From Cylindrospermum sp. FACHB-282 (lineage in GTDB: Bacteria > Cyanobacteriota > Cyanobacteriia > Cyanobacteriales > Nostocaceae): DNA of 64,000 nucleotides. Both the position numbers and the translations under genes were made by a program. Positions 1-64,000 of the stretch are shown here, piece after piece. The stretch is from positions 1 to 64,000 of the forward strand of contig NZ_JACJRJ010000021.1 of NCBI RefSeq assembly GCF_014697195.1, in the 5' to 3' direction. Position 1 is the first letter of the stretch, and each line of letters opens with the position of its first letter. The notes beneath the pieces are model-generated. The model was not told the origin of the DNA and did no database searches. It was given only the letters and a program-made list of their open reading frames with translations.

Positions 1-1
1 A

Positions 2-475
2 CATCAAATTGGTGTAGTGGTATTTGGGTGGAATCAGGGACAAAGACAAGAAGCGCAGTTAGGTAGAACAACGCAATCATTTGTGCAGATACCAACCGCC
101 AAACTCAAAAAACGAGTTAAACAGTTATGCGAGTACCACGGCATCAAATTTGTAGAAACTGAAGAATCCTATACCAGTAAAACTAGTTTTTTAGATGGTG
201 ATTTTCTACCTACTTTCGGCGCAAAACCTGAAGGGTGGAAACCAAGTGGAAAACGAGTAAAACGCGGTATGTTCCGCACAGGAAAAGGACTATTTATTAA
301 CGCTGATTTAAATGGTGCAGCGAATATACTTCGCAAGGTAGAGACACAATTAGGACTCGTCCTAGTCAAGGTCTGTAGGCAAGTTTTGACCCTTGCTACC
401 AGATTTCGTATCTGGGAAACCAAAACTAAAAAGCGAAGTGGTACGGCTTCAGCCTACGACGTAGCATCAGTTTAG
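2..475 (+). CDS. tnpB: IS200/IS605-type TnpB nuclease, C-terminal fragment cut by the window edge
   Basis: The open frame runs off the left edge (HQIGVVVFGWN...), so the GTG at 17 is not the real start. The visible part is the C-terminal half of an OrfB/TnpB protein, the RNA-guided RuvC-like nuclease carried by IS605 and IS1341 elements. The second catalytic acid lies in FVETEESYTSKTS and the third RuvC aspartate in INADLNGAANI. Unlike canonical TnpB it has no CxxC pairs between these motifs, so the zinc ribbon is missing; this fits the zinc-less TnpB variants common in cyanobacteria. The stop codon is followed at once by the element-end hairpin at 476-500. No tnpA is visible; it could lie to the left or be absent. 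Confidence 0.85.
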   Translation, partial: HQIGVVVFGWNQGQRQEAQLGRTTQSFVQIPTAKLKKRVKQLCEYHGIKFVETEESYTSKTSFLDGDFLPTFGAKPEGWKPSGKRVKRGMFRTGKGLFINADLNGAANILRKVETQLGLVLVKVCRQVLTLATRFRIWETKTKKRSGTASAYDVASV

Positions 476-500
476 AATCCCCGTGTCTTTAGACCGGGGA
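476..500. repeat. Element-end hairpin of the tnpB insertion, copy 1 of 2
   Basis: This 25-bp sequence contains CCCCG and CGGGG arms plus inner GTC/GAC arms around TTTA, and begins right after the tnpB stop codon. IS200/IS605 elements end in such subterminal hairpins, and in tnpB elements the right-end transcript forms the guide RNA, so this is read as the right end. A copy identical over 25 bp lies at 8363-8387 without any transposase gene. Confidence 0.65.
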
Positions 501-719
501 GAGGTCAACTTCACTAAATTTAACGCAGCGAATCCCCAAGCCAGCACGCTTATCTAGGGGTTTCACAATGTAGGTACGAAGATGAGAACCACAACTAAAG
601 CTTGGTGCTTGAACTAGTTGCAAATTTTGTAATTTTGGGACTTGGGCAAAAACACTAGTGCCAGCAGTTAGGGCAAGCATACTACCAATTGCAGCGGATT
701 TGATTGTTAGGCTAAACAT
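489..719 (-). pseudogene. Secreted small protein, C-terminus replaced by the IS end
   Basis: The 76-residue frame starts with a clear signal peptide (hydrophobic residues 5-22, cleavage near VFA-QVP) and continues into a cysteine-containing stretch (SCGSHLRTYIVKPLDKRAGLG). The last residues (about VDLSPV) and the stop codon are encoded by the insertion hairpin at 476-500, so the original C-terminus appears to have been removed when the tnpB element inserted. The domain is not recognised. The product could still be exported as a truncated protein. The start ATG at 719 has only a weak GAAAGA upstream. Confidence 0.5.
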
Positions 720-799
720 AATAATCTTTCAGTGTAGTAAAGTTTGTGGAGGCGTCATAAATGCCTTCTTTTCTTCTATAGGTAGGCTGTCAATTTTTT

Positions 800-1972
800 A
801 TGCACCCCCGGAAAAATATCATTGAAATTTTTTCGACTTTTATGCAATTTGCTGGAGACCGCTTCAGTAATTGGGCGACTGAATCTAGGTTGCGTCGCAG
901 TATCCAAAGTTGTATCACCCGGACTCCACAAGAGACTTCGGAATATTTTTGGGTGTTATATTGGTATAAGTTTTCCCAAGTAAGGGAAACTCAGTCTCTG
1001 GCTCAAGAACATCTGACTGCTTACTTACAGGAGACCTGTTATTGGGCATCACAAAAAACTGTTCTTGGTTTGGCTAGCACTCAATACCAAATATCAGACT
1101 GTTTTCAGATTGCGATCGCTAAAGTTGATAAAATCCTCAAAAATTTTAACCCCAATCAAGGCTTTAGCCTGAAAAGCTATGCTAGCGCGATCTTTGGTAG
1201 TGTAGTCCGCGAAACTCTGCGTCAACGCCATGAAGTTGATATCTGTACAGATTGGGGACTGTTACGAAAGATAACTAAAAAGCGCTTGGTAGAGTCTTTG
1301 CAAACTTTGGGTTTATCTCCAAGGGAGATTGAGGCTTATGTCCTCACTTGGAACTGTTTTAAAACCCTTTATATCCCCACTACAACTGGTACTTCTCGCC
1401 AACTTTCTCGCCCAGATGAGGAAATTTGGAATGCGATCGCCAAAGCTTACAATACACAAAGTCATCAGCAAGTAAACTCCCAAACCCTAGAAAAATGGCT
1501 GCTAAATGCTGCCAAAGCTGTACGCAAGTATCTTTATCCCACCCTAGCTTCTCTAAACACCCCCAAAGGTGCAGATGACTCATCGGAGTGGATGGATAAT
1601 CTACCGGGGATAGAAGAGTCTCTAGTCAATGAAATCATCGCCCAAGAAGAAGCAGAAACTAGAACTTCTCAGCAAACTGAGATTAACCAGATTTTAATTG
1701 GGGCGATCGCCCAACTAGAGCCAGAATTACAGCAAATTTTGCAACTATACTACTCTCAGGAGCTAACTCAAGACAAAATCGCCAAACAACTACAAATGCA
1801 GCAGTATACTGTCTCCCGGCGGTTGAAAAAAGCCCAAGAAACATTACTCCGGTGTTTAGCGAACTGGAGTCGAGACAAGCTGCATATTTCCATTACCCCA
1901 GACCTACTCAAAAGCATTAGTACAGTGATGGAGGAATGGCTGAACAATTACTACAGTTCATCTTCTCACTAA
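800..1972 (+). CDS. Sigma-70 family RNA polymerase sigma factor, group 3-like
   Basis: The 390-residue protein has a degenerate sigma region 2 at about residues 70-140 (LAQEHLTAYL ... YASAIFGSVVRETLRQR) and a clear region 4 helix-turn-helix at about 297-352 (LEPELQQILQLYYSQELTQDKIAKQL, then a recognition helix ending VSRRLKKAQ). The spacer between them is long. No region 1.1 or classical 2.4/3 motif is evident, so this is an alternative rather than a principal sigma factor, resembling the group 3 SigI/SigJ type of filamentous cyanobacteria. A DUF1822 gene follows 77 bp downstream, a pairing known in cyanobacteria, which suggests co-transcription. The regulon cannot be inferred. Confidence 0.8.
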   Translation: MHPRKNIIEIFSTFMQFAGDRFSNWATESRLRRSIQSCITRTPQETSEYFWVLYWYKFSQVRETQSLAQEHLTAYLQETCYWASQKTVLGLASTQYQISDCFQIAIAKVDKILKNFNPNQGFSLKSYASAIFGSVVRETLRQRHEVDICTDWGLLRKITKKRLVESLQTLGLSPREIEAYVLTWNCFKTLYIPTTTGTSRQLSRPDEEIWNAIAKAYNTQSHQQVNSQTLEKWLLNAAKAVRKYLYPTLASLNTPKGADDSSEWMDNLPGIEESLVNEIIAQEEAETRTSQQTEINQILIGAIAQLEPELQQILQLYYSQELTQDKIAKQLQMQQYTVSRRLKKAQETLLRCLANWSRDKLHISITPDLLKSISTVMEEWLNNYYSSSSH

Positions 1973-2049
1973 AACAGATATTCCTGTCTGTTGTGCCGGG
2001 GATTCTGTTCTGTTTTTAGCCCTGGTGAACCCCTTTCCCCGAAGTACCT

Positions 2050-3195
2050 ATGACCGTATTTACTTTTGCTAACCCCACTGATCTAATTTTAGAAATCCCC
2101 TCCATCACCCAAAATCAAGCTTTTTCTGGGGCACATTCTCGTTATCAAGCCTATATTAATCAACTTTGCCTTTTGGCTGTTTTGCCGTGGTTCCAAGAGG
2201 AATTGACGCCGCAAGTCAAAGTCTGGCCAAGTACCGCGGCTTTATCCAGTTTTTGGGAATTAGTAAATGGAAGCGCTCTGATATTAGATGCAACTCGATT
2301 TGTCTTGGTTCCTAGTGAAGACATTGATTTGGGCGAATTGCGAGTACCTCAAGAATGGGTAGATATTCCCGGTTGGGCGGGTGATTATTATTTAGGGGTG
2401 CAAGTAGAACCTGATGATGGCTTTGTCAGGGTTTGGGGCTACTGCACCCATGGACAGCTGAAGACTCAGGGCAGTTATGATTCTAGCGATCGCACTTATT
2501 GCCTAGATGCTAGTGAGATGATCAACGACATTAATGTTTTAACCGTGGGTTTACAACTTTGCCCAGATGCCGCTACACGTAACCCTATTGAACAAATACC
2601 ACCCTTACTACAACCACAAGCCCAAAACCTAATTACCCGGTTAGGAAATCCAGAAATCATCACACCCCGTCTAGCTATTCCTGGGACATTATGGTTGGGG
2701 TTAATGGCACATGGGGGCTGGCGACAAAGCTTATATCAACGACGCTTGGGACTTCCAGAACAATGGTCAGTGATGCAATGGTTGCAAAGTGGTGTTTCCC
2801 AAGTTGCAGACACTGTTGGTTGGGGACGCTTAAATTGGCAACAGACTGCTGCTGGGGCGCGGAGTGTGTCAGAAGTTGAAATCAGACATCCCCTGTTTCG
2901 CCAAATAGCGATCGCTGGTCAGTTATATGAAATGCTGATTACACCACTTGCTGAACCAGAAGCAGGGGTTTGGCGCTTTGAATTGCGTCACGTCACTGTA
3001 GGTGCGGTGATTCCTGGTGGTTTTAAACTCAGACTACTCACCGAAGATTTACAACCCTTCCCCAACAACGAAGCTATTGCTACAACAGCCGTAGATGCAC
3101 TTTTCATAGAAGTTGCTTTAGAATTAGGCGAAGGCATAGTTTGGGAAATAGAACCCCTACCGGAAAACTATGACCGCGAAATTCTCAAATTTTAA
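2050..3195 (+). CDS. DUF1822 family protein
   Basis: A 381-residue cytosolic-looking protein without signal peptide or membrane segment. It matches cyanobacterial DUF1822 proteins in its opening (FTFANPTDLILEIP), in the repeated tryptophan-rich core (VPQEWVDIPGWAGDYYLGVQV) and in the LGLPEQWSVMQWLQSGVSQVA segment. Members are commonly encoded next to a sigma factor and sometimes a CHAT-type protease; here the sigma gene is immediately upstream. The biochemical role is unknown; a link to the upstream sigma factor is inferred from position only. Confidence 0.8.
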   Translation: MTVFTFANPTDLILEIPSITQNQAFSGAHSRYQAYINQLCLLAVLPWFQEELTPQVKVWPSTAALSSFWELVNGSALILDATRFVLVPSEDIDLGELRVPQEWVDIPGWAGDYYLGVQVEPDDGFVRVWGYCTHGQLKTQGSYDSSDRTYCLDASEMINDINVLTVGLQLCPDAATRNPIEQIPPLLQPQAQNLITRLGNPEIITPRLAIPGTLWLGLMAHGGWRQSLYQRRLGLPEQWSVMQWLQSGVSQVADTVGWGRLNWQQTAAGARSVSEVEIRHPLFRQIAIAGQLYEMLITPLAEPEAGVWRFELRHVTVGAVIPGGFKLRLLTEDLQPFPNNEAIATTAVDALFIEVALELGEGIVWEIEPLPENYDREILKF

Positions 3196-3202
3196 TAGAA
3201 TA

Positions 3203-3364
3203 GGACTTACGCACTGTACTCTCTTTACCCTCTTTTCAAGCTTTTTCGATGGGTCTCTTTACGCATCCTAGGCGTAGTGTGCGTTCCCTAACGCACAATT
3301 TATAGGACTTTCAATGAATAAAATCGATAAACATATTTACCATTTTTTGTCAATGCGTAAGTTC
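3203..3364. repeat. MITE-like element with GGACTTACGCA inverted ends
   Basis: The 162-bp intergenic block begins GGACTTACGCA and ends TGCGTAAGTTC, an inverted pair with one mismatch. Inside is the hairpin GTGCGTTCCCTAACGCAC (3279-3296). A related copy of the internal part and of one end is at 52362-52498. No ORF is contained, so this is read as a non-autonomous dispersed repeat between DUF1822 and trpC; no clear target duplication is visible. Confidence 0.55.
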
Positions 3365-3384
3365 ACTAGAATTAGAAAGAAAAA

Positions 3385-4260
3385 CTAACTGGCCTTCATT
3401 CCTTTTTTCAAGAGCTCCGGGGAATCAGGTTTTAATAGACTACGCACAGCCTGCTCTAAATCCTGTTGTTGCAGCAAAGGCTCTCCTATCACCACTGCAT
3501 TTATTCCAGCCTCAGCCATTAGGGATAAATCAGCTGGTGTATGCAGCCCAGATTCGCTGACTACAAGAATACCCAAGTTTTTTAGTTGCGATCGCCTAGC
3601 TGCCATCAATTGCTGAGTAATGCTAATATCAATGCTTAAGTCTCCGAGACGACGGTTGTTAATTCCTATTAAGCGTACGTCTTCCAGTTTGAGCAACCGA
3701 TCCATTTCAGCCAAGCTATGGACTTCAATCAGAGCATTCATCCCCAAATAGTGAATCACACGCAAAAAGTTTTGGATTTCCCGATCTGTGAGAATAGCAG
3801 CGATTAACAACACCGCATCTGCCCCCGCAGCCCGTGCTAAATAGATTTGGCAGGGATCAAGGATAAAATCTTTACACAGTAACGGTAATGCCACCCGATG
3901 GCGAATCACACGCAGATGATCAAAACCACCCTGAAAGAATTTTTGGTCAGTAAAAACAGATATACAAGTCGCCCCACCACGATCATAAGCTTGTGCGATC
4001 GCTACAGGATCAAAGTCTGCCCTAATAATTCCTTGGTTTGGTGATGCTTTTTTAACCTCTGCAATCAGGCTAGGTTGGTAAGGACTCTGCTGCAAAGCAG
4101 TGAAAAAATCTCTTACAGTTGGGGCAGCAGTTAACTGGCGTTGTAAAGAGGCCAAAGACATCTCTTGCTGTATTTGTGCAACTTCTTGCTTTTTCTGCCA
4201 CACAATCTCTTTGAGGATGGGTTGCAGACTAGCATTAGGGATAGTAATTGGGTAAGTCAT
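3385..4260 (-). CDS. trpC: Indole-3-glycerol phosphate synthase
   Basis: TrpC closes the indole ring in tryptophan synthesis, converting 1-(2-carboxyphenylamino)-1-deoxyribulose 5-phosphate to indole-3-glycerol phosphate. The 291-residue length and the (beta/alpha)8 motifs fit: SLIAEVKKASPN with catalytic Glu68/Lys70, LLCKDFILDP with Lys130, INNRRL, VVSESGL and the phosphate-binding VVIGEPLL. The usual NNRNL is NNRRL here, a small variation. The gene stands alone with no other trp gene in the window, as is usual in cyanobacteria where trp genes are scattered. An STRR tract lies directly upstream of the start. Confidence 0.93.
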   Translation of the reverse strand: MTYPITIPNASLQPILKEIVWQKKQEVAQIQQEMSLASLQRQLTAAPTVRDFFTALQQSPYQPSLIAEVKKASPNQGIIRADFDPVAIAQAYDRGGATCISVFTDQKFFQGGFDHLRVIRHRVALPLLCKDFILDPCQIYLARAAGADAVLLIAAILTDREIQNFLRVIHYLGMNALIEVHSLAEMDRLLKLEDVRLIGINNRRLGDLSIDISITQQLMAARRSQLKNLGILVVSESGLHTPADLSLMAEAGINAVVIGEPLLQQQDLEQAVRSLLKPDSPELLKKGMKAS

Positions 4261-4280
4261 AAGCTACTAGGGGTGGGGCA

Positions 4281-4320
4281 AATTATGAATTATGAATTAT
4301 GAATTATGAATTATGAATTA
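4281..4320. repeat. STRR heptamer tract upstream of trpC
   Basis: Five to six tandem copies of AATTATG with no interruption lie 20 bp upstream of the trpC start codon. Short tandem heptamers of this kind are typical of heterocyst-forming cyanobacteria and may vary in copy number by slippage. Confidence 0.85.
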
Positions 4321-4387
4321 CGAAATTTCATCCTTCATTCTTTCCTTATGGAACTTTGTAAGCAACTTCCTCAATTATTGGTACTTT

Positions 4388-4666
4388 TCATAAACGCAGC
4401 CAGTTTGGCTTGAGATCAAAAATTTTCACCTTCTTAGTATCAGTTTGATTTAACTTAGAACTCTCAACTAGACAGTTACTTTTAACTAATCGGATGTAGG
4501 TGCGGTAGGGTATATAGTCCATAGGATTATAGCCACCAAAACGGAGAATTAATACACAGGCCCAGGAGTACTTACCAGCGATAATAGCTTTGATGATTTG
4601 TTCTATTTCTTCAGTATTATTTTTCTTACCGAGTTGTGGTTCATAACCAGTAATGTTTTGAGTCAT
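4388..4666 (-). CDS. HetP-family protein, short form
   Basis: The core, AGKYSWACVLILRFGGYNP followed by DYIPYRTYIRLVKSN, is the signature of the HetP family, which controls commitment to heterocyst differentiation in Anabaena. HetP itself is about 160 residues; this protein is only 92 and ends soon after the conserved N-terminal domain, so it matches the small HetP paralogues rather than HetP proper. An AAGGAG sequence at 4675-4680 sits 8 nt from the ATG at 4666 and overlaps an upstream in-frame GTG, which makes the ATG the likely start. No HetR-type inverted repeat was seen nearby. A role in heterocyst timing is inferred from the family. Confidence 0.85.
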   Translation of the reverse strand: MTQNITGYEPQLGKKNNTEEIEQIIKAIIAGKYSWACVLILRFGGYNPMDYIPYRTYIRLVKSNCLVESSKLNQTDTKKVKIFDLKPNWLRL

Positions 4667-4674
4667 AGTATGCA

Positions 4675-4680
4675 CTCCTT
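4675..4680 (-). promoter_or_regulatory. Ribosome binding site deciding the hetP-like start
   Basis: AAGGAG on the minus strand lies 8 nt before the ATG at 4666. The alternative GTG start at 4675 overlaps this site and could not use it. Confidence 0.65.
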
Positions 4681-6175
4681 TCTAGTAAATTAAAATCAGT
4701 TAATGTCTTGCTTTCTTTTCTCCTTTGTTTCTGGGATATAGCAAAAAGAAAATTTTTCCACCATAGCACACTTAAAGAAGCATAAGACACAGCTTAGACA
4801 AGTATCTGCTTTTACATAGACAAATTAAAGAATTCTTCCCGGTTTATGTTTGTTTATGTTGAAAGTAGGGGTAGGTTTAACTAGCTAGTGCAGCATTTTC
4901 ATTTGCCTAATAGATATCTAGTCAAACCCACCCATACAGATTAACCGTATTGCAGAAGCAGCTTCTTCGTTAAGCCTACTCAAAGTTCAGGTGCGGATAT
5001 ATGAACTATTTTTTGCTATATATATCTATTCTTTCGCTCTTGAGCTTTTTTTGCCCGTTAACTCCCAGAGCCTCCTCCCAAATGGTAGTCAGATAAGCGT
5101 GAACTCCACTTACCAAGAAAAGGTTTAAAGTAATCCTGATATTTTTTTCGGTCAAAAAATAATCAAGTATGTTTTTTAGCAAATAACTGATAGAAGATGA
5201 TGCCACATTGGCAATCACAAATATTAGAATATGGCTGTTATATTTTTTACCTTTGTTGTACTCATTGCTTACCTATTTAGTTAAGTTGATCAATCTATAT
5301 CTAGAGACAGTTGCGCTGGAAAACACTAACAGATTTACTGGTACATATTATTTAAATAAAAGTATAAAATACTGCAATATTTTCAGGTGGGGTCTTGAGA
5401 CTAAACCTGCCTCAACTATAGCTTTCGTGTTGTTTAACACATGAAGTCTTAACCGTTTATCTTCCTTTTGGTAGATGACTCAGTATTATCCAGGTAATGT
5501 CTAAAATAAATGTATTTCTTTTGACGGATGACTCAGCATATTCTTCTGTAGTTAAATCCCTGAAAGAGCAAATTCAGGAAAGTTAAGTTAATAAATCATG
5601 GTTTGCCTATTAAAGCCAGGAGTAGGCAGCAAAATCCATCTAAATCAGAATTGACAAAATGAATTAAGTCTGAATAAAAGCGTGAATAATCTTGATGGTC
5701 TTGACTACATTAGATTGAAAAGCTTATTAGTTATGTGCTGGAACAAAATCTTGAGAGGCAAATTACGTAATTATCCGGTGAAAATCTTCTAGTGCCAAAT
5801 GAATCAAAGCTAAAATGAGCATATTTTCTGAAGTTATCAAAGGGTTAATAATACAGGTATAACAGTAGATTAAATAACATATTTAGCCTATAAAATCAGG
5901 GCTAAATTCTTAGAGAACAAGGGTTTAAGTCCGTTGCTTAAAGCTAGATTTTGATATCTATAATAAACTGCTTTAGTTGACAAAAAATACCACTAATGTT
6001 TCTATGCAACCAAAGTGAAAATCTTCACTTTTTATTGGTAGAATCAATTTTATTGAAATCTGATTTAATTTAATTACATTTTTTATGTATTAGCACAATA
6101 ATGATTTTAAGCAGTTGTGATTATCATCTCAACAATAGCTATAGTGCCGATTGATTACTAGGAGTGATTAGGGAT
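4681..6175. other. Long A+T-rich intergenic region without a convincing gene
   Basis: About 1.5 kb separates the hetP-like gene from the divergent kinase gene. Short frames exist (for example 5006-5218 minus and 5208-5444 plus) but their composition is unremarkable and no motif is recognised. The region holds an imperfect 22-bp direct repeat (5465-5486 and 5518-5539). It probably contains the promoters of both flanking genes and may hold small RNAs, which cannot be judged by eye. Confidence 0.5.
5465..5539. repeat. Imperfect 22-bp direct repeat, possible operator
   Basis: Two copies of CTTTTG-NNN-GATGACTCAG-Y-AT (5465-5486 and 5518-5539) match at 18 of 22 positions. They are 53 bp apart, close to five helical turns, inside the large intergenic region upstream of both the hetP-like and kinase genes. 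Confidence 0.4.
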
Positions 6176-7354
6176 ATGAATTCTGACGACTATACGTTAG
6201 TTCAATCCAACTCTCAATTGGCGCCACAGCCAGAAGTAGAGTTGAAATTTTCTGAGTTCCTGATCAATCAAGCTGTAGATGCTGCCTTCTGCTTGGGAGC
6301 AAATGGGAGGTTTCTTTATGTCAATGATGCTACCTGTCAAATGACGGAATATTCCCGTCAGGAATTACTTTCCATGACGTTGCCTGACATAGATATAGAC
6401 TTTTTGCTACAGGATTGGTCAGAAAAATGGCGATATCTAGTGACCAATAAATCACAGAGTTCCCTCACCTTTAAATCTCGCTATCAGACAAAGAGAAAGC
6501 GGATATTGTTTGTGGAAGTAGTCATTACCTATGTAGAAGCTCAGGGTAGACAATTTAGCTGTGCTTTTGCCCGTGAAAAAAATATTGATCTTACCAATTA
6601 CAAACAGTCAGAATCAGAACTGCACCAAGCTTTAGAACAAGAAAAACAACTAAGCGAACACAGAGCACATTTTGTTGCTATGGTCTGCCATCAATTCCGC
6701 ACACCACTGAATATTGTTTCTTTTTCTAATAGCTTACTTAAACGAGATATCGACGAATGGAGTGAGGAAAAAATCCGACCATTACTAGATCACATTCAAA
6801 CAGCTGTCGAACAACTCAGTCAGATGTTGGATGATATTTTATTTTTAACGAAAGCAGAAGCTGTCAAACTCTATTTTGAGCCAAAGCCGCTTGATTTGCT
6901 TCAATTCTGCGATGATTTACTGGCACAAATACGGATGAGCAGTAGCCATAGCTCTATCAAATTTATCAATTTAGGTAACTGTTTAATAGCCTGGATGGAT
7001 AAAAAACTGCTGGAACCTATTTTGAATAACTTGCTTGACAATGCAATTAAGTATTCTCCCCTCGGCAGTGTGATTGAGTTAAAACTTGCTTGTGAGCATG
7101 GGAAAGTAATTTTCCAGGTGAAAGATCCGGGGATTGGTATTCCCGCTGTAGATCAACAAAGACTTTTTGAACCATTTTATCGGGGTAGCAATATTGCTCA
7201 TATTCCTGGTATTGGACTAGGACTATCGATTGTCAAAACTCTTGTGGATTTACATGGCGGTCAAATTACCGTGGCAAGTGAAGTTGGTGTAGGCACTACG
7301 TTTACTGTAATGCTGCCATCAATTAAATCAACTTCTAGTAGTTATGAGTCTTAA
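6176..7354 (+). CDS. PAS-domain sensor histidine kinase
   Basis: A soluble sensor kinase: a PAS domain at about residues 25-125 (ANGRFLYVNDATCQMTEYSR), a linker coiled coil, a HisKA dimerisation domain with the phospho-accepting histidine in VAMVCHQFRTPLN, and a HATPase_c domain with N box LLDNAIKYSP, G1 DPGIGIP and G2 GIGLGLSIV. No membrane segment is seen, so it probably senses a cytosolic signal. I prefer the ATG at 6176 to the in-frame GTG at 6164 because the only AGGAG (6160-6164) overlaps that GTG. The partner is almost certainly the response regulator encoded 96 bp downstream. Confidence 0.88.
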   Translation: MNSDDYTLVQSNSQLAPQPEVELKFSEFLINQAVDAAFCLGANGRFLYVNDATCQMTEYSRQELLSMTLPDIDIDFLLQDWSEKWRYLVTNKSQSSLTFKSRYQTKRKRILFVEVVITYVEAQGRQFSCAFAREKNIDLTNYKQSESELHQALEQEKQLSEHRAHFVAMVCHQFRTPLNIVSFSNSLLKRDIDEWSEEKIRPLLDHIQTAVEQLSQMLDDILFLTKAEAVKLYFEPKPLDLLQFCDDLLAQIRMSSSHSSIKFINLGNCLIAWMDKKLLEPILNNLLDNAIKYSPLGSVIELKLACEHGKVIFQVKDPGIGIPAVDQQRLFEPFYRGSNIAHIPGIGLGLSIVKTLVDLHGGQITVASEVGVGTTFTVMLPSIKSTSSSYES

Positions 7355-7450
7355 GTTGTCACAACTATGGTGATGCTCATTATGCTTCTAATTAATACTC
7401 AGCACAGACTTTGGTAATCATTAAGAGCCAAAAAATCTAGTGATGGAAAA

Positions 7451-8320
7451 ATGATGCACGAATCGTCGAAAAAAATTCTTGTAATTGAAGATGATGCTGT
7501 TACCCGCAATCTCTTCTTAGACTGTCTTCAAGCTGAGGGTTTCGACGCCATAGGCGCCGAAAATGGTCTAGTTGGTATTCAGCAAGCACAGGTGCATTTA
7601 CCTGATTTGGTGATTTGCGATATTCTGATGCCGGATTTGGATGGTTATAGCGTTCTGAATATACTGCGGCAAGATCCGCTAACAGCAATTATTCCCTTTA
7701 TTTTCTTGACTGGCAGCAATGCTAAGGCAGCTGTTCGCAAAGGTATGGAGTTGGGAGCTGATGACTATCTTACCAAACCCGCTACTGTAGATGAGTTGCT
7801 CAGAGCGATCGCTATCCGATTAGAAAAGCAATCTCTTCTCAGGTACTGGTATGCTACTACTTCTCATCAAGCATTAGAACCACTAATCTCATCGGTAACT
7901 CCAGAGTTAATTTTTCCATCAGTTCCCCACCTCAAAGAAGTTTTTAACTTTATTGAAGCTCATTATCACCAAGGAATTACTTTGTCTGATGTGGCTGAAG
8001 CTGTGGGTTATTCACCAGCTTACTTGACTAACCACGTGGCTAAACAAACGGGAGATACTGTAAATGGCTGGATCGTCAAGCGTCGAATGGCAGCAGCACG
8101 CCCTTTACTCATCAGTACTAACCAAACAATCGAGCAAATCGCTACAAAACTGGGCTATCAAAATGCCTGTCATTTCTCCCGTCAGTTTCGTCAACACCAC
8201 GGGCTATCCCCGAAAATTTGGCGAAAGCAGCAACTGCTTCAAGTTGGCATCAGCCCCAAAATGCAATTGATTAAAAGTCGCTCTCAGCTGGTAAACCCTG
8301 TACCTTTAAGTCAGGCTTAA
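7451..8320 (+). CDS. Response regulator with AraC-type DNA-binding domain
   Basis: The receiver domain (residues 1-125) has the acidic pair EDD, phospho-acceptor Asp57 in VICDILMPDLDG, the switch threonine in FLTGS and Lys109 in YLTKP. A linker leads to an AraC/XylS double helix-turn-helix at about 165-265 (ITLSDVAEAVGYSPAYLTNHV, then IEQIATKLGYQNACHFSRQF). This receiver-AraC layout is frequent in Nostoc, including regulators reported next to the scytonemin genes; whether this is one of them cannot be told. It follows the PAS kinase on the same strand. Targets are unknown; the kinase and regulator themselves are candidates. Confidence 0.88.
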   Translation: MMHESSKKILVIEDDAVTRNLFLDCLQAEGFDAIGAENGLVGIQQAQVHLPDLVICDILMPDLDGYSVLNILRQDPLTAIIPFIFLTGSNAKAAVRKGMELGADDYLTKPATVDELLRAIAIRLEKQSLLRYWYATTSHQALEPLISSVTPELIFPSVPHLKEVFNFIEAHYHQGITLSDVAEAVGYSPAYLTNHVAKQTGDTVNGWIVKRRMAAARPLLISTNQTIEQIATKLGYQNACHFSRQFRQHHGLSPKIWRKQQLLQVGISPKMQLIKSRSQLVNPVPLSQA

Positions 8321-8332
8321 TTTTCACCACGC

Positions 8333-8713
8333 CTAAGAAAGTTCGTTTGTGGATTCTTCAGCAATCCCCGTGTCTTTAGACCGGGGAAGGTTAATGCTCT
8401 TAGGCTTGTTTAACTGTTGCAGTAACAATTGTACCGCCAAGGCTAACAAACCAACAGCAACTAGACCAAATATCCCAGTACCTAAGGCCACTACGCCCAC
8501 AACTAGGGTACGCACCGCAGAGCCAATATTAACCACCATTGGGTTATTTGAATGGATGGGTTTGGTAGCAAAAGTTGTGGCGATCGCAATCATCAGAGAA
8601 TACATGGCAAATCCTAGCCCCCCAGAAAATGCTGCCCCAGTTACACAGCGTAAAGGAGTTGGTGGCACTTGTCCGGAAGTATCTGTTTGTGGGGTTGTGT
8701 TGAGTTCACTCAT
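8333..8713 (-). CDS. DUF3082 family membrane protein
   Basis: A 126-residue protein with two hydrophobic segments (about 28-48 and 66-95) consistent with two membrane helices, resembling cyanobacterial DUF3082. It begins 13 nt after ispE and is probably the last gene of an rsmA-ispE-DUF3082 operon. Its C-terminal residues (LPRSKDTGI) are encoded by a 25-bp palindrome identical to the tnpB element end at 476-500, so the natural C-terminus seems to have been changed by insertion of that sequence without loss of frame. Function unknown. Confidence 0.75.
   Translation of the reverse strand: MSELNTTPQTDTSGQVPPTPLRCVTGAAFSGGLGFAMYSLMIAIATTFATKPIHSNNPMVVNIGSAVRTLVVGVVALGTGIFGLVAVGLLALAVQLLLQQLNKPKSINLPRSKDTGIAEESTNELS
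8363..8387. repeat. Solo IS-end hairpin inside the DUF3082 gene, copy 2
   Basis: Identical over 25 bp to 476-500 but with no transposase nearby; it lies inside the 3' end of a coding sequence and is translated in frame. It could be a relic of an excised element or a REP-like sequence mobilised in trans. Confidence 0.7.
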
Positions 8714-8726
8714 ATAAATTTAGATT

Positions 8727-9677
8727 TTAGCTTGATGCCAGGTGAATTCCATCTGTAGTCGTCCGCGTCACAAACAATTCTAAATCCTCGTCGGGAATTG
8801 CCTGGCGTACATTTAGCTTGATTGCTTCTGCTTGTTGTATCGATTCGGCGATCGCAAACACTGTCGGCCCGGAACCAGACATCATTGTTCCTAAAACCCC
8901 TGGTTGAGTGGCAAATAATTCCCGTAGTTGCAAGACTTGGGGATAAGCTGGCAATACGACCCGCTCTAAATCATTGTGTAGTTTTTGGGCGATTTCTGCC
9001 ACGTCTTGATGGAGGATTGCTTTGACGATCTCTCCTGAATGGACTGCACTGGCACGGGCTGCCAAACTGTCGCTATCTCTAATATAAGTGCTGCCAAACT
9101 GCTGCCGATAGGTTTTGTACGCCCAAGGAGTGGAAACTTCCAGGCTACGGTATTTTGCCAATACTATATATATGGGAGCTAAATTTGGCAGGGGAGAAAG
9201 TTGTTCACCTCTACCTGTAGCGATCGCCGTTCCCCCAGCGATACAAAATGGCACATCTGAACCGAGAGTAGCACCCAGTTCTTCTAGTTCTGGCTGAGTT
9301 AATCCTAGTTGCCAGAGTAAATCTATCCCCACCAATACGGCTGCGGCATTTGTCGAACCTCCAGCCAACCCAGCAGCAACCGGAATTTGCTTTTTGATGG
9401 TAATCTCTACACCGCCATAATTGCTAAAGGCGTCAGGAAATTGCTTTGCCATGAGTTCGGCTGCCCGGTATGCCAGATTACTTTTATCTGCCGGTACTTG
9501 GGGGTGGTTGCAGTAGACGCGGATATTGTCAGTGCTGAGGGAACGCAATTCAATTTGGTCGGCAAGGTCGATGCTTTGGAGTATCATCACTAACTCATGA
9601 TATCCATCGGAGCGATCGCCAATGATTTCCAAGTACAAGTTGATTTTAGCAGGGGCAATTAAACTGTAAGAACGCAT
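8727..9677 (-). CDS. ispE: 4-diphosphocytidyl-2-C-methyl-D-erythritol kinase
   Basis: IspE phosphorylates CDP-methylerythritol, the fourth step of the MEP isoprenoid pathway that feeds carotenoids, phytol and quinones. GHMP-kinase motifs are present: [10 protein letters not shown] near the start, the phosphate loop [17 protein letters not shown] and motif 3 [13 protein letters not shown] chose the ATG at 9677 ([14 protein letters not shown]), which puts the first strand where the family has it; an in-frame GTG at 9704 would overlap rsmA by 8 bp and neither start has a good Shine-Dalgarno sequence. It sits between rsmA and DUF3082 on the same strand, so co-transcription is likely. Confidence 0.94.
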
Positions 9678-9696
9678 TTGCAGTGCTGGGTGATAG

Positions 9697-10512
9697 TTAC
9701 TCACAGGTGAGTAAATTAGCGAGAGTTACCCATTGGTTAACGCTGAGGTCTTCAGCGCGTACCTGGGGATTGATTTCTAATTGTTCCAGTAATTGAGTCA
9801 GGCGATCGCGATCAACAATCGATTGCAAATTATTTCGTAACATTTTCCGTTTAGCCCCAAACCCCAACTTAACTAAATTCTCGAATTTTTTGGGATCATG
9901 GGCGGGAATTTCGATAGTTTGGGGACGCAAGCGCACCACTGCGGAATCAACTTTTGGTGGTGGTTGGAATGCAGCTGCGGGGACTGTGCAAATGAACTCG
10001 CATTTTGCCAAATATTGCACCCGCACCGACAGCGCCCCAAAGCTTCTTGACCCTGGGTTAGCATATAACCTTTCGGCTACTTCTTTTTGCACCAGCAGCA
10101 CTATAGAATCATAAGGCTCTGGGTTGGGATGAGCGATCGTACCCAGCAGTTTTTCGATAATCGGCCCGGTGATATTGTAGGGAATATTCGCAACAACTTT
10201 ATTTTGCTTGTGGAAATTGGGGAATGCTGCTAAGTGAGAAGCTAAATCTAGGGTGAGAAAGTCTCCTTGTAGGAGTAAAAAATTTTCTGTCTTACCTAGT
10301 TGCTTGGCTAATAGTTTGCACAAGTCATAGTCAATTTCTACAGCAACCAGAGATTTCACCGCTGGTAGTAACCGCCGAGTGAGAATACCAGTACCCGGCC
10401 CTATTTCCAAAACGCCATCATCTTTTGTACACTCTGCTGCCTTAATAATTGCATCGAGTGCCTTTTCACTTTTGAGCCAATGTTGAGCAAATTGCTTACG
10501 CGGTTGAACCAT
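9697..10512 (-). CDS. rsmA: 16S rRNA dimethyladenosine transferase
   Basis: RsmA (KsgA) dimethylates the two adjacent adenosines of the 3'-terminal 16S rRNA hairpin late in 30S assembly. The 271-residue protein has the family opening ([19 protein letters not shown]), the SAM-binding loop [12 protein letters not shown], the acidic VAVEID strand, the catalytic motif NIPYNITGP and the C-terminal helical domain ([12 protein letters not shown]). It is the first gene of the probable rsmA-ispE-DUF3082 operon. Confidence 0.95.
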
Positions 10513-10653
10513 CTATATCTCTATTTTTTAGCTGTTTATCAAAATCCGTTTCTTCTGTTTTATATCATGTCCGGCTAATTAGTTATGATTCCTACATCTG
10601 TGCAAAAACAGGGTTTCCCCCTGCAAGAAAGCAAGAAAGCAAGAACTGTGGTC

Positions 10654-13600
10654 TTAATGATAAGTCTTTAACTGGACACGATATGATGCCCCCAAAGCTT
10701 TTAAAGTTGCTACCTCTGCTTCAGTCAATCCTGTCACCCCATTAATCATCATGCCTTCGTATGGACGGGCAGGTCTCAAAGTTTGCCGAGATTCTCCTGT
10801 AGTCATATCCCAACAGTTGATTGTTTCATCCCAACTACCACTGAGGAGATTTTGAGCATCTGGGGACAGATTAAGCGACCAGACCCAATGGAGATGATTT
10901 TGTAGTGTCGTCAGGCAGTCTCCAGAATCTACATTCCAAATTTTGATGGTGCGATCGCTACTACTGCTAATCATCTGGCTGCCATCGGTGGTGAACAGAA
11001 TACAGAGTACCTGGCTGGCATGACCAGAGAATGTACGCAAACACTGCCCTGTGTCGATATCCCACAGTTTGACTGACGTGTCATCACCACCAGTGGCAAG
11101 GTACTGATTATCTGGACTGACGGCAACTGCCCAAACGCGGTTGGAGTCTGCCTCCCAAGTATGAAGACATTTGCCTGTTTCTATATCCCAGCGTTTAACT
11201 ATCTTTTCATAGCCACTGCTGAAGAGAGTTTTTCCGTCATGGCTAAAGGTGACTCCCAGCACAGAACCAGGATGTCCCAGCAATGTTTGTAAACATTCAC
11301 CAGAATGCACATCCCATATCTTGATTGTATGGTCGTAGCTGGCACTGGCAAGAATGTTACCATCTGGACTGAAAGCAACTGCCCAGACCCAACTCCCATG
11401 ACCATACAAAGTGTTGAGGCATTGTCCTGTATGGGGATTCCAAAGTTTAATAGTGCGATCTCCACTGGCACTGGCAAGAAACTGTCCATTGGGACTAAAG
11501 GCAACAGAGAAGACACGATTGCTGTGTCCATGTAATACGCGAAAAGGCTGGAGGTCAGCTGTTAAGTTTTGGGCGGCATTGAGATTTAGATCCCAGAGTT
11601 TAATTGTCTGGTCTTCGTGTCCACTGGCAAGTAAGTTTTGCTGGCAACTGTGGGTGATGCCTGCGGCGAGGAAAGCTAAGGCATAAATAGCATTGCTGTG
11701 TCCTTGGAAGGTTTTGGTACACTGTCCCGTCTGAAGTTCCCAAACTCTAGCCGCGTGGTCATCTCCACCACTAGCAATTAAGTTTCCTTGAGGGTGAAAA
11801 GCAACTGACCAAATTCGATTTGTATGTTTTTCTAGGGTATCTACACATGAACCAGTGTCTATGTCCCAAATCTTCACGGTTTGGTCATAGCTACCACTTG
11901 CCAGCAGATTATCCTTAGGGCTGAAGGCTACTGAAGTCACGACTCCTGAGTGTCCCTGCAAGGTCTTCAAACAGATTCCAGTATGTAGATCCCACAATTT
12001 CACGGTTTGATCAAAACTGCCACTTGCTAAGATTTGCCCTGTGGGACTAAAGGCGATCGCTTTTACCCAGTGCTGATGTTCCTCCAAGGTTTGCACACAG
12101 CATCCAGTTGGCAACTCCCATAACTTGATGGTGTTATCTTCACCAGCCGTTGCTAAGATTTGACCTGTGGGATGAAAAGCGACACTCCACACACAAGCAT
12201 GATGTCCGAACAGAGTTTGCACACATTTGTCTGTGGCTAGATGCCAGACTTTAACTGTGTGGTCATAGCTACTACTAGCAAGGAATTGACCATCAGGACT
12301 AAAGGCGATCGCTGTAACAATGCTACTGTGTCCATACAGCGTTTTGAGACATTCTCCTGTGGCAGTATTCCAAAGTTTAATTGTATGATCCTGACCGCAA
12401 CTAGCTAAAACTGGATGCACAGGGCTAAAAGCCAGATTCCAGACCCAACTGTTGTGTTCTTTACAGCTAAGGAGTTGTTTACCGTTGCTGATATCCCAAA
12501 TATGAATATCACCATTTGTATCACTGGTAGCAAGGCAGCGCCAATCTGAACTGAAGACAACGCTAGTAATGCCACCAAAGGTTGCAGCAAAAACACAATC
12601 TCGAAACCTGGCTTGGGTAAAGTTGACCTGATGTAAATTGAGCGATCGCAAATCGCAGTTACGGATATTGAGACGCGAAAAGTCATACCCAGTTAAATCG
12701 GTTTCTAATTGTGCCAGTAAATTCAGCAGATTGCCGCCACCATACCCAACTGGATCTATAGGTTTATTTTGGAGCTTTCTAATTAGTTTGCCGACTTTAT
12801 CCTCAAGCTGATGGGTAGAGCCAAAGGTTATTTGTAGTTGATCTAAGATAGGCCGCACAATCAGATCAATTTGACTGTCGCGGATGTATTCTTTGGCCTG
12901 GGCTGGCATCAAAGCATGGGTCAGCAGGTATTGCGGTGATTCTGTCACTATTTCCTGGCAGACTTGTTCAATAAAGCAGTCTGTTACGTATTCCATTACA
13001 ACAGGTTGCTGTGTAAATGCCGAAGTATTGCTTTCTATCAAGCTACGCCAGAGTAAAGACTCTAGCACTTCCATTAAGTTAGACTTGGGCATTGTTGGTG
13101 TAAAGGCTGTTTGTAACTCTGCTACAGAAACCTTCTCCCGGTTAATTGCCAGCCAGTACATCACTTGCTGCTCTGAGGTGGAGAGTGTTTTGAATTGCTG
13201 CTCTAAAAGATTGCCAATGCCTTTAAATACGGTTGTGCCTTCAGTAAAAAAACGGGTGATGTTGCCTTCATGTAAGTCACGAATAGAGGTGGCGGCAATT
13301 TTCAAAGCTAGTGGATTACCACGGTAACACTCAACCAGTTGGCGGGTTTCATTTTCAGTGCCTAATAGCCCTTTGAGTGTGAGAATTGTTTGTCCGGCTG
13401 CGACTTCTAATCCTGATAAAGCAAGGGTACGAACTGGCAAACCATCACCTTCCAAGGCAGCGATTTCATCAGGTTTTTCCCGGCTGGTGAGCAGAAGACA
13501 GCTTTGATGTTGAGTTTCTCCTAATCGCCACAGGAGTTCGCTGTAGGGTTCGTAACCTTCACGGTAACAGCCTGTCCGTTTACCTTGCTGTAATAGCGTG

Positions 13601-14277
13601 TCGAAATTATCCAAAATTACCAAGCATCGAAATTTGCGGAGGTACTCGATTAAATAAGTAATTTGCTCATGAGAGTCAGCGGGCAATGTGGTAACTTGCT
13701 GATGAGAAAGAATTTTGATGCAGTCCGTCACCTTGTCGTGAAAAAAAGGAGCGTGACGCAGCGATCGCCAGATGACATATTCAAATTTTCCCTGCAATTG
13801 TTCTGCTAGCTTTACCGAGAGTGCGGTTTTGCCCATACCACCCATACCCAGCAGTGTCACCACACGACAGCGATTTTTAACAATCCATTGGCTAAGGGTT
13901 TCTAATTCACTAGTACGTCCACAGAATTGAGAAACGTCGATAGCTTCTCCCCAGTTGGTGTAGTTCGTCAAGGGTTGAAGGTTTAAGGTTGAGGAGGCGT
14001 TTGTGTCCTTTTGTGGCTGTAGGGTTCGCTGTAGGGTTCGCTTCAGTATTCCATGCAAATTATTTTTGGTTACTTTTTCGCCCAAAGCTTGAGAGAGCGA
14101 TCGCCACAGGGAAGAGCCAACGTCTTTGATGTGACCGGGGTCGTAATCAGATTCTACAGCCATTTCTAAGTACGTCTGTCCTGCCCAAGATTGACGAAAC
14201 ACAATCTCTTGAACTTTTGTTAAGCGTCCCCGTTGTAATAATTCCTCGACTAGTGCGATCGCTTCTTCAACCGTCAT
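10654..14277 (-). CDS. STAND ATPase with HTH-like N-terminus and 14 WD40 repeats
   Basis: A 1207-residue signal-transduction ATPase. Residues 1-80 form a helical domain like the N-terminal vMAP/HTH module of cyanobacterial STAND proteins. An NB-ARC domain follows, with Walker A GMGGMGKT (144-151), Walker B LVILDNFD, sensor LLLTSREKP and the GNPLALKI motif. Pentapeptide-like repeats at about 535-562 (YDFSRLNIRNCDLRSLNLHQ) lead into 14 WD40 units to about residue 1165, enough for two seven-bladed propellers; most units end in the KLWD/KIWD type. Such proteins are thought to oligomerise on ligand binding and act in signalling or antiviral defence. No dedicated effector domain is seen, so an adaptor or sensor role is inferred. 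Confidence 0.88.
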   Translation of the reverse strand: MTVEEAIALVEELLQRGRLTKVQEIVFRQSWAGQTYLEMAVESDYDPGHIKDVGSSLWRSLSQALGEKVTKNNLHGILKRTLQRTLQPQKDTNASSTLNLQPLTNYTNWGEAIDVSQFCGRTSELETLSQWIVKNRCRVVTLLGMGGMGKTALSVKLAEQLQGKFEYVIWRSLRHAPFFHDKVTDCIKILSHQQVTTLPADSHEQITYLIEYLRKFRCLVILDNFDTLLQQGKRTGCYREGYEPYSELLWRLGETQHQSCLLLTSREKPDEIAALEGDGLPVRTLALSGLEVAAGQTILTLKGLLGTENETRQLVECYRGNPLALKIAATSIRDLHEGNITRFFTEGTTVFKGIGNLLEQQFKTLSTSEQQVMYWLAINREKVSVAELQTAFTPTMPKSNLMEVLESLLWRSLIESNTSAFTQQPVVMEYVTDCFIEQVCQEIVTESPQYLLTHALMPAQAKEYIRDSQIDLIVRPILDQLQITFGSTHQLEDKVGKLIRKLQNKPIDPVGYGGGNLLNLLAQLETDLTGYDFSRLNIRNCDLRSLNLHQVNFTQARFRDCVFAATFGGITSVVFSSDWRCLATSDTNGDIHIWDISNGKQLLSCKEHNSWVWNLAFSPVHPVLASCGQDHTIKLWNTATGECLKTLYGHSSIVTAIAFSPDGQFLASSSYDHTVKVWHLATDKCVQTLFGHHACVWSVAFHPTGQILATAGEDNTIKLWELPTGCCVQTLEEHQHWVKAIAFSPTGQILASGSFDQTVKLWDLHTGICLKTLQGHSGVVTSVAFSPKDNLLASGSYDQTVKIWDIDTGSCVDTLEKHTNRIWSVAFHPQGNLIASGGDDHAARVWELQTGQCTKTFQGHSNAIYALAFLAAGITHSCQQNLLASGHEDQTIKLWDLNLNAAQNLTADLQPFRVLHGHSNRVFSVAFSPNGQFLASASGDRTIKLWNPHTGQCLNTLYGHGSWVWAVAFSPDGNILASASYDHTIKIWDVHSGECLQTLLGHPGSVLGVTFSHDGKTLFSSGYEKIVKRWDIETGKCLHTWEADSNRVWAVAVSPDNQYLATGGDDTSVKLWDIDTGQCLRTFSGHASQVLCILFTTDGSQMISSSSDRTIKIWNVDSGDCLTTLQNHLHWVWSLNLSPDAQNLLSGSWDETINCWDMTTGESRQTLRPARPYEGMMINGVTGLTEAEVATLKALGASYRVQLKTYH

Positions 14278-14362
14278 TTATCCACGTAGAACTAAATTAA
14301 CTATGATATTGGCATCATCAGCTTTGTTTATTAAAAAAGTTTACGTAAATCTATCAAAAAGA

Positions 14363-14389
14363 TCCGACCTTTCTCCGACTTTTTCCGAC
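14363..14389. promoter_or_regulatory. Three phased TCCGAC direct repeats
   Basis: TCCGAC occurs at 14363, 14374 and 14384, spaced 11 and 10 nt, that is one helical turn, within the 253-bp region between the divergent STAND and secreted-protein genes. The arrangement resembles a tandem operator; no known regulator is assigned. Confidence 0.35.
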
Positions 14390-14530
14390 CGTCAAATTTT
14401 CTACTAAGCAGTAGAGTATTGAGATAAGCAGTATTCATGTCCCCAACTTCTTAGAGAGGATATGGGAGAAGCAATCGCTTTCACTAACTAATAACTTGGT
14501 AATTCACAGTATTTTCGGAAAAACAAGCAT

Positions 14531-15142
14531 ATGAAATTTTTAAGAACTTTTGCAACTGTTGGAGTTGTTTCTCTAATGGCAACTACAGCAGTAGTGGCTT
14601 TACCAAATAGTACTTCTGCTTTAGGGCAAGCTACACTTGGAGTTGACATATTACGTTCTAATTTTTCTAGTCTTCAACTCACAGACAACATACTCACAAG
14701 TTCACGTCGTGAAAAATTATTACTAGCACAAAGTCAGCGTTTTCCACTGCGCGGCTCTAGGTTCACAGAGCTTGGCGATCATCGTCGAATGGAGACTCAA
14801 ATTACAATTTCCAATAACGGTCGCATAGATGGTGTGACCAGAATTTGGACTGACAAACAGTGGAAAGGATTTACTGGTTCTGTTGTTGTTGCCATCACTG
14901 ATAGCGCTGGAAATCGTTTATATATAACTAATCCTCAAAGTTGGGGTGTAGATTGTAAGCGTTGTCCTGGACCAAGTAATCGAACTCAGGGATGGGCTGA
15001 TACTATTCCTTCCAATGTTCTTAAAAAGGTAGGTGGTTATGCTATTATCCACGCTACTAGTCCAAGAGATAGATGGCGGTCTTGGCTAAGTAGTGCCAAA
15101 GAAGCTGTAACAGAAATTAAAGGTATTTACAGTCAGTTTTAG
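14531..15142 (+). CDS. Secreted protein of unknown function
   Basis: The 203-residue product has a typical signal peptide (MKFLRTFATVGVVSLMATTAVVA, probable cleavage after residues 23-24). A low-complexity stretch follows, then a compact domain (about 85-200) with repeated beta-like segments (ETQITISNNGRIDGVTRIWTD) and a cysteine pair in VDCKRCPGP. No catalytic motif is recognised. The gene is isolated, divergent from the STAND gene, and is followed by a strong palindrome that could end its transcript. Confidence 0.6.
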   Translation: MKFLRTFATVGVVSLMATTAVVALPNSTSALGQATLGVDILRSNFSSLQLTDNILTSSRREKLLLAQSQRFPLRGSRFTELGDHRRMETQITISNNGRIDGVTRIWTDKQWKGFTGSVVVAITDSAGNRLYITNPQSWGVDCKRCPGPSNRTQGWADTIPSNVLKKVGGYAIIHATSPRDRWRSWLSSAKEAVTEIKGIYSQF

Positions 15143-15258
15143 AGCCAGTTGAGCAACACAGTAATGTAGGTTGGTTAGAGCGATCAGACTTTTGATAACA
15201 GGATTATTTTAGGCGATCGCAATGATTTCGAGTTGAAGTGCAATAGATGAGTCTTCAG

Positions 15259-15287
15259 ATCCCCGACTTCTTGAAGAAGTCGGGGAT
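15259..15287. repeat. Perfect extragenic palindrome, possible terminator
   Basis: ATCCCCGACTTCTT pairs perfectly with AGAAGTCGGGGAT across a 2-nt centre. Palindromes with CCCCGACTTCTT arms are frequent between cyanobacterial genes. It lies 117 bp after the secreted-protein gene; there is no long T tract, so termination is plausible but not certain. Confidence 0.7.
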
Positions 15288-15415
15288 TTAGGGGAAGCGC
15301 AGTTGATATTTGATATGGAAGTTTTAACTAATTTGGGGTCTACCGATACTTTTATACAAAAACCGGGAAAGCTTTATCCTTAAAGGTTTTTTTAAACTGA
15401 CATACTTTTTTGATA

Positions 15416-17671
15416 TTACTTGTGAACTACTGACTGAGTAATGGGAATCTCAATCACAAACATTGCTCCTTCTCCAGGTTTCGAGTGACAATATAATTTA
15501 CCACAATGTTTGTCCACGACAATCTGGTAACTGATAGAAAGTCCCAGTCCTGTGCCTTTGCCCACATCTTTAGTAGTAAAGAAAGGGTCAAATAGTTTGG
15601 AAATTACTTCTTTGCTAATCCCTACACCATTATCCGATATTTTGATTGATATCCAGTTGTCATTGAAAACTTCAGTTTGAATATAAATTTGTCTTTTGCC
15701 CTCCAGACATAGCTCTTCCAAAGCTTCAATAGCATTGCTTATAAGATTCATAAATACCTGATTTAGTTGACCAGGATAGCAATCAACAGGGGGAAGTTTG
15801 CCATACTCTTTAATCACCGAAATTTCTGGATGGTTTGGTTTAGCTTTCAAGCGGTTTTGTAGAATCATTAAAGTACTGTCAATACCTTCATGGATGTCCA
15901 CCCGCTTGAAATCAGCTTCATCTAAGCGGGAGAAATTCCGCAGTGACAGGACAATTGCCCGAATGCGATCAGTTCCTACGCACATAGACTGAATAAGTTT
16001 GATTAGATCCTCTTTGAGAAAATCAAGGTCGATAGCTGCGATTTCTGCTTTAATCTCTTCTGGGGGATTGGGATAGTATTTTTGATAGAGTTCGACTAGT
16101 CTCAACAAATCTCTGGTATATTCACTGGCTGGAACCAGATTGCCATGAATGAAATTGACTGGATTATTAATCTCATGGGCAACACCTGCAACCATACTAC
16201 CTACTGAAGACATTTTTTCACTTTGAATCAGTTGAGCTTGGGTCTGTTGCAGTTCACGCAGAGTACGCTCTAAATTCTGGGCTTGTTGTTGCAATTGAAT
16301 TTCGGCTTTCTTGCGGTCAGTAATATCAGTTGACACACCAAGAATTTGCCTGATATTTCCGTCATCAGTGCGGCTGAACACAGTCTCCCGACTGTAGAAC
16401 CAGCACCATTCACCATTTGCTTGTCTCACCCGAAATTCAAGCTCAAAAATCTCACCATCCTTGGCAGTAATAAATTTTTGTTGGTGAATTAGAATTTTTT
16501 CTTCATCATCTGGATGAGTAATATTGGCAAGAATTTGTGGCCCCATGTATTGAATTTCTTTATCAGAATAGCCGAGAACAGTGCCAAGTTGATGATTCGC
16601 GTAAACGTTGCACTGTTCTTGTAGGTCGAAGATGTAGAGAATATTTGGAGAAGAGTCGGCAATACGTTGAACAAAGTGCTGGCTTTGTTTGAGTGCTTCT
16701 TCTGCTTGTTTACGTTCTGTAATATTAAATGTTGTCCCCACCAGTCGATAAATTTGACCCGCGCTGTTTTTTAGGGGATTTATTTTAGTCATCCACCAAG
16801 TATCTTGACCACGGAAAGGTAAACATTCTTCATAGGTAATGCTTACACCGGCTTCTATGCAGCTTTTGTATCGCTGTATTACTGATGCACCGCCAACAGA
16901 TCCTTGCACATCTACAGGAGTTTTACCAATGGCTTCTTCTTTACTAACTCCTGTTGCTTCCTCTGCCGATGTGTTCCAGCCAGAATAACAAAATTCACCA
17001 TTTTCCAAAACATCGACCACGAATATTACTTGAGCAAAACCATCATAAATACTGCGGAAGAACTGCTCTTGCTCTTCAAGGTGAGCTTCAGGGAGTTGGC
17101 GTTGGCCTAGGGCAGCTTGCTGTTCAGTAATATCAAACAAATGATATGCTTTGGCTTCTAGCTCGTCATTCAGTGGTTTTATTGCTGTTTCTGCCGGTTT
17201 GCAAGGGGTAATTACTTCGGTCAAAATGATGATCCCGCCGATTTCACCAGACTTTTCATACCAAGGATTGATCTCCCACTTCACCGAATCAGTTGTTCCG
17301 TCTCTACGAGAAAAGGTATCTTCTTCAGATTTTTCGATGGCTCCCGCCAAACAGCGTTGGTGAATGTCCCGCCAATACTGGGAAATCTCCGGAAAAACTT
17401 CATAATGAGAGCGACCGATAAAGTCTTCCTCACCCAAGCCGTAATCTTGCTTCCAGCGGCGACTCGCCAAGATGTAGCGCATTTGACAGTCAAATATAGC
17501 GATCGCAGCAGGGGTGTATTCTATGAATAAGCCCATCTGCTCTTGGTCATATTTCAGGGTGGTCGAGGTCTTGGTCTCACCTAAACTGCTAACTAGCTGA
17601 CGTAGTTCTACCAGTTCTTGTTGAAGAGACTCGTAAGTATTTTTATCTAGAGTCATGAGATCACTATCCAT
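15416..17671 (-). CDS. Multi-PAS sensor histidine kinase
   Basis: A 751-residue soluble hybrid-free kinase. An N-terminal coiled coil (10-35) is followed by three PAS/PAC units at about 45-155, 205-325 and 330-455, the last two ending in the usual PAC tails (FNITERKQAEEAL, STDITDRKKAEIQL). A second coiled coil leads to a HisKA-like domain with the phospho-histidine in GVAHEINNPVNF and a HATPase_c domain with DNGVGIS and GKGTGLGLSIS. The HEINNP histidine box is typical of the HPK4-type kinases abundant in Nostoc. No response regulator gene adjoins it, so it is an orphan kinase with unknown partner. Confidence 0.88.
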   Translation of the reverse strand: MDSDLMTLDKNTYESLQQELVELRQLVSSLGETKTSTTLKYDQEQMGLFIEYTPAAIAIFDCQMRYILASRRWKQDYGLGEEDFIGRSHYEVFPEISQYWRDIHQRCLAGAIEKSEEDTFSRRDGTTDSVKWEINPWYEKSGEIGGIIILTEVITPCKPAETAIKPLNDELEAKAYHLFDITEQQAALGQRQLPEAHLEEQEQFFRSIYDGFAQVIFVVDVLENGEFCYSGWNTSAEEATGVSKEEAIGKTPVDVQGSVGGASVIQRYKSCIEAGVSITYEECLPFRGQDTWWMTKINPLKNSAGQIYRLVGTTFNITERKQAEEALKQSQHFVQRIADSSPNILYIFDLQEQCNVYANHQLGTVLGYSDKEIQYMGPQILANITHPDDEEKILIHQQKFITAKDGEIFELEFRVRQANGEWCWFYSRETVFSRTDDGNIRQILGVSTDITDRKKAEIQLQQQAQNLERTLRELQQTQAQLIQSEKMSSVGSMVAGVAHEINNPVNFIHGNLVPASEYTRDLLRLVELYQKYYPNPPEEIKAEIAAIDLDFLKEDLIKLIQSMCVGTDRIRAIVLSLRNFSRLDEADFKRVDIHEGIDSTLMILQNRLKAKPNHPEISVIKEYGKLPPVDCYPGQLNQVFMNLISNAIEALEELCLEGKRQIYIQTEVFNDNWISIKISDNGVGISKEVISKLFDPFFTTKDVGKGTGLGLSISYQIVVDKHCGKLYCHSKPGEGAMFVIEIPITQSVVHK

Positions 17672-17972
17672 AGTTTCGTCGTTTACCCACCAGGGATCTG
17701 AAGTTGACAGCAGTTATATTTTTCCCCATGACTTCCAGTAACCAACATTAATAGCTGAGGCGCACTTAAAAATGGGATGCTCCCCAACTTAACTCAATGA
17801 TGTGGATGGCATAGAGGAATTTAAGTTCTATATATATTGGTTTTGGAAATAGCCTGTATATATAAATAAACAAGTAGAGTTTCGCAAAAATTAGACAAAT
17901 TTTAAAATTTTTTGCCGAATTGATAGCGGCAACACTAAAGCTGATACCATAAGCATTATTTTTAACAAAATT

Positions 17973-18599
17973 ATGAACACACACAAAAGATACATATCAT
18001 ATTTTTTTATTGTGACACTTTTTGCTGGACTGGGCAGTTGCAGTTCTAGCCCTACCTCTCCTAATGTTGACAGCGAAGCACTTGCGCCTGCAACAACACC
18101 AAACAGCTTATCCTCACCAAGCCCAAGTCCAAGCCCAAGCCCAAGTCCAAGCCCAAGTCCAAGCCCAAGTCAAAAAGCAACCATACCTCAACTGAGGGCT
18201 AAATCTGCCCAGCAAAATACACTTTCTGCATCTACTCAAGCTACTAGTAGCAAAACTACAAATGTGACTTTATATACAAGCGATACTCAATGTCAAGAAC
18301 TAATTCCACAGCAAGCTTCAGTGCCAGCGGAGGAACCCATAAAAGCTACAGTGGTTAAAATCTTAGAGCAACGAGACACAAGCGATTTTAGCTTGTCTGG
18401 GTATCGTGTCAATGTCAAAAAAGGCGTAGCTACAGTAGATTTACGAGTATCTCCTGAATCAAAGCGGCAATTAGCTTCTCTTTCTAGTTGTGAGCAGTTT
18501 GCTCTGTTTGGTAGTCTGCGCAAAACTCTCACAAGTAATGTCCAATGGAATATTAAAGAGGTGAATTTCACCGAGGGAGGCAAAGAAATTACTTTTTAA
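17973..18599 (+). CDS. Lipoprotein with Ser-Pro tract and GerM-like domain
   Basis: The 208-residue protein begins with a lipoprotein signal whose lipobox is AGLGSC (cysteine about residue 23). A run of nine Pro-Ser pairs follows, encoded by near-perfect 12-bp DNA repeats at 18119-18170. The C-terminal part (about 95-208: TTNVTLYTSDTQC ... SGYRVNVKKGVATVDLRVSP ... GSLRKTLTSNVQWNIKEVNF) has the pattern of the GerMN domain found in cyanobacterial and spore lipoproteins. It is probably anchored in a membrane with the SP linker spanning periplasm or peptidoglycan. Function unknown; the GerMN assignment is moderately sure. Confidence 0.65.
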   Translation: MNTHKRYISYFFIVTLFAGLGSCSSSPTSPNVDSEALAPATTPNSLSSPSPSPSPSPSPSPSPSPSQKATIPQLRAKSAQQNTLSASTQATSSKTTNVTLYTSDTQCQELIPQQASVPAEEPIKATVVKILEQRDTSDFSLSGYRVNVKKGVATVDLRVSPESKRQLASLSSCEQFALFGSLRKTLTSNVQWNIKEVNFTEGGKEITF

Positions 18600-18795
18600 G
18601 TTTTTGAGATATCGGTATGAGAAAAGCTGGAAACATATTGCCATCCTTACAAGAATCTAATGAATGGTAGTTATCAGGATTTAAATTATATCAAGGGCAT
18701 AGGCGCTCATGCTGCACCTGCTCTTCGGCCAATTGTGAATATCCCTGGGGAAGTTGTGCAGATCCTCCGTTTTTTAATTGTTTGTACTAAATTAG

Positions 18796-19260
18796 CTAGC
18801 TACAGTGAAGGTGAATCAGGCTGTCTAGTCCTTCTTCCAGACTGGGGGGAGCATCCTGGAGTTGGCGATGCATTCGCCAGATAATTTCTTCAGGAACCTG
18901 GCGAACACGCCTTTGATTGCGTGCCAAACACAGCCAAACTGGCGTTCTCACCCACACCCCCGTAATATCAGTAAAGCCGAAATCGCGGGCTAAGGTGATG
19001 AGTTGACGGCGATAGCGCCTTTGGGCGTTGGTGGCGTCAAAAATTGCTGGTCTACCTGCGGTGATAACTTGCTGAAATTGCCGCTCTATTTCCCGTCAAA
19101 TCAGTAGCCATGAACCCTGAATAGCTTCTGAACCGAACAGCTGCCCCCGAATGACATCTGTAGAAATTAGCTGCATTTGGGGGCATTCTGCCAGTAATTG
19201 TTTTGTCAAAGTTGACTTACCGCTACCAGGAAGACCAATCAGCAATAGGAGTTTAGTCAT
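18796..19260 (-). pseudogene. P-loop ATPase/kinase gene interrupted by one in-frame TGA
   Basis: Translating from the ATG at 19260 gives 154 residues in one frame with a single internal stop, TGA at 19096-19098 (codon 55). The N-terminus has a Walker A loop, IGLPGSGKST, and residues after the stop continue the same fold: GRPAIFDATNAQRRYRRQL, typical of the AAA_33 zeta-toxin/polynucleotide-kinase-like small ATPases, and end in LARNQRRVRQVPEE. The context SWLLI-stop-REIERQF suggests a tryptophan codon TGG became TGA. No frameshift is present, so the mutation looks recent, or it is a sequencing error. Confidence 0.75.
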
Positions 19261-19275
19261 TTGTCCTTTGTCCTT

Positions 19276-19309
19276 AACTAATGACTAATGACTAATAACT
19301 AATGACTAA
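19276..19309. repeat. STRR heptamer tract overlapping the glgC stop codon
   Basis: Tandem ACTAATG units with minor variants run across the 3' end of glgC, whose TAG stop (19306-19308) lies inside the tract. Confidence 0.75.
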
Positions 19310-20595
19310 ATGATGGTTCCATCGGGGATTACAGCATTTTTCAGCACAACGACAATGCCACTGCGAATGTAAAAACCTTGACTTTCGCGTTCGGCTTCTT
19401 GCACGTTATCTTTATTGATGATTTTGACATCATGACCGATGCGGGCATTTTTATCGATGATGGCACGGCGAATTAGAGTATCCGTACCGATGCCTACAGG
19501 AATGTCATTTTTTTCTATGCTGCACTGGCGTTCTACAGAGGGTTGGTAAAAATCTGCTCCCATAAGTAGGGATTCTTCGATAATACAGCCAGATTCAATT
19601 CGCGATCGCACTCCCAAAACAGAATGCTGAATGCGGCAATTTTTCAAAATGCAACCTTCGCCAATAATCGATTCTGTAATCTGGCACTCTAACAGCTTAG
19701 TCGGCGGTAAGTACCGTGGGCGGGTGTAAATTGGTGCTTCTTCATCGTAGAAGCTAAAAGGTGGTAGGGGTTGCTGAGTCAGTGCTAAATTTGCATCATA
19801 AAATGCTTCGATAGTACCTATGTCTTCCCAGTAGTCATTAAACAAGTACGCTTGAACGTTGTAATCCTTGGCAGCATCAGGAATAATTTCCTTACCAAAA
19901 TCAGTCCGTTCTAAAGATTCTTTCAACAATTTGATCAAAACATCTTTTTTAAAGACATAAATCCCCATCGAGGCGATGTAGGGCTGCTGTTCGGCTTGTT
20001 CTGGGGTCAAACCCAACACAGTCGTATCAACCCGCATTTTGTCTAAAGCTTCGCCTTTGGGTTTTTCGCTAAAGTCGATTACCCTACCAGACTCATTGAT
20101 TTTCATCAAGCCAAAATCTGAGGCGCGGCGATTGTCTATGGGGATGACTGAGAGAGTAATATCAGCATTGGTTTCCCTGTGACGCTGGATAAACAGGCGG
20201 TAGTCCATGCGGTACAGGTGATCACCTGAGAGGATCAGAAATTCGTCTATATCCCAATCCTGCAACATCCAGATATACTGACGCACAGCATCGGCTGTAC
20301 CTTGGAACCAGTTGGGATTTTCTGGTGTTTGTTGTGCAGCTAAAATTTCCACAAACCCCTCGCTGAAGCCGCTAAAGTTGTAAGTACGGGCGATGTGGCG
20401 ATTTAGGGAAGCTGAGTTAAACTGTGTCAGAACGTAGATTTTGAAAATTTCTGAATTGATGCAGTTGCTAACAGGGATATCTATCAAGCGGTACTTTCCT
20501 GCCACTGGGACTGCTGGTTTAGCACGGAGTTTGGTTAGCGGATAAAGCCGAGTACCCGCACCCCCACCAAGAATGATTGATAATACTTTTTTCAC
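19306..20595 (-). CDS. glgC: Glucose-1-phosphate adenylyltransferase (ADP-glucose pyrophosphorylase)
   Basis: GlgC makes ADP-glucose from glucose-1-phosphate and ATP, the committed and 3-phosphoglycerate-activated step of glycogen storage. The 429-residue length is standard. Motifs: nucleotide loop [20 protein letters not shown], substrate site [40 protein letters not shown], and a C-terminal left-handed helix domain ending in the conserved [18 protein letters not shown] with the regulatory lysine. It is monocistronic here, with about 230 bp upstream free of genes. Confidence 0.96.
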
Positions 20596-20828
20596 AAAAT
20601 TTCTCCCGACTGCCTTTCAACTCTCCCCTTCAGTTTAGGACTGTATGTGGCAGCTGATAAGGGGGGATCAAAGATTCTCAGGGATGAATTTTCCAGAATA
20701 CTGCTGGTGATGAACAGCGCTGCTAATAAGTCAGAATATAGAACATTTGTATTAATTGCTAGAAAAAATGGGGTGTGCTTACCCTGAGTGCGGGGGCTTT
20801 GCGCGATATCGCTAGTCTAAGAGAGGGT

Positions 20829-21281
20829 TTACTGAGGTAAAAGCTCATCATTTATGACGAATGGCACATCGTATGGACAAATCAGCGGAAAGGACTCCAC
20901 TGGTAAACCAGTTTCAGCTTTTGCTTGCTTAACCGCTTGTGTATAACACTCTGTAAAGACGCTCTCCAGATAAGATTTAAGACTAGGAGAATCACCGAGA
21001 GCTTCTTGGACACGTCTACGATGTTCAATGATGCTTCCTTCCCAACTACCGCTTCTCTTCTCAGGCTGAAACTGCCATTTAAGCAAATGCACCAGAATGA
21101 CAATAAGATTACTCTTCAGACTCTTGCGCTCACTCCTTCCCATATCGGCAATTTCTTCGATGAGGTTCTCCCAGTCCACATTTGCGTAGTCCTGACTTTG
21201 CAATTTTGCCACAGTTGTTTCTATCCATTGCAAGTAGTCAGTTTCATATAGGGTTTGGGAATGCGTCTTTAGGGAAGACAT
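20829..21281 (-). CDS. DUF29 family protein
   Basis: The 150-residue product carries the DUF29 pattern: SQTLYETDYLQWIETTVAKLQSQ, VDWENLIEEIADMGRSERKSL, then LLKWQFQPEKRSGSWEGSI. I chose the ATG at 21281, since DUF29 proteins start just before LYETDYLQW; the longer frame from 21377 adds an unrelated N-terminus. DUF29 proteins are numerous in Nostoc and other cyanobacteria, mostly in accessory regions, and have no established function. Confidence 0.85.
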   Translation of the reverse strand: MSSLKTHSQTLYETDYLQWIETTVAKLQSQDYANVDWENLIEEIADMGRSERKSLKSNLIVILVHLLKWQFQPEKRSGSWEGSIIEHRRRVQEALGDSPSLKSYLESVFTECYTQAVKQAKAETGLPVESFPLICPYDVPFVINDELLPQ

Positions 21282-21397
21282 GGCAGTTTCTATAGGTTTT
21301 ACTTTGATTCTAGTTCTAGCGAGTGCGATCGCTCCACAAATCATAACGCTGATGAAGTTGGGTATCCCTGTACTCAACTTACTAGCTTATCTATAAG

Positions 21398-21527
21398 TGC
21401 GGGGTGGGGGAATCGAACCCCCAGCGTTGACTCTTGGCTTGTTGGTAAGGAACCTCTTTTAGACCTAACGGTGTTCCCAGTACACTTGGAGTTAAGTCAC
21501 CAGACCTCCGCAGCAACGCTACCCCGC
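21398..21527 (-). ncRNA. tRNA-like structured RNA with atypical core
   Basis: Read on the minus strand, the 5' end GCGGGGT pairs with ACCCCGC at the 3' end (7 bp), followed by discriminator A and no encoded CCA. Just inside the 3' arm is a perfect T-arm: GGGGG, loop TTCGATT, CCCCC. In place of a D-arm, the next seven bases AGCGTTG pair perfectly with CAACGCT directly before the T-arm, stacking a second helix on the acceptor. The inner 84 nt contain a GGAG/CTCC hairpin with a GG-bearing 14-nt loop and GTGT/ACAC around a 7-nt loop ACTGGGA. It matches no standard tRNA and is much shorter than tmRNA with no tag frame. A degenerate or specialised tRNA-like RNA is the best description. Confidence 0.45.
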
Positions 21528-21861
21528 ATGAACCGACAATCGTATAGGTAGCAGGTACAATCATAAGAACTTCCTTAATGTTCACGACGAACAAGTCCCA
21601 ATACTGCACTGCTGAAACACCCTTGAGTACCTGTAGAAGAACCCTCAGACCCAAGATAGTTGGAAGGCATAGACACCATCCACCCACATATAGTAAAAAA
21701 TTTTATCATGGGAGTTAGGTTTGGGCAAATGTTCCGATTAGAATGGCGATCGCTACCCAAACATACTAATGCTTTCCCATAGCATTAGAATTAGTATGAT
21801 TATTGCTAATGGGCTGTACTAAGCTCTAGTAACCTTAATTCAGCGTAATCAGTAAAACTAT

Positions 21862-23028
21862 ATGAAATTAGATTTTGTAGAATATTGTGAAGATAAAGGT
21901 AAGCCAAGCGAGTGGCGTTTAGAAGGTTGTCAATTAGGTAATGTAAACTTAATTGTTGGGAAAAATGCCTCTGGTAAATCAAGAATTCTTAAAGCTATCA
22001 ACTTTCTATCAATTTTGCTATCTCGTGACGTATTTATTTTTCCTAGCTGTAAGTTCAGTGAGTGGATATTAACTTTCGATTCTCATAATCAGGAAAGTAA
22101 GAAAGTTTATAAATTGGTACTTAATAACGGTCAGGTAATCGAAGAGAGTTTTAGTATTGGCTCTAAGAATTACCTGGATAGAAAAGAATCGGGTGAGGGC
22201 AAAGTTTGGGCTGAAAAATTAGGTCAATATATCGATTTTCAAACTCCTGTTGATGGAGTCACTGCTTTCAAACGGAGAGATTCTATCCAACATCCTTTTT
22301 TTGATGAAATTTATAATTGGTCTAATTCATTAAGATACTATCAGTTTGGCACATATTTAGGGAAAAATTATTTTCTTTCTAACTCTAATAGAGACGAGAT
22401 GGAATTAGAATTAAAAGACCAAGATAGAGTAATTGATATATTCAATTTAGGAAAAAAAGAGATAGGATTAGATTTTATTGAAGCGATAAAATCAGATATG
22501 TTATCCGTGGGTTATAATATATCTGAAATTGAAACCGAATGTGATCAAGCAGATAAAGTATCTCACCCAGATATGAAATCCCAATATATTTATGTTCAGG
22601 AAAGTGACCTAAAAGATAAAACTGCACAAGGATTAATATCTCAAGGTATGTTTAGAGCATTATCTCTAATCATTCAAGTAAACTACTCTCTTTTATCTAA
22701 AAGAACTAGTTGCATCTTGATAGACGATATTGGGGAAGGACTTGATTTTGAAAGAGCATCAGCAATAATTAAATTACTTATTGGTAAAGCTCAGAGTGGC
22801 TTAATTCAGCTAATTATGACTACGAATGATCGCTTTATTATGAATGGTGTTCCTTTAGAGTATTGGTTAGTTATTGAGAGAAAACCAGGATTAGCTAAAC
22901 TTCACAATATACATAATTCAAAACAAATATTTGAGGATTTTAAATTCACTGGTCTAAACAATTTTGACTTTTTTGCGACTCAATTCTATATGGAGGGATT
23001 TGGCAATGAGGAGCAGATAGAACAGTGA
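21862..23028 (+). CDS. AAA-family (ABC/OLD-like) ATPase of a two-gene module
   Basis: The 388-residue protein has a Walker A loop GKNASGKS (33-40) just after the first strand, as in AAA15/AAA21 SMC-like ATPases, and a Walker B-like CILIDDIGEGLD near residue 289 followed by LIQLIMTTNDRFIM, the switch-region strand. The middle part (60-250) is a divergent insertion. It overlaps the next gene by 4 bp (GTGA), so the two are translationally coupled. ATPase plus TOPRIM-like partner is the layout of OLD nucleases and of PARIS (AriA/AriB) antiviral systems; this pair is not clearly a member of either family. No HIP1 site occurs in the two genes and they are A+T-rich, suggesting transfer. Confidence 0.75.
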   Translation: MKLDFVEYCEDKGKPSEWRLEGCQLGNVNLIVGKNASGKSRILKAINFLSILLSRDVFIFPSCKFSEWILTFDSHNQESKKVYKLVLNNGQVIEESFSIGSKNYLDRKESGEGKVWAEKLGQYIDFQTPVDGVTAFKRRDSIQHPFFDEIYNWSNSLRYYQFGTYLGKNYFLSNSNRDEMELELKDQDRVIDIFNLGKKEIGLDFIEAIKSDMLSVGYNISEIETECDQADKVSHPDMKSQYIYVQESDLKDKTAQGLISQGMFRALSLIIQVNYSLLSKRTSCILIDDIGEGLDFERASAIIKLLIGKAQSGLIQLIMTTNDRFIMNGVPLEYWLVIERKPGLAKLHNIHNSKQIFEDFKFTGLNNFDFFATQFYMEGFGNEEQIEQ

Positions 23029-23717
23029 AAAAGCTAGCTATTTTTGTAGAGGGTAAAACAGAACAAATTTTCGTCAAGAAATTACTTAGAGAAATTGCCG
23101 GCAGAAGTAATATTTCCATAGAAATCCAATCTAAGGAAGGGCATAAAATTGCTACTTTAATAATGAAAGATTCTGTCACTTCCGCAACAAAGTTTTATGT
23201 TTTAATTTATAACTCAGGTGGTGACAGTAAAGTTGTTTCAGATATGAAAGATCAGTATAATTCTCTAACCGCATCTGGCTATGAGACAATAATAGGATTA
23301 AGAGACGTTTATCCAATACCCATATCTCAAAAATCTAGACTGCAAAATGGCTTACATTCTTCCTTACCAAAAGGAGTAATTCCTGTAGACATAGTTCTTG
23401 CTGTTATGGAAGTAGAAGCGTGGTTTTTAGCAGAATGGAATCATTTTTTTAAAATAGATATAAGTCTCACACCAGAGAGAATTCAAACAGAGTTAGGATT
23501 TAATCCTCAAACTGACGATATGGAACAAAGACCTCATCCTGCTGAGGATATGGAACAGATTTATAACCTTGTAGGAAAATATTATAATAAAAGCGAGAAA
23601 CAACTCAATAGACTTGCATCTAATCTAGATTACGAATTTCTATATATAAAACTTGCCAAGAATGTTCCTAGCCTGGGAGAATTTATTGGATATATTAATC
23701 AATTCATGACTCCTTAG
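23025..23717 (+). CDS. TOPRIM-like partner of the AAA ATPase
   Basis: The 230-residue protein opens with a short beta strand and VEGKTEQIF, the first TOPRIM-type motif with its glutamate (residue 9). The second region reads KFYVLIYNSGGDSKVVSDM, where a DxD would be expected, so the metal site may be altered or this may be a relative of TOPRIM. The rest (GLRDVYPIPI, VMEVEAWFLAEWNHF, PAEDMEQIYNLVGKYYNKSEK) resembles uncharacterised proteins encoded beside AAA ATPases. The GTG start overlaps the ATPase stop codon. A nuclease effector switched by the ATPase is inferred, not shown. Confidence 0.6.
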   Translation: MKKLAIFVEGKTEQIFVKKLLREIAGRSNISIEIQSKEGHKIATLIMKDSVTSATKFYVLIYNSGGDSKVVSDMKDQYNSLTASGYETIIGLRDVYPIPISQKSRLQNGLHSSLPKGVIPVDIVLAVMEVEAWFLAEWNHFFKIDISLTPERIQTELGFNPQTDDMEQRPHPAEDMEQIYNLVGKYYNKSEKQLNRLASNLDYEFLYIKLAKNVPSLGEFIGYINQFMTP

Positions 23718-23732
23718 TCAACATTTACACCA

Positions 23733-24074
23733 TTAAGTCACTGCAAAATCTGTATACTCCCGCATCTTGGGTTCATGAAATGCCAAAACAATATCTTCCT
23801 TGGGAACACCAGCGCTAACTAAATCTGTAGCAATACCCTCTTCTGTCCAATCTTCCTCAATCCAGAATTTACCATCGTGCAGACGAACGTAGACAGTCAT
23901 TCCAGTAATTCTTTCGCCATTTTGCCAACCAAGATTCATCCAGATGTAATGACATTTTTCTTCATCTACAATCAAGAATGTTTCTATATCTTTTTGTGGA
24001 TGGCGATGGCACAATTCTACGTATTCCGTCAAAATTTGCTTGATTAGTTTGGGATATTCAGTTAATTTATCCAT
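23733..24074 (-). CDS. XisI-family protein
   Basis: The 113 residues match the XisI family of Nostocales: MDKLTEYPKLIKQILTEYV, FLIVDEEKCHYIWMNLGW, then GMTVYVRLHDGKFWIEEDWTEEGIA and FHEPKMREYTDFAV. XisI was named as a controlling factor for excision of the fdxN element in Anabaena heterocysts, and homologues are normally encoded next to xisH. No XisH gene adjoins here, so it is a solo copy. A toxin-antitoxin-like or nuclease-associated role has also been suggested for XisH/XisI pairs. It sits between the AAA/TOPRIM pair and the amylase gene. Confidence 0.88.
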   Translation of the reverse strand: MDKLTEYPKLIKQILTEYVELCHRHPQKDIETFLIVDEEKCHYIWMNLGWQNGERITGMTVYVRLHDGKFWIEEDWTEEGIATDLVSAGVPKEDIVLAFHEPKMREYTDFAVT

Positions 24075-24130
24075 TGTTTAATTTCCTCTGTATCTATATC
24101 TACAACAATGAGTAGAATATAAAAAACTCA

Positions 24131-24170
24131 GCGTACCTCTGCGCTTATCTTAGCGTACCTTTGCGTTTAA
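24131..24170. repeat. Dispersed GCGTACCTCTGCG repeat, copy 1
   Basis: A 40-bp GCGTACCTCTGCGCTTA... CCTTTGCGTTT sequence that recurs in variant forms at 31945-31982, 43306-43340 and, inverted, 60621-60672, always in intergenic DNA close to gene ends. Confidence 0.65.
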
Positions 24171-24199
24171 AAAGTCCACAGTTCCTAAAAACTAAACTC

Positions 24200-25624
24200 A
24201 TGCAAATTCAAACACCAGACTGGGTTAAACACGCCGTATTCTATCAAATCTTCCCCGACAGATTCGCTAAAAGCAAACAACCGCGCAAGCGATTGTTACA
24301 TAACGCTAGTTGGGAAGATTGGGAAGCAATGCCAACACTCCAAGGCTATAAAGGAGGCGATTTATGGGGCATTTTGGAAGAATTAGATTATATTCAAAGT
24401 TTAGGAATTAACGCCATTTACTTTACACCTATTTTTCAATCAGCGAGTAATCACCGCTATCACACCCATGATTATTATCAGGTTGACCCAATTTTAGGGG
24501 GTAACGAAGCTTTTAAAGAATTGCTAGATGCAGCACATCAACGAGATATTAAAGTTGTTCTTGATGGAGTATTTAATCATTCCAGTCGCGGATTTTTCTT
24601 TTTTCATGACGTTTTAGAAAATGGACCCAATTCCCCTTGGGTAAATTGGTTTAAAATTCACGGCTGGCCCTTAGCACCATACACCGGCGAGTTACCTGCA
24701 AACTATGAGGGTTGGGCCGGACTTCGGTCTTTACCTGTATTTAACCACAATAACCCAGAAGTGCGGGAATACATTATGGATATTGCCGAATATTGGATTA
24801 AATTCGGCATCGATGGTTGGCGTTTAGATGTACCATTTGAAATTAAAACTCCTGGTTTTTGGCAAGAGTTTAGACAGCGAGTTAAAGCGATTAATCCTGA
24901 TGCTTATATTGTGGGTGAAGTTTGGGGTGATTCCCGTGAGTGGCTGGATGGAACCCAATTTGATGGGGTGATGAATTATCTATTTGCTGGGCCGACTATT
25001 GCTTTTACAGCAGGCGATCGCGTAGATTTAAAACAAGTGCAAGGCCGCGACTATCAACCCTCCCCACCCTTGTTTGCTGCTGAGTACGCTGTCAAAATGC
25101 AAGAATTACTGCAACTATACCCATGGGAAATTCAGCTAACGCAACTAAATTTGTTAGCAAGTCATGATACAGCTAGGTTAATAACCATTGCTGGAGGTGA
25201 TAAAGCCAGCGCCGAATTAGCAACTTTACTATTACTCACCTTTCCCGGTGCGCCTAGTATCTATTATGGTGATGAAGTAGGTTTACCTGGTGCTTTAGAT
25301 CCAGATTCTCGGCGGGGTTTTCCGTTAGAATCTAACTGGGATAGAGAAATTCTCAATACTCACAAACAACTAATTGCCCTTCGCCAAAATTACCCAGCTT
25401 TGCGAACAGGTGATTACCAAGTACTGTTTGCACAAGGGGAATTATACATCTTTGCGCGAACTTTGGGAACTGAAAAATTGATTATTGCTGTTAATGCTGG
25501 TACAGCGTCAGCAAAAGCGCATTTAGATATTAACAAATTGCAATTGTTATATGGTACTGCCGAGTGGAATAGTGAGCAATCGTCTTTAAGTCTTCCCCCT
25601 CGTACTGGTTGCATTTTGGGTTAA
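24200..25624 (+). CDS. GH13 alpha-amylase / neopullulanase-like glycosidase
   Basis: The 474-residue enzyme is cytosolic (no signal peptide) and has the four GH13 regions: DGVFNHSSRG, DGWRLDVPFE with the nucleophile aspartate, IVGEVWGDSREW with the acid/base glutamate and LASHDTARL with the third aspartate. The start VKHAVFYQIFPDRFA and the lack of an N-terminal starch-binding domain fit cyclomaltodextrinase/maltogenic-type intracellular enzymes that degrade glycogen-derived oligosaccharides. The ATG at 24200 is chosen over a TTG at 24161 that lies in the dispersed repeat. Exact substrate (maltodextrin, cyclodextrin or pullulan) cannot be fixed. Confidence 0.9.
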   Translation: MQIQTPDWVKHAVFYQIFPDRFAKSKQPRKRLLHNASWEDWEAMPTLQGYKGGDLWGILEELDYIQSLGINAIYFTPIFQSASNHRYHTHDYYQVDPILGGNEAFKELLDAAHQRDIKVVLDGVFNHSSRGFFFFHDVLENGPNSPWVNWFKIHGWPLAPYTGELPANYEGWAGLRSLPVFNHNNPEVREYIMDIAEYWIKFGIDGWRLDVPFEIKTPGFWQEFRQRVKAINPDAYIVGEVWGDSREWLDGTQFDGVMNYLFAGPTIAFTAGDRVDLKQVQGRDYQPSPPLFAAEYAVKMQELLQLYPWEIQLTQLNLLASHDTARLITIAGGDKASAELATLLLLTFPGAPSIYYGDEVGLPGALDPDSRRGFPLESNWDREILNTHKQLIALRQNYPALRTGDYQVLFAQGELYIFARTLGTEKLIIAVNAGTASAKAHLDINKLQLLYGTAEWNSEQSSLSLPPRTGCILG

Positions 25625-25638
25625 GGTTTAAAACCTGC

Positions 25639-25666
25639 GTAGAGACGTTTTATGAAACGTCTCTAC
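25639..25666. repeat. GTAGAGACGTTTT palindromic repeat, copy 1 of 3
   Basis: Arms GTAGAGACGTTT and AAACGTCTCTAC around TATG, directly after the amylase gene. Sister copies lie at 27859-27888 (inside a gene) and 39245-39274. It could fold as a terminator but has no T tract. Confidence 0.7.
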
Positions 25667-25823
25667 AATAGACCTAAGTTTTCAACCGAACACCATATAA
25701 CAACGTCAGGAATAGCAATTACTCTAGTGCTGATGATAGACAAGACTTACAACCCCCTGAACAAGAAAGCACTGATAAGTAGAGCGTAAGTGTGATAGCC
25801 TGCTATACACATCCATCTATGCA

Positions 25824-26189
25824 ATGCCACAAGTAAAAGCCGAAAATTTGGAAATAAATATGCAAACCGTAGAAACACGAGAACTAACGATAGAGAGGGT
25901 AAATCAAGCCGTTGATGCAATTCTTAATGTTTTGGGTAATCCCGAAAATGATTTACACACCCAAGCCTATACAGCGTTTAGTGCTGGTGATTATCAGACG
26001 GTGAAGCGCCTGGCCTCGACTAATTTATCCGATTACTACTGTAAAGCATTGGGATATCTAGGAGGTGCGCTAAAATTGACACCTAACACCGATACAATCT
26101 TAGCAGAGTCAGCACGGGCAGCAGCGGATTTTGCCAAAGAAAAAGTATTGCTACAACTAGGGGATGCGATCGCTAAGGCGCTTAATTAA
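25824..26189 (+). CDS. Small conserved-looking protein of unknown function
   Basis: A 121-residue, mostly helical, acidic protein without signal peptide or membrane segment (ELTIERVNQAVDAILNVLGN ... AYTAFSAGDYQTVKRLA ... ALGYLGGALKL ... ADFAKEKVLLQLGDAIAKAL). The in-frame ATG at 25860, with GGA seven bases before it, is an equally good start (109 residues). Codon use and a HIP1 site near the 3' end look like resident genes. No family is recognised. Confidence 0.5.
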   Translation: MPQVKAENLEINMQTVETRELTIERVNQAVDAILNVLGNPENDLHTQAYTAFSAGDYQTVKRLASTNLSDYYCKALGYLGGALKLTPNTDTILAESARAAADFAKEKVLLQLGDAIAKALN

Positions 26190-26216
26190 GCTAAATTATC
26201 AACTCGCCAAATTATG

Positions 26217-28763
26217 TTAATTTGAGTATTTCTCACCCATCGGCCCACGAGTTACACCTAGTTGATTTTGCAACTTCAACTCTCGCCAAAGTTGGGAACC
26301 TGTGATTTCACCTTGCAGTAGTTGCTGGTAGCGATGTATGATTTTGCTTACCTGCTCTGGCGTCTCATTTACAAATTCGATGCGGAAGTTCGGTAAACCA
26401 AGGTCTATCAGTCGCTGTACGTATTCGGCTCCTGTTTGGGCAGTGCCATTAAATACTGTGTTGCGGCAGCCGGCGTCAGCTTTGAGGACGTGTTCGCTAC
26501 CCACTCTGTCGCGCAATTTCACTTCCTGCTTTTCACATGGTCTGCCACAGTTGGTGTAGTCTGTACCTGTGGAGAGGAAGGCACAAAATACGCAGTGTTC
26601 CATGTGGAACATTGGCATATGTTGATGAATTGTCACTTCAAACCACTGGGGAGGACAATTTGTGAGTAAATCTTCCAGTTGGGTAATATTCAAGTCATAA
26701 GATGCTGTTACCCGTTCTAAACCACAGTGTTGCTGAAAGTAATCTGCTGTTAAAGGGTTGGCAACATTGAGAGAAAAATCACCAATACATCTTTCTGTAG
26801 CAAAAAATTGCAATTGGTCATAATTCCTGACTATATAACCATCTGCCTCAGAAGCGCGGACTTGTTGCAAAATCCAGTTTTCGCCTGGTTTGGTAATTCG
26901 AGGTGGTGCAACCCAAATGGTGGGAACTGCTGAATGTTGACGTACCATTTGCACAGCTTCTGTGTAGGTGCGGATGTCTTCAAATTCACAGTAAAGGGTC
27001 TGAATTCCGGCTTGGAGTGCGGCTTGCAGTTGTTTGAGGTTGCGCACCAAAACAATGAGAGATGGGGAAACTTGGACTGTGGGAGACGGTGAAGGGAGTA
27101 AGTTTTGCCAAGAAATATCAGAATGCAATTCCCAGCGTTTGGGTTGACTTCGCAATTCTTCTAACTGTGTGACGATTTCCCGCCGCATCCGGTTTAATTC
27201 GCTAACGGGTAACATGGCATCACATTTAAGGTGATTTGTCAAGGTTCCCAAAGAAAAAGGTGTATTACCAAGACGACCGAATTGTTCTTGTAAGCGTTCG
27301 GTGGTGAGGGGCTTGGTGTGTGCCTCAGTTAGGGAAATTGCCGAATCCACCTGAACGATGTTACCAAATTCATCACGGGCGATCGCAATTAACGCCTGTC
27401 CAATTTCACCATAAACCTCTAAATTAATGGGGCGCTGAAATTGGGGGTTTTCGCCAGCAAAGCTTTGACGCAACTGTTTATCTAGTTCTGGGTCGCTGGT
27501 TTTCCAAACTTTATCACCCAAATGTACCCGATGCAGATTTACGTCGTTTCTGCCAAAAGTTAATACAGTGTCTTTCCCTTTTTGTTCCACTGCATATATG
27601 CGTCCCCCTTCTTCTTTCGCTTCTGGATGTCCGCAGTCAAACACAATTCCGTCTCCTGGTTTGACTCGTGCTTCTAGCTTGAGTGTCACCTGTTCGTTAC
27701 GGATGCGGGTAACTTCACCTAGGTAAACTCCGCGTTTTTTGCCAAATCGGGCATGAACCAATTCTTGATTATTAATTCCGCCAAACCAGCCGGTGTAAAT
27801 GCCGCGAGAGAATGCCATTTCTAGGTTGTAGTGATCTCTCGCTGAAGAAGACATTGGTTGTAGAGACGTTCCATGGAACGTCTCTACATTTGTATTTGTC
27901 GAAGTTTCCACAACCCGATCTAGGGCTTGGCGATAAACACGGGTGACGTTAGCAACATACTCTGGGGCTTTGAGGCGTCCTTCTATTTTCAGAGAAGTTA
28001 CTCCAGATTTAACTAATTCTGGCAGGACTTCTAACCCTGCTAAATCTTGGGGACTGAGTAAGTATTTGCGATCGCCTAAATCGACAATTTCCCCATCTGC
28101 TATTAAATCGTAGGGCATCCGGCAAGCTTGGGCACATTCGCCCCGGTTAGCTGAACGTCCTCCTAGTGCTTCGCTGGTTAAACATTGTCCAGAATAAGCG
28201 ACGCACAATGCACCGTGTACAAAGACTTCGAGAGGTAGGGAAGTCTTTTGTTTAATTTTGTTAATTTCTGCGATGGAACATTCCCGCGCCAAAACCACCA
28301 ACTGACAACCGAGGGATTTGGCAAATTCTACCCCTGCTGCACTGGTGATGGTCATTTGGGTTGATGCGTGAATGGGAAAATCGGGGGAAAGATGACGGAT
28401 GAGGCGACAAATGCCGACATCTTGGACGATTACCGCATCTACACCCGCAGAGATAATTGTGCGGAGATATTGCTGTGCTTCTCTTAGTTCTTGGGGAAAT
28501 ATTAGTGTATTGAGGGTGACATAGCCTTTAACGCCCCGCAGGTGGAGAAATTGCATTAATTTGGGTAAGTCTGCTGGGGTGAAGTTTTGCGATCGCATTC
28601 TGGCGTTAAATTTATCCAACCCGAAGTAAATCGCATCCGCGCCATTTTCTACTGCTGCTTTGGCGCATTCCCAGTTACCAGCGGGGGCTAGGAGTTCGGG
28701 ACGTTGGGGGGAAGGGCTGGATGTGCGATCGCGCCAGCGCTGACTTGTCAGTTCGCTTTTCAT
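26217..28763 (-). CDS. U32-family protein with DUF3656 (RlhA-like rRNA hydroxylase)
   Basis: The 848-residue protein has a TIM-barrel U32 domain (RPELLAPAGNWECAKAAVENG, VHGALCVAYSGQC, SANRGECAQACRMPYDL, SLKIEGRLKAPEYV), a DUF3656-type middle and a second cysteine-rich barrel half (HCVFCAFLS, NCGRPCE, DAGCRNTVFNG). Proteins of this layout are homologues of E. coli RlhA, which hydroxylates a 23S rRNA cytidine using prephenate-linked chemistry; older annotation calls them peptidases or collagenases. Between the two parts of the first barrel, residues VETFHGTSLQ (about 292-301) are encoded by a dispersed 30-bp palindrome inserted in frame. Function as RNA hydroxylase is inferred from family. Confidence 0.85.
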   Translation of the reverse strand: MKSELTSQRWRDRTSSPSPQRPELLAPAGNWECAKAAVENGADAIYFGLDKFNARMRSQNFTPADLPKLMQFLHLRGVKGYVTLNTLIFPQELREAQQYLRTIISAGVDAVIVQDVGICRLIRHLSPDFPIHASTQMTITSAAGVEFAKSLGCQLVVLARECSIAEINKIKQKTSLPLEVFVHGALCVAYSGQCLTSEALGGRSANRGECAQACRMPYDLIADGEIVDLGDRKYLLSPQDLAGLEVLPELVKSGVTSLKIEGRLKAPEYVANVTRVYRQALDRVVETSTNTNVETFHGTSLQPMSSSARDHYNLEMAFSRGIYTGWFGGINNQELVHARFGKKRGVYLGEVTRIRNEQVTLKLEARVKPGDGIVFDCGHPEAKEEGGRIYAVEQKGKDTVLTFGRNDVNLHRVHLGDKVWKTSDPELDKQLRQSFAGENPQFQRPINLEVYGEIGQALIAIARDEFGNIVQVDSAISLTEAHTKPLTTERLQEQFGRLGNTPFSLGTLTNHLKCDAMLPVSELNRMRREIVTQLEELRSQPKRWELHSDISWQNLLPSPSPTVQVSPSLIVLVRNLKQLQAALQAGIQTLYCEFEDIRTYTEAVQMVRQHSAVPTIWVAPPRITKPGENWILQQVRASEADGYIVRNYDQLQFFATERCIGDFSLNVANPLTADYFQQHCGLERVTASYDLNITQLEDLLTNCPPQWFEVTIHQHMPMFHMEHCVFCAFLSTGTDYTNCGRPCEKQEVKLRDRVGSEHVLKADAGCRNTVFNGTAQTGAEYVQRLIDLGLPNFRIEFVNETPEQVSKIIHRYQQLLQGEITGSQLWRELKLQNQLGVTRGPMGEKYSN
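27859..27888. repeat. Perfect 30-bp palindrome inserted in frame in a coding sequence
   Basis: TGTAGAGACGTTCCA followed by its exact reverse complement. Thirty bases add ten codons to the U32 gene without shifting frame. Related copies at 25639-25666 and 39245-39274 are intergenic. Confidence 0.85.
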
Positions 28764-28853
28764 TGGATTTAGTCAGGGTTAGGTGTCACCATAGCGATTT
28801 TATCTAAGTTATTCGGGGTTTGTGGGGGCTTGTTTATTCAAAACAGCATCAGC

Positions 28854-29501
28854 TTATAAATCGTATAAAGTCTTAAACCAGGTTATGAATCCCTGCACCT
28901 TGGGATTTTGCGGATTTAAAATATTGTACTTGATAGCTTGATGTATTTGTCTACCTGGTTCATCTTGCCATGCTAACCAAGTGTAAATTTCAGCTTTATC
29001 AAGATATGAATCTTTGAATGTTGCTCCTTTCTTTTTTGCCTCTCTTGCTACTTCCTGTGCATATTGCCAAATATATTCTCCCTGTTCAGGAATCATATAA
29101 CCTAAAAAAGTCTCTAACATACCTTGTATGATATTATCTGGCATAATCCAAACACCAAACTTTTTTCCATCTGTACTAATAATTAATCCTGTTTCTGGTA
29201 TTTGCTCAGGAAGATTACCAATATTTGGCAAACAAGCCATTCTGATACTTTGCCAACGTAAAGACGCGTCATCATCCGCATCTACCATCAAACCTAAATG
29301 TGTGCGTCCTCTAGTTTGTAATTCTGTATATATGAGGTCAGAAGTAATATTTTCATAACCTCCACATTCTTGAATTGATATAATTGCTTCCTTTTTATTT
29401 TCACCCCAAGTAATTCCATTTTTTTCAATTAGTTCTGGTATAACTCTCTCATCATCCTTACCTTCAACTAACAGTTTTTTCGGCCCATCAGTTTTTGCCA
29501 T
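28854..29501 (-). CDS. DUF3226-type TOPRIM-like protein
   Basis: The 215-residue protein opens KKLLVEGKDDERVIPELIEK, a TOPRIM first motif with Glu, and has the second motif LMVDADDDASLRW with the DxD pair, so the metal-binding site looks complete. The remainder (GVWIMPDNIIQGMLETFLGY, LAWQDEPGRQIHQAI) is typical of DUF3226 proteins, which are usually encoded right after an AAA ATPase. It starts 2 nt after the stop codon of the ATPase gene upstream. Inferred role: nuclease effector of a two-gene OLD-like module. Confidence 0.8.
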   Translation of the reverse strand: MAKTDGPKKLLVEGKDDERVIPELIEKNGITWGENKKEAIISIQECGGYENITSDLIYTELQTRGRTHLGLMVDADDDASLRWQSIRMACLPNIGNLPEQIPETGLIISTDGKKFGVWIMPDNIIQGMLETFLGYMIPEQGEYIWQYAQEVAREAKKKGATFKDSYLDKAEIYTWLAWQDEPGRQIHQAIKYNILNPQNPKVQGFITWFKTLYDL

Positions 29502-29503
29502 TG

Positions 29504-30649
29504 CTAACGTATCTCCAGTTCTCTTTCAACAGCAATGGCAATTTGGTTTTCAGTAAAAACTATACTTTTTTCTTTACCTTTTTCAATTCTGTGAATCCTA
29601 ATACCATCATCAGATACATCTTCTTGTTTTGCAATATCAGCTAAACTTTGCCAACAATCATTATTATGTGTAGTTGCAAAAACCTGTACATTTAATCTTT
29701 TAGCTGTATCCCAAATCATTTTCCACATATTGGACATCGCAGTAAAATGAAGTCCTGTATCAATTTCATCTACAAATAAATATCCGTCTTTAGCAGACAC
29801 AATAGCCAGTGCTAATCCTAAAATGCGCCAAATACCATCCCCCATACTGCCGATTGGTACACGCTTTCCATCAGAAAGAAGTACAAGAAAACCACCCCGC
29901 GAATCTGAGGAATACATCAATTTTTGAGAACTTACTGGAGCGATACGTTTAATTTTCGAGTCTATTTTATTAAGTGCCTGTTCTATAAGTGTTTCGTCAG
30001 GTGTTAGTACTACCTGCCCAAATAGCTCAATCATTTCCCCTATTTTTAAAGAAGATGATGCAATAAATTTTGTTTTTGGAATACTACTTAAAGCCAAACC
30101 CTTTCTGTAGCGGAACAATCTGATAGAGTTTAGAGGAAGACCACAATCGGATGATATATATAATGACAATTTCTCTTGTTGTTGCCCGTTACGCATCCAT
30201 TGTACAATGAAATTGAGCTTCTTTAACTCTTGCAAATCTTCATTAGTAGAACCAACTTCTTCTCTATCAATATGAGCTTCATCATGACCATAACTGCTAT
30301 TATTTTGACGCAGCATTGCTATCGATACATCCAGGCTCTCCAGAGTTTTATCATCAAGACCTGATATAGAAAACTTGCTTCCAGGTTCAATCTCGTGGCC
30401 ATAAAAAAGGTGGCGAATATCAAGCTGACGATCTTCTTTACCCTCATCACTCCTTAAATCTTCACCTCGGTTAGTCATAACATCCGCAAGTGGATCAAGA
30501 TCAGTCCGTGAGCATAAAAGTTGAATAGCTTCTAGTATTGATGTTTTACCGCTATTATTTTCACCCACTAGCAGATTAATTCTACCTAGCTGCTGAAGCT
30601 CGAAAGACTTGAAACATCGAAAATTCTCTATTTTTACGCTTTTCAACAT
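29504..30649 (-). CDS. AAA15-like ATPase partner of the DUF3226 protein
   Basis: Starting at the ATG at 30649 (MLKSVKIENFRCF, the standard opening of RecF/OLD-type ATPases; a TTG at 30670 is less likely) the protein has 381 residues. Walker A GENNSGKT lies at 29-36, a signature-like segment VPIGSMGDGIWRILGLALA precedes the Walker B DGYLFVDEIDTGLH, and VFATTHNNDC supplies the switch histidine. All ATPase motifs are intact. With the DUF3226 gene it forms a translationally close pair resembling split OLD nucleases. HIP1 sites are absent. Confidence 0.85.
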   Translation of the reverse strand: MLKSVKIENFRCFKSFELQQLGRINLLVGENNSGKTSILEAIQLLCSRTDLDPLADVMTNRGEDLRSDEGKEDRQLDIRHLFYGHEIEPGSKFSISGLDDKTLESLDVSIAMLRQNNSSYGHDEAHIDREEVGSTNEDLQELKKLNFIVQWMRNGQQQEKLSLYISSDCGLPLNSIRLFRYRKGLALSSIPKTKFIASSSLKIGEMIELFGQVVLTPDETLIEQALNKIDSKIKRIAPVSSQKLMYSSDSRGGFLVLLSDGKRVPIGSMGDGIWRILGLALAIVSAKDGYLFVDEIDTGLHFTAMSNMWKMIWDTAKRLNVQVFATTHNNDCWQSLADIAKQEDVSDDGIRIHRIEKGKEKSIVFTENQIAIAVERELEIR

Positions 30650-30801
30650 AATATTGCTAGCCAGAGACAACAGAGAAACAAAGACTGGTATTAGTATAAG
30701 CAGTCTTGATACCTCTCATTTTAGCAAAAAGGGTAAACTAAAATTAAATTTAGGGATATTTATTACTATTTCCCAGAACTTAAAACAAGTTAGACAATTA
30801 T

Positions 30802-31347
30802 TTAAACTGTAGGTGCAACAGCAACAGATGATAAAAAATTAATCAAATCCTGTATTAATGGGTGTTGTTGCAAAATCTTAATGTCATCATCGCTGATATT
30901 GCTCAATATTGTGTCAATAACTGGCGTATCTTTGCCAAAAACTTCTGCTAGAAATCTTTTTGGCTGACTCTGGGCAAATTGCCATTCTAAATTAGTAAAA
31001 CTGCGTTTAGCTATTTTCTCAATTAATGATTTATCTTGTAATAAAATAATTTCTATTTCTGGAACTGCTAGGGAAACTTGAAAGGGAATACCATGAAATA
31101 CTTGATGTAAAAGAGATTTAACTAAATCAGATTTTTCCGAAATCTGAGATTCATCTTCTGTATCTGCATCTATCACAAGAGCAACAGGGGTTGACCTAGT
31201 AGCCATCAGTGAACTAGCTAAAGAACGCGCTCCATAAGAGCCTACACCTTCTACAATTTTAGTATCTTTAAGAAGATGTTGCGGAAGCAATCGCTGTAAT
31301 ATTTCTCTGTCTGTTTTACCTTCTGTAATGATATAAGCTAGAGTCAT
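30802..31347 (-). CDS. TOPRIM-domain protein of unknown role
   Basis: The 181-residue protein shows both TOPRIM motifs: AYIITEGKTDREILQRLLP with Glu9 and VALVIDADTEDE with the DxD. It continues VSLAVPEIEIILLQD, a stretch often seen in small TOPRIM proteins near ATPases. Its ATG overlaps by 4 bp (ATGA) the stop codon of the broken Mrr-like gene upstream, so it was co-translated with that nuclease. The ATPase gene follows 152 nt downstream on the same strand and may be its partner. Confidence 0.7.
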   Translation of the reverse strand: MTLAYIITEGKTDREILQRLLPQHLLKDTKIVEGVGSYGARSLASSLMATRSTPVALVIDADTEDESQISEKSDLVKSLLHQVFHGIPFQVSLAVPEIEIILLQDKSLIEKIAKRSFTNLEWQFAQSQPKRFLAEVFGKDTPVIDTILSNISDDDIKILQQHPLIQDLINFLSSVAVAPTV

Positions 31348-31898
31348 GGCACAGCCTCAATTGTGATGTTGTAATTAGGAAGACCTTGCTCAACGCAGAA
31401 CCGATATTTTTTAATTAATGACTTACGTATACATTTATTTTGCAGTGAGTAATCAATTTCAGAGCCTGTCCATAGTAAAACATTTTGAGGGCGACTAGAT
31501 ACTGCTAAAGTTTCAGCCGCTGCTGTAAAGCCATTTCGACTAAACACACTAGCAATAGTTGATGTAGGTCTGCGTTCTAGCTGTTTTTGTAGCTTTGCTA
31601 TGGGTTAAATCTTAATTTCTTCTGCTGTATCTTTACATTCTATAAGACAAGCTAAACCATCTACATAAACTACTCCATCAATTTGCTCTAGTTGTTTTCC
31701 ATCCATATACACACTATAAGGCCAGGTTACATCAGCGCCATCAAGTTGAAATGCACGTACAACTAAATACTCTAATGCTTTACCTGTGCCCCAACCAAGA
31801 GCCTTAGTATTACCTGACTCGATTTCTGACCATAGGTTGATTAAATCATCCCAGTTATAGCTTGCAATCTTGGCTTCGTACTCTGCGCCTGTAGGCAT
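31344..31898 (-). pseudogene. Mrr-like restriction endonuclease gene with one in-frame TAA
   Basis: One continuous frame of 184 sense codons is interrupted only by TAA at 31605-31607 (codon 98). Before the stop: AEYEAKIASYNWDDLINLWS, then GWGTGKALEYLVVRAFQLDG, QIDGVVYVDGLACLIECKD, the E...D...ExK pattern of Mrr-type PD-(D/E)XK nucleases. After the stop the same frame runs PIAKLQKQLERRPTSTIAS then VFSRNGFTAAAETLAVSS. A glutamate or glutamine codon changed by one base would explain it. The N-terminal piece keeps the catalytic residues. It is the first gene of a minus-strand series Mrr-TOPRIM-AAA-DUF3226. Confidence 0.75.
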
Positions 31899-31944
31899 GA
31901 TTTCATTTTATAGCGTTTCCTAGTCTGCTGAGGTACAAATCTCT

Positions 31945-31982
31945 GCGTACCTCTGCGCTTTACTTTGCGTCCCTTTGCGTTT
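31945..31982. repeat. Dispersed GCGTACCTCTGCG repeat, copy 2
   Basis: Same core as 24131-24170, starting GCGTACCTCTGCGCTT and ending CCTTTGCGTTT, just upstream of the Mrr-like pseudogene. Confidence 0.65.
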
Positions 31983-32138
31983 CAAAATATTATCTGTACC
32001 TCACGTAACTCTTAATCGCTATAGGTATTTTATTGCTGTTATGTTCAGATAGTTAGAGAAGATTTTAGCGTATTGCAGTAACGCGAATCACAAAACAATA
32101 AATAATAAGTAGGTTATAAAAATTAGGGCTTCACGCTT

Positions 32139-32756
32139 TTACACTAATCCCTTTACATCAGGTTTTTCACCTTGGGACTCTACAATTTCAAACTTCACCT
32201 TGTTGTATAAATCTTGCAGGAAAATCTCAAAAGGCACTGAGGATAATGCGATCGCCACATCTTCTTCGTCATACTCACACAACGTCCATCGCTTCTTCCC
32301 ACTTTTAGAAAATTGCTCTACATGAATCCTGTTTTGGTCAATTAACAGATATTCTTGGAAAGTAGGAATTGTGCGGTAAGCCTCAAATTTATCCTCACGA
32401 TCATAAGCTTTGGTAGATTTAGACAAAACCTCAATAATTACCTGTGGGTTCATAATTATATCTTGGCGGTTATTGAAAAATTCTGGTTCACCCGCCACAA
32501 TCATCACATCTGGATAAGTGTAGATTCGCTTGTGGGGTATCCACAAACGGACATCAGCTATACAAACATGGTAGTTCTGCTTTTTGAAAGCAAAATTCAA
32601 CTCACCGCTTAAGTTGAGTGCTATTTGGTTGTGATTTAATGTTCCACCCGCCATAGGAATAATTTGACCGTCAATATATTCGCTTTTGTATTCAGCAGCT
32701 TCTTCTAGTTCCAGATATTGTTCTGCGGTGTAATATCGCTGTTCTGTTATTTGCAT
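32139..32756 (-). CDS. Uma2 family (DUF820) putative endonuclease
   Basis: The 205-residue protein starts TEQRYYTAEQYLELEEAAEYKSEYIDG and has the PD-(D/E)XK-like core of Uma2 proteins: YPDVMIVAGEPEF, then PQVIIEVLSKSTKAYDREDKFEAYRTIP and EYLLIDQNRIHVEQF. Such genes are present in tens of copies in filamentous cyanobacteria; their function is not established. A second, divergent Uma2 gene is at 60056-60616. Confidence 0.88.
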   Translation of the reverse strand: MQITEQRYYTAEQYLELEEAAEYKSEYIDGQIIPMAGGTLNHNQIALNLSGELNFAFKKQNYHVCIADVRLWIPHKRIYTYPDVMIVAGEPEFFNNRQDIIMNPQVIIEVLSKSTKAYDREDKFEAYRTIPTFQEYLLIDQNRIHVEQFSKSGKKRWTLCEYDEEDVAIALSSVPFEIFLQDLYNKVKFEIVESQGEKPDVKGLV

Positions 32757-32848
32757 ATTTTTACCTGAAAGCGATGCCTAAAAGCATATTAACATATTTG
32801 GTAATGATTATTTCCTCAATCTGTTTTGAATTTTTAATTTTGAATTAC

Positions 32849-33979
32849 TTAACCCCACAATCTTCTGCCTGTTTTCCCGTTTAATCGCTCATGAGTATCT
32901 TTTAACAAAGCTGGAATATCTAAACTTTCTGGACATTTCGGTAAACAGTCGCCGCATTCTGTGCAGCGGCTTGCTTTCATTCCTGGGAACCAATGACCGG
33001 CATTTTCAAACATCCCATAACGATATTGCCCATAATCTTTCATATCGTAAGCTACAGCCAAATTTCTCAACCGCAAAACTTCGGGAATATTAATATTTTC
33101 AGGACAGGGTAAACAAGCATAACATTGACTACATTTATCAGTTGCTAAAGCTGTTTTTTGCTGATTTTCTAAATTATCAAAAATACATTTCTCTGCTGAT
33201 GTTAAATCGTCGTCACTGTCAGCAACTCTCAACGGTTCGATTAATTCCTCTGGGTTTGCTGGCCCGACACTTAGGGTAGTAATGCGGTTGTCACTCAGCA
33301 AAAATCGATAGTTTAACTCTAGAGGTGAATATGGCTGACACAAGTCTTTCAGGGTTTGGGGTGGTGTGTAAAGCCTTCCTCCCTTGTCAGCGGGAGAAAT
33401 GATAAAAACACCCATATCCTTGTCAGCTGCTAGCTGAATTGCTGGGGTGTGCCGTTGGAAAAAATAGTAATAATGCAGATTGACAAATTCAAATAAATCT
33501 GTATTGATTGCTGCCAAAATTATCTCTAATGGCCCGTGGGTAGAAAAACCAACGTGTCGCACCCGACCATCGCTAACAGCTTCCTGAACTGCTTGCATAC
33601 AGCCACCTTTGGCTTGTACCCACTGCAAATGTTGCCAAGTATTCAAGCCATGAATGCCCAAGCAATCTAGATAATTTAGATTTAATCGTTCGAAAGATTC
33701 ATCGATATACCGACGCATCGTGTCAGCATCCGCTGTCGGGGGGATTTTGGAGGTGATGTGAAGCTCCGTTCGGGGTACTGACAAACCACCTTTTAGCACC
33801 CCACCAAGATACTCCTCGCTTTTGCCGTAACCCCTGGCTGTTTCTAGATGATTAATTCCTAAAGACAAGGCTTTGGCAATAGTCTTTTGAGCGTTTTCGG
33901 CATCGGCCAAGAAGCGCATTGTTCCCAAGGAAAAAACCGAGAGACGGAGATTCGTTTTTCCAAAACGTCGGTATTGCAT
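32849..33979 (-). CDS. Aldo/keto reductase with C-terminal [4Fe-4S] ferredoxin domain
   Basis: Residues 1-270 are an aldo/keto reductase barrel (MQYRRFGKTNLRLSVFSLGT; tetrad-region GINHLETARGYGKSEEYLG; HITSKIPP), acting on carbonyl substrates with NADPH in characterised relatives. The C-terminus carries two iron-sulfur cysteine clusters, CSQCYACLPCPENINIP and CTECGDCLPKCPESLDIP. The usual catalytic tyrosine and lysine positions read RGY and SKIPP, so they seem kept. Fusions of this kind are common in cyanobacteria and suggest ferredoxin-coupled redox chemistry; the substrate is unknown. Confidence 0.88.
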   Translation of the reverse strand: MQYRRFGKTNLRLSVFSLGTMRFLADAENAQKTIAKALSLGINHLETARGYGKSEEYLGGVLKGGLSVPRTELHITSKIPPTADADTMRRYIDESFERLNLNYLDCLGIHGLNTWQHLQWVQAKGGCMQAVQEAVSDGRVRHVGFSTHGPLEIILAAINTDLFEFVNLHYYYFFQRHTPAIQLAADKDMGVFIISPADKGGRLYTPPQTLKDLCQPYSPLELNYRFLLSDNRITTLSVGPANPEELIEPLRVADSDDDLTSAEKCIFDNLENQQKTALATDKCSQCYACLPCPENINIPEVLRLRNLAVAYDMKDYGQYRYGMFENAGHWFPGMKASRCTECGDCLPKCPESLDIPALLKDTHERLNGKTGRRLWG

Positions 33980-34133
33980 GATTTAAGTTTTGAGTGCTGA
34001 GTGAAGAATTAAGATTAAATAATGAAGAAATTGTGGTAACTTCTTCATTATTAATTATTTAATTCTTTATTGTTTCTTCTTTGTTTTTTAGCACTCAGCA
34101 CCCACTACTTGACAACCATTGTTCAACACTTTT

Positions 34134-34631
34134 TTAGCTGTCACCATTACCAAAGCGCTTGATTAAATCCTCTGGACGGATATTGGAAATAAATTCGCGG
34201 AAGGCTTCTTGTTCAGCTTCATCAGCATCGCGATCAACGGGGATCGAAGCATCAGCCACCACTTCTTCCATTACCCAAATGGGGGTATTTGTACGGAGAG
34301 CTACGGCGATCGCATCGCTAGGACGGGCGTCAATTTCTTTTTTGACATCGCCTTGCTGGACAATCAACGCTGCATAAAATGTATCTTTTTGCAGGGAATG
34401 AATGATAACCCGCTCTAGAGTCATGTTCCATGTCTCTAAAATATTCATAATCAGGTCATGGGTTAAGGGCCGGGGCGGCTTCTGGTTTTCTAGCGCGCCC
34501 ATAATTGCCCTAGCCTGTTCTTGACCGATATAAATTGGCAAAGCGCGACGATCTGAAGCATCCTTCAAAAGTACAATCGGGCTGCGGGTTATGGCATCTA
34601 ATGCTATGCCAGCAACTTTCATTTCAATCAT
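34134..34631 (-). CDS. Bifunctional nuclease (DUF151/BFN) family protein
   Basis: The 165 residues match the BFN family: MIEMKVAGIALDAITRSPIV, LPIYIGQEQARAI, PRPLTHDLIMNILE, and ARPSDAIAVALRTNTPIWV. A plant member was reported to have RNase and DNase activity; bacterial members are often encoded beside ribE, as here, where ribE is divergent 341 bp away. The C-terminal extension FREFISNIRPEDLIKRFGN is typical of cyanobacterial members. Biological role unclear. Confidence 0.9.
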   Translation of the reverse strand: MIEMKVAGIALDAITRSPIVLLKDASDRRALPIYIGQEQARAIMGALENQKPPRPLTHDLIMNILETWNMTLERVIIHSLQKDTFYAALIVQQGDVKKEIDARPSDAIAVALRTNTPIWVMEEVVADASIPVDRDADEAEQEAFREFISNIRPEDLIKRFGNGDS

Positions 34632-34972
34632 TGGCTATGCCTCTACAATCCTTTGAGCGATTGGGCGCTATGTAACAAATAATACCATCGACTGGCTGTT
34701 TTTGGGACAGGAATAAACATAGGCTTTTATTCTCTATAATTGCTTCTATTAAACTCCTTTCCTTGAGGTGAACACCAGAGTAAATCAAATTGGTTTACGG
34801 CGGCAATCACCTTCTTACCCAAGTATGCCTTGTGAATGATGCTAATGTGTTAATGTCCCCATATTTAAAAAAGTTGGAAATTATACTGGGAATTTTTAGA
34901 TTATTTGTGAGAATTACCAATTGATTTCATGCTTAATTAGGCAATAAATAGAGTTAGTTTGACAAAAAAGCC

Positions 34973-35653
34973 GTGTTTACAGGATTAATCCAAGCATTAG
35001 GTACTATGCAACCCTTAGGGGGCGATTCTTGGCAAATTACTTGTGTCAGCCAGTCATCAGAGTTAATAACACAGGATTTAGCTTATGGCGATAGTGTGGC
35101 AGTAGATGGTGTTTGTCTGACCGTGGAAGAAGTTTTAGAAGATGGGTTTATCGCCACTGCTTCACCGGAAACCCTGCGCCGCACCACTTTAGGATCTGAG
35201 CAAAGCCCAGAGAAATATGTCAATTTAGAAACGTCGCTGCGGGTGGGAGGCAAAGTTGGCGGTCATTTTGTGATGGGCCATGTAGACGGCATTGGTAAAT
35301 TGCTTTCGGCGGAACAAACAGCTAGTTCTTGGGAAATGACATTTGCTGCACCGGATGCGATCGCCCGCTATATTGTCCCCAAAGGTAGCATCGCCGTCAA
35401 TGGCATCAGCCTCACCGTAGCCACACATCAGCCAGAAACCTCCCAGTTCACTGTAGCGGTCATTCCCCTCACCTATGCCGAGACAAATCTCAGCCATTTA
35501 GTTCCTGGCAGTTGGGTGAATTTAGAAGGAGATATTCTCGGTAAATATGTGGAAAAATTTCTTACCCCTGGCAATCGATGCCACGAAGAGACCAATGATT
35601 ACAGTTTAGATGCAATTACACCTGCATTTTTAACAGAAAACGGATATTTGTAA
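34973..35653 (+). CDS. ribE: Riboflavin synthase, alpha subunit type
   Basis: The enzyme dismutates two 6,7-dimethyl-8-ribityllumazines to riboflavin. The 226-residue protein has the two lumazine-binding repeats: MFTGLIQALG ... GDSVAVDGVCLTV ... ETLRRTTLG ... GHFVMGHVDGIG, then IVPKGSIAVNGISLTVA and VIPLTYAETNL. The start is GTG at 34973, fixed by the invariant MFTG opening. No FMN riboswitch sequence was recognised upstream. Confidence 0.94.
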   Translation: MFTGLIQALGTMQPLGGDSWQITCVSQSSELITQDLAYGDSVAVDGVCLTVEEVLEDGFIATASPETLRRTTLGSEQSPEKYVNLETSLRVGGKVGGHFVMGHVDGIGKLLSAEQTASSWEMTFAAPDAIARYIVPKGSIAVNGISLTVATHQPETSQFTVAVIPLTYAETNLSHLVPGSWVNLEGDILGKYVEKFLTPGNRCHEETNDYSLDAITPAFLTENGYL

Positions 35654-35797
35654 ATTGGTAATTGGTAATAGGTAATAGGTAATGGGTAATAGGTAATTGG
35701 TAATGGGTAATTGGTAAAATTGGTAATGGGTAATTGGGGAAGAGGTGATTAACTTCTGTTACCCATTAGCCATTAGCCATTACCCATTAGCCATTCT
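35653..35797. repeat. STRR tract between convergent ribE and M23 peptidase genes
   Basis: GGTAATN heptamers (GGTAATT, GGTAATA, GGTAATG) fill 35655-35738, and from 35761 the opposite strand motif recurs (ACCCATTAGCCATTA...), so the two parts can pair into a long imperfect hairpin. It covers nearly the whole space between two convergent genes and may act as a bidirectional barrier to transcription. Confidence 0.8.
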
Positions 35798-37419
35798 TAA
35801 CTGTCTGGTTTCTGAGATACCTGGGCTGTTTGTAAAGATTGAACCAATTGGCTCAGTCCGCTTTGTAATTGCACCCCTGGATCAGCAGCCACCCACCCAT
35901 CTTGTGTCAGGTGACGGACTTCAAAGTGCAGGTGGGGCCCTGTAGAGTTGCCAGTGCTACCAACCCGCCCAATCACAGTTCCTGGTTCTACCTGCTGTCC
36001 GGGTTGTACAAAGATTTCTGACATGTGAGCATAGAGGGTTTGTTGAGCCGAATTGTGGTTAATGACAACGGCTAAACCGTAACCACCCATCCAGTCAGCA
36101 GTTTCCACTTGACCCTTAGCAGCTGCCAAAACTGGAGTTCCTGTAGGCGCACCCAAATCTGTACCAGCATGGAAACGGCGATCGCCTGTAATCGGATGAA
36201 CGCGCCAGCCAAACAGAGAAGTAATGGGAGCAGGAACAGAAAGCGGAAACACCATTCCGGCACCACCACCACGGTAAGCGATCGCGCCAGTATAGGGAAT
36301 TTGCGGCAAGACTGATGCTAGAGAGAACTCGTAAGAGACAGTGCTAGGGCGGGGTGCAACGTTACCATCTGCCATTGGAGCGGGTAGTGTACCACCACTA
36401 GGGGCGATGGGAGAAGCACTCACCGTGGTGGTAGCGAATTCCCTAGGGTTAGGAATAAATCGATTAGGGTGATATGCGCTCTTGGTGGTACCACCAGAAC
36501 CAATCCGAGAACCACGCCAGCCGCCGTTGCCACTGCTAACACTGCTAACATTGCTAACACTGCTAACACTGCTAACATTGCTAACATTAGCTGCTAGTTG
36601 CCGGACTGGTGACACCTTAGATAAACTAGCGTTTTCACTTCTTCTCAGCCAACTGGGGGCTGATTTGCCCTCAGAATTAGCTACACGGGTACGAGTTGTT
36701 TCGGGTGCTTTGGCGCAAGCACCACCTGATACACCTTGCCCTGAAGATAAAATAGTTCGACAACCACTAGAGCGTTCTGTCAGTACCACAGAATTAGGCG
36801 CTTGATAGTTACCTGTAGAAGCACTATTGTAATCCGTGGGGTCAATATAGGCGTTATTATAATCCTTGTTTTTCCCCGCCGTAGCTCTGACAATGCTGTT
36901 GGAGTCGTTTACTGGTTGGGCAACTTCTGGGAGTTTCTCAGGTAAGGTGCGAGCAGGAGCTTTCGGTTTTGCTTCTCGATGGCTGCTAGGAGCAACCCGT
37001 GAAGTTTCTACACGGGGTCTGGAGAATATCACCACGGGTCCAGGCTCTTCAGGGGCGATTTTGGGTTTAGACGCCCTGACTGGTGCTGTTGATTGGGAAA
37101 CATTTGCCCGGCTGAGTCTCTTTTTGAGTCTGGCTCGTCGTTCAGAAAAATCCGACTGCGGTGTCGCCGCTTCTGGCGCAGCAGTATGTTTGATTACTGG
37201 AATTTTAACTGCTGTTGGTTGGGAATTTTCAATAGTTGGAACAATGTTGTCTATTGATGTATCCGCTTGAGCAAAGACGAAGCCGCCACTTAGGAGGCTG
37301 AAGCCGCTCAACCAACAGAGACTCTGGGCTGGTAATGTGGACGCAAAGCGTCTTGCCATGAAACCTCGCGGTGATGAATAATAGAAACTTTTATGGGCAA
37401 ATTTATTGTGCTGCGTCAT
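35797..37419 (-). CDS. M23 family (LytM-like) cell-wall endopeptidase
   Basis: The 540-residue protein begins with a signal/anchor (about residues 28-52, AQSLCWLSGFSLLSGGFVFA) and a long disordered, Ser/Pro-rich region containing 9-bp-encoded repeats of NVS/SVS (DNA 36532-36589). The C-terminal LytM domain (about 400-525) has the zinc ligands in RRFHAGTDLGAPTGTP and HLHFEVRH, with GWRVHPITGDRRFHAG and YAHMSEI. It cleaves peptidoglycan cross-links or activates amidases in known relatives; in filamentous cyanobacteria such proteins can shape septa. The in-frame ATG at 37359 is an alternative start. Confidence 0.88.
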   Translation of the reverse strand: MTQHNKFAHKSFYYSSPRGFMARRFASTLPAQSLCWLSGFSLLSGGFVFAQADTSIDNIVPTIENSQPTAVKIPVIKHTAAPEAATPQSDFSERRARLKKRLSRANVSQSTAPVRASKPKIAPEEPGPVVIFSRPRVETSRVAPSSHREAKPKAPARTLPEKLPEVAQPVNDSNSIVRATAGKNKDYNNAYIDPTDYNSASTGNYQAPNSVVLTERSSGCRTILSSGQGVSGGACAKAPETTRTRVANSEGKSAPSWLRRSENASLSKVSPVRQLAANVSNVSSVSSVSNVSSVSSGNGGWRGSRIGSGGTTKSAYHPNRFIPNPREFATTTVSASPIAPSGGTLPAPMADGNVAPRPSTVSYEFSLASVLPQIPYTGAIAYRGGGAGMVFPLSVPAPITSLFGWRVHPITGDRRFHAGTDLGAPTGTPVLAAAKGQVETADWMGGYGLAVVINHNSAQQTLYAHMSEIFVQPGQQVEPGTVIGRVGSTGNSTGPHLHFEVRHLTQDGWVAADPGVQLQSGLSQLVQSLQTAQVSQKPDS

Positions 37420-37510
37420 TTGTTCTCTCAGTTGTGTGTAATAAGCCTAAAGAGATGATGCCAGTGGTTTGCTGTGCCCAAAGAGCGAAATTTTGAACAA
37501 ACCTAAAAAG

Positions 37511-38368
37511 TTAAACAGAAACTTTGTGGTAACCCAAACTGATTGTACCGGGTTCAATAGAAATTTCTGGGGTTACTAGTTTGTTTGTATCATAAGCTGC
37601 GATTCTTAATCGGAGATGCCCCTGAGTTGTCACTCCAACTACAGTGCCTGAAAGATGATTGACATCTACTTGATCACCCATGTTTGTGAGCAAATCGACA
37701 TAGCGAGACAAGAGTATGCTTATTCCTTCTTGGGAAAGGCACTCGATACCGGATTCTATTCCTAGTAAAACTGTGGAGGTTAGCATTTCCAGACAAGAGA
37801 TCGGTCGAGAATGATGGGAACCTTGCCACGATTCCAGATTGATTCCGGTTTCTGGTACTGGGTTGGCCCAGTTAATGCCAACGCCAATCACTGCTTGGGT
37901 GATTTGTCCTTTGTTGACTTTGGTTTCAGTCAAGATGCCGCCTAGTTTGCGACCATTTAAGATTAAATCATTGGGCCACTTTATGCCCACATCGACGCCG
38001 CACTTTCGCAATTGTGCCGCGATGCCCCAAGCACTAGCTAAAGTTAGCTGGTAGCTGTTGGTTGCATCTAGTTTAGGAGCGATGGGCAAAGCCCCGCCGA
38101 AGGCGATCGCCACCGAAAGATATAATCCCCCAGTATGAGAAATCCACTGATGTCCCCATTGCCCCCGTCCAGCGGTTTGCTGACTGGCAATAACTACACA
38201 TCCTGGTTTCTCACCTTGGTTGAGCAAGTCCCAGAGGGTTTGATTTGTTGAACAAAGGCTGTCAAAAATGTGTAGAGAAAATGGTAAATATGGATACTCA
38301 CGTCCTGCTTTCAGAGCATCTACCACGAGTTGCTGATCAAATCTCACACCAGTTCCCCCAAATCCCAT
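37511..38368 (-). CDS. birA: Biotin-[acetyl-CoA-carboxylase] ligase
   Basis: BirA attaches biotin through biotinyl-AMP to the carrier protein of acetyl-CoA carboxylase. The 285-residue protein lacks the N-terminal repressor helix-turn-helix, so it is the monofunctional type. Ligase motifs: LCSTNQTLWDLL, ASQQTAGRGQWGHQW (canonical GRGRRG is changed to GRGQWG), IGIKWPNDLILNGRKLGGIL with the catalytic lysine, and VIGVGINWANP. The C-terminal SH3-like cap ends the protein. It is divergent from pgeF. Confidence 0.93.
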   Translation of the reverse strand: MGFGGTGVRFDQQLVVDALKAGREYPYLPFSLHIFDSLCSTNQTLWDLLNQGEKPGCVVIASQQTAGRGQWGHQWISHTGGLYLSVAIAFGGALPIAPKLDATNSYQLTLASAWGIAAQLRKCGVDVGIKWPNDLILNGRKLGGILTETKVNKGQITQAVIGVGINWANPVPETGINLESWQGSHHSRPISCLEMLTSTVLLGIESGIECLSQEGISILLSRYVDLLTNMGDQVDVNHLSGTVVGVTTQGHLRLRIAAYDTNKLVTPEISIEPGTISLGYHKVSV

Positions 38369-38421
38369 TGTTCAAGTTAGCATTAATTGGATTTTGATTT
38401 TCTGTTTAGGTTTGGTTGAAG

Positions 38422-39198
38422 ATGCACACTTGGCACTGGCGCAATGGCGAAGAACTGCCCTACCTGACTTGTAGTCTCTTAGAGCTTTGGCCTCACGGCT
38501 TCTTTACCCAGCAGTTTTGGCCTCGATCACCACATGAGTTAACAAAAGTGTTGCGACCAGAGGCTTCAGTTTATCGTTTGCAACAGGTACATGGCAATAC
38601 TGTTCTCACTCCTCAAGAAGTTGACAGAGTGTTAAGCACAGGTGAGAATGATTTGGCCTTGGCTGATGGTTTAATCAGCGAACAGTCTCTACAAGCTTTG
38701 TGGGTAGCTTCTGCCGATTGTACACCTGTGCTGATTGGGGATGTGAAAACCGGACAGGTGGCAGCTCTACACGCGGGATGGCGGGGTACAGCAGCAAAGA
38801 TTGTCCCTCAAGCGATCGCTCGGTTGCAAGCTCAAGGCAGTAAATTGGATGATTTACGCATCGCTATGGGCCCTGCCATTGCTGGTGAGGTTTACCAAGT
38901 TTCTGTAGAAGTGGCTGGGGAAATTGGAAACAGTATTATACCAGAAAGTGACCATCAAAAGATGATCGCTGCTTTACATAATTTACCCAATTCACCGTTG
39001 CTAGCAGATAGTGAACCGGGAAAGGTGCGCTTAGATGTGCGACAGGTTAATGCTTTGCAAATAGATATGCTGGGAATTAGTGCCCAACAAGTAGCGATCG
39101 CCCCTTATTGTACTTTCCAAACTCCAGAGCATTTCTTTTCTTACCGTCGGGAAAAAGAGAAAAAAGTGCAATGGTCTGGAATTGTCAGCTTGGCTTAA
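38422..39198 (+). CDS. pgeF: Peptidoglycan editing factor / multicopper polyphenol oxidase-like
   Basis: The 258-residue protein belongs to the YfiH/DUF152 family; PgeF removes wrongly incorporated amino acids from peptidoglycan precursors, and relatives act as purine nucleosidases or laccase-like enzymes. The metal-binding residues are present: QQVHGNTVL, SADCTPVLIG and ALHAGWRGTAAKIV, followed by GPAIAGEVYQV and FFSYRREK. The ATG at 38422 is preferred to the in-frame TTG two codons earlier. A truncated-palindrome repeat follows the stop. Confidence 0.9.
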   Translation: MHTWHWRNGEELPYLTCSLLELWPHGFFTQQFWPRSPHELTKVLRPEASVYRLQQVHGNTVLTPQEVDRVLSTGENDLALADGLISEQSLQALWVASADCTPVLIGDVKTGQVAALHAGWRGTAAKIVPQAIARLQAQGSKLDDLRIAMGPAIAGEVYQVSVEVAGEIGNSIIPESDHQKMIAALHNLPNSPLLADSEPGKVRLDVRQVNALQIDMLGISAQQVAIAPYCTFQTPEHFFSYRREKEKKVQWSGIVSLA

Positions 39199-39244
39199 TT
39201 CAATAGACAGCGACCGAATTTAAATATGTCTGATCCAGAAACCT

Positions 39245-39274
39245 TGTAGAGACATTCCATAGAACGCCTCTACA
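39245..39274. repeat. TGTAGAGAC palindromic repeat, copy 3 of 3
   Basis: TGTAGAGACATTCCA and TAGAACGCCTCTACA, an imperfect palindrome of the family at 25639 and 27859, 46 bp after the pgeF stop codon. Confidence 0.65.
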
Positions 39275-39337
39275 TTCTTTTCCACCAAATGTCTAATGAT
39301 CGATTAGCTGCTGTCTCCAGACTTGACACAAATTGGC

Positions 39338-40201
39338 TCATTTACCAGTTTCTGACAACTGCCAGAGTTGGATTTGATAACAAAGATGGCGGTCAAAAAT
39401 TTTGCGTGCTGTTAATCCCTCAGCAATTGGCTTTTCTAACCAGCGTTTAAACAGCCAACCGCCGAGTCGGTGTATCGGTGGAACTGCGATCGCCACCAGA
39501 TCAGCTATATATTTAATTGTAGTCAGCCCAAAAGTTTGGAAAATGTCAAGACACAAGTCAATCGTCGGTGCGATCGCTTTTGAGATATCCTCAGACTTAA
39601 TTAACTTGAACCCTGCTTGTTCTAACGCTGTCTCCAGTTCTTGGGAAACATGACAATTAGAAAAAATCCCCTCTTTGTATTCAGCATCAGAGCGCATCAT
39701 ATCGGCCAGCAGCAGGTAGCCACCACTATTCAACAGACGTGCTGCACCCTGAGCTAAATCTTCAGCCGCAAGATATTGGCTACTTTCACTGAACAAAATT
39801 AGATCATGGGATTTATCTGAGCGAAAATCTTCAAATATCGTTAAGTGGAAAGGTGCTTTACCATTAGTATTCTGGATGAATCTCTCTTGCTGGAGCGGAT
39901 CAGGTGCTATTCCCTCAATGGTGAAGCCACGATCAAGTAAGTACACTGCATTGCCACCGATGCCACAACCCACATCAAGAATGGTGTTTGTACCCCCTGG
40001 AATGAAACTCAGCAGCTTGGCTGCATAAGCCTCCTGTGCCGCACGCAGGCGAGTTAGAGTCAATTCCTCTCCCGGCTTCGGTAGCGGCTCCCAATACCCG
40101 TAATGGAGGTAGCAGGAACCTGTCAGCCCCATATAGTAATCTATCGCTGCATTTTGGTAACGCGTCGGTTTGGGAATCTGGATTGATTTTGGCTTTGGCA
40201 T
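39338..40201 (-). CDS. Class I SAM-dependent methyltransferase
   Basis: The 287-residue protein has the SAM-binding motif I, TILDVGCGIGGNAVYLLDRG, motif II-like TIEGIAPDPLQQ and motif IV SESSQYLAAEDL. The opening RYQNAAIDYYMGLTGSCYLHYGYWEP and the C-terminal hydrophobic stretch place it near the cyclopropane-fatty-acid/tocopherol/carotenoid-tail methyltransferases of cyanobacteria. The substrate cannot be decided. The gene stands alone. Confidence 0.82.
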   Translation of the reverse strand: MPKPKSIQIPKPTRYQNAAIDYYMGLTGSCYLHYGYWEPLPKPGEELTLTRLRAAQEAYAAKLLSFIPGGTNTILDVGCGIGGNAVYLLDRGFTIEGIAPDPLQQERFIQNTNGKAPFHLTIFEDFRSDKSHDLILFSESSQYLAAEDLAQGAARLLNSGGYLLLADMMRSDAEYKEGIFSNCHVSQELETALEQAGFKLIKSEDISKAIAPTIDLCLDIFQTFGLTTIKYIADLVAIAVPPIHRLGGWLFKRWLEKPIAEGLTARKIFDRHLCYQIQLWQLSETGK

Positions 40202-40410
40202 TGAGTAATTATGGTGAGACTTGGTAAAATTCAGGATTAATATTTATCGGTTGTCAGCTACATTTACTTTTACAGCACTTTGCAAATAAATGAAGTACAA
40301 ATATTATCTTGTTATCTCGTTAAGAGTCTCCGACTGAGAATGCATTCATTGCGGCTCTGCCGCTTATACGGAAAGCAGCAGCCTTGGAGTAGGCATTCCC
40401 GGACAGAGGA

Positions 40411-40593
40411 CTACGGTGTACACACAAGTTATCTGATTACCCAAAAGCCTTGAAAAACCTCAAAGAGTCCTGACGGACATCCCTCTCCTTCGCAAGGAGA
40501 GGGACAGGTATTGCGTAGCATAACCAGGGTGAGGTTTTGTTTCCTGTGTTCGCACAACCATTGCATTGAGAGAGACTTGTCTGTACACCGTAG
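40411..40593. mobile_element. MITE with CTACGGTGTACA inverted ends
   Basis: An 183-bp stretch has ends CTACGGTGTACACACAAG (40411-40428) and CTTGTCTGTACACCGTAG (40576-40593), inverted repeats of 18 bp with one mismatch. The interior has a CCCTCTCC/GGAGAGGG hairpin and no ORF. A non-autonomous transposable element derived from an IS is the best reading; target duplications were not evident. Confidence 0.65.
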
Positions 40594-40778
40594 GATAGAG
40601 GCTGGGAACGAGATTTTAAAAGGGTTTCGCTTGTTCTTGGCTAAGGAACAGAATTGTTTACTTTTCTTAATGCCTCTTGACGTGTCAGGTATTGATTAGA
40701 CACACGCTCAAATACCATTTCACCGTAAGTTTGACGAGTTTGGCTAGTGAAATAGTTACCATTGGTTTTGGAGGGGAA

Positions 40779-41144
40779 GTGAAAGTTAAAGATGATATTG
40801 ATTCAAAAAAGTTTAAGTATTTTGAATATAAAGTAAAAACTGACTTTAATACTCCTTTGATTAATCAAAATATACCTAATGATATAAATGAGCTTTTGGG
40901 GAGAAAAAAATTAATCGAACTTTTGTTAGAACCAAATTATTTAAAATCACTCGATGAAAACCCTAATGCAAACAAATGGGAATCGAAGGAATATGGTACA
41001 AGGCATCGTTCTGCTGCTAGACTCTGCACTGTACCTGAGTTGAATGCATTTGTTTTTGTTGTCTCACAAACCGGAGCAGTGAGGGAATTTATGTATCTGG
41101 CAGAAAACAAGGTTCTTGTTTTAGGTCCTTTAACGCCTTTATAA
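40779..41144 (+). CDS. Hypothetical protein
   Basis: An open frame in resident-like composition but with no recognised domain: KKFKYFEYKVKTDFNTPLIN, LLGRKKLIELLLEPNYLK, NANKWESKEYGTRHRSAARL and VVSQTGAVREFMYLAENKVL. The start is uncertain: the GTG at 40779 follows a GGAGGGG with only 4-nt spacing, and the frame is open upstream to 40677 (TTG). The protein is short and basic in the middle. It is bordered by repeat-rich DNA on both sides, so it may be a remnant of something longer. Confidence 0.45.
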   Translation: MKVKDDIDSKKFKYFEYKVKTDFNTPLINQNIPNDINELLGRKKLIELLLEPNYLKSLDENPNANKWESKEYGTRHRSAARLCTVPELNAFVFVVSQTGAVREFMYLAENKVLVLGPLTPL

Positions 41145-41546
41145 TGCAATCAGGGCTATTTGATTCTCAACAACCGCGACTTCCAGCACCAAACGATTAA
41201 AATCGCGGCTACCAGAACAAAGCCTGGCGACCCAGGCTCGAAAACCCCTATTTTATTAGTCCAGGTCGGTGGACTATCCCTACGGGACGCTACGCGAACG
41301 TTTGTGTAGCCAAGCCACTGCGTTGGGCGGCTCCGCCGACTTGAAGCATGTGGCGCGCGACTTCCAGTCGTTAGGGCTAGGTGCAAGATACAGAATATTT
41401 CATCTGAGTTAGGTACACAAGGGCGGGCAAGATGCCCACCCCACAAGATTTATAATATTAAGATGTATACTTTATTTACTTGTGAATTTCTGTATCTTCA
41501 AAAACACAACCGTTTCTTACTTTTTGACTGATTCAGTCGTGGAAAT
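41145..41546. other. Repeat-rich intergenic DNA
   Basis: No gene is convincing here. The stretch contains short G+C-rich palindromes (TCCCTACGGGA, GGCGGCTCCGCC) of the kind dispersed in Nostoc genomes; the minus-strand frame at 41156-41446 is made largely of these and is not considered coding. Confidence 0.55.
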
Positions 41547-41571
41547 GTTGGGTTTCGTTCCTCAACCCAAC
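41547..41571. repeat. Hairpin directly after csaB, dispersed-repeat type
   Basis: GTTGGGTT and AACCCAAC form a perfect 8-bp stem with a 9-nt loop, touching the csaB stop codon. Hairpins of this sequence are common after cyanobacterial genes; no T tract follows on the minus strand. Confidence 0.6.
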
Positions 41572-42624
41572 CTAACTTAGACTCAACGCTTCTTTCAACA
41601 ATTCACGATGCATCAAAGCCCTATCTACTAAAGATTGTATTTGCTCAGGTGATAACGGCTCACCATTGGCGTAATGTTCCATCCAAGTCGTACTAATTAA
41701 ATTGGCGTCATCTGGTAAATTCGCTAAATCCCAACCAGGCATCGCTAAATCTTCCATCAAGCGATTTACTTTAGGATCATAACTGAGGGCAAAACAGCGA
41801 CAACCTTCAGCAGCAGCCATAATTAAACTGTGTAGACGCATGCCGATCGCCATTTCAACACCACGAAACACACCTTTTAAAAGCTGCGGATCTTCTAAAC
41901 ACAAAATTTTGCTGACATCTTTTAATTGGGGTTGAATCGCTTCAGCAATGCTTAAATCTTCACTTTTTTGAAACGGCAATAGTAAAATAAAAGTCTGCGT
42001 CGCTTTTTGGAAATCTACTAAGGCGCGAGTTAGATTTGCTAAACGGGTTGGGGTGAGTTGGGGATGCGATCGCAATATTACAGCAACTCTCGGAGCCGGC
42101 AAATCCCACAATCCCGGTACTGGCTTCGATTCTAGCGCCCAAACTGGGTCAGGTGCAAGCAAAAAAGGAATTCCCCAATCAGCTAATAAAGCAGCACTGG
42201 CGCGATCGCGTACACTAACCTTAGTACAACCGCCAAAAGTCCGCTTTGCTAAAATGCGAGTAGGCGATCGCCGCAAAGGCCCAATACCCTGTCCCCAAGC
42301 CACAGTTTTCAAACCCATTACCTGGGCTAAAGCCATCAACCCCCCATAATAAAAAGGGCTAATAGTACTAGTCACATCTTGAATTAAACTCCCACCACCC
42401 CAAATAAAAGCATCACAAGAACGCAAAGATTGCAGCACAGGTAAAAAAGCCATGCGGTTATAGCTTTCCACACCGTAACACCGCTGGGTTTCCTCAGGAT
42501 TACCCGAAAGCACCACAGGCGTTACATGAGGTGGTAGCATTTGCAAAAGCGTCGCCAACAAAGCCTCGTCACCCCCATTACCCTTGCCATAATACCCAGA
42601 CAATAACGCCCGCATCTTTCCCAT
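41572..42624 (-). CDS. csaB: Polysaccharide pyruvyl transferase
   Basis: CsaB-type enzymes add pyruvate ketals to cell-wall polysaccharides; in other bacteria this anchors SLH-domain proteins such as the porin encoded at 53.6 kb. The protein has the family start MRALLSGYYGKGNGGDEALL, WGGGSLIQDVTS, GQGIGPL, SVRDRASA and the catalytic-region GMRLHSLIMAAAEG. ATG codons at 42624 and 42615 both fit; the longer frame to 42693 is only the translated heptamer repeat and is rejected. Its promoter must lie in or across the STRR tract that separates it from DUF2499. Confidence 0.9.
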   Translation of the reverse strand: MGKMRALLSGYYGKGNGGDEALLATLLQMLPPHVTPVVLSGNPEETQRCYGVESYNRMAFLPVLQSLRSCDAFIWGGGSLIQDVTSTISPFYYGGLMALAQVMGLKTVAWGQGIGPLRRSPTRILAKRTFGGCTKVSVRDRASAALLADWGIPFLLAPDPVWALESKPVPGLWDLPAPRVAVILRSHPQLTPTRLANLTRALVDFQKATQTFILLLPFQKSEDLSIAEAIQPQLKDVSKILCLEDPQLLKGVFRGVEMAIGMRLHSLIMAAAEGCRCFALSYDPKVNRLMEDLAMPGWDLANLPDDANLISTTWMEHYANGEPLSPEQIQSLVDRALMHRELLKEALSLS

Positions 42625-42625
42625 A

Positions 42626-42667
42626 TTGAATCTTGAATTTTGAATTTTGAATTTTGAATTTTGAATT
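42626..42667. repeat. Six TTGAATT heptamers filling a divergent promoter region
   Basis: Six tandem heptamers (one TTGAATC, five TTGAATT) fill 42 of the 46 bp between the divergent starts of csaB (42624) and the DUF2499 gene (42671). Confidence 0.9.
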
Positions 42668-42670
42668 ATT

Positions 42671-43009
42671 ATGCACGCCCTTTCAATTCCCACCTGGATT
42701 ATTCATATTTCTAGCGTCATTGAGTGGATAGCCGCCATTTGGTTAATCTGGACTTACGGTGAACTCACTAACAACCGCAGTTGGTGGGCATTGTCCCTAG
42801 CCATGTTACCAGCTTTAATCAGCGCCATGTGTGCTTGTACCTGGCATTACTTCGACAACCCAGAATCACTAGAATGGATGGTAACACTGCAAGCAACCAT
42901 GACCTTAGTTGGTAATTTTACCCTTTGGGCAGCAGCGGTGTGGATTTGGCGTTCCACCAAGTCAGACAAAGATGCCATTAAGCCAAAACCTATCAAATCA
43001 GAGTCATGA
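42671..43009 (+). CDS. DUF2499 membrane protein
   Basis: A 112-residue protein with three predicted membrane helices (about 8-30, 38-58, 73-95). Motifs SIPTWIIHISSVIEWIAAI and CTWHYFDNPESLEWMV are typical of DUF2499, a family confined to cyanobacteria and plastids. It overlaps the DUF3593 gene by 4 bp (ATGA); the two families are regularly encoded together, suggesting a small membrane complex in the thylakoid or plasma membrane. Function unknown. Confidence 0.85.
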   Translation: MHALSIPTWIIHISSVIEWIAAIWLIWTYGELTNNRSWWALSLAMLPALISAMCACTWHYFDNPESLEWMVTLQATMTLVGNFTLWAAAVWIWRSTKSDKDAIKPKPIKSES

Positions 43010-43299
43010 TATCAAAAGAAACCCTCTTTGCCCTTTCCTTATTTCCCTACTTGGGTTTCTTGTGGTTTATTAGCCGCAGTCCACAAATGCCGCGTTTAGC
43101 CCTATATGGATTTTACGGTACTCTCGTTTTTGTCGCCGTCACCATTCCCGCAGGAATTTATGCCCTAGTCCATTACGGAGAGTCTTTAGCAAATGTTGAT
43201 TGGTTACATGGTAGCGCCGAAGTATTTTTAACCCTTTCTAACATCTTAATTGTGGTGGGTTTTCGTCAAGCTGTGCAACAACTAAAAACCAAAAATTAA
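43006..43299 (+). CDS. DUF3593 membrane protein
   Basis: The 97-residue protein has three predicted helices (about 8-25, 33-55, 72-92) and the DUF3593 pattern ALSLFPYLGFLWFISRSPQMP and HGSAEVFLTLSNILIVVGF. It is translationally coupled to the DUF2499 gene and probably works with its product. Function unknown. Confidence 0.85.
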   Translation: MISKETLFALSLFPYLGFLWFISRSPQMPRLALYGFYGTLVFVAVTIPAGIYALVHYGESLANVDWLHGSAEVFLTLSNILIVVGFRQAVQQLKTKN

Positions 43300-43305
43300 T
43301 GATTC

Positions 43306-43340
43306 TTGCGTTCTTCTTTGCGCCTTTGCGCCTTTGCGTG
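43306..43340. repeat. Dispersed CTTTGCGCCTTTGCG repeat, copy 3
   Basis: A variant copy of the family at 24131, between the DUF3593 gene and hisA. Confidence 0.5.
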
Positions 43341-43370
43341 AGATAAAAAATTATTCTCAGGAAAAAATAA

Positions 43371-44144
43371 ATGGACGTAATACCAGCAATTGATTTACTA
43401 GAAGGTCGTTGTGTGCGACTCTATCAGGGAGACTATGAAAAATCCCAAGTATTCAGCGAAAACCCAGTTGATATTGCTAAAGCATGGGTAGATCAGGGTG
43501 CTACCAGACTGCACGTAGTAGATTTAGATGGGGCAAAAGCCGGTAAGATAGTTAACGTTGGGGCAATTGAAGCGATCGCCAAATCTGTAACAGTACCCAT
43601 TGAAGTAGGCGGGGGATTGCGCGATCGCTCTAGCATACAACAATTATTTGATCTTGGCATCCAATGGGGCATACTCGGCACCGTCGCCGTAGAACAACCC
43701 CAACTAGTACAAGAACTCTGCCAAGAATTCCCCGGACAAATTATTATCGGCATAGATGCCCGTAACGGACTAGTAGCAACCCGTGGTTGGTTAGAAACCT
43801 CAGAAGTTTTAGCCACTCAACTAGCAGTCCAAATGCAAGAATTAGGCGCAGCCGCCATCATTTACACCGACATCAACCGTGACGGTACCCTCTCAGGCCC
43901 CAACTTAGACGCCTTGCGAGAACTCGCTGGCGCCATTTCCATCCCTGTAATCGCTTCTGGTGGCGTCAGTTCTGTCACCGATTTGTTAAGTCTGTTGGCA
44001 TTAGAACCCCAAGGAGTCACAGGTGTAATTGTCGGTAAAGCCTTGTACACTGGTGATATTGCCCTCACCGAAGCATTACGTGCAGTAGGTCCAGGGCGAA
44101 TTCAAGATATTCCCCCCAATCTAGATTTTTCTGCCTTCGCTTAG
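43371..44144 (+). CDS. hisA: Phosphoribosylformimino-5-aminoimidazole carboxamide ribotide isomerase
   Basis: HisA catalyses the Amadori-type isomerisation of ProFAR in histidine synthesis. The 257-residue (beta/alpha)8 protein opens [20 protein letters not shown] with the catalytic aspartate at residue 8, has [13 protein letters not shown], the second aspartate in [16 protein letters not shown], and phosphate-binding VIASGGVSS and [10 protein letters not shown]. It is monocistronic here, with other his genes elsewhere. Confidence 0.95.
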
Positions 44145-44335
44145 GGATTTCCAATTCAAAAAATATCCAACTTGTAGTGGCGTGACACGCCTTAAATGTT
44201 GCTTTAGAAAAATGCTCGAAACTTGATTGAACAAGAACAAAGACCGAAAATCTATTGCACTATTTTAGCCTTGTCACGCCAGTAGGGTGCGTTATGCCTC
44301 TGGCTAATGCACCGTTTCTCATTTATTATCGTCCA

Positions 44336-46447
44336 GTTTCAATCCCTAATAACCCAAGTTGCGGGTAATAGGTAATTGGTGATTAAATCCCAGTTTTCAT
44401 CCTGTTCATCCTTTAATCCTGGACATCCTAATTCTGACAGTTTTCCTAACTAGCAACTTACGTTAATAGGGATTTTGATGAATTGCAACTTGTCATAGCT
44501 ATTTTAGCTACAATATCATGCGAGTTTCAATCCCTAATAGGGATTTTGATGAATTGCAACAGCTTGGAAAAACGACTGGGAAAAAGAGATAGGGGTTTCA
44601 ATCCCTAATAGGGATTTTGATGAATTGCAACCCTAAGGTAATTGTATCGGCTGGTTTTTCCTTGCTGTTTCAATCCCTAATAGGGATTTTGATGAATTGC
44701 AACAAGCGCCACAAGTGGTACTCAGGTGATAATGGGTGAGTTTCAATCCCTAATAGGGATTTTGATGAATTGCAACATAACAACCTTTTAGATGCATTCA
44801 ATACAGGAAGTGTTTCAATCCCTAATAGGGATTTTGATGAATTGCAACAATATGAGGGATTGTTGAGTACGTTCAACCGTCCTTCAGTTTCAATCCCTAA
44901 TAGGGATTTTGATGAATTGCAACTTTGGAATATATTCCCAAAGCACCAGAGGTAACAGTTTCAATCCCTAATAGGGATTTTGATGAATTGCAACGATCCG
45001 CCACTATTAATTCCTCCCATACCTCATACGTTTCAATCCCTAATAGGGATTTTGATGAATTGCAACCCAACTGAAACCGGCCCAAGCTGGGGGCGAGATC
45101 GTTTCAATCCCTAATAGGGATTTTGATGAATTGCAACAATCGCATGTTGTCAGGACTTTGGGGAAGAAAATTGTTTCAATCCCTAATAGGGATTTTGATG
45201 AATTGCAACGTAGACATAACCAAGGTTTACGATCGCTGTCTAAAGTTTCAATCCCTAATAGGGATTTTGATGAATTGCAACGGCGTCGTACCACTAGCGC
45301 GAATTTCCATAGGCAGTTTCAATCCCTAATAGGGATTTTGATGAATTGCAACGTAAATGCACCGGGGCTTCTACTTGTAGCGCCGATGTTGTTTCAATCC
45401 CTAATAGGGATTTTGATGAATTGCAACACGCCAGGGGCTTCATCTTCATTGCAGATTTTGTTTCAATCCCTAATAGGGATTTTGATGAATTGCAACCGAT
45501 ACCCAGCTAATTTAAAAACAGTTTCTAAAGTTTCAATCCCTAATAGGGATTTTGATGAATTGCAACCGATCGCGAACAGTCCATAATTCAGTTTTGGATG
45601 GTTTCAATCCCTAATAGGGATTTTGATGAATTGCAACTTGTACGGAAAATTAACTTATCAGGAAAAAAAATCATGTTTCAATCCCTAATAGGGATTTTGA
45701 TGAATTGCAACATTTACTTTACCTACTTTAGTAACTATCCAACCTTTGGTTTCAATCCCTAATAGGGATTTTGATGAATTGCAACGGAGACTTCCAGGCG
45801 TCCATATCTCTGCACTATCCGGTTTCAATCCCTAATAGGGATTTTGATGAATTGCAACTTCCTTAATTCTCCTTAACTTTTGACTTTTGATTAAGTTTCA
45901 ATCCCTAATAGGGATTTTGATGAATTGCAACAAGGAAGAAGAATTAATAATTGGGGCCATTGTGTTGGTTTCAATCCCTAATAGGGATTTTGATGAATTG
46001 CAACAGTTGTAATTTTCTTTTTCTTTCCGCTACGGTAGCGTTTCAATCCCTAATAGGGATTTTGATGAATTGCAACAATTGAGGTTGATTACTTTGTTCT
46101 ATAAACTGCCCTTGTTTCAATCCCTAATAGGGATTTTGATGAATTGCAACTTTCTTGATAGCAAATCGGATTCTTTCTTGGTGTTGCGTTGGGTTTCAAT
46201 CCCTAATAGGGATTTTGATGAATTGCAACACTAAAGTCTCACCAAGATTGCCGAATAATCCTTGGTTTCAATCCCTAATAGGGATTTTGATGAATTGCAA
46301 CTCCTGGCTTATGATAAACGGTTGGTATCGGTTCAGGTTTCAATCCCTAATAGGGATTTTGATGAATTGCAACGCCCCTTTGATAAAGTTTCTTTTTTGG
46401 AGCGGGTGCAGTTTCAATCCCTAATAGGGATTTTGATGAATTGCAAC
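44336..46447 (-). CRISPR. CRISPR array, 28 repeats, 27 spacers, trailer repeat interrupted
   Basis: The 37-bp repeat begins GTTTCAATCCCTAATAGGGA and ends GATGAATTGCAAC on the plus strand. Intact copies start at 44524, 44595, 44667 and so on to 46411 (27 copies); one more is split by a 114-bp element (parts 44336-44350 and 44465-44489). Spacers are 32-42 nt, all different. On the minus strand the repeat ends ATTGAAAC, the usual crRNA 5' handle, so the array is read right to left, with its leader at 46448-46740. Such repeats occur with type I-D and III systems of Nostocales, but no cas genes are in the window. Confidence 0.97.
44351..44464. mobile_element. Non-autonomous element inserted in the last CRISPR repeat, copy 1
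   Basis: The 114-bp insert begins AACCCAAGTTGCGGG and ends CTAGCAACTTACGTT. Counting one flanking base, the ends are 16-bp imperfect inverted repeats of the form TAACNNAAGTTGCNNG. It is flanked by AAT on both sides and splits a CRISPR repeat after base 15. Removing it and one AAT restores the exact 37-bp repeat. It contains GGTAATA/GGTAATT heptamers and no ORF. A second copy is at 57570-57697. Confidence 0.85.
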
Positions 46448-46740
46448 CGCGCGGGTCTGGAACCCAAGCTATATTTAGTTTTCAAGGTGCAGTTGCGCGA
46501 ATCGATCATAAATATACCATTCCAGAGATCGTTTGAAAAGAGGGGTGAGAATAAAAAACGCTAAAACCCTTATCTATCAAGCATTTCCAGGTTTGCGCGG
46601 ATCGAAATTCAGTAAAAATCCTGGAAACCCTTACGGGAATTGGAATACAGGCACTTTTTTTCGCCATTGATTTTGTACACCTACCCATCCGCGCAAATAA
46701 CGCCCAAAAACCCTTCTAGAAGCGGATTTGCAAAAAAGTT
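46448..46740 (-). promoter_or_regulatory. CRISPR leader
   Basis: The A+T-rich region next to the newest repeat contains AAACCCTT three times (46564, 46625, 46708; plus strand) and an 11-bp inverted pair TTTGCGCGGAT/ATCCGCGCAAA (46592-46602, 46687-46697). No ORF is present. Location and orientation fit a leader, which carries the array promoter and the spacer-acquisition signals. Confidence 0.65.
46511..46539 (-). promoter_or_regulatory. Probable pre-crRNA promoter
   Basis: On the minus strand TTTTCA (46534-46539), a 17-nt spacer and TATATT (46511-46516, preceded by TGG) form a sigma-70-type promoter about 64 bp before the first repeat. Confidence 0.45.
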
Positions 46741-46820
46741 ACTAATAGTTTTTAGATAAGTAAGTAGGCGAAAAGAAATCAAACTATGTTAAGCAAAGTA
46801 AAAAGTATTGAAATTTGCTC

Positions 46821-46912
46821 GTAGTGAGGGCTTTAGCCCTACTTTGTTCGCGTAGCATCTCGTTCGCCGAGCGTCTCCGACAGGAGATAGAGAGGGCTAA
46901 AGCCCTCACTAC
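46821..46912. repeat. 92-bp inverted-repeat element
   Basis: Ends GTAGTGAGGGCTTTAGCCCT and its exact reverse complement enclose about 50 bp with further palindromes. It lies between the CRISPR leader and a coiled-coil gene and looks like a dispersed MITE-like hairpin. Confidence 0.7.
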
Positions 46913-46940
46913 CAACCTTGAATTATTTACGCCCACCTAC

Positions 46941-48020
46941 TTATTTATTCTTCACCTGACTTTTTGCCTGTTCCAAAGCTATTTCTTTAATAGCTTGATA
47001 GGAATTCACATTTGCAGTACCCTCAATTGCCTTAACAGCCAAATCCTGAACTTGCTTAAGTGCAGAATCCAATTGTTTCGAGAGATTGACAAGCCGTGTT
47101 TCCTGATTAGTAATAGTTTGTTCTAGAGATTGCAATCTCTGTTCATAAAAACGCTTTTGTCCTTCCACTTCCTTACCATACAAATCAGATTTTGTCTTGG
47201 CTTGGTAGTGAGCAATCCCTTTACCTTCTTCCGTAGCTTTTTTGATAGCTGCTTCCTTCTCTTTAGGAAAAGCCTCTACCTTAGCTTTAGATTCTTCAAA
47301 TAGCTTTTCTCGTTCAGCAATCACCTTTTCCCGTTCAGCCCAAACTTTCTCTGTTTCTTGTTGAATTTCTTCCAGTTGTTTATATAATCCTTTTTGCTGT
47401 TGTTCGTATTCATCAGCTGCCAATTGGCGCTGGAGTTCTAAATCATATTTATATTCTGCTGTATCCCGTTGCCGAGTTTTGTTAAGCGCTTCATTCCGTT
47501 CTTTAATTGTTCGTTGGTGTTCTTGCTGTTCTTTTTCCCAAGTATTCTTTTGCTCTAAGATTTCTTGAGATAATACTTCATACCGCTGACTATACTCTTC
47601 CTGATAAGCTTTATCATTATCTTCATAAGATTGAATTAGAGTATCTAAGGTATCTCCAGAAATCTCCAAATTATGCAATTGTGCTAATTGCTGAACTTCA
47701 GTTTCTACAGCTTGCCTAATTTCTTCTAATTTAGAAGCTTTAGTAGTTAGCTGTTCCGATAATTCATTAGCTGCACTACCAAAGCCTAACTGAATTTTGG
47801 CTAGACTTTCAATAGTATTATTCATCTTTTGCTGAACGGTAGAAGACTGAGTCATAACTGTTTTTTGTTCTACTTTCGGCTGTTCCTTAGCTACAGGCTG
47901 AGTATCTTTCAGTGCTTGATCAAGTTGAGATTTGAGAGCGGCTTTCTCTTTTGCTAACTCCTCATAAGCCTGAAGAATTTCTACTTTTGTACTTTTATCA
48001 GTTGGTTTTTTCACTGCCAT
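46941..48020 (-). CDS. Coiled-coil-rich protein, LfiB-like
   Basis: The 359-residue protein is almost entirely coiled coil (about 80-330; highly charged, Glu/Lys/Gln-rich, e.g. EEIQQETEKVWAEREKVIAE) with a short N-terminal helix KSTKVEILQAYEELAKEKAALK. It is a paralogue of its downstream neighbour (same opening, same AKIQLGFG/ANELSEQL core). From memory, Anabaena LfiA/LfiB, heteropolymerising filament proteins that keep cell and trichome shape, are adjacent genes divergent from the phosphate two-component genes, the same arrangement as here. The assignment rests on family look and position, so function as a filament is inferred. Confidence 0.65.
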   Translation of the reverse strand: MAVKKPTDKSTKVEILQAYEELAKEKAALKSQLDQALKDTQPVAKEQPKVEQKTVMTQSSTVQQKMNNTIESLAKIQLGFGSAANELSEQLTTKASKLEEIRQAVETEVQQLAQLHNLEISGDTLDTLIQSYEDNDKAYQEEYSQRYEVLSQEILEQKNTWEKEQQEHQRTIKERNEALNKTRQRDTAEYKYDLELQRQLAADEYEQQQKGLYKQLEEIQQETEKVWAEREKVIAEREKLFEESKAKVEAFPKEKEAAIKKATEEGKGIAHYQAKTKSDLYGKEVEGQKRFYEQRLQSLEQTITNQETRLVNLSKQLDSALKQVQDLAVKAIEGTANVNSYQAIKEIALEQAKSQVKNK

Positions 48021-48084
48021 AACAAACCTCGAAAATCCAAAATTAAAAATCTAAATTTTTTTGACCTATTCCCTAGGGGAATAA

Positions 48085-49068
48085 CTATCTAGCGGTAGAA
48101 CTATCAAAGGCTCTCATTGCTAAATCTTGCGCTTGTTTCAATGCGGTTTGTAGTTGAGCAGAAATACCTTCTATTTGTTCAGTTTGTTTCCTAATTGTCT
48201 CTTCCAAAGATTGAACTCTTAATTCATAATTTTGTTTACTAGATTCCCATTCTTTTTCAAACAAATCAGCCTCAATTTTAGCTTTTTGGCTGGTTTCTTT
48301 AATCGCTTCTTCCCTAGCTTTCTTAACTGCTTCTTCTAATTCAGTGGGGAATGCTGCTAATTTTTGTTGATTTTCAGTAAATAATGGTTGGCGTTCGGCA
48401 AGTATCTTTTCTCGTTCTGTCCAGTCTTTATCTTTGTGTTGAGTCTTTTCTAAAATTTCTCTCTCTTGATTGCGCTTTATGCTCTCATAGGCATCTGCAT
48501 TTAGTTTGCTAGCAGTTTCTAATTTATATTGATATTCTTCTTGTTCTTGCTGACGTTCTTTGGTTAATAACTCATTATATATTTGCAGTTTTTCTTCATA
48601 TTCGGCTTGTTCTTTTTGCCACTCTTTTCGCCTAATTGTGAGTTCTTTTTCTAGTGCTTCCCGCTTGTTAGCAGTATCTTGTTCAAGGATTTTTAACTTT
48701 TCTTGATGCTCTTGAGTTAAGATATCTAAAGTATCGGCGACAATTCTGATTTTTTGAAGTTCTTGCAGGCGTTGAGTTTCAACTTCTATAGCCTGGAGTA
48801 GTTCATCTAATTTGGAGTTTTCTTTAGCTAATTTTTCTGATAAGGCATTGACAATGCTGCCAAATTCCAATTGCAAATCAGCTAAACCTTTAACAATACT
48901 ATCAACAGTGTAGGTAGAGGCTGCTGCTAGAATTTCTTGGTTTTTTAGTTTATCTGCTTCTTCTTGTTTGGTAGCTATTTTTGAGTCTAGTTTTTTTCTT
49001 TCGGCGCGAATTTGTTGAAATGCTTGTAATAGTTGTTGTTTGCTGTCTTTGACTGCAATTGTAGTCAT
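48085..49068 (-). CDS. Coiled-coil-rich protein, LfiA-like
   Basis: A 327-residue protein with long coiled coils and opening KDSKQQLLQAFQQIRAERKKLDSKI, clearly related to the neighbouring 359-residue protein. Both share a conserved block (LADLQLEFGSIVNALSEKLAKENSKLDELL here) followed by VAETQ/EVETQ-type heptads and ALKQAQDLAMRAF at the C-terminus. The two genes are 64 bp apart on the same strand and probably form an operon. The pair sits divergent from sphR, with 420 bp between. Likely part of a two-component cytoskeletal filament; see the neighbour entry for the basis. Confidence 0.65.
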   Translation of the reverse strand: MTTIAVKDSKQQLLQAFQQIRAERKKLDSKIATKQEEADKLKNQEILAAASTYTVDSIVKGLADLQLEFGSIVNALSEKLAKENSKLDELLQAIEVETQRLQELQKIRIVADTLDILTQEHQEKLKILEQDTANKREALEKELTIRRKEWQKEQAEYEEKLQIYNELLTKERQQEQEEYQYKLETASKLNADAYESIKRNQEREILEKTQHKDKDWTEREKILAERQPLFTENQQKLAAFPTELEEAVKKAREEAIKETSQKAKIEADLFEKEWESSKQNYELRVQSLEETIRKQTEQIEGISAQLQTALKQAQDLAMRAFDSSTAR

Positions 49069-49489
49069 TTTGTAACTCCCTCCAATAGGCTATGATTAAC
49101 CAGATAGTAAGCCATACCAAAAGCTCCCCAATGCAGACATCAGGGTAGCTTTTAAAGCAGCGTTGCTAACACAGTGTAAATACGGAAAATATCAGACACT
49201 TAGATAACTTTGTGGCGACGTTTACCGTCTAGTAAAGTATGTCCTGTTTTGTAACTAGATAGTACCCTTGTACTAAATGAGCATACTCAACAGGTCAACT
49301 CTTGTCAAGATAGAATCACAAGTATTCACAAATAAATCTGCATAGCTCCCAGAAACATAGTGAATGTGATTTCTAATATATTAATTTTGTGATATATATT
49401 ACATATCAGCCATAAAATATCCACAAAATCAGCGTGGATGGACTAACTTCAGATAAAAGTTATCGATACAAGCACATCCCCAAAATTTT
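49069..49489. other. Divergent intergenic region of the coiled-coil pair and sphR
   Basis: 421 bp of A+T-rich DNA must hold both promoters. No clear tandem CTTAACCT-type Pho box could be recognised, and no gene is visible. Confidence 0.5.
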
Positions 49490-50251
49490 ATGTTGTCAAT
49501 GTATGCTAGTGACTTGACCAAGTACTCTACCAGGGCAGATATCGGACAAACGAGCCGAATTCTCGTAGTAGAAGACGATGAACTCATCCGGGAAATGCTA
49601 GTTGTGGCCTTGGAAGAAGAAGGTTATGGCGTCATAGCTGCCCCTGATGGGCGTTCGGCTATAGAATATCTCAAAAGTTGTGAATCAACCAGTGGGGAAT
49701 TGCCTTTTGATTTAGTTCTTCTGGATTTGATGTTACCGCAGATTAATGGACTAGATATTTGCCGCTTGCTGCGTCATCAGGGAAACCCTGTACCAATTTT
49801 GATGCTTAGTGCTAAGGGTAGCGAAACTGACCGTGTTTTGGGTTTAGAGGTAGGTGCAGATGATTACTTAACTAAACCCTTTAGTATGCGGGAATTAGTG
49901 GCTCGGTGTCGGGCACTACTGCGCCGCCAACGTTTAAGCACTTTGCCACAACTACCAGTATTAAATCATAAAGATGTTACTTTAAATACCCAAGAGTGCC
50001 GCGTTTTAGTTCGTGGTCAAGAGGTAAATCTGTCACCTAAAGAGTTCCGCTTGTTGGAACTGTTTATGAGTTATGCTCGCCGGGTATGGTCACGGGAGCA
50101 ATTGTTGGATCAGGTTTGGGGGCCAGATTTTGTTGGGGATAGCAAAACTGTGGATGTTCATATTCGTTGGTTGCGCGAAAAATTAGAGGAAGATCCCAGT
50201 CATCCAGAATATATTGTGACTGTACGGGGTTTTGGCTATCGATTCGGATAA
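49490..50251 (+). CDS. sphR: Phosphate response regulator, PhoB/SphR type
   Basis: The 253-residue OmpR-family regulator has a receiver domain (about 22-140) with EDD, phospho-acceptor Asp79 in LVLLDLMLPQING, switch ML-S and YLTKPFS, and a C-terminal winged helix (about 155-250: LSPKEFRLLELFMSYARRVWSREQLLDQVWG, VDVHIRWLREKLEEDPS). It is followed by a membrane kinase and phoU, which identifies the Pho system; SphR activates phosphatase and phosphate-transport genes under starvation. The gene is not preceded by a recognisable Pho box, so autoregulation cannot be shown. Confidence 0.9.
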   Translation: MLSMYASDLTKYSTRADIGQTSRILVVEDDELIREMLVVALEEEGYGVIAAPDGRSAIEYLKSCESTSGELPFDLVLLDLMLPQINGLDICRLLRHQGNPVPILMLSAKGSETDRVLGLEVGADDYLTKPFSMRELVARCRALLRRQRLSTLPQLPVLNHKDVTLNTQECRVLVRGQEVNLSPKEFRLLELFMSYARRVWSREQLLDQVWGPDFVGDSKTVDVHIRWLREKLEEDPSHPEYIVTVRGFGYRFG

Positions 50252-50305
50252 TGGGTGGGGATAGTTGTTAGTTTTTAGTAGAGACAATAGCAACTAACAA
50301 CTCAA

Positions 50306-51637
50306 ATGTTCTTATTGGGATTTTTTCTGGGTTTGGCGGTAGGTATTGGGTTTTGGGTTTGGCAACAGGTTCAACTTAACCGCTACCTGGGGCGCGTACT
50401 CCAACCGTTGACTGCTCATTCTTATAAGGTGGTATTGCCGCTGATTCCTCACTTGCGGCAGGAAATTGCCATGGTGAAGCAGCAACGGCAAGATTTAGAG
50501 CAATCGCTGCAAACCTACCAAGACCTGCTAGATTTTGCTCCTCTGGGATATTTGCAGGTGGATGAAGAAAGTCAACTGCTGTGGTGCAATCAGCAGTCGC
50601 GGGAAATGTTGCAGTTGCAAAGGTGGCAACGAGGACAGGTGCGCTTGTTACTGGAGTTGGTACGGTCTTATGAGCTTGATCAGTTAATTGAGCAAACTCG
50701 CGATCGCCAAAAGCCCCAAATCCGGGAGTGGGTTTTTCATCCCTCTTGCGAAAATGCCACAGAAATGTTAAGCATGAAATCTGTGACTTTGCGGGCGTCC
50801 AGCTTGCCTTTACCTCAAGGACAAGTGGGAGTATTTCTCGAAAATCGCCAACCTTTGTTGGATATGAATCAAGCGCGCGATCGCTCTTTTTCTGATTTAG
50901 CTCACGAACTGAGAACGCCCCTCACCTCGATTCGTTTGGTTGTAGAAACTCTGCAACACCGCTTGGAACCACCTCTAGATCGCTGGGTTAACCGCCTCAT
51001 GCAGGAAGTTGACCGACTGATTAATTTGGTACAAAGTTGGTTAGAACTGACCCAAATGGAAACTAACCCCACCATGCAATTGCATTTTGAAGCGGTGGAA
51101 GTGCGATCGCTCATTGCATCTGTGTGGGAAAACTTAGAACCATTGGCACAGAGGCAGCATCTAACCCTCAGCTATTCAGAAACAGAAAATCTGTGGATTA
51201 AAGCTGATCGCTTCCGCATTTATCAAGTATTTCTCAACTTGCTAGACAATTGCATCAAATACAGCCCCCCTGATACAACTATTCACATTGAAGCTAAAAT
51301 TATACATATTTCAGATGCTTACCCGGATAATACTAGTTCCCAGCAGATGGAAATTAATATTATTGACTCTGGAGTTGGTTTTTCACCAACAGATTTGCCC
51401 CATATTTTTGAGCGCTTTTATCGGGGAGATCAAGCGCGGACTCGTTCCCCATTACCAGAGAGTAATTCAACAACAGCCATTATTGGTAGTGGTCTAGGTT
51501 TAGCGATCGTCAAACAAATAATTATCGCCCACGGCGGTATAATCAAGGCTATGAACCATCCAGAAACTGGTGGCGCTTGGATGCAAGTCCAACTCCCAAA
51601 AGTTGTGTCAAACACCCCAAGCCAAGACTATAGTTAA
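50306..51637 (+). CDS. sphS: Phosphate sensor histidine kinase, PhoR/SphS type
   Basis: The 443-residue kinase has one N-terminal membrane segment (residues 1-20, FLLGFFLGLAVGIGFWVWQQ), a short PAS-like region (about 70-185), a HisKA domain with phospho-His200 in FSDLAHELRTPLTSIRL, and HATPase_c with LNLLDNCIKYSP, DSGVGF and GSGLGLAIVKQ. This matches SphS/PhoR in lacking a periplasmic domain. It starts 54 bp after sphR and is followed 29 bp later by phoU, so the three form an operon. It phosphorylates SphR when phosphate is low; PhoU and the Pst transporter keep it inactive otherwise. Confidence 0.9.
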   Translation: MFLLGFFLGLAVGIGFWVWQQVQLNRYLGRVLQPLTAHSYKVVLPLIPHLRQEIAMVKQQRQDLEQSLQTYQDLLDFAPLGYLQVDEESQLLWCNQQSREMLQLQRWQRGQVRLLLELVRSYELDQLIEQTRDRQKPQIREWVFHPSCENATEMLSMKSVTLRASSLPLPQGQVGVFLENRQPLLDMNQARDRSFSDLAHELRTPLTSIRLVVETLQHRLEPPLDRWVNRLMQEVDRLINLVQSWLELTQMETNPTMQLHFEAVEVRSLIASVWENLEPLAQRQHLTLSYSETENLWIKADRFRIYQVFLNLLDNCIKYSPPDTTIHIEAKIIHISDAYPDNTSSQQMEINIIDSGVGFSPTDLPHIFERFYRGDQARTRSPLPESNSTTAIIGSGLGLAIVKQIIIAHGGIIKAMNHPETGGAWMQVQLPKVVSNTPSQDYS

Positions 51638-51666
51638 ACAATATATTTACGTTTAAGAATACAAGT

Positions 51667-52335
51667 GTGAAAGCTGTCCTTCATAATCCCAATCCTGACA
51701 GATCCCAGCTAGCACGTGCTATTCGGCGCCTAGAGAGGGATGTATTACGCATGGGAGCTTTGGTAGAACAATCATTTCGCCTCAGTCACCAAGCGTTATT
51801 CGTCCGCGACTTAACAGCAGCTGAGGAGATTCCCCGATTAGATAAAAAAATAGATCGTTTTTATAGACAAATAGAATCAGATTGTACGGCAATTATGACC
51901 CTGCAAGCTCCTACGGCTCAAGATTTGCGCTGCTTGAGTGCTTTTATGCAGCTGGTGCGAGATTTAGAACGGATTGGGGATTACGCTAAGGATTTAGCTA
52001 AGATTGCAATTAAAATATTTCCCTATCCCCCTCATGCTTCTTTGCCAGATATTGCAGTCATGTCTCACCATGCACAGGCAATGTTAGCAACTAGCTTGGT
52101 GGCTTTGGCAGATTTGGATGCCGCCGGCGGACGGGGTTTAAAGCACCTAGACGACACCGTAGACAATGCCTACGATCGCGTTTATCAAACTTTAGCCCAG
52201 CAACGGGATTTTCCTGGGGTGATCGAGCCAATTCTGCTCCTAGCGTTAGCAATTCGTTGTCTGGAACGCATGGCAGATCACGCTACTAATATTGGTCAAC
52301 GAGTGGCATACATCGTTACCGGTCAACGTAATTAA
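51667..52335 (+). CDS. phoU: Phosphate signalling regulator PhoU
   Basis: The 222-residue all-helical protein has two PhoU repeats, each with the metal-cluster acidic motif: RDLERIGDYAKDLA near residue 100 and IRCLERMADHATNIGQRV near the end. PhoU links the Pst transporter to the PhoR/SphS kinase and represses the response when phosphate is plentiful. The GTG start at 51667 is the only reasonable one. Third gene of the sphR-sphS-phoU operon; a GTGCGTTCCCTAACGCAC hairpin with TTTTT (52384-52406) may terminate it. Confidence 0.92.
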   Translation: MKAVLHNPNPDRSQLARAIRRLERDVLRMGALVEQSFRLSHQALFVRDLTAAEEIPRLDKKIDRFYRQIESDCTAIMTLQAPTAQDLRCLSAFMQLVRDLERIGDYAKDLAKIAIKIFPYPPHASLPDIAVMSHHAQAMLATSLVALADLDAAGGRGLKHLDDTVDNAYDRVYQTLAQQRDFPGVIEPILLLALAIRCLERMADHATNIGQRVAYIVTGQRN

Positions 52336-52361
52336 CTAACGAGCCGCCATTAAGGCAGGCT

Positions 52362-52498
52362 CTCTTTACCCATCCTATGTAGTGTGCGTTCCCTAACGCA
52401 CCTTTTTAGCACTTTTAATCACTGCAACCATACCTCATATTTGCTATTTACTCGGTAAGTGTAGCCCGTCGAAGTTGTCAAGGCGTAAGTCCTTTAGA
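52362..52498. repeat. Relative of the 3203-3364 MITE; contains a likely phoU terminator
   Basis: This intergenic block shares CTCTTTAC.CATCCTA, GTGTGCGTTCCCTAACGCAC and the end motif GGCGTAAGTCCT with 3203-3364. Its hairpin GTGCGTT/AACGCAC is followed by CTTTTT and lies 49 bp after phoU, so it could stop that transcript. The following 300 bp before the Crp-family gene contain no gene I can support. Confidence 0.5.
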
Positions 52499-52833
52499 TA
52501 ATAAAAAAATTGGCGTTGCTGATTGAGAATATGAATTTGTTTCGCGCAGAGGCGCAAAGGCTCAAAGCTACGAAGAAAAAGAAGGGTAATTTTGGCATTT
52601 CATACTTTGATTCAGCAACGCCAAAAAATTTCTTAACTAACTCAAATTTCACTAAAAGCTTACCTGCTCTTAAACTTTGCCGATTAAAGTAGATAACTAT
52701 CTAGTCGAATCTGTCTTTGGGGTTAACTTTGCACTGGTATTACATCATCCTGGGTCAATTCAACTAAGGCATACCCCCTCCTGGTGAATTTTCAGGATAC
52801 ATCCGGTAAATTTTCAATCAATCAAACTCTGCA

Positions 52834-53442
52834 ATGACCTATCCCACAAGTCGCGCCCCAAACTCCAATACACTAAGCACCTCAGCCTTAAATGGAAAAT
52901 TGCCCCAACGGCTATTTTCCCGTCGGGAAGTGATTCAGCCAGGGGACGACATACTCTGGCGCGTCGAACGCGGAGTAGTTCGCACCTTAACCTGGAGTGA
53001 AGAAGGAACATTCATCACTTTGGGATATTGGGGAGCAGGGGATTTAATCGGCTATCCCTTGTCCCGAATCAATCCCTACCAAATTGAATGTCTGACAAGC
53101 GTAGAAGTGACCGCTGTCCCACCCCGTCTCTGGGGGCAAGAAGTCAATGCTTTACTATCCCACATTCAACAGGCAGAGGAGCTCTTAAGCGTAGTACACC
53201 GTAAACCTATTTCTCTACGTTTATGGCAGTTTTTGGTATGGTTAGGTGAAAAATTTGGTCGGGATGTGGAACAGGGTAGACTGATTGATTTACATATTAC
53301 TCATCAGGAAATGGCAGAAGTACTAAATACAACTAGGGTAACTATTACAAGGTTACTACACCAGTTTGTAGAAGAAGGTACATTATTACGTCACAAACGT
53401 AGTTTGATTCTGCGTTTACCAAATGCATTAATCAGCCAATAG
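52834..53442 (+). CDS. Crp/Fnr family transcription regulator
   Basis: The 202-residue protein has a double-stranded beta-helix sensor domain (about 22-115; LFSRREVIQPGDDILWRVERGVVRTLTW) without recognisable cyclic-nucleotide or [4Fe-4S] ligands, and a C-terminal HTH (about 148-195; ITHQEMAEVLNTTRVTITRLLHQFVEEG). It most resembles the NtcA-related but cAMP-independent regulators of cyanobacteria. It is transcribed towards the porin gene 118 bp downstream, which is a plausible target. The signal is unknown. Confidence 0.85.
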   Translation: MTYPTSRAPNSNTLSTSALNGKLPQRLFSRREVIQPGDDILWRVERGVVRTLTWSEEGTFITLGYWGAGDLIGYPLSRINPYQIECLTSVEVTAVPPRLWGQEVNALLSHIQQAEELLSVVHRKPISLRLWQFLVWLGEKFGRDVEQGRLIDLHITHQEMAEVLNTTRVTITRLLHQFVEEGTLLRHKRSLILRLPNALISQ

Positions 53443-53458
53443 TTGAAAAATTCAGTTA

Positions 53459-53488
53459 TTGACTTGTGTAAAGTATCGTAAATATTGT
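53459..53488 (+). promoter_or_regulatory. Possible porin promoter
   Basis: TTGACT (53459-53464), an 18-nt spacer and TATTGT (53483-53488) resemble a sigma-70 promoter, overlapping the palindrome ATTGTACAAT, 90 bp before the porin start. Confidence 0.35.
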
Positions 53489-53577
53489 ACAATCTATTCT
53501 GGATATATGTGTAAATTCCCTTAACAAAAGGGACTTGATCATAGTTGAATTAGTCTGGTGTGAGTGAGATTAAAAGC

Positions 53578-55155
53578 ATGATAAAACTATTCTGGAATGT
53601 TCTCAAAGTCAGTCCAGTTGTTGTTGCCGCTACATTTTTCGTTGCTAACAACGCCTTAGCTGGTGAAACCAACGAGGAACTAACAACTGTTGCTCAGTTG
53701 TCCCAAGATGCTAACAACATGGGTCAGGTAACATCCGTTTCTCAATTTTCGGATGTGCAACCTACAGACTGGGCATTTCAAGCTTTGCAGTCTTTGGTTG
53801 AACGCTACGGCTGTATTGCTGGTTATCCTAACGGCACCTACCGTGGTAACCGTGCATTGACCCGTCATGAATTTGCTGCTGGTTTGAATGCTTGTTTAGA
53901 TAGAGTTAACGAACTAATTGCCACAGCTAGTGCTGACCTGGTAAACAAAGAAGATTTAGCTACCTTACAGCGGTTACAAGAAGAATATTCTGCTGAACTG
54001 GCAACTCTGCGCGGTCGTGTGGATGCTTTAGAAGCCCGCACCTCTGAATTGGAAGCCAATCAATTCTCTACCACCACCAAGCTTAAGGGTGAAGCTATTT
54101 TTGCTCTGTCTGACGCTTTCGGTGATCAGAGAGCAGGTGGTGGAAGTTTGGAAAGCAACACCACATTTTCTGACCGCGTTCGGTTGACCTTAGAAAGCAG
54201 CTTCACTGGTAAAGACAAGTTGCAAATCCGGTTGAATGCTGGCAATTTCGTCCAAAATGAGGCCGTAACGGGTACAAGAATGACCCGCTTAGGCTTTGCC
54301 GAAGCAACTGATAACGGAGTTGAAATAGATAAAATCAACTATGCCTTCAACTTGGGCCCAGCACGTGTCCAGGTTGACGCTAGTGGTGCTGAGTTGTACG
54401 ACAACGTCAACGTCTTCAACCCTGATTTCAAAAGCAGTGGTTCAGGTGCTATCTCCCGTTACGGACGTTTCAGCCCCATCTATCGCCAAGGGGCTGGTGG
54501 TAGTGGTTTGACGGTGGAATTAAACCCCCAAGGCGCTTTAACCTTAAGTGCAGCCTATCTCGCATCGGAAGCTAACGACCCCACTGATGGTAACGGTGTA
54601 TTCGATGGCAATAATACTATCTTCGGTCAGTTAGCATTCAAGCCCAATAAGGCTTTCAGCGCAGCTTTAACCTACGCTCACACTTATCAAGGTGCTGGTG
54701 GTAGGCTTTTTGAAAGTACAGGAGGTGATAATGCTAATAGACCATTTGGTGCTAATAATGCTGCCTCATCGAACAACTACGGTCTACAAGCCTCCTTCCA
54801 ACCCAGTTCTAAGTTGACTCTTGGTGGTTGGGTAGGTTATACTACTGCTCAATCTGAAACCAGCAATCAGGACGCTGATATTTGGTACTGGGCTGCTACC
54901 CTTGGTGTAAAAGATTTGGGTAGAGAAGGCAACGTCTTAGGTGTGATCTTCGGTCAACCACCCAAAGTCACTGGCGGTAGTAATATTACTACTGAAGACT
55001 CTGACACCTCTTATCATCTAGAGGGTCTCTACAAGGTCAAGGTTACCGATAATATTGCTGTCACTCCTGGTTTGTTGGTGATATTCAATCCTGAACACAA
55101 TAACAATAACGATACTATTTACGTAGGTACTCTGCGTACAACCTTCACTTTCTAA
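53578..55155 (+). CDS. Outer-membrane iron-uptake porin, SLH plus OprB type
   Basis: The protein has a signal peptide (about 1-28, LKVSPVVVAATFFVANNALA), an S-layer homology domain that binds the cell wall (about 52-105, FSDVQPTDWAFQALQSLVERYGCIAGYPNG ... LTRHEFAAGLNACLDRV, split here), a short coiled coil (AELATLRGRVDALEARTSELE) and an OprB-like beta-barrel to the end, finishing in ...LRTTFTF with a terminal phenylalanine for barrel assembly. These SOD-type porins are the main cyanobacterial outer-membrane channels and transport inorganic ions including iron. The ATG at 53578 is preferred over a GTG at 53560. Confidence 0.92.
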   Translation: MIKLFWNVLKVSPVVVAATFFVANNALAGETNEELTTVAQLSQDANNMGQVTSVSQFSDVQPTDWAFQALQSLVERYGCIAGYPNGTYRGNRALTRHEFAAGLNACLDRVNELIATASADLVNKEDLATLQRLQEEYSAELATLRGRVDALEARTSELEANQFSTTTKLKGEAIFALSDAFGDQRAGGGSLESNTTFSDRVRLTLESSFTGKDKLQIRLNAGNFVQNEAVTGTRMTRLGFAEATDNGVEIDKINYAFNLGPARVQVDASGAELYDNVNVFNPDFKSSGSGAISRYGRFSPIYRQGAGGSGLTVELNPQGALTLSAAYLASEANDPTDGNGVFDGNNTIFGQLAFKPNKAFSAALTYAHTYQGAGGRLFESTGGDNANRPFGANNAASSNNYGLQASFQPSSKLTLGGWVGYTTAQSETSNQDADIWYWAATLGVKDLGREGNVLGVIFGQPPKVTGGSNITTEDSDTSYHLEGLYKVKVTDNIAVTPGLLVIFNPEHNNNNDTIYVGTLRTTFTF

Positions 55156-55183
55156 GATTGGTTGTGGTTTAGTAGTAAAAGCG

Positions 55184-55213
55184 AAAGCCCGTCTTTTGGC
55201 GGGCTTTTGTTTG
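55184..55213 (+). terminator. Intrinsic terminator of the porin gene
   Basis: AAAGCCCG, 8-nt loop, CGGGCTTT and then TTGTTT form a strong stem with a T-rich tail 29 bp after the stop codon. Confidence 0.85.
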
Positions 55214-55226
55214 GGAAAAATTTAGC

Positions 55227-55487
55227 TTATGTGGGATGATTATCTGGTTGATTCGACAAATTTGTTGGGGGACGATCGCAACTCCACGCCCACCAGACAT
55301 AACCACAGTGACAATGGTAAAATTCCTGCCATTTGCGGCGATGGTTTTCTGTGATCACAGGCGATCGCCGATTGAGCCAAACTGCTACAGATTCTCGACT
55401 ACTTGAGTGGCAGCTAGGACAGTAAAATTGGTATGCGTGAATTGCTTTATTCGTCCATTCAGGCGGGTTGGGAGCAAAGGCGTCCAT
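55227..55487 (-). CDS. Small zinc-ribbon-like protein
   Basis: The 86-residue protein has paired cysteines YCPSCHSSS and HCHCGYVWW spaced about 34 residues apart, a four-ligand zinc-ribbon pattern, plus tryptophan-rich segments (WQEFYHCHCGYVWWAWSC). No DNA-binding or nuclease motif is recognised. It is convergent with the porin gene, sharing its terminator region. Function unknown; a conserved cyanobacterial single-ribbon protein is likely. Confidence 0.65.
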   Translation of the reverse strand: MDAFAPNPPEWTNKAIHAYQFYCPSCHSSSRESVAVWLNRRSPVITENHRRKWQEFYHCHCGYVWWAWSCDRPPTNLSNQPDNHPT

Positions 55488-55696
55488 GTAAATATTAAGT
55501 GTAGTTCAAATAATCAGCCAGGGCGGACTCCAACAAAACCAAGGTTTTAATAACTTGGATTGGCTGGTAAAGTCTCCTGTGGATGAGGTTTTAACCGCCT
55601 GTTTAGTCTTTAAGTTGAGATAAAAAATTTGTTATTGTATCTCACAAACTAAAGGTTAGCATGAAAAATTGATCATTATGACTAATAATTAAAATT

Positions 55697-56299
55697 ATGG
55701 AGCAAAATGTTGAAATTCGCCGTTTACTAGATGTGATGCCTGCTTCTGGTCGGATGACGACAAAAATAGTCAGCAAGCCGGAGCAGAAAAAGGTGATGGA
55801 CGCAGTCTTTCCCCTACCCTGGAATCAAGAGCGACCTATATATATTAACTTCGATTTGTGGCGTCGCTTGACTAAGCCACAACGGGACTTACTGCTGTTG
55901 CAGATGGTGAGCTGGTTGACAGGGGTACAGTGGTTTAAACCAGATGTTTATCAAGGTGTGTTGTTGGTGGCACTGGTGGGCGGATTAGTTGAATCTGCAC
56001 AGTCTGATGTGGTGGGTGTGGCGATCGCATTGGGGTTAAGTGCGATCTCTGCTTTTAGTGTCTGGCGCAATAACCAATCTTTAGAGTCAGAGTTAAACGC
56101 CGACGCAGCAGCAATTCGCATCGCCCAGCGGCGGGGTTACTTAGAAATAGAAGCCGCCCAGCATTTGTTGACTGGAATTGAGGCGATCGCCAAAATTGAA
56201 GGGCGTTCTGGTTTAAATTTTAGCGAGTTGATTCGTTGCCAAAATTTACGGGCGATAGCCGGTTTGTCACCAGTGGGTGTCCCCGAAAACTATAAATAG
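55697..56299 (+). CDS. DUF3318 membrane protein
   Basis: The 200-residue protein has the DUF3318 opening EIRRLLDVMPASGRMTTKIV and NQERPIYINFDLWRRLTKPQRDLLLL, then two hydrophobic segments (about 96-115 and 118-137) and a soluble C-terminal half (LNADAAAIRIAQRRGYLEIEAAQHLL). DUF3318 occurs in cyanobacteria and plants. It lies 8 bp upstream of the aminotransferase gene, so the two are likely co-transcribed. Function unknown. Confidence 0.85.
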   Translation: MEQNVEIRRLLDVMPASGRMTTKIVSKPEQKKVMDAVFPLPWNQERPIYINFDLWRRLTKPQRDLLLLQMVSWLTGVQWFKPDVYQGVLLVALVGGLVESAQSDVVGVAIALGLSAISAFSVWRNNQSLESELNADAAAIRIAQRRGYLEIEAAQHLLTGIEAIAKIEGRSGLNFSELIRCQNLRAIAGLSPVGVPENYK

Positions 56300-56307
56300 A
56301 TATAGAT

Positions 56308-57471
56308 ATGAAATCTTTCACCTCCCGAATGCAGGACGTACAGTCGCCGATCATTCCTGTTGTCGGGGAACTGATTAAAAACTCTCCCGGAACCATCTCC
56401 CTAGGGCAGGGTGTTGTATATTACAGCCCGCCACCAGAAGCATTAGAGATGTTGCCCAAATTCCTCGCTGAACCAGGGAATCATCTCTACAAAGCAGTTG
56501 AAGGCATACCCCCATTATTGACAGCACTGGCGGCGAAATTGTCAGCCTTCAATGGCATAGAAATCAATCAAGAAAATTGCATCATCGTCACAGCGGGAAG
56601 CAACATGGGGTTTATGAACGCCATTTTGGCGATCACCTCCCCAGGGGATGAAATTATTTTGAATACGCCCTACTATTTCAATCATGAAATGGCGATTACA
56701 ATGGCTGGTTGTCATCCGGTGTTAGTGGCGACAGATGAATATTACCAATTGCGTCCTGATGCTCTAGCCCAAGCCATTACCCCCAAAACCCGCGCCATAG
56801 TCACAATTTCCCCCAACAATCCCACCGGGGTAGTGTATTCAGCAACGGCATTGCACCAAGTTAATCAAATTTGTGGCGATCGCGGCATCTACCATATTAG
56901 CGATGAAGCTTATGAATACTTTACGTACAACGGGGTAAAACACACCTCCCCTGGTGCATTTGGTGGCAGTAGTGAATATACAATTTCCCTCTATAGCCTT
57001 TCCAAAGCCTACGGTTTCGCTAGTTGGCGCATTGGCTATATGGTGATTCCCCAACATCTGTTTACCGCCGTCAAAAAAGTCCAAGATACGATTTTGATTT
57101 GTCCGCCAGTAGTCTCACAGTATGCTGCTTGCGGGGCATTGCAGGCAAAAAGCGACTACTTAAAACAACATATTAGTGCGATCGCTCAAGTGCGGCAACT
57201 AGTACTAAATTCACTCAATCGCCTCCAAGACTTATGTAGCATCGTCCCCGCCGATGGCGCCTTCTATTTTTTCTTAAAAGTGCATACCAAAATGAATGCT
57301 TTTGATTTAGTTAAACGACTGATTCAAGAACATCAAATTGCAGTGATTCCTGGTACAACCTTTGGTATAGAAGACGGATGTTCTCTGCGTGTTGCTTATG
57401 GTGCGCTGGAAAAAGAAACAGCAAAAGCAGGTATAGAAAGATTAGTCCAAGGTCTGCAAGCGATATTATAA
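56308..57471 (+). CDS. Class I/II pyridoxal-phosphate aminotransferase
   Basis: The 387-residue protein is a fold-type I aminotransferase: GTISLGQGVVYYSPP near the start, VTAGSNMGFMNAILA for cofactor binding, ISPNNPTGVVYS with the asparagine, SDEAYEYF, and the lysine that forms the Schiff base in SLSKAYGFASWRIGYM. The terminal RVAYGALE carries the arginine that binds the substrate carboxylate. It is closest in feel to aspartate/kynurenine-type aminotransferases; the exact amino acid cannot be decided. Probably co-transcribed with DUF3318. Confidence 0.88.
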   Translation: MKSFTSRMQDVQSPIIPVVGELIKNSPGTISLGQGVVYYSPPPEALEMLPKFLAEPGNHLYKAVEGIPPLLTALAAKLSAFNGIEINQENCIIVTAGSNMGFMNAILAITSPGDEIILNTPYYFNHEMAITMAGCHPVLVATDEYYQLRPDALAQAITPKTRAIVTISPNNPTGVVYSATALHQVNQICGDRGIYHISDEAYEYFTYNGVKHTSPGAFGGSSEYTISLYSLSKAYGFASWRIGYMVIPQHLFTAVKKVQDTILICPPVVSQYAACGALQAKSDYLKQHISAIAQVRQLVLNSLNRLQDLCSIVPADGAFYFFLKVHTKMNAFDLVKRLIQEHQIAVIPGTTFGIEDGCSLRVAYGALEKETAKAGIERLVQGLQAIL

Positions 57472-57488
57472 ATAGTGCACCCTAACAA

Positions 57489-57808
57489 CTAATCTAAACT
57501 CAATTCCACAAACTCTGGTTGTCCGGGACATACCATATTACGGTCTACTGCAGACAATATTTTATTATTAACGTAAGTTGCTAGTTAGGAAAACTGTCAG
57601 AATCAGGATGTCCAGGATTAAAGGATGAACAGGATGAAAACTGGGATTTAATCACCAATTACCTATTGCCCATTACCTATTACCCGCAACTTGGGTTATT
57701 GGCACTGTCAGAAATTAAACAGCCGACAACCACTTGGGCAACATCTGCGCGATGTATAATCTCGTTTTCATACAAGATATTGGGTGATGCCGCCAAAAAG
57801 CTCCGAGT
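57489..57808 (-). pseudogene. Decayed SDR-like oxidoreductase remnant split by the mobile element
   Basis: On the minus strand, ASPNILYENEIIHRADVAQ continues VVVGCLISDSAN up to the element at 57570-57697, and NKILSAVDRNMVCPGQPEF then VELSLD-stop follows on the other side. Deleting the element and one AAT joins them in frame (GCC AAT AAT AAA). The pattern is the C-terminal part of NAD(P)-binding, NmrA/SDR-like proteins. Upstream of about 57808 the frame is broken by a stop and frameshifts and no N-terminal Rossmann motif is found, so the gene was already decayed or was truncated later. Confidence 0.6.
57570..57697. mobile_element. Second copy of the CRISPR-inserted element, inverted
   Basis: The 128-bp sequence is the reverse complement of 44351-44464 apart from an extra 14 bp, two heptamers (GCCCATT ACCTATT), and is flanked by ATT on both sides. 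Ends AACGTAAGTTGC and GCAACTTGGGTT are the same imperfect inverted repeats. No ORF; a MITE mobilised by a transposase encoded elsewhere is inferred. Confidence 0.85.
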
Positions 57809-58040
57809 TTACCCATCTAACGAATAGATTTTAGATCAGGAACCGCCAATGAAAGGATAACTTTAACGAAACCCCTCCATTGCAGCGAGAACTGTTTCTC
57901 TAGAGACAGTATCTTGTTTTTCTCTTTCGTTACAATTGACAGACATCATTTAAATCTCTATAACCCAGCCCCATCAGTTGATCAAATGCCAGAATATTAC
58001 CGAGGTGCATCTTTACTGCAAATGTAACCAGGTTCTTGTG

Positions 58041-58059
58041 TTCTATTAGACTAATAGAA
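58041..58059. promoter_or_regulatory. Perfect 19-bp palindrome upstream of the WD40 gene
   Basis: TTCTATTAG A CTAATAGAA is an uninterrupted inverted repeat about 90 bp before the WD40 start codon; an operator or hairpin, no known binding factor. The rest of 57809-58147 shows no supportable gene. Confidence 0.5.
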
Positions 58060-58147
58060 TTACTGAATTGTTTATAAACTAAAAGTTATGACTTGAGGAA
58101 TTACATTAGTATGACTTACCGTAGGTATGCAATAATTTGCCGCTCTC

Positions 58148-59941
58148 ATGCAGATGGATTGGATTAGCTTACTCAAAGCTCAACAAGCTGACTTCCTTCA
58201 ACGTGTGAAAAAACCCAAGACTTGCGACTTATCTTTATTGTCAAGTCAAGTCAAAGGTTGCCACAGTGAAATTATGGCATTTTGGGGCGAGGCTTTGGCA
58301 AAAATACTGGATGTTACACGCCAACAGGCTGAGATTCTTGCCAAAAATCCGCCACCAACACCGCCAGAATATCCTGAACCCCCCGATTGGGCGATACCCT
58401 TTCCCAAATACTTCCAGCGACAAGCAGAAGATTACTTTTTGCGAGAGCAAATCGTTGAGCGGGTGATGACAGAACGCCTGGGCAAGTTGGTGAAAAAAGT
58501 GCCACAAGACACCACAGAAAACATGGTGTTAGATGATGAGGGAAATTTGTGCGGTGAAAGTAAATTTCTTTACTTGCTAGCGAATAACCCCAAGTTGAGT
58601 ATTAAAGTTTATGTTACCGATGGAGAAAGTTTTAACGGTATTAAGAAAGATAAAATCCGGTGGTCAGTAACTCAAGAAGATTTGCGAAATCACCAAGTAT
58701 TAATTTTTCTGTGTCTGTTTTTTCCTTTTACTGGTAAATTAGGATATGAAAAACAAGCGGTAATTACTGGGTTTTTGCCTACAAATCAACTTGAGTTTAT
58801 AGATCCAAAGCTGTACATCACTCCGAGTAATTTGTTGTACGCGGGAGGATTAAGTTGGTATTTAGAATCACTGATTACCATTAAAGATCCGCCCTTGGTA
58901 GTTAATGAAAAAATCATGGTAGAGACGATTCAGACTTTGCCACCAGACCATCCCCACAAGAGCATTATCGGTGACTGGGAATACTGGCAAACTTTGAAAG
59001 GGCACACTAGAGGTATTAACTGCCTAGCCTATTCTTCGAGAACGCTGACGGCGAATAGTTCAGGCTGTAAGCATGAGACAACTGTGCCTATATTGGCCAG
59101 TGGTAGCCGTGGAGAGACGAAGTTATGGGATTTAGCTAAGGGTGAATTAATTGAGACTTTATCAGAATATCCTTGGGTGGTATCTGGGCTAGTGGATGAA
59201 GTTAATTCTCTGGCTTTTAGTTCAGATGGACAAACGTTAGTGAGTGGTGGTGCAGACTCGACGATTAAGATTTGGCATACTGGGGCATTAGATTTAATAG
59301 ATATTCTGCACAAGCATCATGGGGTAGTGAGGTGTGTGGCTTTTTCCCCAGATGGCAGTATGTTAGCAACTGGGGGGGATGACAGAAAAATTCTGTTTTG
59401 GGATTTGCGCCAACGTCAGGTAAAGATTGCTTTGTCTTTAGATGATACAGCGGCACATTCTTTGGTTTTGAGCCAAGATGGACAAATTTTGATTACGGGT
59501 AGCTACCGCAAAATTAAGGTTTGGCGCACTTCATGCCAAGAGGGAAATATAATTTTACAGGATACACAACCGCTGCATACTCTCATGGGTCATTCTCATA
59601 TTGTTAGTTCTTTAGCAATCAGTGCTGATGCTAAATTGCTTGTGAGTGGTAGCCGGGATAAGATGATTAAAATTTGGCAGTTGGAGACTGGGGAGTTGCT
59701 TCACACTCTCAAGGGGCATGGGGATGCTGTAGCCGCGATCGCACTTAGTCCAGATGGGCAAATTATCGCCAGTGGTAGCGCTGATAAAACTATCAAGTTG
59801 TGGCATCTACAAACAGGCTCACTGCTGGGTACTTTTACTGGTCATGCCAACACAGTTACAGCCTTGGCTTTCACCGCTTCCGGGGATATGTTGGTGAGTG
59901 GCAGTTTGGATAAGACGATTAAGATTTGGCAAAAAAGTTAA
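58148..59941 (+). CDS. WD40 repeat protein with novel N-terminal domain
   Basis: Of 597 residues, the C-terminal half (about 275-597) is a seven-bladed WD40 propeller (TLKGHTRGINCLAYS, LVSGGADSTIKIWHTG, ATGGDDRKILFWDLR, TLMGHSHIVSSLAISADAK, ASGSADKTIKLWHLQTG, VSGSLDKTIKIWQKS). The N-terminal 270 residues are soluble and contain PTPPEYPEPPDWAIPFPKYF and the strand-rich LLANNPKLSIKVYVTDGESF; no family is recognised. It lacks the ATPase of the larger WD40 protein at 10.7-14.3 kb. A scaffold role is the most that can be said. Confidence 0.8.
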   Translation: MQMDWISLLKAQQADFLQRVKKPKTCDLSLLSSQVKGCHSEIMAFWGEALAKILDVTRQQAEILAKNPPPTPPEYPEPPDWAIPFPKYFQRQAEDYFLREQIVERVMTERLGKLVKKVPQDTTENMVLDDEGNLCGESKFLYLLANNPKLSIKVYVTDGESFNGIKKDKIRWSVTQEDLRNHQVLIFLCLFFPFTGKLGYEKQAVITGFLPTNQLEFIDPKLYITPSNLLYAGGLSWYLESLITIKDPPLVVNEKIMVETIQTLPPDHPHKSIIGDWEYWQTLKGHTRGINCLAYSSRTLTANSSGCKHETTVPILASGSRGETKLWDLAKGELIETLSEYPWVVSGLVDEVNSLAFSSDGQTLVSGGADSTIKIWHTGALDLIDILHKHHGVVRCVAFSPDGSMLATGGDDRKILFWDLRQRQVKIALSLDDTAAHSLVLSQDGQILITGSYRKIKVWRTSCQEGNIILQDTQPLHTLMGHSHIVSSLAISADAKLLVSGSRDKMIKIWQLETGELLHTLKGHGDAVAAIALSPDGQIIASGSADKTIKLWHLQTGSLLGTFTGHANTVTALAFTASGDMLVSGSLDKTIKIWQKS

Positions 59942-60055
59942 TAAATTGCAAATAGACAAAGAACGCGAAGAGTTCTTCTCTTGGCGTTATTGTTTGTGCG
60001 ATCGCTTCACAGATAATAAAATTAGCCTGCAAAACTGTCACTGGACAAATAACCT

Positions 60056-60616
60056 ATGACTGTAGCTATTCAACCCCAACTAATGTTGGCAGAATTTATC
60101 AAACAGCCAGAAACTGAGCCAGCATCAGAATTTATCAATGCTGAAATTACACAAAAGCCTATGCCACAGGGAGAACATAGCCGAATACAGATTAAATCTT
60201 GTACTGTTATCAACCAGATAACTGAGCCAAAAAAAATTGCTTACGCTTTCTCAGAACTACGCTGCACCTTTGGTGGTGCTTCTATCGTTCCCGATGTAGC
60301 TGTGTTTCGCTGGGACAGAATCCCTAAAACGACTTCTGGAAGAATTGCTAACCGCTTTGAAATTCCCCCTGATTGGGCAATTGAGATTCTTTCTCCAGAC
60401 CAAAAACAAACAAAAGTGCTGGCTAAATTGTTGCATTGTTCACGAAATGGTACTGAGTTGGGCTGGTTGATCAACTCAGAAGAGGAAAGTATTCTGGCTG
60501 TGTTTCCTGGTCAAAAAGTGGAATTATATGAGGGTGCTGATAAATTACCAATACTTGCGGGTATTGAGTTGGAATTGACGGTTAATGATGTTTTTGGCTG
60601 GTTGAGTTTTGATTGA
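60056..60616 (+). CDS. Uma2 family (DUF820) putative endonuclease
   Basis: The 186-residue protein contains the Uma2 core: SIVPDVAVFRWDRIP, IPPDWAIEILSPDQKQTKVLAKLLHC with the acidic and lysine residues, and GTELGWLINSEEESILAVFPGQKVE. The first 50 residues diverge from the copy at 32139-32756. Function unknown; a resident-gene composition with nothing to suggest recent transfer. Confidence 0.88.
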   Translation: MTVAIQPQLMLAEFIKQPETEPASEFINAEITQKPMPQGEHSRIQIKSCTVINQITEPKKIAYAFSELRCTFGGASIVPDVAVFRWDRIPKTTSGRIANRFEIPPDWAIEILSPDQKQTKVLAKLLHCSRNGTELGWLINSEEESILAVFPGQKVELYEGADKLPILAGIELELTVNDVFGWLSFD

Positions 60617-60620
60617 GTTT

Positions 60621-60672
60621 AAACGCAAAGGGGCGCTAAGGAAAACGCAAAGGGACGCGAAGGAATTACGCT
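60621..60672. repeat. Dispersed GCGTACCTCTGCG repeat, inverted copy 4
   Basis: AAACGCAAAGG and CGCAAAGGGACGCGAAGG read as the reverse strand of the family at 24131 and 31945, between the Uma2 and ftsH genes. Confidence 0.5.
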
Positions 60673-60688
60673 GGGTTTACAAAAGTTT

Positions 60689-62626
60689 CTAAACTAAGAG
60701 TGTTTGTAACAAGGGTTTGTCTTCAGATAATTTACCTGTTCGCAACCATTCTGCCATTTCTGCTGGTGCTTGCGCTTGTTGGAGGTGTTCCCGTAGTTGT
60801 TTACCTTCGAGGATTTCTGTTTGCAACAGTTGCTGTGCGGTTTTTTCGAGTAAGTCGCGGTTATGTTGCAGAATACTCAAGGCGATGTGGTGGGCATGAT
60901 CGACAATTTGCTTGACTTCGTGGTCAATTTCTTCAGCTACTTGGGGACTGATAGCCCGTCGGGGATTAGGATAACCTTCGAGAAACTGCTGTTGAATTTT
61001 TTCAAAGGCTATGGGCCCGAGGCGATCGCTCATTCCATAAATTGTTACTACCCGTTCTGCTAAATCTGTGGCTTTTTGGATATCGTCAGCAGCACCAGTA
61101 GACACCTTACCAAATATAATTTCTTCGGCAGAACGTCCACCTAACAAAGTGGCAATCCGTCCGCGAATTTCATCTTCTACCATCAAAAAACGGTCTTCTT
61201 CTGGCATCTGAATTGTGTAACCTAAAGCTCCCACACCGCGGGGAACAACAGAGATTTTTTCGACTTTACCACCACCAGGCATCAAAACAGCAATGATGGC
61301 ATGACCAACTTCGTGATAGGCTACGGTTTTTTTCTCGGTTTCATTCAGTACGCGAGAGCGTTTTTCTAAACCAGCAACTAGGCGCTCAATAGCTTCGTTG
61401 AAATCTGCCATTGTTACTGCTTGGCGATTTTGCCGCGCTGCTAACAGTGCAGCTTCATTTACGAGGTTGGCTAAATCTGCCCCAGCAAAGCCAGGAGTCC
61501 TAATGGCAATAGTTCCCAAGTTGACATCTTCCGCCAATTTAACGCTTCTCGCATGAACTTTGAGAATTGCTTCCCGACCGATTTTATCAGGGCGATCAAC
61601 CAAAATTTGGCGGTCAAAGCGACCGGGACGGCGCAAGGCGGGATCGAGAATTTCGGGGCGGTTGGTGGCGGCGATAATGATCACCCCGGTGTTGGCATCA
61701 AAGCCATCCATTTCTGTGAGTAACTGGTTGAGGGTTTGTTCTCGTTCATCGTTGCCGCCCATAATTGGCCCAGCACCACCACGAGACTTACCCAGGGCGT
61801 CTAATTCATCGATAAAGACGATACAGGGAGCTTGTTGTTTGGCTTGTTCAAATAAGTCGCGGACTCTTGCAGCACCAACACCAACGAACAATTCGATAAA
61901 TTCTGAACCAGAGATGCTGAAGAAGGGAACGCTAGCTTCACCTGCGATCGCTTTTGCTAGCATTGTTTTACCTGTTCCTGGAGGCCCAATCAGCAGCACA
62001 CCTTTGGGAATTTTTGCCCCTAAATTGGTGTATTTAGTCGCATTTTTGAGAAAATCGATGATTTCTTCAAGTTCAACTTTGGCTTCATCTACCCCAGCTA
62101 CATCTGTAAATTTAACGCCAGTACTGCCTTCAGAGTAGATCCGCGCTTTGCTTTTACCTACCGTTAGCGCCGCCGGGCCACCACCCTGACGACTGAATAA
62201 AAAAGCCCAAATCCCAAAGAAAATTAACGGCGGTGCCACCCAGCTAAGTAAAGTGCCAATCCAGTTATTTGGATTTGGTGGTGGTGCGGCAAACTCTACA
62301 TTATGTTCACGGAGTATCTTCGGTAAATCTAAATCGATAGCTACTGGTGTGGTAGTGAATACCTTTTCTGCGGGTTTGCCATCGGGAGTTTCGGTTTTAA
62401 TCGAGTATTGAATGCGATCGCTCCCGACAATCGCCCGAACTACTTTACCCGCTTCAACCTCAGCCAAAAAGGTGCTATAAGCAACTTCTGGTAACCGCCG
62501 CCCAAAAAAGCTCGGTACAATTAGGTTAAGCAGTAACAACAGAGTTAGCAAAATTAAAAAGCTGCCGCCAAACTGCCGAACTTTCGGTGGTTTAAGCTGC
62601 TGATTATTATTAGTTTCTACAGGCAT
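60689..62626 (-). CDS. ftsH: ATP-dependent zinc metalloprotease FtsH
   Basis: The 645-residue membrane protease has two N-terminal membrane helices (about 22-40 and 124-146), the AAA module with Walker A GPPGTGKT (214-221), Walker [13 protein letters not shown], the second-region-of-homology [21 protein letters not shown], and the zinc site HEVGH followed by the third ligand near ADDIQKATD. FtsH degrades damaged membrane proteins, in cyanobacteria including photosystem II D1. Several paralogues exist; which one (FtsH1-4) cannot be fixed by eye. The DUF1614 gene upstream is transcribed in the same direction, 74 bp away. Confidence 0.95.
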
Positions 62627-62700
62627 TTTGGTGAACCCTCAATTCAAATTTTTTATTAGTTATTAGTCAGTTGATTTTTATTTTTAAAACCTGACAGCAA

Positions 62701-63369
62701 TCAGGTTAATAACAGAGCAAATAGACCACACAAAGCAATGCCATCAAACACACCAGCACCACCAATACTCAATACCCCCGGAATCATCGCTTGAATATCT
62801 TTTAGATGCAGCAAATCAGCACCAATTAGAGTCCCAAGAACACCACCGGCAAAGGCCACAGGAGCCGCATGGGGTGAGGCAACTAACATTGCAGATACAG
62901 CAGCAGTTAAGGGAGCCAGCAACGGATTCATTTGGATACCTATTCCCGGTACCACCTGGGCCGCAAAGTAGCTCACAATAGTAACAATGGCAGTAACTAG
63001 CAAAATCAAGAAAGCATTTGCCTGAGAAAATTGGTACAGTGCCAACACGACCGGAATTAAGCCACCGCCCACGTTTAGAGCTATCACAGTTGAGCGAGGC
63101 ACTTTCTTTAAAGGCAGACCCCAAAATTCTCCTACCCACAGCGCCGCGAAATCATCTGCTAATTGGATGGGAGCTTCTATACGGTATAAAGGTATATTAA
63201 TAGTGCTGGTGAGAATAATTAGTACCAGCAATAAAAAGGCAATGTTAGAATAAATTCCCAATTTGGCAACGGCAATTTCTACCAAATCTACTGCCACAGT
63301 AAACCAAATAAATGGTAGTAGCAGCAATAACACCAGAAATAAAAGTAATGAAACTGGTAGATAGATCAT
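62701..63369 (-). CDS. DUF1614 integral membrane protein
   Basis: The 222-residue protein has six or seven hydrophobic helices (LLLFLVLLLLLPFIWFTVAV, NIAFLLLVLIILTSTINIP, NAFLILLVTAIVTIVSYF, then AVSAMLVASPHAAPVAFAGGVLG, split here) and the DUF1614 pattern NVGGGLIPVVLALYQ and GADLLHLKDI. It is immediately upstream of ftsH and on the same strand, so both may be expressed together. Transporter or structural role unknown. Confidence 0.85.
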   Translation of the reverse strand: MIYLPVSLLLFLVLLLLLPFIWFTVAVDLVEIAVAKLGIYSNIAFLLLVLIILTSTINIPLYRIEAPIQLADDFAALWVGEFWGLPLKKVPRSTVIALNVGGGLIPVVLALYQFSQANAFLILLVTAIVTIVSYFAAQVVPGIGIQMNPLLAPLTAAVSAMLVASPHAAPVAFAGGVLGTLIGADLLHLKDIQAMIPGVLSIGGAGVFDGIALCGLFALLLT

Positions 63370-63647
63370 GGGGATTGGTAAATCAAATTATTTTATCGCT
63401 CACCCAAATCTGGTTAGAAGGATCACCCACATTCAATTTTTAGGGAGATAGATATAAGACACTAAGAAAAAAGATGAGGATTCTTCTCTAAGTTAAGTAG
63501 TCAAAAGCAAGAAATAACACAACTGCTTAAGCCATGATGTTGATGTTAGCGATTGTGGCAGTTGCTGGTGATGTCTATTGTAGATATTAGACAGTACAGT
63601 CAAAATTCGTGTCTACCCTACAAAAAAATGTGTATTGCCGTACTTTT

Positions 63648-63839
63648 ATGGAAAATCAAATGGGATTTATTTTGAAACTGCTTCTACTTTCAGCTGTGCT
63701 ATCGCTATTAATTAAATATGCAGCACCGAGTTTATTGATTCCGGCGACAGCCACGAACGCGCTAATTATAGTTCTGTTACCTACTGTAATTATGGCGATC
63801 GCACTACTTTGGCGAATCCCCAGACAAACACAAAACTAA
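63648..63839 (+). CDS. Small membrane protein
   Basis: The 63-residue frame from the ATG at 63648 has two hydrophobic segments (FILKLLLLSAVLSLLIKYA and ATNALIIVLLPTVIMAIALL) separated by a proline-containing turn, then a basic tail RIPRQTQN. The GTG at 63609 is a less likely start because it adds a polar, cysteine-containing leader. No homologue is recognised; the HIP1-like site and codon use suit a resident gene. It is divergent from DUF1614. Confidence 0.6.
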   Translation: MENQMGFILKLLLLSAVLSLLIKYAAPSLLIPATATNALIIVLLPTVIMAIALLWRIPRQTQN

Positions 63840-63934
63840 ATACAATCATCAAGGCGGAAGTTGGTAGAATCAGCTAACCTAGCTGCACTGCACTAGAAAA
63901 TTATTGCATCTCGCCAAGTGTTGGGAGTCCGCCT

Positions 63935-64000
63935 GTGAACCTCGGTCAATGGATCGGTCTAATCGCGCTAGTACTGTCTTTATACATATTGTGGCAAATT
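63935..64000 (+). CDS. Start of a membrane-protein gene cut by the window edge
   Basis: A GTG at 63935, 8 nt after GGGAG (63922-63926), opens NLGQWIGLIALVLSLYILWQI, a hydrophobic N-terminus that continues off the right edge. It resembles the first helix of cyanobacterial AI-2E/PerM-type transporters, but 22 residues are too few to be sure. Confidence 0.5.
   Translation, partial: MNLGQWIGLIALVLSLYILWQI

Follow-up and report, generated by a model that had tools for sequence, protein, structure and literature searches.

The window analysed here is the whole stretch of 64,000 nucleotides at the beginning of contig NZ_JACJRJ010000021.1 of Cylindrospermum sp. FACHB-282. As seen in Table 1, its minus strand carries a conserved unit of about 290 nt, in which a -10 box and a small reading frame are followed by a tRNA-like structure (TLS). 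The fold that a first-pass annotation had placed at 21398-21527 stands, but the conserved unit begins about 165 nt 5' of the TLS and stops at the TLS 3' end, and a small-protein gene has this RNA as its 3' end. An AbiLi/AriA-like ATPase gene and a TOPRIM-like gene are the divergently transcribed neighbours of this unit. Elsewhere in the window, a second ATPase and TOPRIM-like pair was seen by eye, resembling OLD/PARIS-type defence pairs. The window also contains a CRISPR array of 27 CRISPR-DR5 repeats, and no cas gene was seen by eye among the window ORFs of at least 150 aa.

Table 1. Positions in the window of the conserved unit, its parts and other features
Feature	Position	Strand	Remark
-10 box TAAAAT	21700..21705	-	TTGCCC 17 nt upstream; conserved distance to ATG
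ORF, 98 aa from GTG 21687	21391..21687	-	other possible starts TTG 21654, ATG 21564
Conserved coding part of ORF	about 21654 to about 21460	-	
Conserved ATG	21562..21564	-	every intact member
TLS, 130 nt (acceptor, helix 2, T-arm, A73)	21398..21527	-	
Acceptor 5' strand GCGGGGT	21521..21527	-	pairs with 21399-21405; U(-1) at 21528 precedes
Helix 2 5' strand AGCGTTG	21514..21520	-	doubles as Val-Ala-Leu codons; compensatory changes, 3/7 pairs
CTGCGG motif after helix 2	21508..21513	-	near-invariant (L097: CTGCAG)
D-arm-like hairpin GTC-TGGT-GAC	21496..21505	-	GG in loop
CCAAGAG motif	21431..21437	-	conserved in alignments, 5' of helix 2 3' strand
Helix 2 3' strand CAACGCT	21423..21429	-	covaries with 21514-21520
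T-arm GGGGG-TTCGATT-CCCCC	21406..21422	-	98.9% paired; compensatory change in 2 pairs
Acceptor 3' strand ACCCCGC	21399..21405	-	
Discriminator A73	21398	-	
AbiLi/AriA-like ATPase gene	21862-23028		divergent from the unit
TOPRIM-like gene	23025-23717		divergent from the unit
Second ATPase and TOPRIM-like pair	28854-30670		ORFs of 388 aa and 215 aa
CRISPR array	44524-46447	-	

Anatomy and identity of the tRNA-like structure

Strand-by-strand reading of the window TLS gives pairing of 7/7 in the acceptor and 7/7 in helix 2, together with a perfect T-arm. There are zero unpaired bases in the junction, where helix 2 comes directly after the acceptor and abuts the T-arm. The perfect 7-bp acceptor, the T-arm with its TTCGATT loop and the second perfect 7-bp helix (AGCGTTG/CAACGCT), which caps 84 nt at the junction, had been described in the first-pass annotation, and each was found to be exact on the minus strand (21527..21398). 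No CCA is encoded after A73. The folding energy is modestly unusual (z = -2.2; 9/200 shuffles equally good), and thermodynamics by itself is weak evidence for the TLS.

The annotation had also taken the RNA to be neither tRNA nor tmRNA, and the searches agree. ARAGORN found 0 tRNA and 0 tmRNA genes in the window, and the Rfam tRNA model (RF00005) scored 19.1 bits on the TLS span, under its gathering score of 29. A gathering-level search of the window and the homologues with Rfam 15 returned only CRISPR-DR5 and an unrelated tRNA, with no tmRNA and no YrlA. An ordinary tRNA or tmRNA is ruled out by these negatives as the identity of the TLS.

The supposed lack of a D-arm is true of the junction, where the 7-bp helix occupies its place, but a displaced hairpin with a GG loop lies beyond helix 2 in 6/8 lineages. 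It starts 1-2 nt past the conserved CTGCGG (Fisher combined p about 1.5e-6, by a post hoc definition). The hairpins are GTC-TGGT-GAC, GCC-TGGT-GGC, AGGTC-TGGTT-GACCT, ATCG-AACGG-CGAT, TACCA-GACGG-TGGTA and TCTCT-GGAA-AGAGA; the stem sequences vary, and the position and the GG, in the loop or at its edge, are constant. Among the 8 lineages tested, L087 and L097 do not have a hairpin at this position. Since the hairpin was defined with the data in view, this evidence is suggestive. By analogy, the hairpin could dock into the T-loop like the D-loop of a tRNA.

At the 5' end of the acceptor, U(-1)/G(+1) is present in all members (L094 by eye), and this is the combination preferred by bacterial RNase P. 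A73 is retained in nearly all members, and CCA is encoded only in L098, the most divergent one. No intrinsic terminator was found 3' of the TLS in the window.

Distribution and covariation

Homologues of the element are scattered over about two dozen cyanobacterial genomes, and the source genome (6.1 Mb, 113 contigs) contains a single copy. In a blastn search of 217 same-family genomes, full-length relatives were found in 6 other Nostocaceae; two same-genus genomes among those searched had no blastn relative of the element. A pattern scan added Nostoc NMS9 and one Leptolyngbyaceae MAG, and a sequence model (R1) added further members across the cyanobacterial class; L087, L088 and L098 among them are very divergent. 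In 367 genomes sampled from the phylum, no match lay further away than the same class. The structure model R2, for which four sequences were used, gave 22 matches, partial and decayed copies included; the decaying copies are L096, L099 and L101. Additionally, the model of the type B elements (L087 and L088) reciprocally recovers the window element (E 3e-7 over 83 kb). Across members, the TLS is 116-139 nt long with a helix 2 loop of roughly 70-92 nt, and imperfect acceptors occur in two divergent members, L087 (5/7) and L098 (5/7).

A sequence alignment of all divergent members misplaced the 3' strand of helix 2, and the structure model was used in its place. In the resulting structure-fitted alignment (A7; 22 matches, 21 distinct rows), standard pairs fill 95.1% of pair cells, compared to 49-59% when the partners are slid by 1-3 columns, and the covariation score is reached by 0/500 shuffles; A7 was fitted to the proposed structure, which favours its pairing figures. 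The fold as first annotated called for compensatory substitutions in homologues, and these are present in 7/19 pairs and in all three helices (acceptor 2, helix 2 3, T-stem 2). The strand-by-strand reading, which is independent of A7, agrees, with acceptor pair 5, helix 2 pair 7 and T-stem pair 1 each occurring as G-C and A-U. The TLS fold is real and conserved, and not the product of chance.

Several other matches were set aside. Those in genus g79 (L128-L130) are 3' halves of tRNA-Gly and not members of the element, the R3 match in G035 lies within trpD (by eye) and is a chance match, and the 71-72-nt R2 matches that were examined are ordinary tRNAs. A phage or plasmid origin was also rejected: DNA matches were short tRNA-like stretches in phages only, and there were none in plasmids, none at the protein level and none in viral contigs. 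Two observations concern tRNA genes themselves. At L128:2772-2883, L129:2891-3002 and L130:2514-2625, the 3' half of tRNA-Gly(UCC) (by eye) is joined to unrelated upstream DNA; the junction falls at a conserved place in three genomes of one genus and looks like an attachment-site fragment. In the source genome, G000:C26:71246-73418 (L069) is a dense tRNA cluster with odd long members, e.g. 71672-71782 (111 nt, 36.9 bits).

A reading frame overlapping the RNA

The -10 box lies 132-150 nt upstream of the conserved ATG in most members. The window promoter scan by itself was not above chance; what speaks for the promoter is this conserved distance. An AAGGA(GG) Shine-Dalgarno-like sequence precedes the ATG in most members, often well spaced, and the frame in phase with the ATG is uninterrupted through the conserved block in every intact member. 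Conservation of this frame extends 5' of the ATG. The mean BLOSUM62 value of differing codons is 1.31 in the 37 codons 5' of the ATG (null -0.39 +- 0.48) and 2.55 in codons 1-21 after it (null 0.09 +- 0.76), with 0/600 shuffles as high for either half, and the synonymous fraction gives p = 0.002 and 0.003, respectively; since column shuffling ignores phylogeny, these values are only guides. No conservative substitution was detected in the other forward frames, and one reverse frame (p = 0.017) mirrors the coding frame. An upstream frame, ORF1 ('MPS...LREH'), was rejected as coding. It has internal stops in 5/9 members and no codon signal, and the real frame is the ATG-phased one.

Of the start candidates, the internal ATG alone is universal; the upstream GTG and TTG are not. 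Because L037 and L079 have in-frame stops, the start lies no further 5' than about the TTG, a codon absent from L035 and L036. The predicted product is a small hydrophobic protein of about 60 aa containing ...MIAPVVYTTVGSCGVALLRR... and a motif GSxCxVA(L/F)LR. This motif or close variants of it, and the frame, are kept in divergent members, as in ...TPIVSFIGSACAVALLRG (L087), ...ISVAMALGSTCGGAFLRD (L088) and ...TSVMACVWCGIAFLRS (L098). A hydrophobic stretch of 17 residues (best window mean 1.4-2.3) was seen in all members tested, mostly one ending ...VALL, and the protein is probably membrane-bound. The C-terminus is variable after about RRSGD, and in some members the frame crosses the entire TLS. 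No Pfam or NCBIfam profile matched the small protein; the only trace, DUF4149 with L087 (E 0.09), was below cut-off.

The conserved codons of the protein end with Gly-Val-Ala-Leu-Leu-Arg, and these same codons also form the 5' strand of each of two stems, acceptor and helix 2. In different members, the helix 2 5' strand reads GCGTTG, GCATTG, GCATTT, GCACTT, GCGTTC or GTGTTG, encoding Ala-Leu, Ala-Leu, Ala-Phe, Ala-Leu, Ala-Phe and Val-Leu in that order, and the matching 3' strands are CAACGC, CGATGC, GAAATGC, GAAGTGT, GAACGT and CAACAT. The 3' strand lies past the stop codon in most members, outside the frame where the ORF stops in the loop, and changes alongside the 5' strand. Most changes in the overlap codons are synonymous or conservative, and the non-coding side usually carries a compensating change. 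Neither code alone would explain this pattern of variation in helix 2, and the comparisons indicate that the element very probably has a dual identity as conserved RNA and conserved protein. The first-pass annotation had held that conservation as a coding frame would speak against its RNA reading. The frame is conserved, yet the RNA reading survives, because both constraints act on the same bases. If confirmed, the overlap would be a clean and testable case of one stretch of DNA under two codes, in which the protein can change only at codons where the pairing partner in the RNA is able to change too. Overall, the earlier interpretation is partly supported.

Neighbourhoods, possible function and known systems

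The element is found at unrelated loci across genomes. At the gnd locus of G223, the -10 box and the element are followed by PARIS ariA-ariB (PADLOC AriA 6e-42, AriB 3e-27). Compared to G099 and G101, the ariA of this system (L064:8520-11061) has an in-frame TGA near the P-loop, and therefore the system is probably broken. In G099 and G101, the promoter region shared with G223 is joined directly to ariA, and an element block of about 430 bp is absent; G098 has the element and no ariA/PARIS at the gnd locus, and only the first bases of the element are left there in G090. Thus, ariA occurs without the element and the element without ariA, and the element is not a required part of PARIS. The ~430-bp block may reflect insertion or loss, and the G090 remnant favours loss. 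At the ctpB locus, the element is present in G158 and G173, and G138 has a relative of the window ATPase there instead (by eye).

Mobile elements and toxin-like genes are also seen near some copies. The type B element L088 (G109) is cargo of a complete-looking type V-K CAST at L133:2850-12361, with Cas12k, a MerR-like regulator, TniQ, TniB/TnsC, TnsB and a repeat array, near tRNA-Val(gac); the remaining cargo includes a Fic-like gene and an hsdM fragment (hsdM by eye). The other type B element, L087, adjoins a type I restriction hsdR gene and a decayed CAST (TniQ, TnsC and TnsB fragments; L132:3259-10764). Zeta-toxin-like and ParDE-like genes were recognised by eye near L084 and L127. The latter (L127:2540-2665) is the second element copy of Scytonema sp. 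NIES-4073; the ParDE-like pair there was read by eye, and an HNH_5 gene lies downstream. No defence gene is close to L092, L093 or L066. A link between the element and defence or toxin neighbours is suggestive on this evidence.

We tentatively propose, as a reading that falls somewhat short of probable, that the element is a self-limiting mRNA for a small protein, ending in a tRNA-like module that would be processed by RNase P. A minihelix of acceptor and T-arm is the minimal module for RNase P, the 3'-processing enzymes and the CCA-adding enzyme, and from these minihelix rules we infer that RNase P would recognise the TLS. Cleavage between U(-1) and G(+1) would split the Cys codon TGC, and its products would be a non-stop message and a stable tRNA-like RNA. 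A translating ribosome would have to open both stems, acceptor and helix 2, by melting their 5' strands, and translation would therefore be in competition with tRNA-type processing. Synthesis of the protein would be restricted to times of slow or saturated processing, e.g. when infection or stress upsets tRNA maturation or tRNA pools. What the sequences show is the conserved TLS, the conserved frame, their overlap, the constant -10 distance and the patchy distribution; this competition, the membrane location and a role in stress or defence are what we infer. That defence and toxin genes are often close by fits a guarded membrane peptide, and it is not proof of one. With slightly more reserve, the element may represent a new class of bacterial mRNA, in which the C-terminal codons of a small membrane-protein gene fold as a tRNA-like module, and ribosomes and tRNA-processing enzymes compete to set expression, possibly as a sensor of infection or stress.

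A less likely, though possible, account is an accessory defence or toxin gene, in which a toxic membrane peptide (cf. type I toxin-antitoxin systems and abortive infection) has the TLS as built-in control or sensor and moves with defence islands and mobile elements. It draws on the hydrophobic nature of the protein, the patchy distribution with its decaying copies, the ATPase and TOPRIM pair of the window, the PARIS genes directly downstream in G223, hsdR by L087, the hsdM fragment by L088 within CAST cargo and the toxin-like genes near L084 and L127. However, such genes are abundant in the variable regions of cyanobacteria, the copies L092, L093 and L066 are without a close defence gene, and no antisense RNA or antitoxin was identified; an opposite-strand promoter-like site at 21533-21561 is a lone one and not above chance in the promoter scan.

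The codon evidence bears on a purely structured non-coding RNA, whose 290-nt precursor would give a 5' RNA and a tRNA-like RNA on RNase P cleavage, the frame being incidental or vestigial. This is improbable: covariation of the TLS, the absence of a universal upstream start and the unconserved C-terminus would suit it, but codon-aware conservation is confined to a single frame and extends over both halves, and distant members retain the frame and the motif. More doubtful again is a free tRNA-like RNA that acts in trans, as decoy or as sensor, on proteins that target tRNA; PARIS AriB and other anticodon nucleases, or phage tRNA functions, would be its partners. The ancestral adjacency to PARIS at the gnd locus and the ATPase/TOPRIM pair beside the window copy would be in keeping with this, but the TLS has no anticodon arm, where many tRNA nucleases cut, the adjacent ariA in G223 has an in-frame stop, and most copies are not beside such systems. 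The attachment-related relic of the first-pass annotation, or a remnant of a tRNA gene, deserves hardly any weight and is refuted by covariation for the family as a whole: the closest ordinary matches of the T-arm and acceptor are indeed tRNA-Gly(UCC) genes, but compensatory change maintains all three helices, the 290-nt unit is found at unrelated loci together with its -10 box, and at one locus relatives that share the promoter region are missing the whole element behind it.

The proposed self-limiting message can be set beside several known RNAs. Like tRNA (RF00005), the TLS has a 7-bp acceptor, a 5-bp T-stem, a 7-nt T-loop of the form TTCRANN and A73, with CCA not encoded. It does not form the cloverleaf of D-arm, anticodon arm and T-arm at a junction; a 7-bp helix with a loop of ~70-92 nt stands where the D and anticodon arms would be. 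With tmRNA (SsrA), it shares the combination in one bacterial RNA of a non-cloverleaf tRNA-like end and a short frame, and RNase P processing would be expected in both. In tmRNA, however, the acceptor strands are the two ends of a 350-nt RNA and pair around a tag frame, whereas here they lie 130 nt apart and close a module at the 3' end; the frame begins upstream and enters the TLS from there, is not a tag, and no D-loop segment separates the acceptor from the helix corresponding to P2.

The 3' tRNA-like structures of plant RNA viruses (e.g. tymoviruses) lie at the end of an mRNA and adjoin or overlap its coding region, as does the TLS. Those structures are viral and have a pseudoknotted acceptor, whereas the present one belongs to a chromosomal bacterial gene, and we know of no sequence relation between them. 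The bacterial Y RNAs of the YrlA type carry a tRNA-mimicking module and are similar in this respect, but they are not known to have a long coding overlap, and here there is no Rfam match and no Ro-type protein gene was seen in the neighbourhood. Type I toxin mRNAs (PMC8309996) are likewise structured messages for small hydrophobic proteins, probably of the membrane; here the module is tRNA-like and 3', no antisense antitoxin was identified and toxicity is hypothetical. Searches of the open-access literature on tRNA-like RNAs gave no description of this TLS and small-protein family, and no bacterial precedent for an overlap of message and tRNA-like fold on the same bases.

At ~290 nt, the unit could be tested whole in laboratory strains. 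If confirmed, the competition would provide a direct route from the state of tRNA processing to control of a membrane protein, and the element would be the second bacterial RNA, after tmRNA, to be both message and tRNA mimic.
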